64,000 bases of DNA from Opitutaceae bacterium (GTDB lineage Bacteria; Verrucomicrobiota; Verrucomicrobiia; Opitutales; Opitutaceae), in the NCBI GenBank assembly GCA_015075305.1, contig JABTUS010000001.1, positions 62,001 through 126,000 on the forward strand, given 5' to 3'. Both the position numbers and the translations under genes were made by a program. This document shows, piece after piece, positions 1-64,000 of the stretch; positions within the stretch are counted from its first letter, which is position 1, and every line of letters begins with the position of its first letter. Under the pieces are notes generated by a model, which worked only from the letters and a program-made list of their open reading frames with translations, ran no database searches and had not been told where the DNA came from.

Positions 1-2
1 AT

Positions 3-755
3 TCGGCAAGCTACTATCTCCCCATGAAGCCGGTGGACAACAACGTGCTTCTGACCGAGGCCCAGTTCACCTCGCTTTTCCAGAAAAAGACCATCGACCG
101 CTACATGTCGGGCGCACAACCCCTGGTTCGCGGTTATCAACTGATTCGCGGCAACCGTTTCTTCGTCAGGATTGACTCCGACAATCTGACCGCATTTCGA
201 CGTGAAAACGCCGCGGATCCCATCGTCGCGCTTCTGACGACCCCCTACTGGTTTCGAGTGCATGTCTACTATGACATCGTGACCAGTCAGGACATTGTCG
301 TCCTGACCCACGGGCAGGCGCAGCCCACTGACATCCCCGTCGTGCGCCTTCACTCGGAGTCACTCTTCAACCGATTCCCCCTTCGCTCGGTGGACAACCG
401 CGACAAGTTCAAGGCCTCGGTCAAGCACATCGTCACCTACGGCGTCGGAGCCATTCAACTCATCCACAACGACGGACGCGGAGCCGGGTTTGGCGCACAT
501 GCGACAGATCTCATGATGACTGAGACCGCTGAGGTGGCTTCCAGCGATGAGGCGTACCGCAAGAGTGGAGTCGACTACGACAGCCGCGACTATGATGCCG
601 CGCTTCGCCTGCTGCGGCACCATATTCCGAACGAGAAGATCCAGATGGTCATGAATTCGCCTGGCAGTCTTGTGAAGAAACCCGAGTATGCCATGGCTCT
701 CAATGCCCACAGGATCGACGTTGAGAAATGGATATTCCTCGACGATCAGGCCTGA
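3..755 (+). CDS. GTP cyclohydrolase II-like protein lacking zinc cysteines (5' partial)
   Basis: The reading frame is open to the left edge, so the N-terminus is probably missing; the first Met in view is at 24. The C-terminal half aligns by eye with RibA: FRVHVYYD, then RLHSES where RibA has RVHSEC, then a GVGAIQLIHNDGRGAGFG segment matching the EGRG..L..QEGR region, and a C-terminal tail matching the guanine-binding end. RibA converts GTP to the first riboflavin intermediate using a Zn held by three Cys (HSEC and LRCDC). Here all three are absent (HSES; PLRSVDN), so classical RibA chemistry is doubtful. The following SIS gene is 17 bases away and likely co-transcribed. Function unknown; it could be a repurposed nucleotide or pterin enzyme. 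Confidence 0.75.
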   Translation, partial: SASYYLPMKPVDNNVLLTEAQFTSLFQKKTIDRYMSGAQPLVRGYQLIRGNRFFVRIDSDNLTAFRRENAADPIVALLTTPYWFRVHVYYDIVTSQDIVVLTHGQAQPTDIPVVRLHSESLFNRFPLRSVDNRDKFKASVKHIVTYGVGAIQLIHNDGRGAGFGAHATDLMMTETAEVASSDEAYRKSGVDYDSRDYDAALRLLRHHIPNEKIQMVMNSPGSLVKKPEYAMALNAHRIDVEKWIFLDDQA

Positions 756-772
756 CCGCCTCCGGACCAGCC

Positions 773-1834
773 ATGACTGACGAGCTGGGGCACGAACTCC
801 TGCGGGAGCGCCTGGAGCGGATACCTGCAATTCTGGGGGCAATGCTCTCCAGCAGCCCGGCCTCATTGAAACCGGCGACGCTCTCCACCAGACGATTCGT
901 GATAACCGGCACGGGCAGCTCCGAAGCTCATGCGCGCTACCTCTCGATGCTTCTCAATCTCCACTGCGATCGGGCGGCGATGTATCTCCCGCTTTCCGGA
1001 TTCACCACGGCGAACGGCAGCTCATTCAAGGGGAAAACACTCGTGGTATTCTCCCAGGGCATTTCGCCCAACGCGCAGATAGCGATCAACCGGAGAAGGG
1101 ACTTCTCCCATGTCATTATTTTCACGGCAACCACGCCGGAGACGGCCGCGCTGGCCGGAAAGCGGGATCGGGCCCTCCTGCTGCAACGGGTGATCGACGA
1201 CGGCGGCGAACTCATCGAGTTCCCCCTCGCCGAGGAATACACGACGCTCATCCGTTTTGTCGGACCCATGGCCGGCTTTCTCGCGGCACTTCAGTTTGCC
1301 GCCCGCTTTCCGTGCTGCCGGTACGCGATGCCCACGCACGACGGCATACTGCCACTGCTCAATGCGAAACCCCCGGACGAACTTCTTGAGGCCATGCTGT
1401 CCCGCCCGGAGGAGTTTTCACAGGGCTTCAACCTGATCACGGCGGCTCCGATCTCCGACTTTGCACAGAACCTTGCGTGCAAGTTCATGGAGGGGCTGTA
1501 CTGGCCCTGCCCTCCCATTTCCGACTTCCTTCAGTTCGCCCACGGCCCGTTCCAGCAGATGAACGCGCATCCGAAGCCCGTCGTGATTCTGCAGGGCGAC
1601 AACCTCATGGAGGCGGAGATGGTGCAGCGAAGCGTCGCCATGCTTCGCGAAGTCGGACTCGGCGCCTACGTCATTCAGGTGAACGCGGGTGCTCTGAATT
1701 CGATTTTTGGATTCGAGGCTGCGTTGAATCGCCTGGTGTTTCCGGTCATGAAGCGCCTGCGGATCAACCAGGTGAGATGGCCGGGAAAGGGCCGCGATGA
1801 TCTGCTGTACGGCTTCTGCCCCGACCCCGCCTGA
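773..1834 (+). CDS. SIS-domain sugar isomerase-like protein
   Basis: About 353 aa with two SIS (sugar isomerase) domains, the fold of the GlmS isomerase half and of AgaS/FrlB-type deglycases. Domain 1 carries ITGTGSSEAHARY (like the GlmS GCGTS loop) and VVFSQGISPNAQ (like the SQSGET phosphate-binding loop). Domain 2 carries FAHGPFQQ and PVVILQGD, which resemble the GlmS ..KHGP.. and PVV.. segments. There is no N-terminal glutamine amidotransferase domain. An in-frame ATG at 728 would overlap the upstream gene by 28 bases; 773 was chosen because the protein from there begins with a normal SIS helix. The substrate, probably an amino-sugar or ketose phosphate, cannot be told from sequence. It converges on clpX with 9 bases between stops. 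Confidence 0.8.
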   Translation: MTDELGHELLRERLERIPAILGAMLSSSPASLKPATLSTRRFVITGTGSSEAHARYLSMLLNLHCDRAAMYLPLSGFTTANGSSFKGKTLVVFSQGISPNAQIAINRRRDFSHVIIFTATTPETAALAGKRDRALLLQRVIDDGGELIEFPLAEEYTTLIRFVGPMAGFLAALQFAARFPCCRYAMPTHDGILPLLNAKPPDELLEAMLSRPEEFSQGFNLITAAPISDFAQNLACKFMEGLYWPCPPISDFLQFAHGPFQQMNAHPKPVVILQGDNLMEAEMVQRSVAMLREVGLGAYVIQVNAGALNSIFGFEAALNRLVFPVMKRLRINQVRWPGKGRDDLLYGFCPDPA

Positions 1835-1843
1835 AGAAACCCG

Positions 1844-3139
1844 TTAGGCGGCGTCCTGCTTGGCTTCCGCCTTCGACGCACGCCGGAGTATCGGGCGGCG
1901 TCTTCCCGCGACGACGGACGCATCAATGGAAACCTCGGCAATGTCGTCCCTCTGCGGGAGATCAAACATCACTTCAAGCATCAGCGCCTCGATGATCGAA
2001 CGCAGCGCGCGCGCACCGGTCTTGAGCGCGATGGCCTTGCGGGCGATCGCCCTGACCGCGTCCGAGGTGAATCGCAGACGGACACCGTCCATGGCAAAGA
2101 GCTTCGAGTACTGCTTGACGATCGCGTTTTTGGTCTTGAGCAGAATGCGGACGAGATCCTCTTCACTCAACTGATCGAGCACGGAAACGATTGGCAGGCG
2201 ACCGATGAATTCGGGAATCATTCCGAACCGGATGAGGTCCTCGGGCGCCAGTTCGCGCATCAGGACCTCCGGTCTGAGCGTCGCGTCCAGCTGCTTGCTG
2301 ATGGAATTGAAGCCGAGGCCGCGCTGGCCGCTTCGACGCTGGACTATTGCGTCGAGGCCGACAAACGCACCACCGCAGATAAACAGGATGTTCTGCGTGT
2401 TGATCTGCACATACTCCTGGTTCGGATGCTTCCGCCCACCCTGGGGGGGGACGTTGCACACGGTGCCTTCGAGAATCTTGAGCAGCGCCTGCTGGACTCC
2501 TTCGCCGGACACGTCGCGTGTGATCGACACATTCTCGGTCTTGCGGCCGATCTTGTCGATTTCATCGATGTAAACAATTCCGCACTCGGCGCGCTTCACG
2601 TCGTAATTCGCCGATTGAAGCAGGCGCAGGACGACGTTTTCCACATCCTCACCCACATAACCCGCCTCGGTCAGAGTCGTTGCGTCGGAAATGGCAAACG
2701 GCACATCCAGAATTTTTGCGAGCGAACGAGCGAGCAGCGTCTTGCCCGAACCCGTTGGCCCCACGAGCAGAATGTTGCTCTTCTCGACCTCCACACCATC
2801 AAACTCCGGCGAAAGCGCCGTCGAGTCCTTCGGCGACTGACCGGAATCGAACATCAGGCGCTTGTAATGGTTGTAGACCGCAACCGACAGGACCTTCTTG
2901 GCGTGATCCTGACCGATGACGTAATCATCCAGTGTTCGCTTGATGTCAGATGGCTTGACCAGACGAAAGGAAGGCTTCGGCTCCGATGGAGGCTGCTTCA
3001 CTTCACGGTCTATGATCGTCTTGCAGACGCTGACACAGGAATCGCAGATATACACCCCGGGGCCGGCGATGATTTTTTTGACCTCCGCCTGCGATTTTCC
3101 GCAAAAGGAACAAAGCGTCATGCGGGATGATTTTGCCAT
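1844..3139 (-). CDS. clpX: ATP-dependent Clp protease ATP-binding subunit ClpX
   Basis: AAA+ unfoldase of 431 aa that threads tagged substrates into ClpP in the cytoplasm. The N-terminal zinc-binding domain has Cys10, Cys13, Cys32 and Cys35. Walker A is GPTGSGKT at 127-134, and Walker B is VYIDEIDK. The ClpP-docking loop appears as GLGF rather than the commoner IGF. The C-terminal Clp small domain is complete and the length is normal. It is the last gene of tig-clpP-clpX; the 172-base gap after clpP holds a small hairpin, so it may also have its own expression signals. Confidence 0.97.
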
Positions 3140-3274
3140 GGAGTTGCGTGGTTTGACTGCTCGTTTAAGAATGCTATGAGCCGAATCGCCTGTTCATCGA
3201 CACAGCTAGCCATCAGTTGATCCGCTTGCAAACCCGAAGGCGCTGAAATCTCGGGCCGGACAATACCAGACTCA

Positions 3275-3298
3275 AATCCCGCTGATGACTACGGGATT
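3275..3298 (-). other. Hairpin in the clpP-clpX gap
   Basis: A 7-bp stem (AATCCCG / CGGGATT) with a 10-base loop lies just after the clpP stop on the minus strand. It is followed by TGAGTC, without a U-tract, so it is a weak terminator at best. It may instead be an mRNA processing or stabilising element that sets the clpP:clpX ratio. Seen directly; its role is inference. Confidence 0.3.
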
Positions 3299-3311
3299 GT
3301 GATGCCATTCG

Positions 3312-3929
3312 TCAGACCGCTGCCGCGATCTTGCTGGCATCGCGCATGGTAGCCTCCACGTGATCGACCAGACCGTAGGCCTTCGCTTCTTCAGCGGTCA
3401 TGTAATAGTCGCGATCTGAATCCTTCTCAACCTGCTCGGCAGTCTTTCCCGTGTGCCTGGCCAGCGTTTCATTGAGCGTCTTCTTCCAGCGGAGAATTTC
3501 CCGTGCGGCAATTGCGATATCAGCGGTCTGCCCGCCTGCTCCACCACTGGGTTGATGGATCATCACCCTGCTGTTCGGCAGGGCGAACCGCTTTCCCTTG
3601 GTTCCGGCTGCAAGCAGCACGGTGCTCATGCTGGCGGCCATCCCGATGCAATAGGTGACGATGTCACATTGCAGAAAATTCATCGTGTCGTAGATCGCCA
3701 TCCCACCCGTCACGATGCCACCCGGGGAATTGATGTAAATGTGGATGTCCTTCTTGGAATCCTCCATCTGCAGGAAAAGCAACTGGGCGATGACGCTGTT
3801 GGCGACACCATCGTCGATCGGAGTGCCAATGAAGATGATGCGATCCTTCAACAGGCGGCTGTAGATGTCCATCGACCGCTCGCCGCGGCCGGTGTTTTCA
3901 ATGACGTAAGGGATGTAGTAGGAGCTCAC
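3312..3929 (-). CDS. clpP: ATP-dependent Clp protease proteolytic subunit ClpP
   Basis: Self-compartmentalising serine protease of 205 aa that forms the tetradecameric chamber used by ClpX. The catalytic triad is visible: Ser100 in GMAASM, His125 in MIHQP and Asp174 in SDRD. The conserved oligomerisation and handle region follows. The start is a GTG; the N-terminal [16 protein letters not shown] is family-typical, so no later start was chosen. It lies 20 bases after tig and 172 bases before clpX, the classic tig-clpP-clpX order. Confidence 0.97.
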
Positions 3930-3949
3930 AAGGAGTCGTGCAATGGACG

Positions 3950-5263
3950 TTAGGTCTTCGTCACCACCCTAGCCTTGGATACAAGGAATTCAACCGCCTT
4001 GTCGAAAATGATGTCCTGATGGATGGAGCGCAGTTGATCGCGATTGCCGTATAGCTGCTTCAGGAGCTTGTCAGGGGCGATATGGGATCGCTGCGACTCC
4101 TGAATGATGTATTGATTGATGTCGTTCTCCGAGACCTTGATCTCCTCCTTTTCAGCAATCTTGGAAAGGATCAACTGGCTCCTGACGCGCGAGGTCGCTG
4201 AACGCCGCGCACTCTCGTAGAGCTCCTTCTTGTCCTTTTCGAACTGCTCCTGAGCGACTCCACGGCGCATGTTCTCCTCGATGAAACGGCGCAGGACATT
4301 CTGCGTTTCGGCGTCAACCAAGGAGGAAGGAACCTCAAAGTCGGTCTTTTGAAGCAACGCGTCGATCACCTGGCGCCTTTGCTCCGTCTTGTTCTGAAAT
4401 TCCTTCTGCATCGTGAGGTTTCCACGGATGCCCGACTTCAATGCATCCAGATTCTCAGCCTGATGCGTCTTGAGAAATTCATCATCGATCTCGGGAAGCA
4501 CCCGTTCGCGCACCTCCAGGATCTCCACTGCATAAACCGCTGCCTTGCCGGCAAGGGCGGGAGCTGCGGAGAACTCCGGAGTGAATTGGATCGAGAGATC
4601 CTTCTTGTCGCCCGCGCGCATTCCGGCCAGTTGTCTGCCAAGTCCTGGAATCAATCCCTCCTGTTCGCCTTCGACTTCCTCCCAGGTTTGCGGGACCTTT
4701 CCGTAAATCTGCTTCTCCGGCACAAGTTCAAGGATGGCCTTGCCGTCGACAGTTCCATCATAGGCAAGTTTCACGTAATCTCCCTTCCGGGATGGGCGGT
4801 CCGCCACCTTGAAATCGGCGCGTTCGCTGCGAAGATGTTCAATGACCTGGTCGACCTCCGCATCCGACACCTCGGTGCCGCCCACTTCTGTGGTCAGCTC
4901 GGAATAGTCGGGCAGCGAAAACTCCGGGCGCACGTCAACCGAGAAGGTCACCTCTGCCGGCTTGCCGTTTTCGATGTCACCCGGCTTCGCGTTGACCAGA
5001 TTCAGGATGTCAAGTTTGCTCTGGGCCAGCCCCTCCCGATACGCGTCCGCGAGGACCTTTTGCTTGAATTCCCCCTCGATGTCCTTCTCAAAACGCTTGG
5101 CAATCACGGCGATGGGCGCCTTGCCAGGGCGAAAGCCAGGGATCTTCGCAGCACGAGAAAATTCGGCGACAACGGCCGCGTATTTGGACGAGACCTCGCC
5201 GGCATCAAGCGTTACAACAAGGTTCTTGCGAGTAATTGACTGATCTTGGACTGCGGTGTTCAC
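3950..5263 (-). CDS. tig: Trigger factor
   Basis: Ribosome-bound chaperone of 437 aa. The N-terminal domain has the ribosome L23-binding signature GFRPGKAP at 43-50. An FKBP-type peptidyl-prolyl isomerase domain follows at roughly 155-245 ([16 protein letters not shown] onward), then the long helical C-terminal arms. Length is normal. Translation begins at a GTG. The gene leads the tig-clpP-clpX operon and is divergent from tsaB, with a 69-base shared upstream region that must hold both promoters. Confidence 0.96.
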
Positions 5264-5320
5264 AGGGAAGAGCGTGCGTGAAAGGTTTGTTTGAAGAATC
5301 GTTGACGCTGCAAAGCCAAT

Positions 5321-5326
5321 GAAGGG
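5321..5326 (+). promoter_or_regulatory. Ribosome binding site favouring the early tsaB start
   Basis: GAAGGG lies 6 bases before the ATG at 5333. Of the three candidate Met codons (5333, 5360, 5393) only this one has a purine-rich site at good spacing. Confidence 0.4.
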
Positions 5327-5332
5327 CGGTCA

Positions 5333-6046
5333 ATGCCGTATTCTGAACGCTTGCACGGGATGCAGGCCGGCGGTTTGGTCGCGTTCTGTCGAATGCATAC
5401 GCTGAAAAACCTCCGGCTTCTCCACGGTGCCATCCTTGTGCTGGATGCTGCGTCGATGGAGGTTCAAGTCGGACTTCTGCGCGCGAATGGACGGGACTCA
5501 TGGTCTCGGATGCAGGCAGACGCCGGCCAGGGGATTTTTGCCTGCATGGAGCAACTGGGAAACCCATTGAAGGTGGTTGATGCGTTCATCTATTGCGAAG
5601 GTCCCGGATCAATCCTGGGAATCCGAACGGCTGCCGCGGCCATTCGCACCTGGCAGGCGATCCGACAGCGGCCCGCCTACCACTATCGAAGCCTCGATCT
5701 CGTCGCGCATGCGCTGGCGCCAAATCGAAGGAGCGTGCGGGTGATCGCCGATGCTCGTCGGGAATCCTGGCACGTTGTCGAAATCGGCGCCGCTGGCACC
5801 GTCATGCCGATCGCCCGCATTCCCCATTCCCATCAATCGACGGGAGACTCCGTCACACCGGAGCACTTCAGGACATGGGCAAAGCTTCCGCCTGGCACGC
5901 AAGTCGTCGACTATGATCTTCCACGGCTGCTGGCCGCCACGATGACAGTCCCGCTTCTCATGGAATCATCGGCACCAGACGCATTCTCTCATGAGCAGCC
6001 GCGGTATGCAACCTGGTCGCCGGCGATTCACCGCGCACCGTCATGA
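5333..6046 (+). CDS. tsaB: tRNA t6A37 biosynthesis protein TsaB
   Basis: TsaB (YeaZ) family, 237 aa. It is the ASKHA-fold partner of TsaD in the complex that makes N6-threonylcarbamoyl-A37 on ANN-decoding tRNAs. The ILVLDAASMEVQVGLL strand and the EGPGSILGIRTA motif correspond to the E. coli ILAIDTAT and GPGSFTGVR segments. About 30 residues precede the domain, so the true start may be the Met at 5393, although the best ribosome binding site is before 5333. The sequence is rather divergent after residue 130. It ends in an ATGA overlap with alr, implying translational coupling. Confidence 0.85.
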   Translation: MPYSERLHGMQAGGLVAFCRMHTLKNLRLLHGAILVLDAASMEVQVGLLRANGRDSWSRMQADAGQGIFACMEQLGNPLKVVDAFIYCEGPGSILGIRTAAAAIRTWQAIRQRPAYHYRSLDLVAHALAPNRRSVRVIADARRESWHVVEIGAAGTVMPIARIPHSHQSTGDSVTPEHFRTWAKLPPGTQVVDYDLPRLLAATMTVPLLMESSAPDAFSHEQPRYATWSPAIHRAPS

Positions 6047-7197
6047 ATCAGCCTGGTGCATCCCGCCTGCCGCTGCGCTGCTGGGCCGAGATCGATCTCG
6101 CGGCACTTGAGGGAAACCTCCACGCGATCCGGGCATCGCTCCCGGCGCACATGCGCTATGTCGCCGTGGTGAAGGCCGACGCCTACGGCCATGGCCTGCA
6201 CCATGCCGCAGCCCGGCTCATGCACGCCGGTACCGATCTTTTCGCTGTTGCCACATTGACCGAGGCGATGTCACTGCGCGAACTGGGCTCGGGCTGGCCG
6301 ATCCTGCTGCTGAGCCCGTTGATTTCCGAGGAGGATCGTTATGTGGCCGAGTTCGGGCTCACCGCCACGGTGTCAAGTTCCGACGAAGTCAGAAGACTGG
6401 CCGCGGCGGGCAGAAGAACCGGGCGTCCGGTCGAAGTGCATCTCAAGATTGACACAGGCACCGGACGCCTCGGCGTCTGGCATCCGGACGCTCCCGCCCT
6501 CTACGACGAAATCATGGCAACTCCGGATGTGCGGCTGGCCGGTGTGTTCACTCACTTCGCCGCTTCGGACGACGACCCGGTCTTCACCTCCGAACAACGC
6601 CGGCGTCTGGTGGCGGCGCTCGGGCGCTGCAAGGGGCTCAATCCCGCCTCGCTCTTCATCCATGCAGACAATAGTGCCGGACTCGAAAGCATCGAGACGG
6701 CAGGACCTTTCAACGCCGTGCGCATCGGCTTGCTCCAATTTGGCATTCTCCCCTGTGCAGGTTCACTGCTTTCCTCCGTCCGCGCGGAACCAGTCTTCAG
6801 TTTCAAGACAAAAGTCGGCCTGGTAAAGCGACTTCCCGCTGGCACAAGCATCAGCTACGGCCGCACCTGCACGCTGGAGCGCGATTCCAAGGTTGCGATA
6901 GTCTGTGCGGGATATGCCGACGGTCTTTCACGCTCCGCAAGCAACCGTGGCCGCGTCCTGATCCGCGGCATGCGCTGCCGCATCCTGGGACGCGTCACGA
7001 TGGATCAAACCGTGGTGGACGTGACGGATGTTTCCGGGGTCATTGCCGGTGATGAGGCTGTTCTCGTCGGCCGGCAGCTGAACGAGGAGATCACGCTCGG
7101 GGAGTTCAGCAAGTGGGCAGACACAATTCCCTGGGAAACGCTGACCTCGATCACCAAGCGGGTTCCGCGGGTGTACTTGACTCCACTCGGGCTGTGA
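6043..7197 (+). CDS. alr: Alanine racemase
   Basis: PLP enzyme of 384 aa that interconverts L- and D-alanine for peptidoglycan. The PLP Lys is K44 in VVKADAYGHG, and the second catalytic base is Tyr272 in SISYGRTC. The barrel segments THFAASDD and HADNSAG and the C-terminal AGYADGLSR and GRVTMDQTVVDV motifs are all present. Length is typical. Its ATG overlaps the tsaB stop (ATGA), so the two form one transcript. It converges on ugd with 49 bases between stops and no clear terminator. Confidence 0.97.
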   Translation: MNQPGASRLPLRCWAEIDLAALEGNLHAIRASLPAHMRYVAVVKADAYGHGLHHAAARLMHAGTDLFAVATLTEAMSLRELGSGWPILLLSPLISEEDRYVAEFGLTATVSSSDEVRRLAAAGRRTGRPVEVHLKIDTGTGRLGVWHPDAPALYDEIMATPDVRLAGVFTHFAASDDDPVFTSEQRRRLVAALGRCKGLNPASLFIHADNSAGLESIETAGPFNAVRIGLLQFGILPCAGSLLSSVRAEPVFSFKTKVGLVKRLPAGTSISYGRTCTLERDSKVAIVCAGYADGLSRSASNRGRVLIRGMRCRILGRVTMDQTVVDVTDVSGVIAGDEAVLVGRQLNEEITLGEFSKWADTIPWETLTSITKRVPRVYLTPLGL

Positions 7198-7246
7198 ATC
7201 GAGCAGGCAGGCCGTGGCGCGGTTGCGTTGCAGGATGAATCCCTGA

Positions 7247-8605
7247 TCACTTGCCGATGGCGAACACGCGGAATCCGAGAGCCCTCAGTTCCGAGTGGGG
7301 CAGAATATTCCGTCCGTCAAAGACAAAGGCGGGTTTCTGCATCGATTCGAAAATCCGGCGGAAATCCAGCGCCTTGAATTCATCCCACTCCGTCACCACC
7401 ACAAGCGCATGCGCCTTGTCGGCGGCATCATGCGCCGAGTTCGCGACATGAAGCCTTTCACTGCCTCCGTTGGATCCCAGTGACTCCCTGCGAATTTCCT
7501 CCGGAGTCACCTTCGGGTCATAGACCGCCACGAAAGCCTGCTCTGCAAGAAGGTCCTTCACAACGCTGATCGCCGCGGATTCACGGGTGTCGTTCGTGTC
7601 CTTCTTAAAGGCGAAGCCCAGAACGGCGATTTTCTTGTCGGCCACGGAATTGAACAGTGTGCGGACAATCTTCAATGCAAAGCGGCGTTTCTGCCAGTCG
7701 TTCATGCGCACGACATGCTCCCAGTATGAGGCAACTTCCGGCAGTCCGAAGTGCTCGGACAAATAAACCAGATTCAGGATGTCCTTCTGGAAGCAGGAGC
7801 CGCCAAATCCAACGCTCGCCTTCAGAAACTTCGGGCCAATGCGCGAATCCCTGCCTATCGCGTTCGCGACCTCATCGACATCCGCCCCCGTCGCCTCGCA
7901 AAGCGCCGAGATGGAGTTGATCGACGAAATGCGCTGGGCAAGAAACGCATTGGCCACGAGCTTCGAAAGTTCCGACGACCAAAGATTGGTCGTGATGATT
8001 CGCTCCCGCGGCACCCACCTTGCGTAGACATCCACGAGCGCCTGTACCGCACGACTCCCTTCGGTTGTCTTTTCCCCTCCAATCAGAACCCGGTCCGGTG
8101 ACATCAGATCCGCAATGGCGGTGCCTTCCGCAAGAAACTCGGGGTTCGACAGGACCTGATGGACCAGCCCGCGACCGCTTGCAGCCAGGATGTCCTTGAT
8201 CGTTTCAGCCGTCTTGACGGGTATCGTTGACTTTTCGACGATGATCTTCGGTGAATCCGCCGCCTCGGCAATTGTCCGCGCAACCGACTCGATGTAACGA
8301 AGATCCGCCGCCCGTCCGGCTCCCGCTCCATAGGTCTTGGTTGGCGTATTGACCGCCACAAAGATCAAATCGGCTGCCTTGATGCTCCCGATGACATCCG
8401 TCGAAAAGAACAGATTGCGCCCCCGGCACTGGCGGACGACATCATCCAGCCCCGGCTCATAGACGGGCAGAACGTCAGACTTCCACGCGGCGATGCGCGC
8501 GGCGTTCATGTCGACCACGGTGACAGAAATGTCCGGGGCCTTCATTGCAATCATCGCCATCGTTGGCCCACCAACGTAGCCGGCACCTATGCAGCAGATT
8601 TTCAT
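7247..8605 (-). CDS. ugd: UDP-glucose 6-dehydrogenase, animal-type
   Basis: NAD-dependent oxidation of UDP-glucose to UDP-glucuronate for capsule, LPS or exopolysaccharide sugars. The protein is 452 aa with a Rossmann GAGYVG at 7-12, VNTPTKTYG at 86-93, [21 protein letters not shown], and the catalytic Cys271 in [10 protein letters not shown]. Many long stretches match the vertebrate UGDH as I remember it ([23 protein letters not shown]-like, [23 protein letters not shown]-like), whereas the usual bacterial Ugd/TuaD is shorter and less similar. It is a single gene running toward alr, with no sugar-nucleotide neighbours. Confidence 0.95.
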
Positions 8606-8670
8606 CGGTTCTTGTCAGTCGTTTGAGCGCAATACGTCACCGCAAGTCAATCGGCACATCCGGCGGCTCA

Positions 8671-8702
8671 ATAAAAAGGGCGGACTTCAAGGAAGTCCGC
8701 CT
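8671..8702 (-). terminator. Rho-independent terminator after ftsH
   Basis: Perfect 9-bp GC-rich stem (GGCGGACTT 8679-8687 with AAGTCCGCC 8693-8701), 5-base loop, followed on the minus strand by CTTTTTATT. It lies just after the ftsH stop and closes the GT9-serS-tilS-ftsH run. Confidence 0.88.
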
Positions 8703-8721
8703 TCGGGCCGCCAACGCATGT

Positions 8722-10740
8722 CTAGGCGGGATGCGGAGCCGGAGCCGCACCGCCCAATGGCTCCGGCAAGACTTTCTCCTGTGTCTTCTTGGCACCGCGA
8801 TCATCAGGCTTTGCCACCGGCGGGTTGATCGCCTCTTGAACCACTGGCGACCGGATTTCGCCGAACTCCACGATTTCCTTGACGTGGCGACCTTCGATCG
8901 TCTCGTGCGTCAGGAGCGCTTCAGCAATCTTGTCGAGCGCCACGCGATGATCCAGAATGATCTTCGTCGCACGGGCATAGGTCTCATCCACGATCTTCTT
9001 GACCTCGGTGTCGATCAAACGCGCGGTCTCCTCCGAGACGGTGTGCGAGCGGGTAATTTCCCTCCCCAGGAAAACGGTGTCCTGGTTCTCGCCGTAGGAA
9101 ATCGGTCCCAATGGACTCATTCCCCAGTTGCAGACCATGTGACGCGCCAGCTTTGTCGCCTGCTCTATGTCGCCGGACGCGCCGCTGGTGATATCCTGAA
9201 GCGCAACTTCCTCTGCGATTCGTCCACCAAACAGTGTTGCGAGCCGGTTGAGCATTTTCCTCTTGGCATAATTGTAGGTGTCCTTGGTTGGGATGTACAT
9301 CGTGCTTCCCAGTGAACGTCCACGCGGAATGATGGTCACCTTGTGAACAGGCATGGAGTCGTCATCAATGACAACGCTCACCAAGGCGTGGCCCGCCTCA
9401 TGATAAGCGACGACCTTCTTGTCGTCAGCATCCATCACCTTGCGGCGCTCACGTCCAAACAAGACCTTGTTTCTGGCATCGTCCACGTCCTGCATTTCCA
9501 CCTTCTTCTTGTTGCGGCGGGCGGCAAGCAGCGCGGACTCATTGAGAAGATTGGCCAGTTCGGCACCGGAAAGGCCCGGAGTGCCGCGGGCGATCACACT
9601 CAGATCGACATCCTCGGCCAGGGTGATCTTGCGCGCATGAACGCGGAGCACCTGTTCACGACCGATGAGGTCGGGAAGATCCACATAAATCTGCCGGTCA
9701 AACCGGCCCGGCCGCAGCAGCGCCGAGTCCAGCACATCGGGGCGATTGGTCGCGGCAATGATGATGACCCCTTCGGTGGTGTCGAAGCCGTCCATTTCAA
9801 CGAGCATCGAGTTCAGCGTCTGTTCACGCTCGTCATTGCCACCGCCAAGACCGGCTCCGCGCTGGCGACCCACCGCATCGATTTCGTCGATAAAGATCAG
9901 ACACGGGGCGTTCTTCCGCCCTTGTTCGAACATGTCGCGAACACGGCTGGCACCGACACCGACGAACATTTCGACAAAGTCCGAACCGGAAATGCTAAAG
10001 AACGGCACGTCGGCCTCGCCAGCCACCGCTTTGGCCAGCAGGGTCTTGCCCGTGCCAGGCGGACCCACCATGAGAATGCCCTTCGGGATCTTGCCGCCCA
10101 TGCGCGTGAACTTTTTCGGGTCCTTGAGGAATTCAACAACCTCAGAAACCTCCTCCTTTGCCTCATCGCAGCCCGCGACGTCGGCAAATGTGACCTTCTC
10201 CCGATCCCGCGTCAGCAGCTTCGCCCTGCTCTTGCCGAAATTGAGGGCGCCGCGACCGGCATTTCTCAACTGCCGCACGAAAAGAAAATAAAGCAGGCCA
10301 ATGATGATGACGAACGGAATGATGTTCGTGGCCAGTGTGGCCAGGAGGGTCGTCGACGGCGGTTCGGTGAATTTTCCGGACTTCTGCAGGCGCTCCAGAT
10401 TCGCATCGGTCAGTCGACCATACGCCCGGAAGTGCTGCGTCTTGCCCGTCTCCGTTGTCAGTATGGGTTCGACAGTTTCACCCCGTATGACGACATAGTC
10501 CCCCCCTCCGGAACCGTCGCGCTGAATCAATCCTTCGCGGACTTGCCCGGACTCTGCAAGCTCCACCACCTTCTGGATGTTGATGGAGGCAAACGATCTG
10601 CCGTTGCTGGGATTGAGGAAAAAGAGTGCGAGAACCGCCGCGACAATCGAGAGCCAGATCACCATGACTTTCGGTTGAAAGCGTTCGGGTGGCAGGTTCT
10701 TGAGCGGACGCCGCTTGTTTTTGTTTTCGGAATCGGACAT
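8722..10740 (-). CDS. ftsH: ATP-dependent zinc metalloprotease FtsH
   Basis: Inner-membrane AAA+ protease of 672 aa that degrades membrane and short-lived cytoplasmic proteins. TM1 is at about 24-43 and TM2 at about 136-157, flanking a periplasmic domain. Walker A is GPPGTGKT at 226-233, then [12 protein letters not shown] and the second region of homology ([19 protein letters not shown]). The zinc site is HEAGH at 447-451. A Pro/Ala-rich tail of about 40 residues ends the protein. It lies 121 bases after tilS, a widely conserved neighbour, with a possible promoter of its own. Confidence 0.97.
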
Positions 10741-10765
10741 TTACAGCTTTTGGGACTATGCAGGG

Positions 10766-10794
10766 AAGCTAGAGGTTCCCGAGCCGCAAGTCAA
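10766..10794 (-). promoter_or_regulatory. Possible sigma70 promoter of ftsH
   Basis: On the minus strand TTGACT and TAGCTT are separated by exactly 17 bases in the tilS-ftsH gap, giving an mRNA start about 20 bases before the ftsH ATG. Seen by eye; no scoring was done. Confidence 0.4.
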
Positions 10795-10861
10795 TTGGTG
10801 CGAGTCGGTTTCGTTTGTGGAAATCGGCAGCATCAATTCCATTGCCGGCGAAAACGCACGG

Positions 10862-11920
10862 TCAGTGCGCTTTCGTCACTTTTTCACGATAGCTGAGGCG
10901 AAAATCGCGAATCTCAGCAAAGCCCTTTCGCCCCATGCTCATCCGTGTCGGCAGCCCCTTCTCCACCGCGAGCAGCAGCGCCTCGAAACCCTGGCGGGAA
11001 AGGTCCCCTGCCCTGTCCGCGAGCGCCTGTCGCCACCGCTGCAATACCCTGCGCACCACGGCCCGGGGCGCGCCTGTCAAGGCGCGCAGATCAACGGTCA
11101 AGCCGCGCCGGGCCTTGAGCCGGTCCGCCCACAGCTCGAGCGCATCGTCATCCTCTTGGAGAAGTGTGCGTGTCAATGCAGCGCCGGACATCGCATCGCG
11201 GCCACCGGCCGCCTCGCTCCATGCTGGCATGACACGTTTGCGAACGCGATTTCGAAAATGCTCGCTCTTGGCGTTCGTTGAGTCCTCGCGCCAGGGCGCG
11301 GAAATCGATGCGAGGGCCTGCTCGATTTCGGTCTTGGAAAGTGTCAGCAACGGGCGGACATGAGTCCGGAGCCGGCCCATGGTCTGCACCGGCCGCGGTG
11401 CCGCCAGCCCGGCGGATCCGCTCCCTCGGGCAAGGCGCATGAACATGGATTCGGCGATGTCATCCTTCTGGTGGCCGAGCCAAAGCGCCCTTGCGCCCAA
11501 GCGCATCTGCTGCTTCCGGAAGAATTGAAAACGGGCTTCACGCGCGCCGGCCTCGCTGGCACGCAGACCGTCGGAATCTGGTCGCCGCCAGGAGTCGGTA
11601 AAAAAGTTGACACCCAAGCCGGCACACACCGATCGACAGAAACGCGCATCACCCCCTGATTCGGCCCCGCGAAGGCGGTGGTTGAAATGCAGGGCGGCCA
11701 GACGCGACCGCTGCAGCGGCCAGTGCGCCCATACAAGCAGCATCAGGGCAAGGGAATCAGCCCCGCCGGAAAACGCCACGCACCAAGGCCCTCGAGCGGC
11801 ACGACTTCGTCCTTCGGCCCATTCAAGTACCTCGGGGTGCAGCCGATGCAAAGGCACGACAGCCGCAAGGCGTTCAGCGGCCTCCCTCCAATTTCGTCGG
11901 AACGAGCGTCTTGCTGGCAT
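10862..11920 (-). CDS. tilS: tRNA(Ile)-lysidine synthase
   Basis: Modifies C34 of the CAU-anticodon tRNA-Ile to lysidine so that it reads AUA. The ATP-binding PP-loop SGGADS is at 51-56, followed by LHFNHRLRG and the LWLGHQKDDIAE segment that positions the adenylate. At 352 aa it is shorter than E. coli TilS (about 430), mainly at the C-terminal tRNA-binding part. It lies 18 bases after serS and upstream of ftsH, a common gene order. Confidence 0.93.
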   Translation of the reverse strand: MPARRSFRRNWREAAERLAAVVPLHRLHPEVLEWAEGRSRAARGPWCVAFSGGADSLALMLLVWAHWPLQRSRLAALHFNHRLRGAESGGDARFCRSVCAGLGVNFFTDSWRRPDSDGLRASEAGAREARFQFFRKQQMRLGARALWLGHQKDDIAESMFMRLARGSGSAGLAAPRPVQTMGRLRTHVRPLLTLSKTEIEQALASISAPWREDSTNAKSEHFRNRVRKRVMPAWSEAAGGRDAMSGAALTRTLLQEDDDALELWADRLKARRGLTVDLRALTGAPRAVVRRVLQRWRQALADRAGDLSRQGFEALLLAVEKGLPTRMSMGRKGFAEIRDFRLSYREKVTKAH

Positions 11921-11938
11921 TCCGAAAGACCTGCGGTC

Positions 11939-13210
11939 TCAGTCGAATCTGACAAACTCTTCGCGGAAATAAGGAACCAGAACCGCCGGCAGCCTTACCC
12001 GGCCATCCGCCTGCAGGTTGTTTTCAAGCAGGGCGGCAAGCACCCGAGGCACGGCAAGTCCCGAGCCATTGAGGGTGTGAACCAGCTCCGGACGCCCCGA
12101 CTCTTTCGAGCGATAGCGAATTTGCGCCCGCCGCGCCTGAAAGCTCTCAAAATTGGAGCAGCTGGAAACCTCCAGCCACCGCTTCTGGCCACCACCCCAG
12201 ACCTCAAGATCGTACTTTTTCGCCTGCGCAAACCCGAGGTCGCCCCCGCACATCAGCAGCACGCGGTAGGGCAGCTCAAGTTTGCGGAGCAGGCTCTCCG
12301 CATCGTCCCGCAGCCTGTCGAGTTCGTCATAGCTGGTGTCCGGATGCACCCATTTGAGCAGTTCCACCTTGTCGAACTGGTGGAGTCGATTCAATCCGCG
12401 AACATCCTTGCCATAGCTCCCCGCTTCCCGGCGAAAGCACGGGGTGTACGCGCAGCGATAGACCGGCAGGTCATCAGCCGAAAGGATCTCATCCCGGAAA
12501 AAATTCGTGAGGGGAACCTCCGCCGTCGGGACCGCATAAAGATGATCGTGCACGGTCTCGTACATCTGCCCCTCCTTGTCGGGGAGCTGGCCCGTCGCCG
12601 TGGCGCTCGCCGCATTCACGAAGATGGGTGGAGCAACCTCCAAATACCCCGCCCTGCCAGCCTCCTCGAGAAAGAACTGAAGCAGTGCACGCACCAGACG
12701 CGCCCCCTGGCCCACATAAAACGGAAAACCCGCCCCGGTCACTTTGGACCCGCGCCCGAAATCGAAAAGACGGTCGAATCCGGCAATCTCCCAGTGAGGC
12801 CGTGCGGATGGTGAAACGGATGCGACGTCACCATGAGTTGAATACACCTGATTGTCCTCAGGCAGGCGGCCCTCGGGCACGCTCGCATGCGGAATGTTCG
12901 GCAGCGTCAGCATCGCCTGGCGCACCGCCGCCTCCGCCAGCGCAAGCTCCGACTCCTTCTCCTTTGTCCGGGCTGACACGGACTTCATTTCGGCCACTTT
13001 TGCGATGAACTCGGGTGAACCCTTTTTCAGCGCCGCCATTTCGGTGTTGGCCGACTTCTGGCGTGAGCGCAACAACTCGACCTCCTGAACCAGCGCACGC
13101 CACGAGGCGTCAAGCTCGAGAACGGCATCGACGTCAACATCGAGATGCTTCCGGGCGATGGCGGCACGGACGCGATCGGGCGATTCACGCAATAGTTTGG
13201 GATCGAGCAT
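11939..13210 (-). CDS. serS: Seryl-tRNA synthetase
   Basis: Class II synthetase of 423 aa. The protein proper begins with MLDPKLLRESPDRV; the frame runs 30 codons further upstream, but those residues are not family-like, so 13210 was chosen. Residues about 30-110 form the antiparallel coiled-coil arm that binds the tRNA-Ser long variable arm. Motif 2 is seen in TPCFRREAGSYGKDVRGLNR-like sequence and motif 3 in NGSGLAVPRVLAALLE. It is co-directional with tilS and ftsH, and follows a GT9 gene with a 117-base gap. Confidence 0.96.
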   Translation of the reverse strand: MLDPKLLRESPDRVRAAIARKHLDVDVDAVLELDASWRALVQEVELLRSRQKSANTEMAALKKGSPEFIAKVAEMKSVSARTKEKESELALAEAAVRQAMLTLPNIPHASVPEGRLPEDNQVYSTHGDVASVSPSARPHWEIAGFDRLFDFGRGSKVTGAGFPFYVGQGARLVRALLQFFLEEAGRAGYLEVAPPIFVNAASATATGQLPDKEGQMYETVHDHLYAVPTAEVPLTNFFRDEILSADDLPVYRCAYTPCFRREAGSYGKDVRGLNRLHQFDKVELLKWVHPDTSYDELDRLRDDAESLLRKLELPYRVLLMCGGDLGFAQAKKYDLEVWGGGQKRWLEVSSCSNFESFQARRAQIRYRSKESGRPELVHTLNGSGLAVPRVLAALLENNLQADGRVRLPAVLVPYFREEFVRFD

Positions 13211-13327
13211 GGGAATTACGCCAAACCATGAAACGTCGGATTTGAACACACTATTCTTGTCATGAATGGCTAATGTCGATCGTTGGCGCAGGGTCCGCAA
13301 GGTTTCCGCCCTTGAGCGTGCACCTGG

Positions 13328-14293
13328 CTATATCGCGCCGAAAAACCGGGGGTCCGCCTGCTTGAGAGCACCCATGACCTCACGCACCGTGACCAGGCGC
13401 AGATTCCCATTTGGAGCGGAGACCGAGAAATTGGTGCCATTGTTCGGCGGGTATGGGCCGTACATGGCGACATCGGTCGGCCCATAGATCCCAAGCACCT
13501 TTCTGCCCTGGGCCGCCGCGAGGTGCAGGGGACCGCTGTCATTGCCAATGACCCACGCGGCCTGCTTCAGGATCTCGCTCAACGACTCCAGGGCCAATCT
13601 CCCGGTCAGATTGAGGAATCGCGCGCTGGTCGCATTCTCACCTGAAAATGTCAGGGCGCGATCACCGGCCCAGACTGCATGAAAATCACCGGATGCCGCA
13701 AGCAGGGCGTCGGTGAGCGCGGGGAATCCGGGCCAGCATTTCTCTTCACGCCGTGAATCAGGGAACAAGACGATCAGATTTTCCTTTGGGAATGAACGCC
13801 ATTCGTCCGGCAGGCGCAGGCCATCCGAGTTGAATTCAACGGCTTTCGGCAGGCGCGCAGCGACGCCGGCGGAGCGGCAGAATTCGAGCAGGATCGCCAG
13901 CGCATGACTGCGTTTTCCCTGGGGAGGAAGCTCCACCCGCTCCGTGTAGAAAAATCCCGCCCCCTCCCTTCTGTCCTTCCGCCCGATCTTCCGCGGCGCC
14001 TTCGCCCGACCTGTGATGAAGCCCGTGTAATACCGACCCTGCATGTCCATCACCACATCGAAGCGAAGCCCGCGCAGATCCCGAAACACCTGACGCAATC
14101 CCGCGAGAAGCGGACGCCGCTTGAAGGAGATCGTCTTGTCCACCACCGTGCAGCTCCTCACAATCGCGGCAAAGGCATCGCGTGCAATCCAGGTGACGTG
14201 CAGACCGGGAATCTGCTCACGAAGGGACGCCACAACGCGCAGCCCCTGGATGATGTCGCCCAACGAGGAAGTCTTGATCACCAGCAAGCGCAT
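13328..14293 (-). CDS. GT9 (heptosyltransferase-type) glycosyltransferase
   Basis: About 321 aa from the Met at 14293, where MRLLVIKTSSLGDII begins; that is the standard ADP-heptose:LPS heptosyltransferase N-terminus. The sugar-nucleotide binding end is visible in IGNDSGPLHLAAAQG and LGIYGPTDVAMYGP. A longer frame starts at 14440, but its first 49 codons are not family-like. It probably adds a sugar to the LPS inner core on the cytoplasmic face. It is divergent from the acyltransferase/GT9 fusion across 167 bases, so the two LPS genes share an upstream region. Confidence 0.85.
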   Translation of the reverse strand: MRLLVIKTSSLGDIIQGLRVVASLREQIPGLHVTWIARDAFAAIVRSCTVVDKTISFKRRPLLAGLRQVFRDLRGLRFDVVMDMQGRYYTGFITGRAKAPRKIGRKDRREGAGFFYTERVELPPQGKRSHALAILLEFCRSAGVAARLPKAVEFNSDGLRLPDEWRSFPKENLIVLFPDSRREEKCWPGFPALTDALLAASGDFHAVWAGDRALTFSGENATSARFLNLTGRLALESLSEILKQAAWVIGNDSGPLHLAAAQGRKVLGIYGPTDVAMYGPYPPNNGTNFSVSAPNGNLRLVTVREVMGALKQADPRFFGAI

Positions 14294-14460
14294 GTTGTCC
14301 GCCTCGCAGGCTTGGATCCCACCCCGGGGCTTCGCAATGACAAATGCAGCCGCCCCATCCACCTGAGGCATCAAGACAAAAATTCCGCCTTTAACCCGCC
14401 GGCCGAATCCTTTGCTCTTGCTGCGCCTCGCGCCGCGCAACCGCCATATCCTCCCGTCTC

Positions 14461-16359
14461 GTGCTCCTCTTTTTGATCAAGACCCTGGGCTGGACCATTG
14501 CACATGTTCCCGAGGGCTGCCTGCACGTTTTTTCCAGCGGTCTGGGTGAGATGATCTTTTGGATGCTGCGGAAACGACGGCGCATAGTCCTGAGCAACCT
14601 GCACCACGCATTTCCGGAGAGACCGGAGGCCTGGCGTCGAGAAATCGGGCGCCGGTCGAGCCGGCGCATGATCGAGACCGGACTGCTCGCCTGCGCCATG
14701 CCCTTTCTCGATGACCGGCGCCTGCGCCGAATTGTGACCCTCAGTCCGGAAATCGACGAATTCCTTTCCGAACACGCCAGGAAACCGTTCCCTGCGCTCA
14801 TCTGCACCGTGCACCTGGCCTACTGGGAAGCACTCACCGCCGTGTCGCTTGACCGGAAGCCTCCCGTGCCGGAGCTTGGCGTGATTTTCCGCCCGCTGGA
14901 CAATCCCGCGCTAAACGCATGGGTAACCCGCTCACGCGAGCGTTTTGGCGCCCGCCTTCTCTCAAGGCGCGACGGCATGTCCGAGGCCATGAGAATCCTC
15001 AGGAGGGGAAACATTGTCGCTTTGCTCTTCGATCAAAATGCCGGCGACAAGGGCGCCTTGACCACCTTTCTTGGCCGCATCTGCTCCACCAGCGAACTTC
15101 CCGGTCTCTGGACTGAGAAATTCTCCGCCAGGGTGGTGGCCGTGTTCCCCCGGCGCCTCGGATTCTGGCGAGCCGAGATCCACGCCGATCTCCTGCCCCG
15201 GCGCGACAATTCCACTGCGGTCACACTCGGCCTCAACCAGTGGCTCGAGGAAAGGTTGAAAACCGAGGATGATCTTTGCGCGTCCTGGCTCTGGATGCAC
15301 AATCGCTGGCGGACGCAGGACCGGCCGGAAAATCGACTGAGGCTCGAAGCGCGGAGAAACCTGCTCGACGCCGAGATCGAGTTCCGGCAGTGGCGCAGGC
15401 TTCCGCGGAAGACACGGATTCTGGTGCGCCTTCCAAACTGGCTCGGCGATGTGGTGATGCTGATTCCGCTGCTGCGCTCCCTCAGGGTTTCCCGTCCGGA
15501 TGCCGAGCTCACGCTCGTTGGAAAGGCGGCGTTTCTCCCTTTGATGGAGGCGGCCGGTGTCGTTGATCACTACGAACCCCTCCCTCCGCGCGGCATCGGC
15601 TACTGGCTGCATTTCCGCGCACTTCGCCAGCGGTACATTGACGTCTGCATACTCTTCACAAATTCGTTCCGGGGTGACCTCGAAGCCTGGCTTACAAAGG
15701 CACCCCAGCGGTTTGGCATTGAGCGGCCCGGAAGACCCCGATTCCGGCTCACGCACCGATTTCAGCTGGATGGCGGACACGATGAGGCGCGGATGCATCA
15801 GCTCGCGCTCTGGGAGAATTTTCTTCGACACTTTGGATTGCGCGCCGCACCAGATCGCCGGCCGGTTGTCGCGCGCTCCGAGCCAGGACACGGACCCATC
15901 GGCCTCATCGCGGGTTCGGAGAATCTCCCGGCGAAGCGCTGGCCGGTGCGGCACTGGCGCGCATTGATTGAAGCGCTGCCCGGGCAGTCTTTCATCCTTT
16001 TCGGCACCATCGCGGATCGCGTCATCACTGAGTCGGTTGCGTCAGGACTTCCAGTCGATCGCGTCGAAGATCTCGCCGGCCGGACTGACCTCAGGCAGTT
16101 CATCGAACGACTCCAGACCTGCCGTCTGCTCATAGCGAACGACACCGGAGGAATGCATCTGGCGAACGCCTTCGGCGTGCCGGTCATCGGTCTCTTTGGT
16201 CCAACGAATCCATTGCGCACGGGTCCGGTATTCAGTTCTCCAGTACGCATTTTGCAGCCTCCCGAATGCCCGCCCACAGGGGGCGGCTCGCTTGAGCTGC
16301 TTCAAGTGGATGCTGTGGTGGCAGAGGTGCGCACCCTGCTCGGCCTCCCCCGGCAGTGA
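14461..16359 (+). CDS. Lipid A acyltransferase (LpxL/HtrB-like) fused to GT9 heptosyltransferase
   Basis: 632 aa, GTG start. Residues 1-290 are an LpxL/HtrB-type lauroyl acyltransferase: HX4E motif H118-LAYW-E123, LLFDQNAG at 188-195, and the family-typical WLWMHNRW at 276-283. Residues from about 319 are a complete GT9 domain: RLPNWLGDVVMLIPLLRSLR-like start and the sugar-nucleotide end ANDTGGMHLANAFG / GLFGPTNP. The enzymes are usually encoded separately; here a late lipid A acylation step and an inner-core sugar transfer sit in one chain. No frameshift or internal stop was seen. The following oppD starts 58 bases later. Confidence 0.92.
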   Translation: MLLFLIKTLGWTIAHVPEGCLHVFSSGLGEMIFWMLRKRRRIVLSNLHHAFPERPEAWRREIGRRSSRRMIETGLLACAMPFLDDRRLRRIVTLSPEIDEFLSEHARKPFPALICTVHLAYWEALTAVSLDRKPPVPELGVIFRPLDNPALNAWVTRSRERFGARLLSRRDGMSEAMRILRRGNIVALLFDQNAGDKGALTTFLGRICSTSELPGLWTEKFSARVVAVFPRRLGFWRAEIHADLLPRRDNSTAVTLGLNQWLEERLKTEDDLCASWLWMHNRWRTQDRPENRLRLEARRNLLDAEIEFRQWRRLPRKTRILVRLPNWLGDVVMLIPLLRSLRVSRPDAELTLVGKAAFLPLMEAAGVVDHYEPLPPRGIGYWLHFRALRQRYIDVCILFTNSFRGDLEAWLTKAPQRFGIERPGRPRFRLTHRFQLDGGHDEARMHQLALWENFLRHFGLRAAPDRRPVVARSEPGHGPIGLIAGSENLPAKRWPVRHWRALIEALPGQSFILFGTIADRVITESVASGLPVDRVEDLAGRTDLRQFIERLQTCRLLIANDTGGMHLANAFGVPVIGLFGPTNPLRTGPVFSSPVRILQPPECPPTGGGSLELLQVDAVVAEVRTLLGLPRQ

Positions 16360-16417
16360 GAATTTCGTTGCTGATGCGCCAATCGAGCACCGTGCTGGTC
16401 TGAATTAACCCATCTCC

Positions 16418-17392
16418 GTGCCTCTCCTGTCGGTAAACGAGCTTCGCACCTACTTTCACACTCGCAGCGGCGTCTATCGCGCGGTTGATGGTGTGAGCTT
16501 TGCCCTGGAGGCGGGCGAGACGCTTGGCATCGTTGGGGAATCAGGCTCGGGAAAGTCCGTGACCTGCTACTCGCTCATGGGGCTCATTCCGCAGCCTCCC
16601 GGTCGCATCGAGGGCGGGACAGCGTTTTTCGACGGCGTGGACCTGCTGCGGTGCTCTCCACGGGAAGCCAGGGGAATCCGTGGGAAGCGCATCGCGATGA
16701 TTTTCCAGGACCCGATGACCTCGTTGAATCCCTACCTTCGGATCTCCGATCAGTTGATCGAACCACTCCTGATTCACCAGGACATCTCGCGCAGTCAGGC
16801 GCTTGACCGCGCCCTGCGGATGCTGGATGCGGTTGGAATCAACGATGCGGCGAGCCGGATTCACTACTACCCGCATGAGTTCTCGGGAGGAATGCGCCAG
16901 CGAGTCATGATCGCCATGGCGCTTGTCACCCAGCCGGAGATTCTGATCGCGGACGAGCCCACCACAGCCCTGGACGTCACTGTGCAGGCGCAGATACTCG
17001 AGCTGATCAAGCGGCTTCAGAAGGAATTCAACATGGCGGTGATCTTCATCACCCACGATCTCGGCGTGGTTTCGGGACTCTGCGACCGGGTGCAGGTCAT
17101 GTACGCGGGTCGGATCGTGGAGACCTCGGACACACGAACGCTTTTTCATCAGCCACGCCATCCGTACACGCGGGCGCTCCAGAAGTCCATTCCCTCCCTG
17201 CAGCCCAGGGGTTCGGAGCTTTTCACCATCCCTGGCATGCCACCGGATCTCTCGAAACCGATTCCCGGCTGCTCCTTCGCTCCGCGTTGCGCCTTCGCGC
17301 GCCCAAAGTGTCTCGAGCGCGAACCGCGCCTCGTTGAATGCGCACCTGGTCACCAGCAGGCCTGCATTCGCGTGCAGGATGGGGAGATTTGA
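16418..17392 (+). CDS. oppD: Oligopeptide ABC transporter ATPase OppD
   Basis: ABC ATPase of 324 aa, GTG start. Walker A is GESGSGKS at 40-47, the signature is FSGGMRQRV, and Walker B ends [12 protein letters not shown]. The C-terminal Opp/Dpp extension has the Cys-rich [16 protein letters not shown] segment typical of the subfamily and of its Fe-S-like cluster. It pairs with oppF 38 bases downstream to power import of peptides. No permease or binding-protein gene lies near, so the rest of the transporter must be elsewhere. Confidence 0.92.
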
Positions 17393-17430
17393 TTTCCGTG
17401 ACACTCAATCCACGTCGATCACCACACATC

Positions 17431-18411
17431 ATGGCCGAAACGATTCTGGAGCTCAACGACGTCAAGACCCACTTTCCCATACACAAGGGCTTTCTCCTCC
17501 GCAGGCGGGTGGGCGCCGTGAGGGCAGTGGACGGCGTTTCCCTCAAAATTGCACGCGGTGAGGTGGTCGGGCTTGTGGGTGAATCCGGCTGCGGAAAGTC
17601 GACACTCGCAAGAACCATACTTCAGCTGCTTCCGACAACGGCGGGCACCGTCGTGCTCGGAGGCAGGAATCTTTCAGCACTTTCGCCGAGGCAGCTCGCC
17701 GCGGAGAGAAAGGGGCTGCAGATGGTTTTCCAGGATCCCTATGCATCGCTGAATCCCAGGATGACGGTTTTTGACATGCTGGCCGAACCGCTTCTGGTCC
17801 ACCGAATCTGCAGTTCATCCGAGGCTCCGAAGCGTGTTGCCGAACTCATGGAGCGCGTCGGGCTCGCGTCGCGTTTCATGCAGAAGTACCCGCATGAGTT
17901 CTCCGGCGGGCAGCGGCAGCGAATCGCCATCGCACGCGCGCTTGCGCTGAACCCCAGTGTGATCATTGCGGACGAACCGGTGTCGGCCCTCGACGTCTCG
18001 ATCCAGGCGCAGATCTTGAACCTGCTCGCGCAGCTCGTGCGCAACATGGGACTCACGCTGATTTTTATCGCGCACGACCTGTCCGTCGTAAAGCACATCT
18101 CCGATCGCGTGGCCGTCATGTACCTGGGAAAGATCGTCGAACTCGGCGATGCCGCCACCGTGATCGAGCGCCCGCAGCATCCCTACACCCGGGCCCTCGT
18201 GAGCGCCATCCCGATTCCTGATCCTGACGTCGAACGCGCAAGGCGTCGCATTGTTCTGCCCGGCGACCCTCCCTCCCCGATTCACCCACCCCGCGGCTGC
18301 GCCTTTCATCCCCGCTGCCCATACGTCCAGGAGCGCTGCAAGGCCGCATTCCCACCGCTCAGGGACTACGACGGCCGTGAAGTCGCCTGCATCCGCGCGG
18401 GGGAAATCTAG
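17431..18411 (+). CDS. oppF: Oligopeptide ABC transporter ATPase OppF
   Basis: 326 aa from the ATG at 17431 (MAETILELNDV). Walker A is GESGCGKS, the signature FSGGQRQRI, and Walker B IIADEPVSALD. The C-terminal Opp/Dpp extension has a Cys cluster (GCAFHPRCPYVQERC). It is the partner of oppD. A longer frame from 17338 overlaps oppD and adds non-family residues. Its TAG stop shares a CTAG palindrome with the stop of the convergent secretion ATPase. Confidence 0.93.
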   Translation: MAETILELNDVKTHFPIHKGFLLRRRVGAVRAVDGVSLKIARGEVVGLVGESGCGKSTLARTILQLLPTTAGTVVLGGRNLSALSPRQLAAERKGLQMVFQDPYASLNPRMTVFDMLAEPLLVHRICSSSEAPKRVAELMERVGLASRFMQKYPHEFSGGQRQRIAIARALALNPSVIIADEPVSALDVSIQAQILNLLAQLVRNMGLTLIFIAHDLSVVKHISDRVAVMYLGKIVELGDAATVIERPQHPYTRALVSAIPIPDPDVERARRRIVLPGDPPSPIHPPRGCAFHPRCPYVQERCKAAFPPLRDYDGREVACIRAGEI

Positions 18412-19631
18412 TCGGCGGTCACCGCAAGCACATCCTCAAGGGATGCAATCCCCGTCTTCGCGGCTTCGAGGCCCGCTTCTCGAAGCGTGCGCATGCCATT
18501 CCGCAGTGCGGCTTCGCGCAGGCGTGCCGCAGACGCCCCCGTCACGATCAACTCTCGGATGCCGTCGTCAACACAGAGAAATTCATGTACGCCCAGGCGG
18601 CCGTTGAATCCGGTATGCAGGCATTGGGCGCAACCGCCTTGATCCGGTGCGCATGATGAACACCGACGCCGCACAAGGCGTTGCGCAAGGACGCCGACAA
18701 GCGCCGAAGCAATGAGAAAGGGCTCGATGCCCAGATCCACCATTCTTGCCACTACACTGGCAGAGTCCGGCGTGTGGAGCGTCGTGATGACAAGATGCCC
18801 CGTCAGCGCCGCCTGGACCGCCACTCGAGCGGTTTCAGGATCGCGCATTTCGCCGACCATGATGACGTCTGGATCATGGCGAAGAAAGGACCTCAGCAGC
18901 GATGCGAAATCAACACCCGCAACCGCGCTGACCGAAGCCTGCATGACACCTTCAAGATCGTATTCCACAGGGTCCTCGGCGGAAAGCATCTTGAGTCGAG
19001 CGGAACCAAGCTCAGCCAGCGCTCCGTACACCGTCGTCGTCTTGCCAGAACCGGTGGGGCCCGTCACGACAACCAGACCATGGGACGATTTCAGGCACTG
19101 TCGGAATCCCGCGAGAGCGTCTGACGACATTCCCAGTGATTCCAGTCCACGCAGCGAATTTCGCTGGTCGAGGATGCGCGCCACGATCGACTCACCGGAA
19201 ATCGTGGCAATTGTCGAAACCCGCAGGGCCACCGGACGGCCATCGACTGAGAATGCTATGCGCCCATCCTGTGGCAGGCGGCACTCGGCGATGTCGAGGT
19301 CTGCCATCACCTTGATTCTCGAGGCGATCAGGGCCATCCAGGAGATGGGTTTCCTGGCAATCGGCCGAAGGACGCCGTCCACGCGCATTCTCACCGAGAC
19401 GAGGGATTCGAAAGGCTCGAAATGGATGTCCGATGCACCATCGCGAACCGCCTGTTCCAGCGTCTGCCGCAGCCAGATCGTTACATCCGATCCGCCTTCC
19501 GCCACAGCGGAAACCTGAGCTCGCAACGTGGATGCGGCCCGCTCCGTTTGTGCATTCCCGAAGTCGACGGACCTTGTCGACAGAATGCCGTCATGCGCAG
19601 GGGCGGTGGACCCTGATTGCCTTTTCGCCAT
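18408..19631 (-). CDS. GspE/PilB-family secretion ATPase without MshEN domain
   Basis: 407 aa from the ATG at 19631 (MAKRQSGST). The core has GASDIHFEPF, Walker [11 protein letters not shown], the Asp box EDPVEY, Walker B HDPDVIMVGEMRDPET and LVITTLHT. A C-terminal four-Cys zinc site (CSSC..GCAQC) is retained. It lacks the N-terminal MshEN/T2SSE domain of the upstream pilB paralogue. It is the third of three tandem type IV pilus / type II secretion ATPases, 23 bases after pilT. It could drive a separate pseudopilus or modulate the main one; this is inference. Confidence 0.88.
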   Translation of the reverse strand: MAKRQSGSTAPAHDGILSTRSVDFGNAQTERAASTLRAQVSAVAEGGSDVTIWLRQTLEQAVRDGASDIHFEPFESLVSVRMRVDGVLRPIARKPISWMALIASRIKVMADLDIAECRLPQDGRIAFSVDGRPVALRVSTIATISGESIVARILDQRNSLRGLESLGMSSDALAGFRQCLKSSHGLVVVTGPTGSGKTTTVYGALAELGSARLKMLSAEDPVEYDLEGVMQASVSAVAGVDFASLLRSFLRHDPDVIMVGEMRDPETARVAVQAALTGHLVITTLHTPDSASVVARMVDLGIEPFLIASALVGVLAQRLVRRRCSSCAPDQGGCAQCLHTGFNGRLGVHEFLCVDDGIRELIVTGASAARLREAALRNGMRTLREAGLEAAKTGIASLEDVLAVTAD

Positions 19632-19654
19632 CGGATGAGTGCGCGGCCCGGGCG

Positions 19655-20737
19655 CTAGAGAGCCCGAAGCTTGAAGCCGAGCTGGGTCAGCTTTTCCCTC
19701 ATCGTTATCGGATCCTGCGCCTTTTCCATCGCCTCGTCTGGCGAGACCATCTCGCGGTTCACCAGACTCATGAGGTGCGTGTCCATGGTGATCATTCCAA
19801 GATTCGCGCCGGTCTGAATGTCGGAGGTGATCCGAAAGGTCTTGTTTTCGCGGATCAGCGAGGCGATCGACGTGGTGTTGATCATGATCTCGTATCCCGC
19901 GATGCGCCCGCCTCCCGTCTTCTTGCACAGCACCTGGGAAATGACCGCGACGATTGAGGAAGCGAGCTGTGTGCGAATCATCTCCTTCATGTTGGCGGGA
20001 AACGCGTCGACGATGCGGTCGATCGTCTTTGCAGCGCTGTTCGTGTGCAGCGTGCCGAAGACGAGGTGACCGGTCTCTGCGGCGCTGATCGCCGCTTCGA
20101 TCGTCTCCAGGTCGCGCATTTCACCCACGAGAATGATGTCCGGGTCCTGGCGCAGCGCGCGCCGGATCGCCTCCGAGAACGACGGCACATCGACACCGAT
20201 CTCACGCTGCGTCACGATGCACTGCTTGTGGGGATGATAGTATTCGATCGGATCCTCGATCGTGATGATGTGCCCGTCGCGATGCTCATTGATGTAGTTG
20301 ATCATCGACGCCAGTGTCGTGGATTTGCCCGATCCGGTCGGCCCGGTGACCAGGATCAGGCCGCGCGGCCGATAGAGGAGTTCCTTGATCCGATCGGGCA
20401 GACCGATGTCACGCAGTCCGAACATGCGGTTCGGAATCTGGCGGAGGACCAGGCCGTAGCTTCCCTTGGCCTTGAGTATCGAGACGCGAAAACGCGCCCG
20501 ATCCATATAGGCGAAACCAAAGTCTGAACCGCCGTTGAGCTTCAGGTTCTGAACGTGGTTGTCCGGGGCGATGGAAAGGACCAGTTTTTCCGTGTCGTCC
20601 GGTCCGAGATTGGGTCCCTCGATCGGCACCATGCTTCCACTGATGCGCAGGGTTGGAGGCTGGCCGACCTGGCAGTGGAGGTCAGAGGCATTCTGATCCA
20701 CGACCAGTTCGAGAAGATCGTTCATTTCATAGCTCAT
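19655..20737 (-). CDS. pilT: Twitching motility retraction ATPase PilT
   Basis: Hexameric ATPase of 360 aa that depolymerises type IV pili. The N-terminal PAS-like domain begins [17 protein letters not shown]. Walker A is [10 protein letters not shown], the Asp box EDPIEY, Walker [15 protein letters not shown], and the His box FGTLHTNSA. The PilT-specific AIRNLIRE-like motif appears as [11 protein letters not shown]. It has no zinc Cys, as expected for PilT. It sits between two PilB-type ATPases (26 and 23 base gaps), so extension and retraction motors are co-transcribed. Confidence 0.95.
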
Positions 20738-20763
20738 AATTCCTTCACGTCATTTTTTCGTCA

Positions 20764-22476
20764 TCAGGTGTTCGACAACACCTCCTCCAGCGTTGTCAGT
20801 CCCTCGTTGACCTTTGCAAAGCCATCCTCCCTGAGAGTCCGTCCTCCGCGGTTCCTCCAGCGTGCGCGCAATTGCGCTTCGGTTGATCCATCGTGAATGG
20901 ATTCATGAATCCCAGGATCGATTTCCAGCAGCTCGAACAAGCCGATTCGCCCTGAATAGCCCGAACCAGAGCATTTGTCGCATCCGGCGCCCTTGAACGC
21001 GCGGATGCTGACCCGCCCATGGTCCAGCCCCTCGGTGACGCGAGGGTTTGTTGGCGAAAGTGCATGCGGAATCCGGCAGTGGGGGCAAATCCGGCGCACC
21101 AGCCGCTGGGCCAGCACACCCTTCAGGCCTGCGGAAATCATGAAGGGTTTCACTCCAAGATCGCGCAGTCGCGTGATCGCTCCGCAGGCATCGTTGGTGT
21201 GAAGTGTGGAAAGGACAAGATGCCCCGACATCCCCGCATTGGCCGCGAGGTCTGCAGTCTCCCGATCCCGGATCTCTCCGACCATGAGAATATTTGGCGC
21301 CTGACGAAGAAGCGCCCGCATGGCGCGGGCAAATGTCATGCCGATTTCCGGACGAACCGGCACCTGATTGATCCCCTGCATCTGATATTCGACGGGGTCC
21401 TCCACCGTGACGATTTTTCGTCCGGGCACATTGAGTGAGTTCAGCACGCCGTAGAGCGTGGTGGACTTTCCGGATCCCGTGGGTCCAGTGACCAGAAGCA
21501 ATCCGTCCCCTCTTGAAGTCAGGCGACTCCACGCATCCAAACTGGTTCGATCAAAACCAAGATCGGAAAGGCCCAGATTCGAACCGGTGTCATTGTGCAT
21601 CCGCATGACGACACTTTCTCCGTGCGTCGTGGGAATGACCGAGACTCTTAAATCGACGGGAATTCCCTTGTACTCCTGGCGCAGACGTCCGTCCTGCGGA
21701 CGCCGCCGTTCTGCAATCGACAGACGCGAAAGGATTTTGATGCGCGCCACGATGGACGAATACTGGGTCGCTGAGGTCCTGCCCACTTCATGCAGCACAC
21801 CATCCACTCGATTTCTGATGCGCACGAACGAACCCAACGGTTCCAAATGGATATCCGAGGCGCGACGGTCCAGGGCGTCGGTGAATAGTTTGCGCACCAG
21901 CTCACTTATCGGCTCATCCTCAAGGTTGCTTAGTCCTCCTTCCGACAGCCCCTCTGACTTGGGAACGTCCCCCAAACCCATTTCAACATATTCAGCAGGC
22001 CCCGGTCCGGCCTCCTCTCCAACCGATTTGCATTCAATATCATAGAACTCGGCTATGGCCCGCTCGATTTCCGCGGCTGGTGCCAGGACGGGCTCGATTT
22101 CGACTCCTACCAACTCGCGAACAGCGTCGATCCGTTTCTGGTCAAAAGGATTGCTTATCGCAAATCTGAAGAAGCTGCGGCCGGCTTCGATAGGAACCAC
22201 CTGGTTGCGCCGCGCGAAATCGGCGGGCATTCGATCCAAGGCGTCGATGGCCACAGAACCACGCGAAAGACTGAGGGCGACAGGAAGTCCGAAGGCATGG
22301 GCAAGTGACTCGGCCTGCGACCAAGCGATGGCCGGCGGGCCATCTTCGCATCTTGATTCTGGTGACGCAGAGGGTTCCCCAACGCCTACTCGATCTGAAA
22401 ATGCATCCTTCTTCCCCAGCAACTCTCCCGACCCGATTGGGGCTGCCCGAACGAGAAACTCGCCGTCACCTTTCAT
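20764..22476 (-). CDS. pilB: Type IV pilus assembly ATPase PilB (GspE family)
   Basis: Extension ATPase of 570 aa. The N-terminal MshEN-type region lies at about 45-175, a potential c-di-GMP or PilM-binding module. The catalytic core has RRASDIHLEPLG, Walker [21 protein letters not shown], Walker B PNILMVGEIRDRET and LSTLHTNDA. The zinc site is CPHC...CDKC. The first 40 residues are low-complexity, so the exact start is uncertain. It lies 35 bases after rho and 26 before pilT, so pilus motors are expressed with coaE-rho. Confidence 0.92.
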   Translation of the reverse strand: MKGDGEFLVRAAPIGSGELLGKKDAFSDRVGVGEPSASPESRCEDGPPAIAWSQAESLAHAFGLPVALSLSRGSVAIDALDRMPADFARRNQVVPIEAGRSFFRFAISNPFDQKRIDAVRELVGVEIEPVLAPAAEIERAIAEFYDIECKSVGEEAGPGPAEYVEMGLGDVPKSEGLSEGGLSNLEDEPISELVRKLFTDALDRRASDIHLEPLGSFVRIRNRVDGVLHEVGRTSATQYSSIVARIKILSRLSIAERRRPQDGRLRQEYKGIPVDLRVSVIPTTHGESVVMRMHNDTGSNLGLSDLGFDRTSLDAWSRLTSRGDGLLLVTGPTGSGKSTTLYGVLNSLNVPGRKIVTVEDPVEYQMQGINQVPVRPEIGMTFARAMRALLRQAPNILMVGEIRDRETADLAANAGMSGHLVLSTLHTNDACGAITRLRDLGVKPFMISAGLKGVLAQRLVRRICPHCRIPHALSPTNPRVTEGLDHGRVSIRAFKGAGCDKCSGSGYSGRIGLFELLEIDPGIHESIHDGSTEAQLRARWRNRGGRTLREDGFAKVNEGLTTLEEVLSNT

Positions 22477-22511
22477 GAGGAGAAGGTGACGGCGGGTTTC
22501 ATGGTTCCCAG

Positions 22512-24470
<1,959 letters not shown>

Positions 24471-24520
24471 GGTATGTCTAGAAATTAGGATGAATTCGAA
24501 CCGGACAGCTACTCCGCCCG

Positions 24521-25105
24521 TCAGACGCGAATCCCGAGCTGACCTACGAGCGCATCGACTTGAAGTCGCAGGAAGTCAGATGTGCCGTCATTGCCGATTA
24601 CAAAGTCGGCGAGTTCCACTTTACGGGCCAAGGGCAATTGCTTGGAAATGCGAAGTTCGGCATGCGCCCGGGTCATTCCGCGCTTCTCCAGCCGAATCAA
24701 CTGGTTCTCGGGAGTACTGGAGACGCACAGGGTGAAATCAAACCAATTTTCGAGTTGTTTCTCAAACAGGAGTGGAACTTCGAACACCCAGTCCCGAGTA
24801 CGGTCTTCTCGAAGCATTTTTCGCCATATCGAAAACAACTTCGGAAGCAGAAGTTCTTCAAGCCATTGTCTGTCAGCATCATTTTCAAAGATTCGGAGTG
24901 CGAGATAACTGCGGCGGACAGCTCGATCTTCCGACAAGACCATCGAGCCAAAATAGCACACCAATGAGTCCAGAATCTGTTCATTTACAAGCAACTGACT
25001 GCGAATCACTTCATCAGAATCCAAACGTGCAAGACCACGGCCTTCCATAAGCCGCGCAACCGTCGACTTCCCGCACCCCATTCCTCCCGTGACGCCAATA
25101 ACCAT
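24521..25105 (-). CDS. coaE: Dephospho-CoA kinase
   Basis: Last step of coenzyme A synthesis, phosphorylating dephospho-CoA. 194 aa with P-loop GGMGCGKS at 7-14, LDSDEVIR (the Asp that activates the 3'-OH) and the lid RLEKRGMTRAHAELRISKQ-like segment ending ADFVIGNDG. Length is normal. It heads the coaE-rho-pilB-pilT transcript, 50 bases before rho, and is divergent from comM. The gene is visibly more AT-rich than its neighbours (29 G/C in the 60 bases 24781-24840, against 43 of 60 at 24121-24180 in rho). Confidence 0.94.
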   Translation of the reverse strand: MVIGVTGGMGCGKSTVARLMEGRGLARLDSDEVIRSQLLVNEQILDSLVCYFGSMVLSEDRAVRRSYLALRIFENDADRQWLEELLLPKLFSIWRKMLREDRTRDWVFEVPLLFEKQLENWFDFTLCVSSTPENQLIRLEKRGMTRAHAELRISKQLPLARKVELADFVIGNDGTSDFLRLQVDALVGQLGIRV

Positions 25106-25143
25106 ATAACCACTATTTAATGCCAGTTAAATGCATATTTGGC

Positions 25144-25172
25144 TTGATAAGGCAATACTGCAATTCTTCTTA
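25144..25172 (+). promoter_or_regulatory. Possible comM promoter
   Basis: TTGATA, 17 bases, TTCTTA in the AT-rich coaE-comM divergent gap; it would start RNA about 35 bases before the comM ATG at 25215. The -10 match is poor. Confidence 0.25.
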
Positions 25173-25214
25173 GATTGTGATGCTCACACGGGAAATTCCA
25201 TTCAGATACGCTCC

Positions 25215-26759
25215 ATGCTCGCCACCCTAAAATCCGCGGCTCTTCAAGGGATCGATGCTGAGCTCGTTCATGTTGAGGTCAACACTGGGGAAGCTGGAAC
25301 GCCCGACCTGATTCTCGTCGGGCTTCCGGACACCAGCGTGAAGGAGTCGCGCGACCGCGTTTCCTCGGCGGTTGTCAACAGCGGATTCGAGATGCCTTGG
25401 TCGCGCACGACCATCAATCTTGCTCCGGGAAGCATTCGCAAGGAAGGCCCATGCTACGATCTCCCCATCGCCATCGGACTGCTGATCGCCACCGGACAGC
25501 TTGTCGGTGCGTCACTTCAGAATTTTCTGATTGCTGGTGAGATGAGCCTGTCAGGCGCAACCCGGCCCGTGCGCGGTTCCCTTGCGATGGGCCGTATGGC
25601 GCGACAACTGGGAATGAAAGGTCTCCTCCTGCCGGCAACCTCAGCCATGGAGGCGGCGTTGGTTGACGGCATTGAGGTCTACGCGATCGCTTCTCTCGAC
25701 CAGGCATTTCGCTTTCTGAACGGAGAGATCCACCTGGAGCCTGTGAACCCCGGCAATGCGAGGCAGATTCTTTCCAGCGGATGCAATGACAGCCCCGGCG
25801 ATTTTTCGGAGGTCAAAGGTCAGCATGTGCTGCGGCGCGCAGTGGAGGTCGCCGTTGCCGGCAATCACAACCTGCTCGTCCTCGGTCCACCGGGCTCGGG
25901 GAAATCAATGGTCGCCAAACGCATTCCTTCAATCATGCCCTCGCCCACGCAGGATGAATCTCTCGAAGTCCTGAGCATTCACTCTGCCGCCGGTCAAACA
26001 CTTGCCGGAGGAGGAGTCGGTTTTGGGCGGCGACCTGTTCGCTCCCCTCATCACACCGTTTCTGACGTTGCACTGCTTGGCGGAGGCTCGATTCCCGGTC
26101 CCGGGGAAATCTCCCTCGCTCACCACGGTGTGCTCTTTCTTGACGAGCTGCCTGAATTCAAACGCTCGGCGCTGGAGGTGTTGCGACAGCCGCTCGAGGA
26201 TGGACAGGTGACCATTTCGCGAAGTGCGGGAAAGGTCACCCTGCCCTGCGCCTTCATGCTCGTTGCGGCCATGAATCCCTGCCCCTGTGGCTACCTCGGC
26301 GATCCACGCCACCAATGCCGCTGCACTCCCACTCAAGTGCAGCGATACCGGGCACGCATCAGTGGTCCCTTGCTCGACCGCATCGATCTGCACATCGAGG
26401 CGCCTGCACTGACGCTTTCAGAACTGCGTACGGACACTCAAGGTGAGCCTTCATCGGCGATCCGATTGCGCACTGAGGCCGCCCGAAGGCGTCAGCATGA
26501 CCGTTTCCAGGGTTCCCGCACGACATCAAACGCCCGGATGAATCATGCACAGATCCGTCAGCACTGTCGCCTGACTTCCAGCCAGGGAGATCTGCTTCAG
26601 GGCGCCATGGAAGAGCTCCGCCTCTCCGCGCGCGCCTACGACCGCATTCTCAAGGTCTCCCGCACGATCGCCGATCTTGCCGCCAGCGAAGCGATCGAAG
26701 ACCAGCACTTGCTCGAGGCGATCCAATACCGCGGACTGGACCGTTCCCTTTTCCAGTGA
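25215..26759 (+). CDS. comM: ComM/YifB-family Mg-chelatase-like AAA+ ATPase
   Basis: About 514 aa from [16 protein letters not shown]; the 28 upstream in-frame codons are not family-like. The N-terminal Lon-protease-like fold (residues 1-170) has [15 protein letters not shown]. The AAA+ core has Walker A GPPGSGKS at 224-231 and the Mg-chelatase signature around [22 protein letters not shown] Cys cluster [15 protein letters not shown] follows. In naturally competent bacteria ComM is a branch-migration helicase that helps integrate donor DNA. It lies divergent from the type IV pilus motor operon, a setting consistent with DNA uptake, though no com genes are in view. Confidence 0.93.
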
Positions 26760-26767
26760 GCGTCAAT

Positions 26768-27817
26768 TCAAGGCCGTCCCGATTCCGCGGACAGGAGGAC
26801 ATGTTCGATCTCCGCGATCTCGGTCCTTCGCCGATCCTCTGGCAAGTCCGCCACCTCCCAGCCTGCCCTGGCCAGCGCGGCCAGTTCATTGCGGGAAAAG
26901 CCTCCCTGAGACGCGAGGGCCAGATATTCGTCTGCAATGGAATTCCCGAAAATCAGGGGATCATCCGTGCTTATCGTGCAACGAATTCCCTGATTCATGA
27001 ACCTGCGCAGCGGATGCTCGCGTATCGATGGCACCACCTTCAGGTGGACGTTGCTGATTGGACACATGTCAAAGGTCGTTCCCGTGTCGCGCGCCAGCGC
27101 CAGCACCGCCGGATCCTCAATCGCTCGCACACCGTGTTGAACCCGTCGAACGCCAAGGTCCTCAATGGCCTCGCGCACGCGTGCCGCGCCATCAAACTCG
27201 CCTGCATGACACTTTGTGACCTTCCCGGCGGCCCTCACTCGTTCCCAAATCCTCGCGGTCCAGGCCTGCGTCGGAACCTGCTCGAATCCGTGAAGGTCAA
27301 CTCCGGCGAGTCCCTCCCAATTCTCGAGGTCATCGATCGTCGCCCGAAGGGGACCATCGTAGTCCGAACGAAGCATGCCGGCAAAAATCCGCACCTCCAT
27401 CCCCGCAGGAACCGCAGCCCGGATCGCCGCCACAATCTCCGGGCCGGGCACCCCGATATAGTGCGTCACTGGAAGATGGAACGACGTTTCCACATACCGC
27501 ACGTTGCCCGCGACGTGCTTCCGAAAGATCGCTCGCATGGCCTCATGGTAGCGTTCGGCTGAGGTGAACCACGGCAGCGCATGGTTCAGCAGTGTTTCCT
27601 CAAATTCGGGAAAGGAGGCGAATCGATGGCTGCGTGAATGAAATGCCGGCGCCTCGGGATAAGCCTCGGGCTTCCACGCGCGAAGCAGCTCGTAGGGCAA
27701 TGCTCCCTCCACATGAAGATGCGTTTCCGTCTTCGGCAGTGACTGGACAAACGCGCGAAGTGCAGGATCGGCGGTCGTCATCGAATGGCGCCCCACTCCA
27801 CAGTGGGTTTCGTTCAC
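26768..27817 (-). CDS. Adenosine/adenine deaminase-family metal hydrolase
   Basis: 349 aa, TIM-barrel deaminase. Metal ligands are seen in THLHVEGAL (H33, H35), the catalytic Glu and His in KCHAGE, VQHGVRA, and the STDDP end motif with the active-site Asp. The THLHVEGAL form is shared by adenosine deaminase-like, adenine deaminase and related N6-substituted adenosine enzymes, so the substrate is not fixed. The start is a GTG supported by a strong ribosome binding site; a later Met is at 27781. It starts 2 bases after the aminopeptidase stop, so the two are coupled. Confidence 0.85.
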
Positions 27818-27819
27818 AA

Positions 27820-28944
27820 CTACCCCTTCCGTTCGAGCAGGTAATCCGGATTCAGCTTGTGCAGGGATTTTGGAACGAAAAGGCCGTCCTTGCGGATCAA
27901 CCTGCCGTCAAACCAGATCTCTCCCCCGCCGTAATCCGGACGCTGGATGCAGACCATGTCCCAATGAACCTGCGAACGATTGCCGTTGCCCACACCCTCG
28001 TAGGCCTGTCCTGGAGTGAAATGGAAGGATCCCGCAATCTTCTCATCAAAGAGAATGTCACGCATCGGATGCAGGATGTGGGGATTGAATCCCAGGGCAA
28101 ATTCACCGATGAAGCGGGCACCGTCATCGCTGTCCAGGATTTCGTTCAGCCGCCTGGTGTTGTTTGATGTTGCCTCGACAATCCGGCCCTTCCTGAAAAC
28201 CAGTCGGATTCCATCGAATGAGGTTCCAAGATAGACCGTGGGGGCATTGTACTGGATCACGCCTTCCACCGAGTCCTTCACCGGGCAGGAAAACACCTCG
28301 CCATCCGGAATATTCCGAAGCCCACCGCACTCGCGGGATCCGATTCCCTTGATCGAGAACTGCAGATCCGTGCCCGGCCCCTTGATGTGCACTCGATCCG
28401 TCCGATCCATCAAGGTCTTCAGAACCTTCATGCCGGGGGACATCCTCGAGTAGTCGAGCGTGCACACCCTGAAATAGAAATCCTCGAACGCCTCGGTGCT
28501 CATGCCCGCCTGCTGAGCCATGGCGGAGGTCGGCCAGCGCAGCACCACCCACTTGGTGTCATTGACCCGATGATCCAGAACCGGCTTCATGATGCGGCTC
28601 ACGAGTTGAACCTTGGACGGGGGCACGTCGGATGATTCAAAGATGTTCTCCGATCCGCGGACGGCGATGTAGGCATCCATTCTCTCCATGCGCTTCAGTT
28701 CGACCTCAGCATGAGGCTGGAACTGCGCCTCCTCGGCACCGAGCATCAGTTCGCGTGAGACGCGCGCTCGATGAATCTGCACGTAAGGATGCGCTCCGCG
28801 GGCACGCGCCGCGCGGATCAGCGCAATCACCATCGCATCAGGAATGTCAAAGGCGTCGATCAGGACCCGCTCGCCTCTGGAAAGGTGGGTGGAAAATCCG
28901 GTCAATCCCTCCGCCAGTTTTTCGTAGCGCGTGTCGATGATCAT
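27820..28944 (-). CDS. M29-family metalloaminopeptidase
   Basis: 374 aa, thermophilic-type aminopeptidase family (AmpS/PepS), a cytoplasmic two-metal exopeptidase. The family-typical blocks are RNIPDGEVF with the metal-bridging Glu, [11 protein letters not shown], and the C-terminal [15 protein letters not shown]...SQVHWDMV with His/Asp ligands. Length is slightly short of the usual 400-410. It is the first gene of a two-gene unit with the deaminase. A terminator from the opposite, upstream MFS gene lies between 28944 and 29068. Confidence 0.9.
27823..27830 (-). promoter_or_regulatory. Ribosome binding site of the deaminase gene
   Basis: GGAAGGGG lies 5 bases before the GTG at 27817 and overlaps the last codons of the upstream aminopeptidase. 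It decides the start in favour of GTG over the ATG at 27781. Confidence 0.65.
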
Positions 28945-29000
28945 GATGCAAAGGAAGCAGCTAAGGTCACGGCCCTCATCCTCCGCAAGGTGAAACGAAC

Positions 29001-29030
29001 AAGAAAGGCCGCACCGGAAAGTGCGGCCTC
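29001..29030 (-). terminator. Rho-independent terminator after the MFS gene
   Basis: Perfect 9-bp stem AGGCCGCAC (29006-29014) / GTGCGGCCT (29021-29029) with a 6-base loop; on the minus strand it runs into TTCTTGTT. Confidence 0.85.
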
Positions 29031-29067
29031 TCGAAATCCATCACAAATGGGAGGACTGCCTCTGTCT

Positions 29068-30687
29068 TCAGGATGCCGCCGGCTCAGCCAGGGTCAAAGG
29101 CTTGTAGCCTCCCTTGGACTTGAAGTACAACAGCAGGCAAAGATAGATCACCGCCATCGTGCCCGGAAGAAATGAATCCGCCACCAGTGTGCGACGATCG
29201 CCCTTGGTATCCGCATGGTGAACCGCCTTCTGGGCATCCGTTGCAGAATTGGCCGCGATGGCTGCCTTCGCTTCACCCAGCTTCTTGCCATCAAGACCGT
29301 GAGACTCCGCGAAGAACAGGAATTTGCTGGGCGTCGCTGCCTTGTACTCGGAATAGACGGCCGGATTGTCCTTCACGAGCTCCTCACCCGCAAAACGATC
29401 CTTTGCATAGCCCAGACCGGTTGAGCCAACAAGCCCGGCGGACATCATGCCAAGCCCTCCCATGATGGATATGGCAACCGCACCGGTGCGAGGAAAGCGG
29501 TCGGATGCCACAGCGAGCATTGTCGGCCACAGGAAGGTCTTTCCAACGCCGTAGACTGACAGGGCCAGAATAGCTCCGCCAAATGTTGCGATGCCCGAGG
29601 TCAGATTCAGACCCAGGCAGCCCATGGCCGCGCACACCAGCAGAATTCCAACCGGCGAAAGTCCGATCTTGCGCTCAATGAAGTCCGCGCAGAAGCGCAG
29701 AACGAACATCGTCATCGACGTGAAAACGAACAGGATCTTGCCCTGCTCCGAGTTCAGAATGTTGCCCGTGATGTTCTGGATCCAACCGTCGGTTCCAAGT
29801 TCGACGGCACCCAGAAGAATGTGCGCGATGAAGAGAACGAACAGGAGTCCCGACCCCAGTGCCCAGCCACTGGCTCCGCCAAAGGCGAAGAAAACGACGA
29901 CGCCAATGGCGATGGCGACCCAACCCCAGCTGGGCCCCGTGAAAAACGCCGCCCCCGTCAGTCCTCCAAGCATGGGTCCGAGAGCATCCTTCGAAAACAG
30001 CCAGATGAAGAGCGCGATCACTGCCGACCCCAGGACTCCGACGTCCTTGAGCATCTCACCGAGCTTCAGGCCCTTCGCGGATGCCTCGGATTTCGGCATG
30101 TGCTGACCGAGGAACATGAGGCCGTATATCACCGTTGGCACCAGATAAATTGAGAGCTGCCACTTCCAAGGAAGCTGAAACCGGTCATCGAGGACCCACC
30201 CGCAGATTCCGCCGAGCACCAGGCCGGCCGGCCAGCTGGCGTGAAGGATGTTGAGATAGTGGGTGCGATTCGCCGGAAACAGCGTGGCCACCAAGGGATT
30301 TGCAACGGCCTCCAGCGTACCATTCGCGTAGGCGAAGATGAACATGCCCCAATACAGGCTGTTGTAGGCGCCGGCGCCGTTCGCGGCGAAAGTTACGATC
30401 GCCGACAGCACATGCAGGATGAACGCGAGACCGACCAGTTTGCCGTATCCGATTCGATCGCAGATCAAACCGCCGATGATGATTCCAAAACAGAAACCGG
30501 AGAAACCGGCGCCACCGATCGCACCGATCTGCGCGGCGGTGAAACCGTATTCGGTTCCCCAGTTGTCGAAGATGCCGCCACGGATTGCAAAACCCACGCC
30601 AGCCGCAAGGATTGCCATGAAGCCGGCCCATAGGAGGCGTTTGGCGTTCGGAGCGATGGCTCCGCCGCTTTGATCATTTGAGCTCAT
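29068..30687 (-). CDS. MFS sugar transporter
   Basis: About 539 aa from MSSNDQSGG; earlier in-frame codons to 30864 are Arg-rich and unlike the family. Around 12-14 membrane segments can be seen (for example [41 protein letters not shown] with the MFS loop 2-3 pattern, and LCLLLYF at the end). Glycosyl/fucose permease-like features include NPLVATLFP...[14 protein letters not shown] hydrophilic loop of about 75 residues precedes the last helix. Its position next to an exported oxidoreductase and glycosidase-type proteins suggests import of their sugar product. It has its own terminator. Confidence 0.88.
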
Positions 30688-30851
30688 TCTATATTTTTGA
30701 CGTGTTTCGAGGCTAATGAAAACCCACACACGCCGGCGGCGTCGAAACCGACACCGGCGACGTGATGCATGCGGCATTGCAGGTTCCGCAGACAGCTGGA
30801 GGCATGGGAACGAGGGACAATCAGAAAACGCCGAGACGATGAGCAGTCCCG

Positions 30852-30887
30852 GGAAAAGCAGCAAGGCGCATTTTCATGCGCCTTGCT
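30852..30887 (-). terminator. Terminator after the discoidin-like gene
   Basis: 11-bp perfect stem AGCAAGGCGCA (30860-30870) / TGCGCCTTGCT (30877-30887), 6-base loop; downstream on the minus strand is GCTTTTCCC. The U-run is short (4). It separates the discoidin-like gene from the MFS gene, so the MFS gene probably has a promoter in 30688-30850. Confidence 0.65.
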
Positions 30888-30915
30888 TCGCAATCGGAAA
30901 TTCCAGTATTCGGAC

Positions 30916-31572
30916 CTATTGCTTGCCGAAAACTTCGACTTCGACGTAGTGGTTCAGCTCATCAGTCGTGTTGCCGGCGGAGCTCAGGCGAACATAGCGG
31001 CCCTTGGTCCCTTTTCCGTCAATCAGCCGGCCTTCGTTCGTTTCGATGTAGGCCGGATCGGTGCCCTTGCCAAGTTTGGAGGAATCGTCGTCATCGTTGT
31101 TGAAGAGCGTCGTCACCCCACTTTTGAACTCCGGATCGTCCGAAACCTGGACCACGACATCGTGATAGACACGAGCTTGCGAGTGATAATGCCAGACCAG
31201 GATCGCGGCTATGGTCGATTGGCTTCCGAGGTCGATCTGCACCCACTGCACGCCCGGTCCGAGTTCGACGAACGTGCCGTCTGCGCCACTCTTTTCGCCA
31301 TCGGTGACATAATTGAGTTCGCCAATAACTGGAAACGTGTCTGACGAAGTGACCGGCTTCCCCTTGGAAATAAGCTTGGTTCCAGCCGGAACCATCAACG
31401 CAGGGCGCGGTCCGGTTCGCGGCTTTTCAAGATTCGGCAGCGTGATCGGCCGGGGCGTGCCCACGAACAGCGGCTTCGGCAGATCGAGAGCAAGGGGAAC
31501 CTTGTCCTCAGCATGAACGGCGGCGCTGAACGCGCCGACTGTCAACGTGGTGAGTAAGAGTCGAGTGAGCAT
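30916..31572 (-). CDS. Exported discoidin (F5/8 type C)-like protein
   Basis: 218 aa from MLTRLLLTTLTVGAF, a Sec signal peptide ending near AVHAED. The rest resembles a galactose-binding/discoidin beta-sandwich: ELNYVTDGEKS...VELGPGVQWVQIDLGSQSTIAAILVWHY, VVVQVSDDPEF, and KGRYVRLSSAG near the end, the pattern of F5/8 type C domains. An Asp-rich NNDDDDS loop could bind metal. It probably binds carbohydrate at the periplasm or surface. It follows the Gfo/Idh gene by 46 bases and is the last gene before a terminator. Confidence 0.8.
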   Translation of the reverse strand: MLTRLLLTTLTVGAFSAAVHAEDKVPLALDLPKPLFVGTPRPITLPNLEKPRTGPRPALMVPAGTKLISKGKPVTSSDTFPVIGELNYVTDGEKSGADGTFVELGPGVQWVQIDLGSQSTIAAILVWHYHSQARVYHDVVVQVSDDPEFKSGVTTLFNNDDDDSSKLGKGTDPAYIETNEGRLIDGKGTKGRYVRLSSAGNTTDELNHYVEVEVFGKQ

Positions 31573-31618
31573 ACGAAATGATTTTTTTGGAACTCCCGAA
31601 TATGTGAAGAATCCCCGA

Positions 31619-33025
31619 CTAAACGACAAAATCATCATGGCTCATGGTGAGCATCTTCCTGGCTTCAACAGCCTCATTGACCTTCAGGACTGTGACAGCG
31701 GATGCGAAGCCTTGTTCACCCGGACATGTGAGTGGTGTGCCCTTGCGAATGGCATCGAAAAAATTCTCGAGGTGCGGTTGATGAATGGGCTTGTCGAGAA
31801 CAACAGGAATATTCCATGCCGAGAGGGCGGCGGTTTCACGCACGTCGACCACAGAAGCGCGTGGCGGCGCCAGTGTGAACTTGGGCTTGATCTCCTTTTC
31901 CCATGGCAGGCTGGGCGGGGCGGCCCCCTCTTCACCCGCTCCGGGTTTCGTGAGCAGGCCATTCTTGACGTACTGATCCCACTCCGGTGCACGAGCTTCC
32001 CTGTAGACCTTCGTATAGTTGGGATTCTCCGACATCTTGAGCGTCCCCTCGTCTCCCATGAAGCTCTCATGATACCCACCACCAGCACTTGTCGTCGTGA
32101 GCACTTCATAAAACGCACGTACATTCCCGGCTGGTGTCGAGAAATCATAGATGGCCATGACATTGTCATACCACTCGTGGTTCTTGTAGTAATCGACACC
32201 TCCACCCGCCATCACCGATACTGGATTTGCTCCCAGCATCCAGTTGAAGACATCGATCTGATGCGCTCCGAGATCTGAGATTGGCCCTCCCGAATACTTC
32301 TTGAACCAACGCCAGTTGCGGAACTGGTGCATATCCTCGTATCCATACTTCTCCAGGATGGCCTTGGGGATTTCATTCCTCGCGGTCCACCCCAGGTCAT
32401 CGCTTACGGCGCGGTTCCAAAGCGCATTGATGTTCGTCACCCTGCCGAGGATCTTGTTCTTCCGGACGAGTTGATCGCGGGCAAAAAGGTACCTCGGATT
32501 GCTTCTTCGCTGATGTCCAATCTGCAGGAGCTTTCCCGTTTCCCGCGCGGTCTTCACCATCGAACGCGCCCCTTCGATCGTGTTCGACATCAGCTTCTCA
32601 CAATAGACATGTTTTCCCGCCTTTAACGCCGCGTTTGTATGCTCCGCATGATACCAGTCGGGGGTCGCAACGATGACGGCGTCCAGATCCGGAACCGCTG
32701 ACAGCATTTCGCGGTAATCCTCGAACGGCTTCACATCGTGCCCGAACTTTTTCAAAAGCCGCTCACCGTACGTGCGGTTCTCATTCCAGATGTCGCAAAC
32801 CGCCCTGAAGCGAATATCCGGTATCTTCAACGCCGCATTCAGGAGAACACGCCCCTGTGCACCGGTTCCAATTACTCCGACATTCAGCGCCTGCGTCCCC
32901 CCCGACCCCGCCGGAGCCTGGGCGTTGGCAAGATAGGGGGACACAAGCACGACCGCACCCAAGCGGGTGCCCGAGGAAAGAAATGTCCGGCGAGTGAAGG
33001 ACGATGATGTTGTGGACTCACTCAT
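31619..33025 (-). CDS. Tat-exported Gfo/Idh/MocA-family oxidoreductase
   Basis: 468 aa from MSESTTSSS. A twin-arginine signal, TRRTFLSS, then a hydrophobic stretch ending ANAQAPA, indicates folded export with bound NAD(P). The Rossmann domain has VGVIGTGAQGR, then IVATPDWYHAEHTNAALKAGKHVYCEKL (the catalytic-Lys EKP motif appears as EKL) and DLGAHQIDVFNWML in the second domain. Family members act on sugars, sugar acids or inositols; exported versions of this kind are common in Planctomycetes/Verrucomicrobia carbohydrate loci. The substrate is unknown. It is 28 bases after the DoxX gene. Confidence 0.92.
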   Translation of the reverse strand: MSESTTSSSFTRRTFLSSGTRLGAVVLVSPYLANAQAPAGSGGTQALNVGVIGTGAQGRVLLNAALKIPDIRFRAVCDIWNENRTYGERLLKKFGHDVKPFEDYREMLSAVPDLDAVIVATPDWYHAEHTNAALKAGKHVYCEKLMSNTIEGARSMVKTARETGKLLQIGHQRRSNPRYLFARDQLVRKNKILGRVTNINALWNRAVSDDLGWTARNEIPKAILEKYGYEDMHQFRNWRWFKKYSGGPISDLGAHQIDVFNWMLGANPVSVMAGGGVDYYKNHEWYDNVMAIYDFSTPAGNVRAFYEVLTTTSAGGGYHESFMGDEGTLKMSENPNYTKVYREARAPEWDQYVKNGLLTKPGAGEEGAAPPSLPWEKEIKPKFTLAPPRASVVDVRETAALSAWNIPVVLDKPIHQPHLENFFDAIRKGTPLTCPGEQGFASAVTVLKVNEAVEARKMLTMSHDDFVV

Positions 33026-33053
33026 GCTGAAATCTCGGTGGGAGGAATTGGAC

Positions 33054-33524
33054 TCATGAGCGATCGGGTACGATCGCAAAGCGATTGTGCCGGACGAGCA
33101 GCATGGCTCCAACCGTCAGGCCCACGTAGGTGCCAATCCAGATCGCCCCTTCGTCAGATTGCACCGCCATCAGACCGAAACCGAGTCCCACCCAGACAAG
33201 AGCCAGAAGGATGAGCGCAAGTCGCGTCTTGATGCCGAGAAGCAGCATGATGCCCAGGGCCAGGAAAATATATCCCAAGGGAAGCGCAAATGCCTTGGTC
33301 GCCCAGGAAGGGAGGAAGGAGGCGCCTGTGATTCCGCTGGCGATGCGCCCCATCGTCTTTCCATAGTTCTCGAAGGAATAGGTGCCGCCTGACTCGAACT
33401 TCTCCAAACCGGACAAGAATGCCCTCAATCCAAGAAAGAGGCGCAGAATCAGGAAGGCTGCGGTGTAGTTGCTCTTGTCGGCACAGCAGGTGCCTGATGC
33501 GGAGGAGTCGGTCGGATTGGGCAT
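33054..33524 (-). CDS. DoxX-family membrane protein
   Basis: 156 aa from MPNPTDSSASG, with four predicted membrane segments: AAFLILRLFLGLRAFLSG, a middle helix near AFALPLGYIFLALGIMLLL, ALILLALVWVGLGFGLMAV and GTYVGLTVGAMLLV. RLFLG..FL.SGLEKF is the DoxX/MauE-like first helix. An N-terminal CC pair (GTCCADK) sits before helix 1. Related proteins feed electrons to exported or membrane enzymes, so a link to the neighbouring Tat-exported oxidoreductase is plausible but not shown. The upstream glycosidase-type gene ends 111 bases before. Confidence 0.82.
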   Translation of the reverse strand: MPNPTDSSASGTCCADKSNYTAAFLILRLFLGLRAFLSGLEKFESGGTYSFENYGKTMGRIASGITGASFLPSWATKAFALPLGYIFLALGIMLLLGIKTRLALILLALVWVGLGFGLMAVQSDEGAIWIGTYVGLTVGAMLLVRHNRFAIVPDRS

Positions 33525-33635
33525 GGGACTTGAAGATTCGAAACCTGTCGGAAATGAAAATTCAACTGCGGCGATCTGCAAGTGATATTGCAGCGAAGGG
33601 GTCGGCTATTGGCAGTCGGAAAAGCAAGCCGGTCA

Positions 33636-35870
33636 TTACGGCTCCTTCGGCAATGGAAGTGCAAGCTTGGATTTCCCCTGGCTCAGCGTGGCGGCAAAGG
33701 ATATTTTTGCCTTCGGCGCCAACCATTCAATCGCTTCGCCATCCTCCAGAACTCGTGCACCGGGATCGTCGATTGACTCAACTTTGCGTCCCCCAGGCAG
33801 GCGCACGTGCACCCTGAGGACCCCAGGCTGCCGGCCCTCCGTCAACAGAACGTCCCCCATGACACGCCCGTTCTCCCCCATCTTCAGGGAATAGTTGATT
33901 CGCCCAAAATGAGAGTGAAACTCCGAGCCACCCACCGGCCCCCGGCCGAGCCAGGATCGATCGGCACCTCGCCCGAGATGAAGAGTCGCACCGTCCTCGA
34001 ACACCAGCATGTCCCGAATCATGCGCACAACCGCGACCGGTGTCCAAAGGTGCTGACGATCGCCAAGGGTCTTCGCCGATCCCGGTTCCGGCCCCCGCTC
34101 CTCGCACCAGCTGTACAGCGGTGTCCCATGATTCAACGTCGCGTAGAGATAGCGGGCTGCAGCGTCGCCGTTGCCACGCATGAGGTGCGTCTCTCCCAGA
34201 TTATCCAGGCTGATGGCCACCCACAGTCCATCCTCCATCCATCCCATGTGGATCGGAATGCCCCCAGGGCTCATCCTCGTCTCCATTTTTCGAATGGTAC
34301 CGATGATGAGTGGATCGTCGGGCGCGAGCAGGCGGGTTGGAAAGGCGGCGTTGAGCGCACCCCATCGGCTGCCGCTTGTCTTGCCCGCAACCCCAGGTAT
34401 CCATTCATCCCCGTCCTCCTTTATGGCCCCCTCGCGGATTGTAGCTATGAGGTCGCGGCGGGCGGTCTCGAGGTTGACCCGCAGCTCCTCCGCCTCCGCT
34501 TCCCGCCCGAGAACCCCGGCCGCCTCCAGCGCCATCGCGTCGGCGTGGACGGCCCAGATGTTGTGTGGAATGAATACTCCATAAAAGCTTCCATCATTCT
34601 TCAGCCCCGCGTCCCCCATGCCTCGCGGCAGCAATCCATAATTGACCGGCTTCCGTCCATCCACGAGCTGCCGTGTGCGCTGACGCGCGCGCTCCTGCCA
34701 CCGGGAACTCGCGAGCATGCGTGGATACACATTCTCAAGAAACGCACGGTCCCGCGTCATCCGAAAATGCTCCATGACGAACCAGCTCTTGAAACCGGCG
34801 ACCATCCATCCCGTGCGGGTCCAGCCGTTGGACTCGGCCCAGCACCCGTCGAAGTTCTGCATGTCGAGCGCTATCCGGTACCCGTCGATCGCCTCCATCG
34901 AAAGACCAGCCTGATCAAGACAAATTCCCGCCAGCGCTGGTTCAACTGGATTCGTCGAGCGATAGAGTTCCGTGCCCGCCAGCGTGCCAATGTAATCGCC
35001 GGGAAGCGGCTCACGCATGATGAAGATGTCCGCAAGGCCGGCATAGTAGGCCCGCCGAACACCCTCGTCTGGAATTTCAACGCGGGATGCGCGGCCGATC
35101 AGCTTTCCCCACACCGACTTCGCCTCTTCAAACTCGGCTGCCCAGTCACGGCTCCTCAGTTCGGGCAGCATCGACTCGTAGATTCGGTAGGGTCGTACGA
35201 ACCATATCACCCGCGATTCGCCGGGACGCAGATTGACTGTCGGTGAAAGCACGTTCGCCGCCAGCGGATATTCATCCCCTCCCACCGCGCCAACAAGCAC
35301 GCGATCCGCTCGCGCCATCCATCCGGCTATGAGCGCATCACGAGCGTTCTCCGCGAGTCCGGAGTCGACGAATGCAGGCATCACCCCGCGCCAGTTTCCA
35401 GGCACGCCGCACTCAACTGAGGCGCGATGCGAAACCGATGCATCGAGATTGGCGAAAGTCACGCGAACGAGCGTGCCTCGCTGCCCTCCGATCACTTCAA
35501 AGGTGGTCTGGACGGAGGCATCCGCGAACTCCGCCTTCACGCCCGGCATCCATCCGCCCAGTCTGCTCCAAGTCGAATGTTCGGCCTTTCGTCCGTCGAT
35601 CACGGGCTGGAAAACAAGCTTCCACTGGGTCTGGGGGCCGAGGAAGTTTGCGACGGGAAAATTCATCAGTGTGTCGTAACTCCACGAGAGCGTCACCTTG
35701 CCCGGTTCGCAGTCGACAAGCGTCTTGTCCCCACTGTCAGGCGGGGCCACCGTCAATCGGTGGGGAGTCCCAAACGCATAGCCAAAATCCACATGGGGCG
35801 CGCTTGCAAGCACCGACGCCCATGAAGGGATGCCCATTGCAAAGACCGGGATTAGATATCGAAGTAGCAT
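33636..35870 (-). CDS. Exported (alpha/alpha)6 glycosidase-type protein
   Basis: 744 aa from MLLRYLIPVFAMGIPSW, a Sec signal peptide ending near SVLAS. After an N-terminal beta-sandwich of about 260 residues comes a helical repeat region with the six-hairpin glycosidase look: RRAYYAGLADIFIM, DFDGCWAESNGWTRTGW-like, NYGLLPRGMGDAG, HNIWAVHADAMALEAA and LWTPVAVVRMIRDML. The Asp/Glu-rich, Trp-rich strips suit an inverting glycoside hydrolase, but I cannot name the GH family. An upstream in-frame stretch to 36164 is antisense to the divergent gene and was not used. It leads the DoxX/Gfo/discoidin set. Confidence 0.8.
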   Translation of the reverse strand: MLLRYLIPVFAMGIPSWASVLASAPHVDFGYAFGTPHRLTVAPPDSGDKTLVDCEPGKVTLSWSYDTLMNFPVANFLGPQTQWKLVFQPVIDGRKAEHSTWSRLGGWMPGVKAEFADASVQTTFEVIGGQRGTLVRVTFANLDASVSHRASVECGVPGNWRGVMPAFVDSGLAENARDALIAGWMARADRVLVGAVGGDEYPLAANVLSPTVNLRPGESRVIWFVRPYRIYESMLPELRSRDWAAEFEEAKSVWGKLIGRASRVEIPDEGVRRAYYAGLADIFIMREPLPGDYIGTLAGTELYRSTNPVEPALAGICLDQAGLSMEAIDGYRIALDMQNFDGCWAESNGWTRTGWMVAGFKSWFVMEHFRMTRDRAFLENVYPRMLASSRWQERARQRTRQLVDGRKPVNYGLLPRGMGDAGLKNDGSFYGVFIPHNIWAVHADAMALEAAGVLGREAEAEELRVNLETARRDLIATIREGAIKEDGDEWIPGVAGKTSGSRWGALNAAFPTRLLAPDDPLIIGTIRKMETRMSPGGIPIHMGWMEDGLWVAISLDNLGETHLMRGNGDAAARYLYATLNHGTPLYSWCEERGPEPGSAKTLGDRQHLWTPVAVVRMIRDMLVFEDGATLHLGRGADRSWLGRGPVGGSEFHSHFGRINYSLKMGENGRVMGDVLLTEGRQPGVLRVHVRLPGGRKVESIDDPGARVLEDGEAIEWLAPKAKISFAATLSQGKSKLALPLPKEP

Positions 35871-35945
35871 GCGGAAGTCAGGGTTTGAACGCCACAGCGT
35901 ATGACAACCGAAAATCACCCACCCGATGCACGACACGATTTCTTC

Positions 35946-38645
35946 ATGAGAAAATTCCAGCAATTCTTCACGAAAGTTCTGAACTGCAGGCTGGCGTGCA
36001 TCGCCTTCGGCCTGTGCGCCGTCCCAGCCTTCGCTTCGGTGTCCGCCGTTTCCATACTCTGGAAGGAACGCTGCGCGGGTGGGCGTATTCAAGTCGACCG
36101 CGGCCGCATCCTGCAGGAAAATCCCGCCGTGGGGGCTGATGGCGGCTTTGTGCCCTCCTCGCAATCTGCCGGTCGTCGACTCGATCTCTCCATCGAAAGC
36201 AGTCCGATGCCGGGATCCCTGCCGACACTCGTGAGCATCTTCGCAGCACCGCGGGGCTTTACGTTTCGCCTCGGCGACGTCTCAAGCGCGTATCCCATCT
36301 TTCTGCCTGGCGACGGCGTTGTCATCACTTCTGGCGACGACACTCGCGACTACGATGAAATTGTGGCGAAGATCCGCTCGACTTCCCGCAGGACATCCTT
36401 GCAGCGCATCGAATCCCAGCCCGAGGCGAGCTTTTCTTCAGCCGCTGCAGCATCCCAGAACCGCGCAGCTGCAACCTGGCTGGGACTCAGCCGCGACATG
36501 CGACTTTTTCGCATCGATCCCCGTCTGGAAATCATTCAGCAAAAGTTCGCCGGATACGACGTGCGATTACCAGAAGTGCCGGCTCAGCCCTCCACCCTTG
36601 CCATTGAATGCGGACGCGGATGGGGAGCGCAGGATGTGATTCGCCGTCACCTTGACGAGGGGGGGCTGCCCATCCTCAGAGGGGAAATCGACGACGGCCC
36701 CATTCGCTATGGGTTGACTCTCTTCACAACGCTGGAGCGATCGCCGCTGACCGCAAAGGGGCTGCTGGGGACGGACTATCTTGTCGCCGACGCGCATGGA
36801 CACGGCCACATGTTCACCCCGGAACAAGCGGAGGAGGAGAAGCGCCGGGCCGCTGTTGAAATGAACCGCACGGAGGAAGTGGTGCTCTACGGCCGCGTCG
36901 TGGCGGTCAATCGGGACGATACCCCACGCTATGCTTTCTTTCGCACCGCAATCCCGACATTGGCGACACCGGTGTCACCCAGGCTGCCGGACTGGACATT
37001 CGATGCCGCCACCGGTTTTGGTGGATATGCGTCCTCCGGCCGTGTTTTCGCGGTGAGCCGGCTGAATGGATCCCCACTTCCCGCCGAAGAGAACTCCCTG
37101 CTCCTTTTTCCGGGTCAAACAGCAGTGTTTGAATTCCTGGTTCCGCACAGGCCGGTGACGCGCGAGCGCGCTCAAGCGCTGGCAGTGGAATCGTTCGATG
37201 CCCGTCTGCGAGAGTGTCGCGACTTTTGGAGGTCAAAGCTGGCATCGGCCGCGCAGGTACGGCTGCCGGAGCTGCGAATTCAAGAGATGCTTCGTGCGGG
37301 CCTTCTCCACCTCGATCTCATCACCTATGGACGAGACCCGAAGGATCCGCTGCTTCCGGCAATTGGCATCTATACGGCAATCGGTTCGGAGAGCGCCCCG
37401 ATCATACAGTTCATGGACAGCATGGGCTGGCACGAAACCGCCGCACGTGCGATCGATTTTTTCCTGAGCAAGCAGCGCGAAAACGGATTCATTCAAAATT
37501 TCAACGGCTACATGCTCGAGACCGGCGCGGTTCTTTGGACGATGGGAGAACACCACCGCTACACACGCGACGAAAGTTGGCTGAAGCGCGTCCATCCGAA
37601 CATCACGCGCGCCTGGCGATTCCTGCGGGACTGGCGTCGTCGAAACCTGCAGCCCGAGCTTGCGCGTGATGGTTACGGCATGCTCGACGGCAAGACCGCC
37701 GATCCGGACGATCCGTACCGCTCTTTCATGCTCAACGGTTATGCCTATCTCGGCCTTGCCCGGACCGCTGAAATGCTCCGCGACATCGCGCCGTCGGAAT
37801 CGGCGGAATGCCGGATGGAAGCGGATGCTCTGCGAGGGGATATCCGCGCGTCCTATGTCGCCGGCCTGGAACGTTCGCCGGTGGTGCCGCTCGGTGACGG
37901 CACGTGGATGCGGGCCTCGGCGCCATGGACCCGTTATCGGGGTCCCGTGATGCTGCACGCTGACGGCGGCAGGTGGTTTACCCATGGTACAATTACAGCA
38001 CGCGACGCATTGCTCGGGCCGCTGTATCTGGTGTTTCAGGAGGTCATGGATCCAAACGACACCATGGCAACGGAGCTATTAACGACCCAAAGCGAGCTGA
38101 TGCTGCTCAATCAAGTCGCATTCAGTCAGCCCTACTACAGCCGGCACCCATGGGTGCACCTCCAGCGCGGCGAAACCAAGGCCTTCCTGCAATCATGGTA
38201 TGGTGCCCTGGCTGCGCTGGCAGACCGGGAAACCTATACTTTCAATGAACACTTCTTTCCGGTGAGCGAACACAAGACACACGAGGAGGCGTGGTTCCTG
38301 ATGCAGACAAGGTGGATGCTTTACCTGGAAAGCGGCGAAACGCTCCGCCTCCTGGCGGGCATTCCCAGTGGCTACCTGATGCCCGGCTCGATTGTTGCGA
38401 TTGACAATGCCTCATCCTATTTTGGCCCACTCACTTTCCGAGTTGAAGTGTCTGAAGACGGGCGGAGCGTCCACACCACCATTGATTGCCACGGCGATCG
38501 ACGACCGCGCTCCATCGAGCTGCGCATTCCCCATCCGACTCACCGTCATGCCATTGCCGTCAAAGGCGGCGAGTACAATGGCACGAAGGAAGTGGTGACG
38601 ATAGGGTCCTTCGACGGCCACGCGGACGTCACGGTAACGTATTGA
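35946..38645 (+). CDS. Exported large (alpha/alpha)6 carbohydrate-active protein
   Basis: 899 aa from the Met at 35946 (an earlier one is at 35901); residues 1-32 look like a Sec signal ending PAFASVSA. A beta-rich N-terminal half (residues to about 400) is followed by a helical domain with QEMLRAGLLHLDLITYG, ESAPIIQFMDSMGWHETAARA, NGFIQNFNGYMLETGAVLWTMGEHHRYT, SELMLLNQVAFSQPYYS and HKTHEEAWFLMQTRWML, again the six-hairpin style. It has a distant resemblance in plan to the divergent gene at 33636. The substrate is unknown. The two starts are 75 bases apart, so they likely share regulation. Confidence 0.78.
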   Translation: MRKFQQFFTKVLNCRLACIAFGLCAVPAFASVSAVSILWKERCAGGRIQVDRGRILQENPAVGADGGFVPSSQSAGRRLDLSIESSPMPGSLPTLVSIFAAPRGFTFRLGDVSSAYPIFLPGDGVVITSGDDTRDYDEIVAKIRSTSRRTSLQRIESQPEASFSSAAAASQNRAAATWLGLSRDMRLFRIDPRLEIIQQKFAGYDVRLPEVPAQPSTLAIECGRGWGAQDVIRRHLDEGGLPILRGEIDDGPIRYGLTLFTTLERSPLTAKGLLGTDYLVADAHGHGHMFTPEQAEEEKRRAAVEMNRTEEVVLYGRVVAVNRDDTPRYAFFRTAIPTLATPVSPRLPDWTFDAATGFGGYASSGRVFAVSRLNGSPLPAEENSLLLFPGQTAVFEFLVPHRPVTRERAQALAVESFDARLRECRDFWRSKLASAAQVRLPELRIQEMLRAGLLHLDLITYGRDPKDPLLPAIGIYTAIGSESAPIIQFMDSMGWHETAARAIDFFLSKQRENGFIQNFNGYMLETGAVLWTMGEHHRYTRDESWLKRVHPNITRAWRFLRDWRRRNLQPELARDGYGMLDGKTADPDDPYRSFMLNGYAYLGLARTAEMLRDIAPSESAECRMEADALRGDIRASYVAGLERSPVVPLGDGTWMRASAPWTRYRGPVMLHADGGRWFTHGTITARDALLGPLYLVFQEVMDPNDTMATELLTTQSELMLLNQVAFSQPYYSRHPWVHLQRGETKAFLQSWYGALAALADRETYTFNEHFFPVSEHKTHEEAWFLMQTRWMLYLESGETLRLLAGIPSGYLMPGSIVAIDNASSYFGPLTFRVEVSEDGRSVHTTIDCHGDRRPRSIELRIPHPTHRHAIAVKGGEYNGTKEVVTIGSFDGHADVTVTY

Positions 38646-38670
38646 TGATCCGGCGGATAGCCTTGTAAAG

Positions 38671-38755
38671 TGGTGCTCAGGAAGGGACTCGAACCCTTAC
38701 GCCTTTCGGCACACGCCCCTCAAACGTGTGTGTCTACCAATTCCACCACCTGAGC
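38671..38755 (-). tRNA. tRNA-Leu (anticodon GAG)
   Basis: 85 bases including an encoded CCA end. Acceptor GCTCAGG pairs with CCTGAGC; the D-arm contains AATTGGTAGA; the anticodon stem CACGT/GCGTG holds loop TTGAGGG, giving GAG, which reads CUC/CUU. The long class II variable arm is GCC-GAAA-GGC, and the T-arm is AGGG-TTCGAGT-CCCT. Long variable arm plus GAG identify Leu. Confidence 0.97.
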
Positions 38756-38873
38756 GGTACTTCTAGAAGGAAGGCGGACTAAGATAAAACCCAGCCACTC
38801 TGTAAAGCCCCAATTTTGATCTGCAAATCGGCTTTGACGTTCACCTCGCACCTCAGAAATTGAACCATTGGCC

Positions 38874-39794
38874 ATGAATCTTGAGGAGATAACCCGCGCG
38901 CTGCTCGCGTCCTACGAAACCGATGGCGGAATCAATCACTTGGAAGGCACCAACCTGCCGTCCCAGGAATCGCTCAACAAGCTCTGCGTAGAGCTGATGT
39001 ACCTCCTCTTTCCGGGATTCTTCGAGGCCACGCCACTGACCACACAATCGGTTGCCGCCGTCACCTCGCGGCGCATCCAGTTGATCCACAGCCAGCTCGT
39101 GACGGAAATCGAAAAGAGTCTCCGCTTTGAAAAGCACCCCAGTCCCGCCGCACAAGCCGAGCAGCACGCAATAAACTTTTTGAAGGCGCTTCCGGACCTG
39201 AGGCAGCGAGTGAAGACTGATGTCAGCGCCGCCTACGATGGCGATCCTGCCGCACGAAGCATTGAGGAGATCATACTGTCCTACCCGTGTGTCCTGGTCA
39301 TCTCGCTCCAACGCATTGCTCATGTCCTCTACAAGATGGGCATCGCACTGCTTCCCCGCATGATCACGGAGTTCGCGCATGAGCGCACAGGCACGGATAT
39401 TCATCCCGGAGCGGAAATCGGAACGCATTTTTTCATCGATCATTGCACCGGGGTGGTCATCGGCGAGACCGCCCGCATCGGCAATCACGTCAAGATCTAC
39501 CAGGGTGTTACATTGGGAGCGAAGTCGTTCGTCACCGACGAACGGGGCCTCCCTGTCAAGGGAGTCCGGCGGCATCCCAAGCTGGAGGATCACGTCATTG
39601 TCTATCCAGGCGCCACAATCCTCGGGGGTGACACAATCATCGGTCAGCATTCCATCGTCGGCTCAAATGTCTGGCTCATGCAATCCATGCCACCCCACAG
39701 CATTGCCTACTACCAGGGCGACCAAGCCTCGATCATCCGACCCCGCAGATCGCGTGAAGCACTCCTCGAGGACGTTGGCGATTGGGTTATCTGA
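38874..39794 (+). CDS. cysE: Serine O-acetyltransferase
   Basis: Makes O-acetylserine for cysteine synthesis. 306 aa from the ATG at 38874 (a TTG two codons earlier is less likely). A helical N-terminal domain of about 150 residues precedes the left-handed beta-helix of hexapeptide repeats: GTDIHPGAEIGTHFFIDHCTGVVIGETARIG with the catalytic His/Asp, then IYQGVTLGA, HPKLEDHVIVYPGATILGG. The C-terminal tail lacks the usual terminal Ile-sensitive pattern, ending GDWVI, but a final Ile is present. It converges on pyrD with 21 bases between stops. Confidence 0.93.
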   Translation: MNLEEITRALLASYETDGGINHLEGTNLPSQESLNKLCVELMYLLFPGFFEATPLTTQSVAAVTSRRIQLIHSQLVTEIEKSLRFEKHPSPAAQAEQHAINFLKALPDLRQRVKTDVSAAYDGDPAARSIEEIILSYPCVLVISLQRIAHVLYKMGIALLPRMITEFAHERTGTDIHPGAEIGTHFFIDHCTGVVIGETARIGNHVKIYQGVTLGAKSFVTDERGLPVKGVRRHPKLEDHVIVYPGATILGGDTIIGQHSIVGSNVWLMQSMPPHSIAYYQGDQASIIRPRRSREALLEDVGDWVI

Positions 39795-39815
39795 CCCTCT
39801 TCGAGACCCGGAAGG

Positions 39816-40871
39816 TCAGAATCTGCGGTCTCGCTCCGACAAGGCTCGCGCTATGCGCTGAGGCAGGCCCGGACCTTCAAAAATCATCCCGGAATAGATC
39901 TGAACAAGGGACGCCCCCGCGTCCATTTTTTCGCCCGCAGCAGCCTCATCATCGATTCCACCAACCCCAACAATCGGAAGTCGGCCATTCGTTCGGAGCG
40001 ACACATATCGAATCACATCGGTCGAACGGCTCCGCAACGGCCTGCCGCTCAATCCACCGCTTTCATTCACGCGTTCAAAGAATCCCGGTCGGGCAAGCGT
40101 CGTGTTGGTTGCAATGATCCCATTCAACCGGAAGTCATCGACTGCGGTCAAAACCGCGTCTATCTGCGGCCAGGAGAGATCCGGTGCGATTTTCAGCAGC
40201 ACAGGCACCCTTCTGCCCGCCGCTGAGGCGTTCTCTCCTGCAATCTCTCCGAGCAACTCCCTGAGGCGCGTCTCATCCTGCAGTTTGCGCAGGCCCGGAG
40301 TGTTCGGACTCGATACATTCAACACCACGTAGTCCGCAAGGGGGGCAAGGCGACGAAAACTTGCAAGATAGTCACCCGTGGCGGCATCTAGCTCGGCAGC
40401 CCTGGATTTCCCAAGATTGATTCCCAGCGGTATCCTGCGCTGCCCAGGAGGAGCATGACCTTTCAATCGTTCGGCGACACTCGCAGCTCCGTCATTGTTG
40501 AATCCCATCCTGTTGATGACAGCCCCTTCCGACGGATACCGAAACAGCCGCGGCCGCGGATTCCCGGGCTGCGCCAATGCCGTGACCGTGCCAATTTCCA
40601 CATGTCCAAAGCCCAGCGCCGCCGCCGCGGGCCAGGCTCTCGCATTCTTGTCAAATCCCGCAGCCAGACCGACCCGATTGGGAAATGTGAGCCCAAACAG
40701 CGAAACAGGCCGATACAGTGAAGGTGAAAGGCGATTCCTCAACTCCATCACTTTGCAGAGCGGAACGATGCGCCCCAGCCAGGCCATCGAATCGACGGCA
40801 AATTCATGGGCACGTTCCGCATCCATACGGAATAGAGCGGAGCGGAGCAGCGAATGATAAAGAAAATCCAT
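39816..40871 (-). CDS. pyrD: Dihydroorotate dehydrogenase (quinone), class 2
   Basis: FMN enzyme of 351 aa oxidising dihydroorotate with quinone as acceptor in pyrimidine synthesis. The start at 40871 gives MDFLYHSLLRSALFRMDAE, the amphipathic membrane-binding helix of class 2. Blocks seen: GLAAGFDKNARAWPAAAALGFGHVEIGTVT-like, NRMGFNNDG, the catalytic Ser in NVSSPNTPGL, VLLKIAPDLS, ATNTTL and VGVGGIDD. The longer frame to 41000 adds non-family residues. It is divergent from the acidic-tailed gene. Confidence 0.95.
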   Translation of the reverse strand: MDFLYHSLLRSALFRMDAERAHEFAVDSMAWLGRIVPLCKVMELRNRLSPSLYRPVSLFGLTFPNRVGLAAGFDKNARAWPAAAALGFGHVEIGTVTALAQPGNPRPRLFRYPSEGAVINRMGFNNDGAASVAERLKGHAPPGQRRIPLGINLGKSRAAELDAATGDYLASFRRLAPLADYVVLNVSSPNTPGLRKLQDETRLRELLGEIAGENASAAGRRVPVLLKIAPDLSWPQIDAVLTAVDDFRLNGIIATNTTLARPGFFERVNESGGLSGRPLRSRSTDVIRYVSLRTNGRLPIVGVGGIDDEAAAGEKMDAGASLVQIYSGMIFEGPGLPQRIARALSERDRRF

Positions 40872-41018
40872 GGGATACCGACTCTTGAGACAAATCCAGC
40901 TACCACAAGCCTGGCACAGAATCGAACCATCCTGAAAAAAAACAACTTCCCTGTTTGACTCGCAGCGAAACCCGCGTTTTTGCTGCCCAAAATTCTTCAC
41001 GCTTCATTCTCACATCCT

Positions 41019-41816
41019 ATGGCCAAATCCTCCGGCATTCTCGATTGGTGCACCGTCCGCCTTGGCGAAGATCACAATTGGTGGGTTCGCGAAGTCAGCG
41101 ATCCGGTGCGTTGGGATACCGACGGCCTGAGCATCATCGATCCCCGCCAGGTCACCCATCTGCTCGAACTCGTCGAGCCTCTGCGCGACTACGGCTTCGA
41201 TCAGGACCTCATGGACGCCGCCTTCATATCATTCCGCATCGACAAGGATCTTGGCGATGGACGTGTTCGCCTTAAACGTGTGAAGGAATCCATTTTCGAG
41301 TCGGAGGAAAAGCTCTTCGCACTGCCCGACATTCTCGACGAGGAAAACGGCCCCTACGCTGACCTCCTCGATCACCTGACCCGCTGTCGCGTCAAAATGC
41401 TCAATGACCTCTTTGACTTCGAGCAGAAGCTCACTGTCGACGAAGTGGAGGACGAGATTCGGGAGGACCAGAACGCGGAATTCATGGAGGGCAAGGCCAT
41501 TCACTCCTTCGAGGAGCTCTGCACCATACTGGATTTCGCACCGGCCGGCTGGGACAACGAGGAGGAAGGTGAGGAAAAACCCAGCGTCGAAGAGGGCGAC
41601 GACGAAGATCTGCCCGAGATCGACGAAGAGGATGAAAAGGCGCTCGAAGGAGATGCCTCCCTCAAATGGGACGAGGATGAGGAATCCGATGAGGAAGAGG
41701 AGTCCGACGGCGAAGATGACGAGGATTCCGATGAGGACGACGAAGATTCGGACGATGCCGACGATGACGAGGACGAAAAACCCCGCAAATCGAGCGGCGC
41801 CAGAAAAAAGCGCTGA
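41019..41816 (+). CDS. Conserved-looking unknown protein with long acidic tail
   Basis: 265 aa from MAKSSGILDWCTVRLGEDHNW. Residues 1-180 look like a folded domain: WWVREVSDPVRWDTDGLSI, FDQDLMDAAFISFRI and a helical middle, LLDHLTRCRVKMLNDLFDFEQKL. Residues about 182-253 are almost entirely Asp/Glu/Ser (runs such as DEDDEDSDD), and the final 12 residues are strongly basic (KPRKSSGARKKR). No family is recognised. Such tails in other proteins mimic nucleic acid or bind basic proteins such as ribosomal proteins or histone-like factors, which is inference here. A terminator follows. Confidence 0.82.
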   Translation: MAKSSGILDWCTVRLGEDHNWWVREVSDPVRWDTDGLSIIDPRQVTHLLELVEPLRDYGFDQDLMDAAFISFRIDKDLGDGRVRLKRVKESIFESEEKLFALPDILDEENGPYADLLDHLTRCRVKMLNDLFDFEQKLTVDEVEDEIREDQNAEFMEGKAIHSFEELCTILDFAPAGWDNEEEGEEKPSVEEGDDEDLPEIDEEDEKALEGDASLKWDEDEESDEEEESDGEDDEDSDEDDEDSDDADDDEDEKPRKSSGARKKR

Positions 41817-41842
41817 TCCGGCCGCCCTTCGATGACGGAAAC

Positions 41843-41869
41843 AGCCCGCTGCCGACAGCGGGCTCCTTT
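41843..41869 (+). terminator. Terminator between the acidic-tail gene and hemB
   Basis: Perfect 8-bp stem AGCCCGCT (41843-41850) / AGCGGGCT (41857-41864), 6-base loop, then CCTTTCG. On the other strand it is followed by GTTTCC, so it may serve both convergent genes. Confidence 0.7.
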
Positions 41870-41881
41870 CGTCGATTTCGC

Positions 41882-42898
41882 CTACTTCGCCGCCAGCAGG
41901 CTCGCCATTTGCTTTGCAAAATAGGTCAAAATCATGTCCGCACCCGCGCGCTTGATCGCCAGCAGCGACTCGTGCCGGACTTTCTCCAAATCCAACCAGC
42001 CCCGCTCCGCAGCGGCGTGAATCTGGGCATACTCGCCAGAGACCTGATAGGCCGCAACCGGTCGTAAAGTCGCATTCCGCACCTCCCGGATGATGTCAAG
42101 GTACGCGCCGGCCGGCTTCACCATGAGAACGTCAGCCCCCTCCGACTCATCGAGCGAAACCTCCATCAGCGCTTCGCGCCGATTGGAGGGATTGATCTGG
42201 TAGGTGCGTTTGTCGAGTAGACGCGTCCCGGCTGCACTAGCGCTTCCCACGGCGTCGCGAAAGGGCCCATAATAGGCCGACGCAAATTTGGCTGAATACG
42301 CCATGATTGCCGTTTGAGTGTGCCCGGCCAAATCAAGCGCCTTTCGTATCGCCCCAATTCGCCCGTCCATCATGTCGGATGGCGCAACAAAATCCACACC
42401 CGCGGCCGCATGCAAAACCGCCATTCGCGAAAGAATCTCAACCGTTGCGTCGTTCTCCACGTCGCTACCAGAAGCATTGAGAACCCCATCGTGCCCATGA
42501 CTCGTGTAAGGATCCAATGCGATGTCGGTCATCACCGTCATCTCCGGCAGGGTGCTCTTGACCTCCCTGACTGCCCGCAACACCAGCCCGTCCTCATCGA
42601 GGGCCGCCTTGCCCCTGGCGTCCTTCAAATCCAACGCCAGTTTTGGAAACAGGGCAACCATGCTCACGCCCGCATCCCGCAAGGCCCTGCATTCCTTGAC
42701 AAGATCGCGGCAACCATACCTGAACACTCCCGGCATTGACGCAATGGGATCCGGCGGCGCGCTTCCCTCGACAACAAAAAGCGGCGCGATGAAGTCCGCC
42801 GGTCTCAGCACGGTTTCCTCCACAATCCCCCGAATTGACGACGTGCGACGCAGGCGTCGCGGGCGATGAACCAGATCCAGCTTGAAATCGGAGCGCAT
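41882..42898 (-). CDS. hemB: Delta-aminolevulinic acid dehydratase (porphobilinogen synthase)
   Basis: Condenses two ALA into porphobilinogen in haem synthesis. 338 aa from the ATG at 42898. Schiff-base lysines are K204 (YSAKFASAYYGPFRDA) and K261 (LMVKPAGAYLD). The metal region at 125-138 reads DIALDPYTSHGHDG, with Asp and Ala where zinc enzymes have three Cys, so this is the Zn-independent, Mg-using type, as in Pseudomonas. The frame to 42976 adds a non-family N-terminus. It is divergent from cysS across 234 bases. Confidence 0.95.
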   Translation of the reverse strand: MRSDFKLDLVHRPRRLRRTSSIRGIVEETVLRPADFIAPLFVVEGSAPPDPIASMPGVFRYGCRDLVKECRALRDAGVSMVALFPKLALDLKDARGKAALDEDGLVLRAVREVKSTLPEMTVMTDIALDPYTSHGHDGVLNASGSDVENDATVEILSRMAVLHAAAGVDFVAPSDMMDGRIGAIRKALDLAGHTQTAIMAYSAKFASAYYGPFRDAVGSASAAGTRLLDKRTYQINPSNRREALMEVSLDESEGADVLMVKPAGAYLDIIREVRNATLRPVAAYQVSGEYAQIHAAAERGWLDLEKVRHESLLAIKRAGADMILTYFAKQMASLLAAK

Positions 42899-43132
42899 AA
42901 AAACCTTGTACCAGCACAAAATTGAAGCACGCAAGATTCGGCCTCGCCACTCGTTTCCGCTTCCTGGAGCAGTCAATCAATGCCGCCGCAGACCGATTCC
43001 GCAGATCACGAATGCAAATGAGACGGCCCGGCGGGGCCGAACGTGCGCAAGACGGTTGCGTGGGTTCCAAAGTCGAAAAAGACGTTCCGCTTTTCAGGAT
43101 TACCTGTTAGCCTGCCCGCTTATCTCCACTTC

Positions 43133-44563
43133 ATGGCCTTACGACTTTTCGACTCGATGCAGCGTGAGCTTCGCGAACTCCGCAAGCCGGACCCCGCGAA
43201 GCCAACGGACCTGTTCACATTCTACAACTGCGGCCCCACCGTCTACGCTCCCGCCCACATCGGAAACTTTCGGACTTTTCTCATCAACGATGTGCTCCGC
43301 CGGATGCTGGAACTCGAATACGGTCCGGAAAAGACAAGGCACGTGCGCAACCTGACCGATGTCGATGATCGCACCATCGGACAGGCCCGCAGGGAGGGCC
43401 GCCCCCTCGGTGAGATCACGCGCAAGTGGACCGAGGTCTTTCATCGCGACTGCGCCGCGCTCAACTGCCTGCGGCCACACTTCGAACCCACCGCCACCGG
43501 ACACATTCCCGAGCAGGTGAACATGATCGAGGTCCTGATGGAAAAGGGCAACGCCTACCGAGCCGCCGATGGATCCGTCTATTTCAAGGTCAGCTCGTTC
43601 GCGGATTACGGCAGACTCTCGCGCATCAAGGAGCGTGAACTCAGGGTCACCAACACGACCTCCGACGCCGACCACAAGGATGACTTGAGCGATTTTGCGC
43701 TTTGGAAGGCCCACAAGCCCTCGGAGGACGGCGAAGTGCAATGGCCCGGCCCGAAGGGAGCGGCCGCGGGGCGTCCGGGATGGCACATCGAGTGCAGCGC
43801 GATGAGCAAGAAGCTCCTTGGCGACACCATCGATCTGCACACGGGTGGAATCGACCTGCTCTTTCCCCACCACGAAAACGAAATTGCCCAGAGCCGGTGC
43901 TGCAACGGAGCGGCACTCGCCCGGCACTGGTACCACAGCGAGCACCTCCTCGTGAACGGGACAACCATGAGCAAGAGCAAGGGCAATTTCTACACGCTCA
44001 CCGATCTCACCGACAAGGGCTTCGCCCCCATGGCGGTTCGCTACGCGCTCCTGGCGGGCCACCCGCGCAAGCAGCTCAACTTCACCCTCGACTCCGTCCA
44101 CGCCGCGGAAAGCGCGCTCAGGAAGCTGCGGGCGCTCGCTGACAGAACCATCGCCGCCGCGGGCAGGACCGTGGCCGATTTCTACAATGTATCGGAGATC
44201 CTGTTACACCGTGCGTCTCCCGATCTCGAGTCGTGCGGTTTTGCAAGCCTGCAGGACGACCTGAATACACCGGGCGCGCTGGGCGAGCTCTTTTCCGAGC
44301 GCGATGCCCTGCGTGGGTCAACGCCGATCAATCAGTTTCGCAGTCTCGCCCGCACCGTCTATGCCTTGGGCTTCGACCTTCATCCGGTCGCGGCTCCGGC
44401 CGTTGAGATCCCCGACAAGATTCAGCAGCTCGCGAATCAACGCTGGACGGCGAAGATCGCGCGTGACTTCAAGGCAGCAGACGCACTTCGAGCCGAAATT
44501 GCCGCCGCTGGCTGGACGATGCTCGACCGGAAGGACGGCTATTCGCTCGAGCCCGGAAAATAG
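43133..44563 (+). CDS. cysS: Cysteinyl-tRNA synthetase
   Basis: Class I synthetase of 476 aa from MALRLFDSM (the frame to 43043 is non-family). The zinc that selects cysteine is held by Cys33 (YNCGPTVY), the Cys of WHIECSAM, and His/Glu of HHENEIAQS. Nucleotide-binding signatures are HIGN at 42-45 and MSKSKGNF. The DALR anticodon domain and C-terminal end are complete. It precedes thrS by 45 bases, likely one transcript. Confidence 0.96.
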   Translation: MALRLFDSMQRELRELRKPDPAKPTDLFTFYNCGPTVYAPAHIGNFRTFLINDVLRRMLELEYGPEKTRHVRNLTDVDDRTIGQARREGRPLGEITRKWTEVFHRDCAALNCLRPHFEPTATGHIPEQVNMIEVLMEKGNAYRAADGSVYFKVSSFADYGRLSRIKERELRVTNTTSDADHKDDLSDFALWKAHKPSEDGEVQWPGPKGAAAGRPGWHIECSAMSKKLLGDTIDLHTGGIDLLFPHHENEIAQSRCCNGAALARHWYHSEHLLVNGTTMSKSKGNFYTLTDLTDKGFAPMAVRYALLAGHPRKQLNFTLDSVHAAESALRKLRALADRTIAAAGRTVADFYNVSEILLHRASPDLESCGFASLQDDLNTPGALGELFSERDALRGSTPINQFRSLARTVYALGFDLHPVAAPAVEIPDKIQQLANQRWTAKIARDFKAADALRAEIAAAGWTMLDRKDGYSLEPGK

Positions 44564-44608
44564 GGCGACTCCGCCCCCGCTCACTCACATTCACGACCCT
44601 CTCCTCTC

Positions 44609-46516
44609 ATGGCAATGTCACCACTCGAAGAACTGCGTCATTCCGCCTCGCATGTCCTTGCAACGGCGGTCCTCCGCCTGTTTCCGGATGCAAAGCTCGA
44701 CATCGGACCACCCACCGACAGCGGCTTCTACTATGACATCGACCTGGATCACAAGCTGACCAGCGACGACCTCGGGAGGCTCGAGGTCGAAATGAAGAAG
44801 ATCGCCGATGAAAACCAGCCCTTCATCAGAAAGGAAGTCAGCCGCTCCGAAGCGGTCGAAATCATCACCCAGCGCCATCAGGAGCGCTACAAGCTGGGAC
44901 GCCTCGCGGACATTCCCGAGGGAGAGGCGATTTCCTTTTACCAAAACGGCGAATTCATGGATCTGTGCGCGGGAACCCACGTCCGCTACACGTCGAAGCT
45001 GAAGGCCTTCAAACTGCTCTCGATCGCCGGCGCCTATCACCGCGGTGACGAGAAGAACAGGCAGTTGCAGCGCATCTACGGCACCGCATTCCAAACGAAG
45101 GAGGAACTCGCCCAGCATTTGGAGCGGCTCGAGCAGGCAAAGGCCCGCGACCATCGCAAGCTGGGCAGGGATCTCAAGCTCTTCGTCATCGATGAGGATG
45201 TCGGCCAGGGGCTGATCCTGTGGACGCCCAATGGATCCATACTCCGGCAGGAACTGCAGAACTTCATCGGCGAGGAGCTGCGCAAGCAGGGATACAACCA
45301 GGTTTTCACGCCTCACATCGGCAAGCTGGAACTCTACAAGACTTCCGGACACTTCCCCTACTACAAGGACTCGCAGTTCAGCCCCGTGGTGGAAAACGAA
45401 TCGCTGGCCGCAATCGTCAGGGAAGGCTGCAGTTGCGCCGACATGGTCGCCCGGCTCGACGCCGTTTCCTCAAAGCTGCGCGAAACGGTCAACGCCCGAT
45501 CAGGGCGCGAGGTCATCCCCGTCGATCGCGTGCTCGATGCCGACAAGCTGCTGGACGGCTTCATGCTGAAGCCGATGAACTGTCCTCATCACATCAAGAT
45601 CTTCGCCTCCCAGCCTCACAGCTATCGGGATCTTCCCGTCCGCCTTGCGGAATTCGGCACGGTCTACCGCTGGGAGCAGAGCGGCGAGCTCAACGGCATG
45701 ACCCGCGTGCGAGGATTCACCCAGGACGACGCCCACCTTTTCTGCACCGAAGCCCAGGTCGGACAGGAGGTCCTTGGCTGTCTTTCCCTCGTGAAGGTGG
45801 TCCTGACCACTCTGGGGATGAGCGACTATCGCGTCCGGGTGGGCCTGCGTGATCCCGATTCAAACAAGTACACCGGTTCGGCTGCAAACTGGGATAAGGC
45901 GGAGGCTGCCTGCCGGGAAGCCGCAAGAACGCTCGGAGTGCCCTTCACGGAGGAGCCTGGCGAAGCCGCCTTCTACGGCCCGAAAATTGATTTCGTGGTG
46001 AAGGACGTCATCGGTCGCGAGTGGCAGCTCGGAACCGTCCAGGTTGACTACAACCTCCCGGTTCGCTTCGGACTGTCCTACATCGGAGCCGACAACCAGG
46101 CGCACACGCCGGTCATGATTCACCGCGCTCCCTTCGGATCGATGGAGCGCTTCTGCGGCGTGCTGATCGAGCATTTCGGGGGAGACTTTCCGGCCTGGCT
46201 CGCTCCCGAACAGGTTCGCCTCGTGCCGATCAGCGACAAGGTTCTCGATTACGGCCAGTCCCTGCTGCACCAGCTGCGCGAGGCCGGGGTTCGCGCATCG
46301 CTCGATGAGCACAGCGACAAGCTCGGCGCAAAGATCCGACGCGCCGAGCTGGAAAAAATCCCCTACACCCTCGTGCTTGGAGCCAAGGAGGCGGAGGCGA
46401 ATTCAGTCAGCGTGCGTTCGCGCGCACGCGGCGACGAAGGCGTCACTCCCTTCATCCAATTCCTGGAAGGTCTCACCCTGGAAATCAGGAATCGTTCACT
46501 CCCGGGGAAAAGGTAG
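44609..46516 (+). CDS. thrS: Threonyl-tRNA synthetase lacking TGS domain
   Basis: Class II synthetase of 635 aa. The protein opens directly in the editing domain: HSASH (H11, H15) with CAGTH (C120, H124) form the Ser-tRNA(Thr) hydrolysis site. The 60-residue N-terminal TGS domain of E. coli ThrRS is absent, and the 45-base gap to cysS cannot encode it. The catalytic domain has the zinc Cys325 in KPMNCPHH and His376 in DDAHLF. Between GHFPYYKDSQFSPVVENE and KPMNCP there is an insertion of roughly 55 residues (262-316) containing a CSC pair. The C-terminal anticodon domain is intact. Confidence 0.95.
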   Translation: MAMSPLEELRHSASHVLATAVLRLFPDAKLDIGPPTDSGFYYDIDLDHKLTSDDLGRLEVEMKKIADENQPFIRKEVSRSEAVEIITQRHQERYKLGRLADIPEGEAISFYQNGEFMDLCAGTHVRYTSKLKAFKLLSIAGAYHRGDEKNRQLQRIYGTAFQTKEELAQHLERLEQAKARDHRKLGRDLKLFVIDEDVGQGLILWTPNGSILRQELQNFIGEELRKQGYNQVFTPHIGKLELYKTSGHFPYYKDSQFSPVVENESLAAIVREGCSCADMVARLDAVSSKLRETVNARSGREVIPVDRVLDADKLLDGFMLKPMNCPHHIKIFASQPHSYRDLPVRLAEFGTVYRWEQSGELNGMTRVRGFTQDDAHLFCTEAQVGQEVLGCLSLVKVVLTTLGMSDYRVRVGLRDPDSNKYTGSAANWDKAEAACREAARTLGVPFTEEPGEAAFYGPKIDFVVKDVIGREWQLGTVQVDYNLPVRFGLSYIGADNQAHTPVMIHRAPFGSMERFCGVLIEHFGGDFPAWLAPEQVRLVPISDKVLDYGQSLLHQLREAGVRASLDEHSDKLGAKIRRAELEKIPYTLVLGAKEAEANSVSVRSRARGDEGVTPFIQFLEGLTLEIRNRSLPGKR

Positions 46517-46541
46517 CGCATCGTGTTTCTCTCCTTTTGGC

Positions 46542-47054
46542 ATGGGCTGGAAACCTGAACTCGACGCCATAGTCGGCGCCCGCCACGGCGGACGCGTGGC
46601 TGGCATTCTCGAGCAGCTTCAACGGCTCGACTCCAGGCACCCAAACATCGCGGAGATCCAATACCAGGTGGCCTGGACCCTCGACAGCCTTGGTCGCAGC
46701 GACGAAGCTGCCGTCTGCTACGAAAAAGCCATTGCGCTCGGACTGGCGCCCAACGACCTCTCAGGCGCATTGATCGGGCTGGGCAGCACGCTGCGCCAAA
46801 CAGGCAGACTCGAACGGGCCGTCGAGGTCCTGCGCAATGCGAGGAGGCAGTTTCCGGAAAATCGCGAGATTGATGCCTTCCTCGCCCTCGCCCTGCATGC
46901 GGCGGGCCGGCATGATGAAGCCATTGTCACGGCCTTGACCGTATTGATGGAGACCTCGGAGGATCCCGGGATCACCGCCTGCCAGCGTACACTGAGACAC
47001 CAGTTGCCTCCATTTTCTCCGGCAAGCCCGGGCCCCGCCGACGAAATGCGTTGA
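46542..47054 (+). CDS. Tetratricopeptide repeat protein
   Basis: 170 aa from MGWKPELDAIV, 25 bases after thrS. Three or four TPR units can be read: IAEIQYQVAWTLDSLGRSDEAAVCYEKAIALG, GALIGLGSTLRQTGRLERAVEVLRNARRQFPEN and DAFLALALHAAGRHDEAIVTALTVLM. No signal peptide. TPRs mediate protein-protein contact; the partner is unknown. Similar small TPR proteins of the group-5 type occur widely. The frame continues upstream to 46305 inside thrS but in another frame, so the late Met was used. Confidence 0.8.
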   Translation: MGWKPELDAIVGARHGGRVAGILEQLQRLDSRHPNIAEIQYQVAWTLDSLGRSDEAAVCYEKAIALGLAPNDLSGALIGLGSTLRQTGRLERAVEVLRNARRQFPENREIDAFLALALHAAGRHDEAIVTALTVLMETSEDPGITACQRTLRHQLPPFSPASPGPADEMR

Positions 47055-47086
47055 CTGCCTGGGCGCCCCATTTGGCGCATCCGGCT

Positions 47087-49278
<2,192 letters not shown>

Positions 49279-49326
49279 GGACGTAGGAAGGGACGATCTA
49301 AGCGGGCGCGTTGGCGACCCGGCAAC

Positions 49327-50757
49327 CTAAATTCCTGTGGGCAGCAGCGCCGCATCCTGCATGCCATGGATGATTTTCTTGTCCGGTGGACAAAAGGTCG
49401 CGAGTGCTCCGCTCAGTCGTGGCTCCCCGTCGACGACAAAATAATACGGACAGAGACGGAGCCTCCCCGATGAATTCAGCACCGCATGACCCGGCTCATT
49501 CGAGTAGATGGGATGCTGCACGCGTCGCGGCTTCATGTAATCCTGCAGGATGTGCAGGTGCGCGGGTGCATCGGCCATGGCGATTTCCAATCCCGCCTGC
49601 CACTCCTCCCGCGAGCAGTCGCTGCCGAGTATCACGCTCCTTGCTCCCCAGGCGGTTTCGTGAAATCCCGAAATCTTGATTATCAGATCGCGCTCCTTTT
49701 GCGAAGCACCTGCAAGCTGGCGCCAGTCTGTCAACGCCCTGCCGCCAACCATGGGACCCTCCAATACAGCGCCCGGTGGCAACGCCACGTCGTCCATGAC
49801 CCACGTGCGGGGTATCATTTTTCTCAGAAGGATGAGTGAGGCTCGTCCAAGATTTTCAGACCAGAAATCCTGCAGCCTGTGATGGTGAAAAAGCGCAAAC
49901 GACAGCTTTTCCTCCTGAAACGCCCGCATCGGCGGCACAATGGCAACCTCTCCCGCAGCCCATGCTTCGAGCATGTACTTCGCCGTGGGGATGTTTTCCA
50001 AGTCGAACAACTCGAAGAAGCGATAGATCACGTCGATCTTCTCGGGGTTGCCTTCCACATCAAAGCAGAGGGTTGTTCCAAGCGGAAAAACCTCATCCGG
50101 CTCCAGACAGAACACCCGCTTGCCCTGGAGTTGAAGCTGGTGGGCGAGCCATTCCATTTCAGGTCGATAGGTTCCCGCTTCATCCGAAACCACGATTGCG
50201 ATCAGTGGATTGCGAATTTCGGGCCGGCTGGATGCCATTGCAACGTGGAAATTCCGAACCATTGCGTCATCAGCACCAATGATGCCTGTACTCGCCGAAC
50301 CTGAAAGCGGAGCACCACCGGCGCCACCGCCGGAATAGAGCCGGTTCAAGAACCCGGTGAGACCGATTCCCCCAGGAACCGAATCGAGTTCGCTCATGAC
50401 GAATCCTTCGTCCGTCAGCAGCAGATCGGGACGAAGCACCGCCGGAAACACGCCCCGATTCGCGGGATCTCGTCCATACGCCACGATGCTGGCGGGTTTT
50501 CCCCGGTCCAGATACTCAGCCACCCATGGGGCGAGCAGCGACTTGTTGCGGAGCAGGTTCTTTCCCGTGGCCGAGCGGAGATAGAGCGTCTCGAGCGCCT
50601 GATGAAATTCCAGGCAGACGGTTCCAATTTCCTTGAGCTGCTCGAACTGCTCCGCGGTGATTTTCCATGCCGAGGGTGACAACTGCCAGGTCTTGGCCTC
50701 AAACAAGGGTTGGTTCGCAAGGGCCTGCCTTATCGTCTCGTAGGAAAATTCGGACAT
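49327..50757 (-). CDS. Unknown protein, possibly ATP-grasp-like
   Basis: 476 aa from MSEFSYETIRQAL. No firm family. Regions such as LLLTDEGFVMSELDSVPGGIGLTGFLN, KIDVIYRFFELFDLENIPTAKYM, VPPMRAFQEEKLSFALFHHHRLQDFW, and a late IIKISGFHETAWGARSVI...HLHILQDYMKPRRV suggest the strand-and-loop pattern of circularly permuted ATP-grasp peptide ligases, with Glu/Asp/Lys positions for Mg-ATP. This is a tentative fold reading. It is cytoplasmic, with no signal peptide. It lies upstream of aspS on the same strand and divergent from the serine hydrolase. Confidence 0.8.
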   Translation of the reverse strand: MSEFSYETIRQALANQPLFEAKTWQLSPSAWKITAEQFEQLKEIGTVCLEFHQALETLYLRSATGKNLLRNKSLLAPWVAEYLDRGKPASIVAYGRDPANRGVFPAVLRPDLLLTDEGFVMSELDSVPGGIGLTGFLNRLYSGGGAGGAPLSGSASTGIIGADDAMVRNFHVAMASSRPEIRNPLIAIVVSDEAGTYRPEMEWLAHQLQLQGKRVFCLEPDEVFPLGTTLCFDVEGNPEKIDVIYRFFELFDLENIPTAKYMLEAWAAGEVAIVPPMRAFQEEKLSFALFHHHRLQDFWSENLGRASLILLRKMIPRTWVMDDVALPPGAVLEGPMVGGRALTDWRQLAGASQKERDLIIKISGFHETAWGARSVILGSDCSREEWQAGLEIAMADAPAHLHILQDYMKPRRVQHPIYSNEPGHAVLNSSGRLRLCPYYFVVDGEPRLSGALATFCPPDKKIIHGMQDAALLPTGI

Positions 50758-50936
50758 TGTGAGTTGTTGGCTTTGGCACGAATGCCGCAAAATGGTACAA
50801 GCCAGCGAAACCAGCACGTAACAGCAAATCGTTCAATCGAAACCCGGTCGACCCGACTTGATATCCATAACCACGCGGTGCTTTCGTAGTCGATCGCCCA
50901 GGGGGGCCCCGCATTCGAAATCCACGCGTCAGCTCA

Positions 50937-52559
50937 ATGAAACAACATTTATCCATCCTGCTGATGGCACTTGGCCTTCTCAACGCCTCCGCCCAACCGC
51001 CTCCAGACGCTCAACTACAGTTGGATGCATGGGCGGGAGGTCAGTCTGGCGGCGTTTCCGTCGCATGGATCGATCGCGACGGGGAGTCACTCTTGAGCAC
51101 GGGTCACCTCGACACCGCCGCATCGCCGTCGATGACACCGGACACGTTCTTCGAGATCGGCTCGATCACCAAGGTTTTCACCGCGCTCCTGCTCGCGACG
51201 ACCGAGCGCCAGGGCAAGGTCGGGTTGCAGGATCCCGCCTCAAAATTTCTCATCCCCTCCTCGGACCCGTCCCAGGAATACCTGCGCAGGATCACACTGC
51301 TCTCCCTCGCGACCCAAAGATCCGGTCTGCCCCGCCTGCCATCCAATCTCGCCGGAGGCGTTGGCTCCAGCCTGGACCCCTACGCGGACTACACGCGGGG
51401 CGACCTGATTGCAGGCCTTCGTTTTCACGGCAGGAACGCAGAGCCGGAAAAGGGGATTCTGTATTCAAATTTTGGATTCGCAGTGCTTGGCGAGGCGCTC
51501 GCCTCGGCGTGGGGTGTTTCCTATGACGAATCCCTCAGGGATCAGGTTCTGACGCCGCTCGGGATGAAGCAGTCCTGGCTTGGTCTGGTTGGGAAGGCCT
51601 CCATCAGGAAGCTCGCTCCCGGTCTGAGCGGCGGGCCTGCACCGGAGTGGAAATTCCTGGCCTTTGCGCCCGCGGGCGCCCTTCGCAGCTCAGCGCGCGA
51701 AATGGCCCTTTTTGTGAAGGCGGCGCTCGGCCTCGAGGAGTCGCCTCTCCACGCCGACTTTGAGCTCTCCTTCAAGCCTCAGGCACCCCATCCGGACATG
51801 GGGGGCAGCATTGGACTGGCGTGGATGCTTTTCGAGAACGGATCCGACTCATATGCATGGCACAACGGCGCGACTGCCGGTCACCGCTGTGCGGTTGTCC
51901 TCAATCTCACCCAGAAGCGCGGCGTAGTGGTGTTGACCAATCTGTCAAAGCCTCCCGAGTCGCTAGCATTCTCCCTGCTCGGAACACCTGCCCCGGCTCC
52001 GAGAACGCGGATCGCCAATGCGATCGACTACGTCGCAGTGTATTCATTGTCGCCTGCCTTCTCCATCACGATCACCGAGCAGGGCGAATCCCTGCTCGCG
52101 CAGGGAAGTGGACAGGGAAAACTCCTACTTCGTCCTGTCGCCGAAGATCGCTTCGCGACCATTGGCGTGGCCGCAGAGATCGTTTTTGAACGAGATGCGA
52201 ACAAGCGGGTGACAGGACTGACTCTGCACCAGAATGGCACCGAAACCCGGGGATCCCGTCGGGATCTGCCAGCCCCTCCGAAAGAGACGACGCTCTCCGC
52301 CGCGATTCTCGCGGAGTATCCGGGCGAGTATCCCGCAAGCCTTGCCTACGTCTTTCGCATCACCCTCGAGAATGGCACACTCTTCATTCAGGCTGCGGGG
52401 CAGCCGAGGCTTCCGCTGACCGCTTCGGCCAAGGACGAGTTCTTCAGCAGGAACATCGATGTCCGAATCTCCTTCTCTCGCAATGAAGCCGGCAGGATAA
52501 ATGGTTTCATCCTGCGTCAGGGGACTGTTGAAGTGAAGGCCAACCGGACTGCGAACTAG
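50937..52559 (+). CDS. Exported beta-lactamase-family serine hydrolase
   Basis: 540 aa with a short Sec signal (MKQHLSILLMALGLLNASA). Class C beta-lactamase/DD-peptidase fold: Ser76-x-x-Lys79 in GSITK, Tyr176-Ser-Asn178 in YSNFG, and His309-Asn-Gly311 in WHNGATAG. The catalytic domain ends near 345; two repeats of about 95 residues follow (DYVAVYSLSPAFSITITEQGESLLAQGSGQ and AEYPGEYPASLAYVFRITLENGTLFIQAAGQ), similar to the DUF3471-type domains of such esterases. The substrate could be a peptidoglycan peptide, D-amino acid peptide or ester; beta-lactam resistance is not implied. Confidence 0.88.
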   Translation: MKQHLSILLMALGLLNASAQPPPDAQLQLDAWAGGQSGGVSVAWIDRDGESLLSTGHLDTAASPSMTPDTFFEIGSITKVFTALLLATTERQGKVGLQDPASKFLIPSSDPSQEYLRRITLLSLATQRSGLPRLPSNLAGGVGSSLDPYADYTRGDLIAGLRFHGRNAEPEKGILYSNFGFAVLGEALASAWGVSYDESLRDQVLTPLGMKQSWLGLVGKASIRKLAPGLSGGPAPEWKFLAFAPAGALRSSAREMALFVKAALGLEESPLHADFELSFKPQAPHPDMGGSIGLAWMLFENGSDSYAWHNGATAGHRCAVVLNLTQKRGVVVLTNLSKPPESLAFSLLGTPAPAPRTRIANAIDYVAVYSLSPAFSITITEQGESLLAQGSGQGKLLLRPVAEDRFATIGVAAEIVFERDANKRVTGLTLHQNGTETRGSRRDLPAPPKETTLSAAILAEYPGEYPASLAYVFRITLENGTLFIQAAGQPRLPLTASAKDEFFSRNIDVRISFSRNEAGRINGFILRQGTVEVKANRTAN

Positions 52560-52594
52560 ACGATGCTCAGTCGCCCTCCGCGCGTCGGCCTGAA

Positions 52595-54475
52595 CTACCA
52601 GCGAAAATTCACTCCCGTTGAAACCTGCCTCCGACCTGCCGGCACGGCGGGCACTTCCTCGAAATTCTCATTCCACAGGTTGTCAACCTGCACGCCAAGG
52701 GTCAGCCCTCGCATCACAGGCGGCGAGTAGTAGGCGCCAATCAAGCCGATTATCGCTTCATCGCCTCCCTCCCGACGCAGCGCGTTGTCCTCCTGAATCC
52801 GGAACTCATGATCCGCGCGAAGCTCCCATCCACGACCGAGCCGCAATGTGGCGGAAGCCGTCAACCGGTGTTTCGGAAAATTCAGCGCGTAGAAACTGGC
52901 GTCAACCGTCGCCGAACCGTAGTCTGATTCCCGGTGGAAAAAGGTGTAGCCCAGTGCGAGGTCCAGCCTCTGAACCTGCCGGCGCAGCACAAGTTCGACG
53001 CCCGACGTTTTCAGGTCCACAGGACTGGCGGTTCGCGCCGTCACTCCCCGGCGATAGGTCCAGTCAACCAATCCATCATCCCAGCGATGGAAGACGGCCG
53101 CCGACGCCGCCCAACCCGCCCATATGGCGCTGCCGCCGACCTCGAGATTCCGAGCTGCTTCGCGCCCGAGATCGGGGTTCCCCCGAAAGAGTCCCGCTCC
53201 GCTCGCTGAATTCAGCGCCGTGTATGTCGGGGTCTGGGTTGTCCTTGAGAAACTGGCGTACAGGCGATTCCACCCATCCGTCGCCAATGGTCTCCGGATC
53301 GAAATTTCAGCAAGCGGAGAAAGCGACGATGCATCGCGATTCGTGTCGTCGTAGGACAACCCCGCCTTCGCTGTGAATTTTCGGTCCGCATTGAGCTGCC
53401 AGGAGCGTTCGGGGGCCGCCACGAGTTTCAGGTGATCCCGCTGGCGAAATCGACCGGCGGTGAGCGAGGTGGACTTCAGGGCATCTCGGATGACCGTTCC
53501 TGTTCCATTCCAGACGATGTCGCCGACAGTCCTGCGCAGTTCCGCGCTGGCTCCATACACCCAGGTCGTATGCTGAAACGGATGGACCGTTCCCAACGGC
53601 AGCAGCCGGTTGAAGGCATAGTCATCCTTGTTGCGACGATAGTAGCCCCCCGCTTCGAAAAAATCCCCGTTCTGCCCGCTGATGCGATGGTTCAGCATGA
53701 GAAGCACCGTCTGAAGCCTGTCGGTTTCCAGGGAATTGAATGGTGTGTAGAGGTTTCGCCAGCCGAAAAACTTCGCCTGGTATCCTGCATAGAGGTCCGT
53801 CTGGCTTCGCGGCCCGGACAGCTGAATCCGCGTTCCGACACGCGAAAAGTCATGATCCCCGTACGGTCGCGTGCCCTGCGAACTCGATGCCCCCCACTGC
53901 GCGTCAGCTCCGACGCTGTAACGCCCATCCCCAATTTCGCGACGACTGCCTTGATAGAACTCGGCCCGCCAAAGTGAAAACTCTCCGGCACCCACCGAAA
54001 TGTATCCGTGATCCGAAATCGGGCGCCATGAATACGCCACAGTTCCAGCACCCGCATTCCATCCACGCAAGGCGTTGTCGTACCCGGTCAATATCTCCGG
54101 GGCTCCAAGCATTGCAGGTGCAATGGGAATCTCGGCAAAATAGTGTCCGGTCTGTGGATCATGGATCGATGAAGCGCCCACCTTGAAACCGGTCTGCTCA
54201 AAAATGCCACCGCGAATCGCCACGTCGGATTGCCCCTCGGCCATGTTCCGAGCCAGCACATCGACGAGCGGCTCAAACCTGAGCGCAGTGACCGGAGTGG
54301 GAAATGTTGAACCCGGTTCCCAATTGGCCACATGAAGAGTGCCAACGGCGACCGCCGGCAACTCGAACACGGGATTCGATGCCTCGCCCGCGTGGGCGTG
54401 CATGATGCCGAATGCAAGAATCAGGCCGAATTCAAAAAGCACCCCTGCGCGCCGCGCAAACTTCACTCCGTTCAT
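52595..54475 (-). CDS. TonB-dependent outer-membrane receptor
   Basis: About 626 aa from the ATG at 54475; a TTG 12 codons earlier (54511) is an alternative. A signal peptide ends near MHAHAGEAS. The plug is seen in PLVDVLARNMAEGQSDVAIRGGIFEQTGFKVGASSIHDPQTGHYF, a BtuB/FhuA-like plug without a clear TonB box. The C-terminal barrel ends in ..QVSTGVNFRW, with the terminal aromatic needed for assembly. It has no transport neighbours. An AT-rich palindrome covers its likely promoter, so it is probably repressed by a ligand-sensing regulator. Cargo unknown. Confidence 0.88.
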   Translation of the reverse strand: MNGVKFARRAGVLFEFGLILAFGIMHAHAGEASNPVFELPAVAVGTLHVANWEPGSTFPTPVTALRFEPLVDVLARNMAEGQSDVAIRGGIFEQTGFKVGASSIHDPQTGHYFAEIPIAPAMLGAPEILTGYDNALRGWNAGAGTVAYSWRPISDHGYISVGAGEFSLWRAEFYQGSRREIGDGRYSVGADAQWGASSSQGTRPYGDHDFSRVGTRIQLSGPRSQTDLYAGYQAKFFGWRNLYTPFNSLETDRLQTVLLMLNHRISGQNGDFFEAGGYYRRNKDDYAFNRLLPLGTVHPFQHTTWVYGASAELRRTVGDIVWNGTGTVIRDALKSTSLTAGRFRQRDHLKLVAAPERSWQLNADRKFTAKAGLSYDDTNRDASSLSPLAEISIRRPLATDGWNRLYASFSRTTQTPTYTALNSASGAGLFRGNPDLGREAARNLEVGGSAIWAGWAASAAVFHRWDDGLVDWTYRRGVTARTASPVDLKTSGVELVLRRQVQRLDLALGYTFFHRESDYGSATVDASFYALNFPKHRLTASATLRLGRGWELRADHEFRIQEDNALRREGGDEAIIGLIGAYYSPPVMRGLTLGVQVDNLWNENFEEVPAVPAGRRQVSTGVNFRW

Positions 54476-54514
54476 TTCTTGAATCTGCTCAAACGCATTA
54501 TGGAAAGCCAAGCC

Positions 54515-54549
54515 TATTGTTAATCATAATTACAATCTGATTAACAATA
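54515..54549. promoter_or_regulatory. Palindromic operator over the TonB-receptor promoter
   Basis: Perfect 12-bp inverted repeat TATTGTTAATCA (54515-54526) / TGATTAACAATA (54538-54549) with an 11-base spacer, in an otherwise GC-rich region. On the minus strand a good -10, TATGAT, reads across its inner edge (54523-54528), about 48 bases before the ATG at 54475. This placement suits a repressor site. It does not match a Fur, Zur or NikR consensus that I can recall. Confidence 0.55.
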
Positions 54550-54780
54550 TGTTCGACATGATGTTGAGCCGAAGCATCCTGAGGCAGCTGCAGGTTTGCT
54601 GCAGGCCGCCACCTCGGATTGCGGACGAATCTGCAGTCGAACGCCCACGGAATCGGAAACTGATCGGGTGTCCGGCCCCATGGACGAAGCGCAACGGTCT
54701 ACGAATCAACCGTTAATCAATCCATGCATCATCTGGAAGTGTTCGAAGCACGAAGAGAAACCGGGCTTCCGCCTTGCCAT

Positions 54781-54813
54781 AAAAATCCCGCACAGGCACG
54801 CTGTCGGGTTTTT
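54781..54813 (+). terminator. Terminator-like hairpin in the typA leader
   Basis: CCCG(C)ACAG / CTGTCGGG stem with a one-base bulge and a 5-base loop (54787-54808), then TTTTTC, ending 30 bases before the typA ATG. The flanking AAAA/TTTT extends pairing. It has an intrinsic-terminator form on the plus strand (and AT tail on both), so it could be an attenuator of typA or end of a small transcript. Confidence 0.6.
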
Positions 54814-54843
54814 CAACCCGCAGCCCCGGCTGCGAATCGATCC

Positions 54844-56661
54844 ATGAACCAGGAAATCAGAAACATCGCAATCATCGCACACGTCGACCACGGGAAGACA
54901 ACCCTGGTGGACAAGCTTCTCAAGGAAGGCGGTGTCTACCGGGCAAACCAGCACGTCGAGGAACGCGTCATGGATTCGATGGACCTGGAGCGGGAAAAGG
55001 GAATCACGATCAAGGCCAAGAACACTTCGGTCCACTGGAAGGACAAGACCATCAACATCGTCGACACCCCCGGCCACGCCGATTTCGGCGGCGAAGTGGA
55101 ACGCGCCCTGCGCATGGTCGACGGTGTTCTCCTCGTGGTCGACGCCTATGACGGCCCTCAGGCCCAGACCCGTTTCGTGCTTCGCAAGGCGCTGACTCAC
55201 GGACTCAAGGTCGTGATCGTCATCAACAAGATTGATCGCGACAACGCCGATCCCAAGAAGATGTACGAAAAGGTGCTCGAGCTGCTGCTCGAGCTCAATG
55301 CCACCGAGGAACAGTTCGACGCCCCCGTCGTTTACGGCTCCGGACGAGACGGCTACATGATGTACCATCTTGGCGACGAGCGGAAGGACATGACGCCGCT
55401 GTTTGAAACAGTGCTGGACCACATCCCTCCCCCCTTCGCCAAGCCGAACGAGCCGTTCCACATGCTTGTCTCCAACATCGACTGGAGCGACTACGTCGGC
55501 CGAATCGCCGTTGGAAAAATTCTAGGCGGCCGGGTGAATGTCGGCGATCCGGTATTCGTCATTCGCCACGCGGATGGCCAGCGGATGCGTGGCAAGATCA
55601 CCAAGGTGTTTGAATTCACAGGTCTCGGGACGCGTGAGAATGATTCAGCCTCCGCGGGAAACATCGTCGGACTCTCCGGCTTCGAGGACATCGACATCGG
55701 CGACACGCTGACCGCTGACGAAAATGGCCACGCGATGCCATTCACCCAGATCGATCCACCGACGCTGGAAATGCAGTTTTGCGTCAACGATGGACCGCTG
55801 GTCGGCAGGGAGGGCAAACTTGTCACTTCACGCCAGCTTCGCGACAGGTTGTTCCGCGAGCTCAAGACCAATGTCTCGATCAGCGTCGAGGACAGCGACA
55901 AGGCCGGCGTCTTCAACGTCAAGGCGCGCGGTGCCATGCAGATCGCCGTGCTCGTCGAAACGATGCGACGGGAGGGATTCGAGCTCCTGGTCTCGCGGCC
56001 GACTGTCATTGAAAAACATGTGAACGGTCAGCGGCTCGAACCCTTCGAAACCGTCTGGATAGAGGTTCCGGACGAATGTGTCGGTGCGATCATGCAGAAC
56101 CTCGCCAATCGCAAGGGACAGCTTACCAACATGGAAAAGCTCCCTTACTCGACCATGATCGAGGCAACCATCACCACCCGGGGGCTGATCGGCCTTGAGA
56201 TTGATGTCATCAACGCGACAAGTGGCCGAGGCGTGACCAATCACTTGTTCAAGGAGTACGGTCCCTATGCGGGAGAAGTTCTCACCCGCCTCACCGGCAC
56301 CCTCATTGCAACGGAGGCCGGGGAGACCACTTCCTACGCGCTGGTGATGTGCCAGGAACGAGGCAAACTCTTCGTGGCCCCAGGCGAACAGGTTTACGAG
56401 GGCATGATAGTCGGCGAAAACCCGCGCAACGAGGACATTCCGATCAATGCTGTCAGGGAAAAGAAGCTGACCAACTTCCGCTCACAGGGTGAAGGTGTGG
56501 CGACAGGACTGACCCCGGCCACCAAGCTCTCCCTTGAACGCGCCATCGAATACATCGCCGCGGACGAATTTGTCGAGGTCACGCCAAAGAGCCTGCGTCT
56601 TCGCAAACGCATCCTCAGCGCGACCGAGCGCCGCAAGTACGAGCGTTCTGGAAAAGTGTGA
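54844..56661 (+). CDS. typA: Translational GTPase TypA/BipA
   Basis: Ribosome-associated GTPase of 605 aa from [20 protein letters not shown] (G1 AHVDHGKTT at 12-20). G3 is [16 protein letters not shown] and G4 [11 protein letters not shown]-Tu-like domain 2, EF-G-like domain III/V, and the TypA-specific C-terminal domain (with [20 protein letters not shown]) are all present. It helps ribosome assembly at low temperature and stress. The frame extends upstream to 54724, across the hairpin, but those residues are not TypA. It converges on the RND pump with 17 bases between stops. Confidence 0.96.
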
Positions 56662-56678
56662 TCGAACGCTCGACCCGG

Positions 56679-59600
56679 CTACCCCGCGTTCACTGAACGC
56701 TCGGCTGCGGCCGAGGTTTCACGCTCGATCTCCAGGGCCTTGGTGAGCCCCTGCGCGCTTCCGTGTCCGGTCACCTTGAAGACAATCCTGTCGACAACAA
56801 TGTAGGCGATCGGAACGACGAAGAGGGAGATGGCCGTGGCGAGCGTCAGGCCGCCAACGATCACAAGGCCCATCGGATTGCGCGATTCCGCACCCGCACC
56901 GGTCGCAAACGCGATCGGCACCGCTCCAAGCACCGTGGAGATCGTGGTCATCATGATCGGACGGAAGCGAAGCGATGCCGCCTCATAGGCGGCGTCAAAT
57001 GCGCTCTTGCCATGGAGTTGGAGTTCATTGGCGAACTCGACTATCAGGATGCCGTTCTTGGCCACCAATCCGATCAGCATGATCAGGCCGAAACGCGAAA
57101 AAAGATTGTCCGTCATCGCGGGTCCCCAGAATCGCGTGCAATACAACACCATCAGCCCGCCCGAAATCGCCAGGATGATCGCCGTGAAAATCGTGATGGG
57201 ATGTATCCAGGATTCAAATTGCGCGGCCAGAATCAGGAACGTGAAAACCAGCGCCAGACCGAAAAGCATGAATGTGTCACTCGAGCTGTCGAGAAAGTCG
57301 CGGGTCTCTCCATCCCAGGCGTAGCGGTACCCGGCAGGCAGGATGCTCTTCGCCTTTTCCTGCATGAATGCAATGCCGTCTCCCATGACCTTCCCCGTCG
57401 CCAGCTGGCCTGAGACGGTGACCGAACGCAGTCGGTTGAGATGGGGATAGCTTTCCGGCACCACATCCTCAATCGTGGTTACGAGACTCGCCAGCTGTAT
57501 GAGCTGCCCGTCGCGGGAACGCACATAGAGCTTGCCGAGATCGGAGGGCGTCACGCGTCTGTCGTCCTCAACCCGAACCACAACGTCGTACTGCTGATTG
57601 CCACGCTGAAACTGGGTGACGCGTTTGCCGCCGAGCAGCGATTCAAGCGTGCCCGCAATCTCGCTGATGGGGACCTTCAGGTCCGCGGCAAGCGCCCGAT
57701 CGATGCGAACCGCAAGCTGGGGCTTTGTCGGCTGCGGATCGATCCTCGGCTGAAGAAAGATGCCGCTGCGCCGCATCTCATCCAGAAATTTTGCCGCCGT
57801 CACCTGCAGCGTGCGAAAATCGGCCCCCTGCAGGACCATCTGAAGGCCGGAGGCATCCCGGCGGCTGCCAATGGGGCGCACGGGGGATGGAAAGGCAATG
57901 CCCCCGGTGATGTTCGCACTGAACTTCCTCCGCAGCTCCGCGATCAAGTCCTGCGTCTTCCTCGTCCGCTCCTCCCACGGCTTCAGCGTCGCGAATATGA
58001 ACGCCCGGTCCGGCGCCGTGCGGTGAAACGTGCGATCCACCTCCGGGATGTTGAGGATCATGCGCTCCATTTCCTTGGAGTAAACCTGGACATAGGCCGG
58101 CGTTGAACCAACCGGCGGAATGAACTGCGCCGTGAAAATTCCGCGGTCCTCGACCGGTATCAGCTCCCTTTGGAGCCTGGTGTACAGCCACAGCCCCAGG
58201 CACGAAAACAACAGTGCGAAAATCAGCACAAGCGTCTTCGCCTTCAACGCTCCTCGAAGCATCGCCGAATACCCGCCGTTGACCCATGCAAAGAAGGGTT
58301 CAGTCCGGCGATAGATCCAGCCATGATCAGCCAGGCCATCCTTCGTTCGCCTGGCCTTCAGCATGCGCGAACAAAGCATCGGAGTGAGGGTCAGCGCCAC
58401 AAACGCGGACACCAGCACCGCAATGGCAAGCGTGAAACCGAACTCGTAGAACAGGCGGCCGGTCTGACCGGACTGGAAGGCGACCGGCACAAACACCGCC
58501 ACCAGCGTCAGCGTCGTCGCGATCACTGCAAACGCAACCTGCCGCGCTCCATGGACCGCCGCGGATATCGGCTTCTCTCCTTCCTCGATCCGCCGATAGA
58601 TGTTCTCGAGCATCACGATCGCGTCATCCACCACAAGCCCGACGGCCAGCACAAGCGCCAGCAGAGTGAGCACGTTCAGCGTGAAATTGAGCCAGGACAT
58701 CACCGCGAAGGCCCCCACGATGGAAACCGGAATGGCAAGGAGGGGAATGAATGTCGCACGCCAGTCGCGCAGGAAGAAGAACAGCACAAAGATCACCAAC
58801 AGCGTCGCCTCACCAAGCGTCTTGTAGACCTCCTTGACCGAACGATCGACGAACACGCTGGTGTCATAACTCACCGTCAGCGTCACCCCTTCCGGCATTT
58901 CGCGCTGAATCGAGGGAACCAGCGCCTTGATCGCATTGGCCACGTCCAGCAGATTCGCCTGCGACTGCCGGATGATCAGCACGCTGACCGACGACTGTCC
59001 CCTGAAGAAAGTCTCACTGCGAAGATCATTGATTCCCGCCCCAAGCTCCACACGGCCCACGTCCGAGAACTTGATCTGGTAGCCGCCTCGTGTCGCCAGG
59101 ACCAGATTCTCGAAGTCAGCGGTCTCCGACATGTTGCCCTGCACCCGAACAGTGAATTCGCGGGAGACCGACTCGATGCGCCCGCCCGGTATTTCCACGT
59201 TCTGCTGTCGAAGTGCGCTCTCAATGTCGGCAACTGTCAGCCCGTGGGCCGCGAGCCGATCACTGTCCACCCACAGTCGCATCGTGTACCGGGGTCCTCG
59301 AATCACAACCGAACCCACGCCGGGCACGGTTTGGAATCGTTGCACGGCAAATCGATCCGCGAAATCGTAGAGTTCCAGCCTGGAAAAGGTGTCGGATTTG
59401 AATGAAACGGAGAGTATGGGACTGGCGTCCGCCTCGACCTTGGAGACCTGGGATTCCCGCGCCTCCTGCGGAAGATTGTTGCGGGCGCGCGATACGCGGT
59501 CACGCACGTCGTTGGCCGCCTCATCCAGGTTTCGATTGAGATTGAACTCGAGCGTGATGCGCGACTCACCCTCCACCGAACTCGACCGAAGAAACCGGAT

Positions 59601-59828
59601 GCCGTCTATCGCCGAAAGATCCTTTTCGAGCGGCTCCGTGATTTTCGACTCCACCACCTCGGCCGAGGCGCCCGGATAGCTCGTTTCGACCGAAATGACC
59701 GGTGGATCCGTCACCGGATATTCACGCACCGGCAGATTGCGAAACGAGAGCCCTCCCACAAGGAGGATGAGTATTGACGCAACCAGACAGATCACCGGCC
59801 GCTTGATCGATAGGTCGGAAAGTGTCAT
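56679..59828 (-). CDS. RND efflux pump inner-membrane transporter (AcrB/HAE1 family)
   Basis: 1049 aa from MTLSDLSIKRPVICLVA. Twelve membrane segments with two large periplasmic loops are evident; the proton-relay pair is Asp-Asp in AVGLVVDDAIVMLENIYRR in TM4. The porter has QVSKVEADASPILSVSF. The C-terminal half repeats the pattern (LAAQFESWIHPITIFTAIILAISGG, GLVAKNGILIVEFANE). Drug or lipid export driven by protons; substrate unknown. It lies 76 bases after the adaptor gene; no outer-membrane TolC-type gene is in view. Confidence 0.94.
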   Translation of the reverse strand: MTLSDLSIKRPVICLVASILILLVGGLSFRNLPVREYPVTDPPVISVETSYPGASAEVVESKITEPLEKDLSAIDGIRFLRSSSVEGESRITLEFNLNRNLDEAANDVRDRVSRARNNLPQEARESQVSKVEADASPILSVSFKSDTFSRLELYDFADRFAVQRFQTVPGVGSVVIRGPRYTMRLWVDSDRLAAHGLTVADIESALRQQNVEIPGGRIESVSREFTVRVQGNMSETADFENLVLATRGGYQIKFSDVGRVELGAGINDLRSETFFRGQSSVSVLIIRQSQANLLDVANAIKALVPSIQREMPEGVTLTVSYDTSVFVDRSVKEVYKTLGEATLLVIFVLFFFLRDWRATFIPLLAIPVSIVGAFAVMSWLNFTLNVLTLLALVLAVGLVVDDAIVMLENIYRRIEEGEKPISAAVHGARQVAFAVIATTLTLVAVFVPVAFQSGQTGRLFYEFGFTLAIAVLVSAFVALTLTPMLCSRMLKARRTKDGLADHGWIYRRTEPFFAWVNGGYSAMLRGALKAKTLVLIFALLFSCLGLWLYTRLQRELIPVEDRGIFTAQFIPPVGSTPAYVQVYSKEMERMILNIPEVDRTFHRTAPDRAFIFATLKPWEERTRKTQDLIAELRRKFSANITGGIAFPSPVRPIGSRRDASGLQMVLQGADFRTLQVTAAKFLDEMRRSGIFLQPRIDPQPTKPQLAVRIDRALAADLKVPISEIAGTLESLLGGKRVTQFQRGNQQYDVVVRVEDDRRVTPSDLGKLYVRSRDGQLIQLASLVTTIEDVVPESYPHLNRLRSVTVSGQLATGKVMGDGIAFMQEKAKSILPAGYRYAWDGETRDFLDSSSDTFMLFGLALVFTFLILAAQFESWIHPITIFTAIILAISGGLMVLYCTRFWGPAMTDNLFSRFGLIMLIGLVAKNGILIVEFANELQLHGKSAFDAAYEAASLRFRPIMMTTISTVLGAVPIAFATGAGAESRNPMGLVIVGGLTLATAISLFVVPIAYIVVDRIVFKVTGHGSAQGLTKALEIERETSAAAERSVNAG

Positions 59829-59904
59829 GGGTCTGGCGAGGGTCGGGCCGGGGTGGAACTCGGGAGGGAGGTCGGGGATGCGCCGCGGTCCCAGCCTGCG
59901 TGAT

Positions 59905-61008
59905 TCAAAGCCGAAACTCCTCCTTGAGAGGACGCATTTCAAGTTTTGCCCCGGGAAATAGTATCAAACTGCCAACCCCTGATGCCACAATGTGCGAGCC
60001 TTCAGTCAGTTCTCCCTTGAGAGGGGAGACCTCCACAAGGCTGCGGGAGCGAAGTCCAAGGCGCACGGGCACGAATTCCGCAATCGTTTCTCCATTCACC
60101 TCCTTCGCCACGATGAGCGTGGTGCCATTGGTCGTTGTCAGTATCGAACCCTCCGGAACAGCAAGAACCTTTTGACGGACCTCGAGCACCACCTCGATGT
60201 TTGCGAACATGCCCGGCTTCAGGCTGGAAGGTGGTTCGATGAGCAGCCCCTTGACCGAGCTGGCGCGAGTCGATCGATCGATGACTGAGCTCACAAAATA
60301 GACCTCGCCGTGCACCTGTCTGCCTCGCTCCAGTGAACTCGAGGATACGGAAAAAACCGTGCCGGGATGCACCTTCGCAAGGAACCGTTCCGGCACCTGA
60401 AACTCGATTTTCAGCCTGCTGAGATCATCAATGCTCGTGATCGATGTCTGACTCGTAACGTAGTCTCCGGGAGACAATGCACGGGCTCCGACGATGCCAT
60501 CGAACGGAGCCTTGATCTCCATCTTCTCAAGTCGAAGGTTCAACACGGCAAGGTCGGCCTTGGCGGAGGCAAACTCCGATTTTGCCCGGTCAAATTCAGC
60601 CAGCGTGGTTGACTGCGTCTGCCTCAGGTTTTCCGCACGCTGGAGACTCAACTCCGTGAGCTGGTACCGCGCTTCCGCCTGCGCCAGTTGGGCCCTCAGT
60701 TCCGAATCGTCGATCTTAAGCAGGACGGCACCCTTCTTGACCGGCTGACCTTCCTCAAAGAAGATTCCGCGTACGATGCCGGAAATTTCGGCTCGCAGTT
60801 CCGCGGATTCGTTGGGCGCAACCGAACCAACCACGTTCAGCGTTTCCGACAAGTCCATGCGCCTGACCTGGGTTACTTCCACGGGCTGTCTTTCCTCCCG
60901 TGGAGTCCCCCCACGGGTGCCCCCCTTCCCCGCCTGCGTTTCACGCCTGGCGCATGCGCCCAGCAGCAGCGCGATTGATGCGGATAGGCATGCAAGGAAC
61001 AGCTTCAC
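59905..61008 (-). CDS. RND periplasmic adaptor lipoprotein
   Basis: Membrane fusion protein of 367 aa that bridges the pump and an outer-membrane channel. Signal peptide with lipobox LGAC (Cys19 lipidated). The barrel-sandwich starts at VVGSVAPNESAELRAEISGIVRGI, a helical hairpin at about 110-155 (QLAQAEARYQLTELSLQRAE...), then KAPFDGIVGARALSPGDYV. The C-terminal membrane-proximal domain has IEVVLEVRQKVLAVPEGSI. It is the partner of the RND gene, in the order adaptor-pump, 36 bases after gcvH. Confidence 0.93.
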   Translation of the reverse strand: MKLFLACLSASIALLLGACARRETQAGKGGTRGGTPREERQPVEVTQVRRMDLSETLNVVGSVAPNESAELRAEISGIVRGIFFEEGQPVKKGAVLLKIDDSELRAQLAQAEARYQLTELSLQRAENLRQTQSTTLAEFDRAKSEFASAKADLAVLNLRLEKMEIKAPFDGIVGARALSPGDYVTSQTSITSIDDLSRLKIEFQVPERFLAKVHPGTVFSVSSSSLERGRQVHGEVYFVSSVIDRSTRASSVKGLLIEPPSSLKPGMFANIEVVLEVRQKVLAVPEGSILTTTNGTTLIVAKEVNGETIAEFVPVRLGLRSRSLVEVSPLKGELTEGSHIVASGVGSLILFPGAKLEMRPLKEEFRL

Positions 61009-61044
61009 AGGCGATGATGGGACTGGAATGCCTCCGCCCGCTGC

Positions 61045-61428
61045 CTACTCCGTCAATTTGCCATAGGCCAGCGCGTCAAACAGGGAGCCAAGATCGCTCC
61101 CAGCGTCCGGCCGCAACCGCATTATCCAGCCCGCTGTATAGGGATCCTGATTCACCGTCTCCGGTGCCTGCTCCAACTTGAGATTGGCCGCAACCACTTC
61201 ACCCGCAATCGGAGCATAAAGATCGGAGGCAGCCTTCACACTCTCCACGACTCCGAAGACCTCACCCGTCTTGAATCTGCTTCCCACCTTGGGAATCTGG
61301 ACGTAGGTGATGTCGCCCAGCGAATTCTGTGCATAATCGGTGATTCCAACAAGAACCGTTCCGTCGCTTTCCTGTTTCACCCACTCATGCGATTTTGCGT
61401 AATGGAGATCGGCCGGGATTTTGCTCAT
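61045..61428 (-). CDS. gcvH: Glycine cleavage system H protein
   Basis: Lipoyl carrier of 127 aa from MSKIPADLHYAKSHEW. The lipoylated lysine is K65 in VVESVKAASDLYAP. It shuttles the aminomethyl group between P, T and L proteins in glycine breakdown. It is 87 bases after gcvT; gcvP is not in the window. The frame to 61476 adds 16 non-family codons. It is followed after 36 bases by the RND adaptor, suggesting read-through. Confidence 0.95.
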   Translation of the reverse strand: MSKIPADLHYAKSHEWVKQESDGTVLVGITDYAQNSLGDITYVQIPKVGSRFKTGEVFGVVESVKAASDLYAPIAGEVVAANLKLEQAPETVNQDPYTAGWIMRLRPDAGSDLGSLFDALAYGKLTE

Positions 61429-61515
61429 AGTGCGTAAAGGGGCTTGTTGAAACCACCATTGGATCCGAGGAGACATCCTCAGATCAAGTTGGATTTGGAT
61501 GCAATTCGATGCCTG

Positions 61516-62619
61516 TCAGGTCGATTTTCGGAGTTCAACAAAGGGAGGTTTTACGCGGATCAATGGCAGCCGCGCCCCTCGAATCTCCGCAACCAGCGGA
61601 GTGCCCGCGGCAGCGGCATCCACGAGCGCTGATCCAATCGCTTCATTGAGGATCGGGGACAGAGTACCGGAAAGAACACGCCCAACCGGCTCCCCTTCCT
61701 GGGACAGCACGGCAGCCTCGGCTCGCACAATGCGCCGGTCGCCCGTCCTGAAATAAACAACCCTTTTTCCCGGGCCGTTCTTCTTTTCCTCGAGCAGGGT
61801 CGAGCGCCCGATAAAATCCGCTGATTTGTCGAATTTGACGGTCCATCCAAGCCCGGCGGCGATGGGAGAGATCTGATCGGACAATTCATGGCCATGGAGC
61901 GGGTACCCCGCTTCAAGTCGGAGCGAATCGCGCGCGCCCAGGCCCGCCAGCTCAAGCCCATGCGGCAGGCCCGCGGCGACCACCGCCTCGGTCAGCATCA
62001 CCGAATCCGAGGCAGCGTGATACAGCTCAAATCCATCCTCCCCCGTGTAACCGGTGCGGCTGATGATGCATTGCACACCCGCCACCGTGCCCTCGACAAA
62101 ATGGTAGGTTTTCACGCAATCCAGCCGGGCACCCGTCAGGCCCTGGACAATGAGCGATGCCAGAGGTCCTTGGATTGCAATCAAACCGTAGTCACAAGAG
62201 CGATCATTCACTGTCACTGCAAAACGCCCGGCTTCAGCCTCCAGCCAGGCGAGATCGCGCGCGATATTGCCTGCATTTATGCAGAGAAAGTAGTCCTCGG
62301 GAGCCCGCTGATAGACGAGGAGGTCATCAACCACTCCCCCGGTCGGATGACACATCGGCGAGTAGAGGACCCGCCCCGGGAAAAGTGATCCGACGTCGTT
62401 CGTGATGACGTGGTTCAGGAAATCGGCTGCCCCTGGTCCCTTGACGTCGACCTCGCCCATGTGGGAAACGTCAAAGAGCCCGGCGGCCTTTCGGACAGCC
62501 TTGTGTTCCTCAAGAATGCTCCTGTACTGCACGGGCATTTCCCAACCGGCGAAATCCACCATGCGACCGCCATGGGCAACGTGAAATTCATGCAGGCTTG
62601 TCCGTTTCAAACTACTCAT
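61516..62619 (-). CDS. gcvT: Aminomethyltransferase, glycine cleavage T protein
   Basis: Tetrahydrofolate-dependent T protein of 367 aa from MSSLKRTSLHEFHVAHGGRMVDFAGWEMPVQY. LFDVSHMGEVDVKGPGA and FLNHVITNDV belong to the folate fold; SRTGYTGEDGFELY and LGARDSLRLEAGYPLHGHEL (with the catalytic Asp/Arg region) complete the domain. Length is normal. It heads a gcvT-gcvH unit. No glycine riboswitch could be recognised in the 340 bases upstream. Confidence 0.95.
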   Translation of the reverse strand: MSSLKRTSLHEFHVAHGGRMVDFAGWEMPVQYRSILEEHKAVRKAAGLFDVSHMGEVDVKGPGAADFLNHVITNDVGSLFPGRVLYSPMCHPTGGVVDDLLVYQRAPEDYFLCINAGNIARDLAWLEAEAGRFAVTVNDRSCDYGLIAIQGPLASLIVQGLTGARLDCVKTYHFVEGTVAGVQCIISRTGYTGEDGFELYHAASDSVMLTEAVVAAGLPHGLELAGLGARDSLRLEAGYPLHGHELSDQISPIAAGLGWTVKFDKSADFIGRSTLLEEKKNGPGKRVVYFRTGDRRIVRAEAAVLSQEGEPVGRVLSGTLSPILNEAIGSALVDAAAAGTPLVAEIRGARLPLIRVKPPFVELRKST

Positions 62620-62962
62620 TGCGCGCATCACGCCTGACGCACGTCCCATGCGCAAGCGCGCAGTGAGCAAAGGTACAACTGACAGAAATCGACCTACCCG
62701 CCTGCTTGGTCGGGTCCATAGCCATTTTTTCTGCTTGGGTAAATTACTGGCATCCATGGGCTCCGCTTTTCCAACATTCCGAGAGATGCCGATTGCATTC
62801 CTACAGCTGACTGCTCTGCAGTCGCCATAACGGGAGTCATCGAAAACGCAAAAGGCACCGACCAGCCCCAGTTTCTGCCAGGCTACGGCCGCGGCCTCTA
62901 CGCGGGCCTTTCATATGCCTATTGAAGCCGGCCCTTGACGACTGTGCAATAATGCCACCGAC
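62620..62962. other. 343-base divergent gap gcvT / His-rich gene
   Basis: No protein or RNA gene supported. It must hold the promoters of gcvT (minus) and of the His-rich gene (plus). TTGACG at 62935-62940 is too near the ATG at 62963 to be a normal -35 unless the transcript is leaderless. A partly symmetric GTGCAAT-A-ATGCCAC around 62944-62958 was considered as a Zur-type site and is weak. Confidence 0.5.
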
Positions 62963-63322
62963 ATGACGGCTGTGAGAAATCCGGCATTGAGCACACTTGG
63001 TCGAATCCTCTCGACCAGCTGTGCGCTGCTGGTTGTTGCGCTGGCCCTCATGTCGGCGAGCCCGGCGCTTCACGACTGGGCGCACAACATCTCCGGCGAC
63101 CATGCCACGCACGATCACGCAGCCGGGCAAGACAGTTCCGATCACGGCTGCGTGGTGGTTTGGTTTGGAGCCGGGCTCACCGTGGCGAATCCCACGGTCG
63201 CGCCGGATCGGCCTCCGACGTGCAACCTCGCGGAGCCAGTCCACCGAAGCGCACTTGCGCACCCTCGCCGAGTGTCCGGATTCCTGCCACAGGGCCGCGC
63301 GCCGCCCAAGAGTCTGAGTTGA
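62963..63322 (+). CDS. Small His-rich exported protein beside a ZnuD-like receptor
   Basis: 119 aa. A signal or membrane helix spans about 15-35 (STSCALLVVALALMSASPA). Right after it come HDWAHNISGDHATHDHAAGQ and DHGCVVVWF, with eight His plus a Cys in a short span, a likely metal-binding segment facing the periplasm. The rest is low-complexity. It resembles small proteins commonly found beside zinc or copper TonB receptors, but I cannot name a family with certainty. The receptor gene starts 94 bases later, with two hairpins between. Confidence 0.75.
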   Translation: MTAVRNPALSTLGRILSTSCALLVVALALMSASPALHDWAHNISGDHATHDHAAGQDSSDHGCVVVWFGAGLTVANPTVAPDRPPTCNLAEPVHRSALAHPRRVSGFLPQGRAPPKSLS

Positions 63323-63330
63323 ATGGTGGT

Positions 63331-63355
63331 CCGAGACGCCGCAATGGCGTCCCGG
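63331..63355 (+). other. Hairpin 1 in the His-rich/TonB receptor gap
   Basis: 10-position stem CCGAGACGCC / GGCGTCCCGG with one A-C mismatch and a GCAAT loop, followed by TTTGG. A terminator-like shape with a very short U-run; it may cause partial termination so that the small protein is made in excess. Confidence 0.4.
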
Positions 63356-63375
63356 TTTGGACATCAATGCCTGCA

Positions 63376-63398
63376 ATGCGCGCACTGAAAGCGCGCGT
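63376..63398 (+). other. Hairpin 2 in the His-rich/TonB receptor gap
   Basis: GCGCGC / GCGCGC core stem (63378-63383 with 63391-63396), extended by a G-T and an A-T pair, 7-base loop ACTGAAA. It ends 19 bases before the receptor ATG and could occlude its ribosome binding region. Confidence 0.35.
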
Positions 63399-63416
63399 GC
63401 ATCAACCGGATTCAGC

Positions 63417-64000
63417 ATGAATGTTGTACGATTTTCGTTTTCCGCCTGCATCGCAACCACGACCCTTTCCGCGCAAACCGCACACTCCCGGCAACACTCC
63501 GACGAGGAGCCCCTGCACCTCGACCGATTTGTCATCTCGACCTCGCCCTACGCACGATCCCAGGACGAAATCGCCCAGTCTGTTTCAGTCCTCGATGGCA
63601 ACAGACTGGCGCAGCGCCAGGCCACATCGCTGGGCGAACTGCTGGCGGGTGAAACCGGCGTGGCATCCTCCTATTTCGGCCCGGGAGCGAGCCGGCCGAT
63701 CGTGCGGGGCATTGGAGGCGATCGCCTGAAGGTTCTGGAAAACGGCGTCGGCACGATTGACGCATCCATCACAAGTCCGGACCACGCGGTCTCCCTCGAT
63801 CCGCTCCTGATTGAGAAGGTCGAGGTCGTTCGCGGCCCCGCCGCACTGCTCTATGGGGGCAATGCGATAGCCGGTGTCGTGAACACCATCACGCACCGCA
63901 TCCATGAAACCAGACCGGACAAACCCCTCGAAGGTCGCCTCGAGGTCCGCTCGCAATCCGTCAACGATGAGAAGAGCGCCGGACTGCTGCTTGAAGGCGC
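63417..64000 (+). CDS. ZnuD-like TonB-dependent receptor (3' partial)
   Basis: The first 194 codons are in the window; the gene runs off the right edge. A signal-like N-terminus (MNVVRFSFSACIATTTLSAQ) is followed by HLDRFVISTSPYARSQDEIAQ, near the TonB-box region. The plug has SLGELLAGETGVASSYFGPGASRPIVRGIGGDRLKVLENG and SPDHAVSLDPLLIEKVEVVRGPAALLYGG, close in plan to the zinc receptor ZnuD of Neisseria (LGDALG..PGVSS, GASAPVIRG, SPDHA, EILRGPVTLLY). A zinc role fits the adjacent His-rich protein. This is strong on family and moderate on cargo. Confidence 0.9.
   Translation, partial: MNVVRFSFSACIATTTLSAQTAHSRQHSDEEPLHLDRFVISTSPYARSQDEIAQSVSVLDGNRLAQRQATSLGELLAGETGVASSYFGPGASRPIVRGIGGDRLKVLENGVGTIDASITSPDHAVSLDPLLIEKVEVVRGPAALLYGGNAIAGVVNTITHRIHETRPDKPLEGRLEVRSQSVNDEKSAGLLLEG

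Follow-up and report, generated by a model that had tools for sequence, protein, structure and literature searches.

Analysis of the window, the whole 64,000-nucleotide stretch of DNA presented above, identified an inverted repeat upstream of a TonB-dependent receptor gene. To judge from its sequence and conservation, this repeat is very probably a site at which BirA, the biotin repressor, would bind. We propose with considerable confidence that it would be the operator through which charged BirA shuts down a TonB-dependent importer of biotin or its conjugates, and that this importer would replace biotin synthesis. The receptor gene (52595-54475, minus strand) is proposed to encode the importer on the basis of its open reading frame, the fold of its product and a distribution opposed to that of bioB. 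The case was built on comparison between genomes and not on copies of the element within the organism's own genome.

The repeat is perfect over 12/12 positions, with arms TATTGTTAATCA (54515-54526) and TGATTAACAATA (54538-54549, the exact reverse complement of the first) separated by an 11-bp spacer. The proposed operator core (54517-54547) reads TTGTTAA-N17-TTAACAA, with half-sites at 54517-54523 and 54541-54547, and the palindrome ends 39 bp upstream of the receptor ATG (54475). G+C content at 54480-54560 is 33%, compared with 59% for the whole window. Repeats matching at 12/12 positions with spacers of up to 30 bp occurred three times in the window, against a mean of 0.05 and a maximum of one in 40 dinucleotide shuffles. 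The sequence-only reading had described an operator-like palindrome tied to the TonB receptor, and this description is upheld both by the perfect arms and by retention of the element before receptor orthologues. It had also expected other copies before transport genes, and on this point the organism's own genome gave no support: the exact palindrome occurs there once, with no further copy at fewer than two mismatches for N17 spacing and no further exact copy for N17-N19 (at N18 and N19 the search covered exact copies only). The next-best sites, with two mismatches, are at chance level, numbering 25 against 51 in the reversed control and, in another search, 35 against 9. A BirA regulon with one target would explain the single copy.

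Conservation of the element was examined across the receptor family, which comprises 420 related stretches in public genomes. Eighty named receptor loci were kept, all with Verrucomicrobiota titles and mostly Opitutaceae or Opitutae/Opitutia. The best upstream match to TTGTWAA-N16-19-TTWACAA had no more than three mismatches in 70/80 loci and no more than two in 48/80. Shuffled sequences reached these levels in 16/400 and 2/400 cases, respectively, a comparison made too favourable by the shared ancestry of the 80 loci, and in-gene stretches gave 0/80. The reference point for distances was the position where the protein match begins rather than a mapped start codon. The arms were spaced by N18 in 38 of 69 receptor sites, by N17 in 19 and by N19 in 12. 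For the 38 receptor genes in a set of 57 relatives, sites with 0, 1, 2, 3, 4 and 5 mismatches numbered 12, 8, 6, 8, 3 and 1. Across all 57 genomes the exact pattern was found 25 times, compared with seven in the reversed control: 12 sites preceded receptors, four preceded bioA and nine lay elsewhere (two each in G016 and G044, one each in G037, G039, G045, G047 and G050), the last number being approximately the control level.

A third half-site near typA had been taken, together with the two arms, as evidence that three AT-rich copies were unlikely by chance and that looping or shared control joined the two genes. The third copy is indeed present, as a lone GTTAATCA at 54712-54719 on the plus strand, but its number is near that expected. 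The 8-mer occurs three times in the window, a count reached in 4/100 shuffles (mean 0.53); two of the three copies are the palindrome arms, leaving one further copy, close to expectation. This half-site looks like chance and was judged to lie outside the system. No typA was found in any of the relatives' receptor loci (0/80, of which 64 had 5 kb and 71 had more than 2 kb of upstream sequence), with the receptor query, as positive control, matching 80/80. There is therefore no support for looping, nor for control shared with typA, and the proposal was rejected.

The same element was found before biotin genes. The four exact bioA sites lie approximately 1.4-1.6 kb upstream of bioB, directly before bioA, and NCBIfam confirmed bioA in the three of these loci that were submitted. 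Gene order in one genome (G020) is bioA-bioB-bioD-bioF, with D and F below their cut-offs. Of 30 genomes with bioB that were inspected, 22 had a site of up to two mismatches immediately ahead of bioA or, where bioB stands alone, of bioB. In one of the searches behind this count, 2.7% of shuffled 310-bp windows reached that level; search windows differed, one set being 2.7 kb and more lenient. One further genome (G155) had a site with three mismatches, and no bio-gene site was found in the other seven of the 30 (G042, G047, G048, G071, G118, G166 and G092).

Presence of the site was then compared with the DNA-binding domain of the ligase. The organism's own biotin ligase (L082, 331 aa) contains HTH_11 (1.9e-13), BPL and BPL_C domains and is 30% identical to E. 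coli BirA. A model of the HTH region matched 65/73 ligase loci. Eight genomes had a ligase lacking the HTH (G040, G041, G042, G048, G051, G071, G118 and G166), and Pfam concurred for the seven submitted (all except G041). Sites with up to two mismatches preceded 47/58 targets in genomes with the HTH, versus 0/6 in those without (p = 1.7e-4). The six HTH-less targets represent four families, and the p values ignore shared ancestry. This count leaves out G043, where the HTH is degenerate, and G019, G050 and G092, where no ligase was scored; placing G043 in the HTH group gave 47/59 (p = 2.2e-4). There were two exceptions, a receptor (G014) and a bioA (G047), with an intact HTH and no site at up to three mismatches. 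The G043 ligase (L052) is full length, its HTH region scoring 55 bits with no Pfam HTH, and the receptor of that genome has no site. Repressor function is possibly in decay there.

These patterns bear on two other explanations of the element. A metal regulon had been implied earlier; the palindrome would then be an operator for Fur, Zur, NikR or a similar regulator, and the receptor would take up a metal chelate. Iron chelates are frequent TonB receptor cargo, and the receptor has weak similarity to haem receptors in NCBIfam and one weak sequence match in the PDB, to the haem receptor PhuR. However, the element also stands ahead of biotin-synthesis genes and is absent where the biotin ligase has no HTH. 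NikR (PF08753), the one of these regulators searched for, had no match in the organism's own genome (controls positive 5/14). The suggestion is not supported, and a metal-responsive operator appears highly improbable.

The second explanation is that the element is mainly a promoter rather than a repressor site, TTGTTA serving as a -35-like hexamer, followed by a weakly matching -10 and, close to the start, a CTTG. The sequence CTTG (often CTTGTTTT or CTTGGC) lies 2-5 bp past the second arm in 42/69 sites (loci L159-L238), and the window has its own at 54510-54507 on the minus strand. It is perhaps a transcription start region or leader element, and its position is what speaks for a promoter. 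As to the -10 previously assigned to the receptor, the letters TATGAT do occur inside the element on the minus strand, but a sigma-70 consensus scan of that strand found no promoter. Dyad symmetry with arms spaced at N17-N19, and loss of the element along with the BirA HTH, further argue for a repressor site, and we give very little credence to a role mainly as promoter.

The receptor and bioB are distributed in an almost mutually exclusive manner. Among the 57 relatives, the receptor (called at E ≤ 1e-59, two matches near 5e-4 not being counted) was found in 38 and bioB over the cut-off in 11, with no genome having both (Fisher p = 4e-7). In 145 genomes of the order, with at least 90% completeness requested, the receptor was found in 71, bioB in 49 and both in one (Fisher p = 4e-18); neither p value is corrected for ancestry. 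The single genome with both (G117) has a perfect site before the receptor and another before bioB. Both the receptor state and the bioB state were found inside each of families f1, f2, f11, f20 and f24. No bioB scored above the cut-off in the genome of the organism itself, and uptake in place of synthesis is therefore proposed; bioB served throughout as the marker of synthesis, and in this genome it was the only one of bioA, bioB, bioD and bioF searched for. Neither receptor nor bioB was found in 26/145 genomes of the order.

The product of the receptor gene matched no Pfam family, and its NCBIfam similarity was far below the cut-off. The Pfam barrel model matched one of two receptor orthologues tested (6.7e-15). 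An AlphaFold2 model built from 39 sequences (pLDDT 84.1, pTM 0.85) gave as its best Foldseek matches YncD/PqqU, an importer of PQQ, and BtuB (E ~1e-25, TM ~0.68), and aligned with TonB receptors over 580-700 columns, strands not being counted singly. On this model, the predicted product has the TonB-receptor fold, a plug with a barrel of the 22-strand type. Two other open reading frames of the window, both on the minus strand (49327-50817, 496 aa, and 62837-63535, 232 aa), had no Pfam family at E 0.001.

Transport across the inner membrane would need a partner. BioY had no match in 56/57 genomes and was dropped as a candidate; BioP was therefore tested. BioP homologues were found in 30/38 receptor genomes and 2/11 bioB genomes, and in six genomes, drawn from five families (G016, G027, G037, G046, G053 and G056), the homologue lies at most 100 bp from the receptor. 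In G016 the adjoining gene encodes a protein sharing 41% identity with E. coli BioP/YigM over 256 aa; the gene faces the receptor and has its own site with one mismatch (L152:4777-4807), so that both membrane steps may be under one control there. The homologue in the organism's own genome (38% identity to BioP over 271 aa) is on another contig, with no recognisable site upstream. A site before the BioP-like gene was rejected as a rule, being present at up to two mismatches in only 2/29 loci (G016 and G014; a 30th, with no upstream sequence, was left out). Paralogues of this superfamily are common, and we treat the BioP evidence as supportive only.

The same evidence bears on the possibility that BirA binds the element but the receptor carries some other biotin-linked compound, for example a fatty-acid-related one or a biotin precursor. 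BirA regulons may take in genes unrelated to biotin: a proteobacterial survey gives bio genes as the targets of BirA, with the addition of fatty-acid genes in Desulfovibrionales (PMC5343134). The near-exclusion of receptor and bioB and the adjoining BioP homologue point instead to biotin itself. A precursor would be a poor cargo in particular, as dethiobiotin is of no use without BioB. Another biotin-linked cargo therefore seems unlikely.

Regulation of a biotin importer by BirA is thus the reading we prefer. By analogy with the known BirA mechanism, BirA would bind the element and biotin would bring about repression. When biotin is plentiful, BirA carrying biotinyl-AMP would dimerise and occupy both half-sites, switching off the receptor gene. 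When biotin is scarce, BirA would be uncharged or busy with biotin transfer, and off the DNA, so that receptor is made. The receptor would then move biotin or a conjugate across the outer membrane using TonB energy, and a BioP/YigM-type permease would carry out the inner-membrane step. We infer both biotin as the cargo and TonB dependence from context. For the order as a whole, it is likely that a dedicated TonB-dependent transporter under BirA control, with biotin or its conjugates as cargo, has replaced synthesis repeatedly, with the operator standing on the bio genes or on the transporter according to state.

If so, a function could be assigned to the receptor family of 420 related stretches, and it would explain how many members of the order (Opitutales-like Verrucomicrobiota) live without bioB. 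Dependence on biotin would also gain a marker that can be read from genomes, and active uptake of biotin across the outer membrane would be directly testable. Biotin is not known as one of the standard textbook cargoes for TonB receptors. The BirA operator and the TonB receptor are each of a known kind; a BirA-controlled TonB biotin receptor, combining the two, was described in none of the literature matches listed, a weak negative with most subscription papers outside its scope. Two reports on predicted biotin auxotrophs of other groups state that a biotin transporter could not be identified in them (PMC5317091, PMC10008586).

Among known systems, the receptor is most like the TonB-dependent cofactor importers PqqU/YncD and BtuB in its modelled fold. 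Identity to these proteins is only 13-17%, membership of either subfamily is not implied, and no evidence was found for PQQ or cobalamin as cargo of the receptor. The likeness to the BioP/YigM permease of E. coli lies in the homologue in the organism's own genome and in those beside the receptor in six relatives; the difference is that the own-genome copy is unlinked to the receptor contig and to any recognisable site.

The element itself resembles the BirA biotin operator of E. coli bioAB and of the BirA regulons of Proteobacteria. Both are inverted repeats of TTGTWAA half-sites, an HTH-bearing BirA is encoded in the organism's own genome too, and the element precedes bio genes in relatives. 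The published BirA signal, TTGTAAACC-[N14/15]-GGTTTACAA, is equivalent to TTGTAAA-N18/19-TTTACAA (PMC545781), and the E. coli bioAB control sequence reads TTGTAAA-N20-TTTACAA. The window, at N17, is thus 1 bp short of the published range and 3 bp short of E. coli, and this is the principal point of tension in the BirA reading. The target differs as well, being here an outer-membrane receptor and not a bio gene. Since the bio genes of the order also show N17, this spacing is read as a lineage variant, and the claim put forward is that the predicted element works like a BirA operator.
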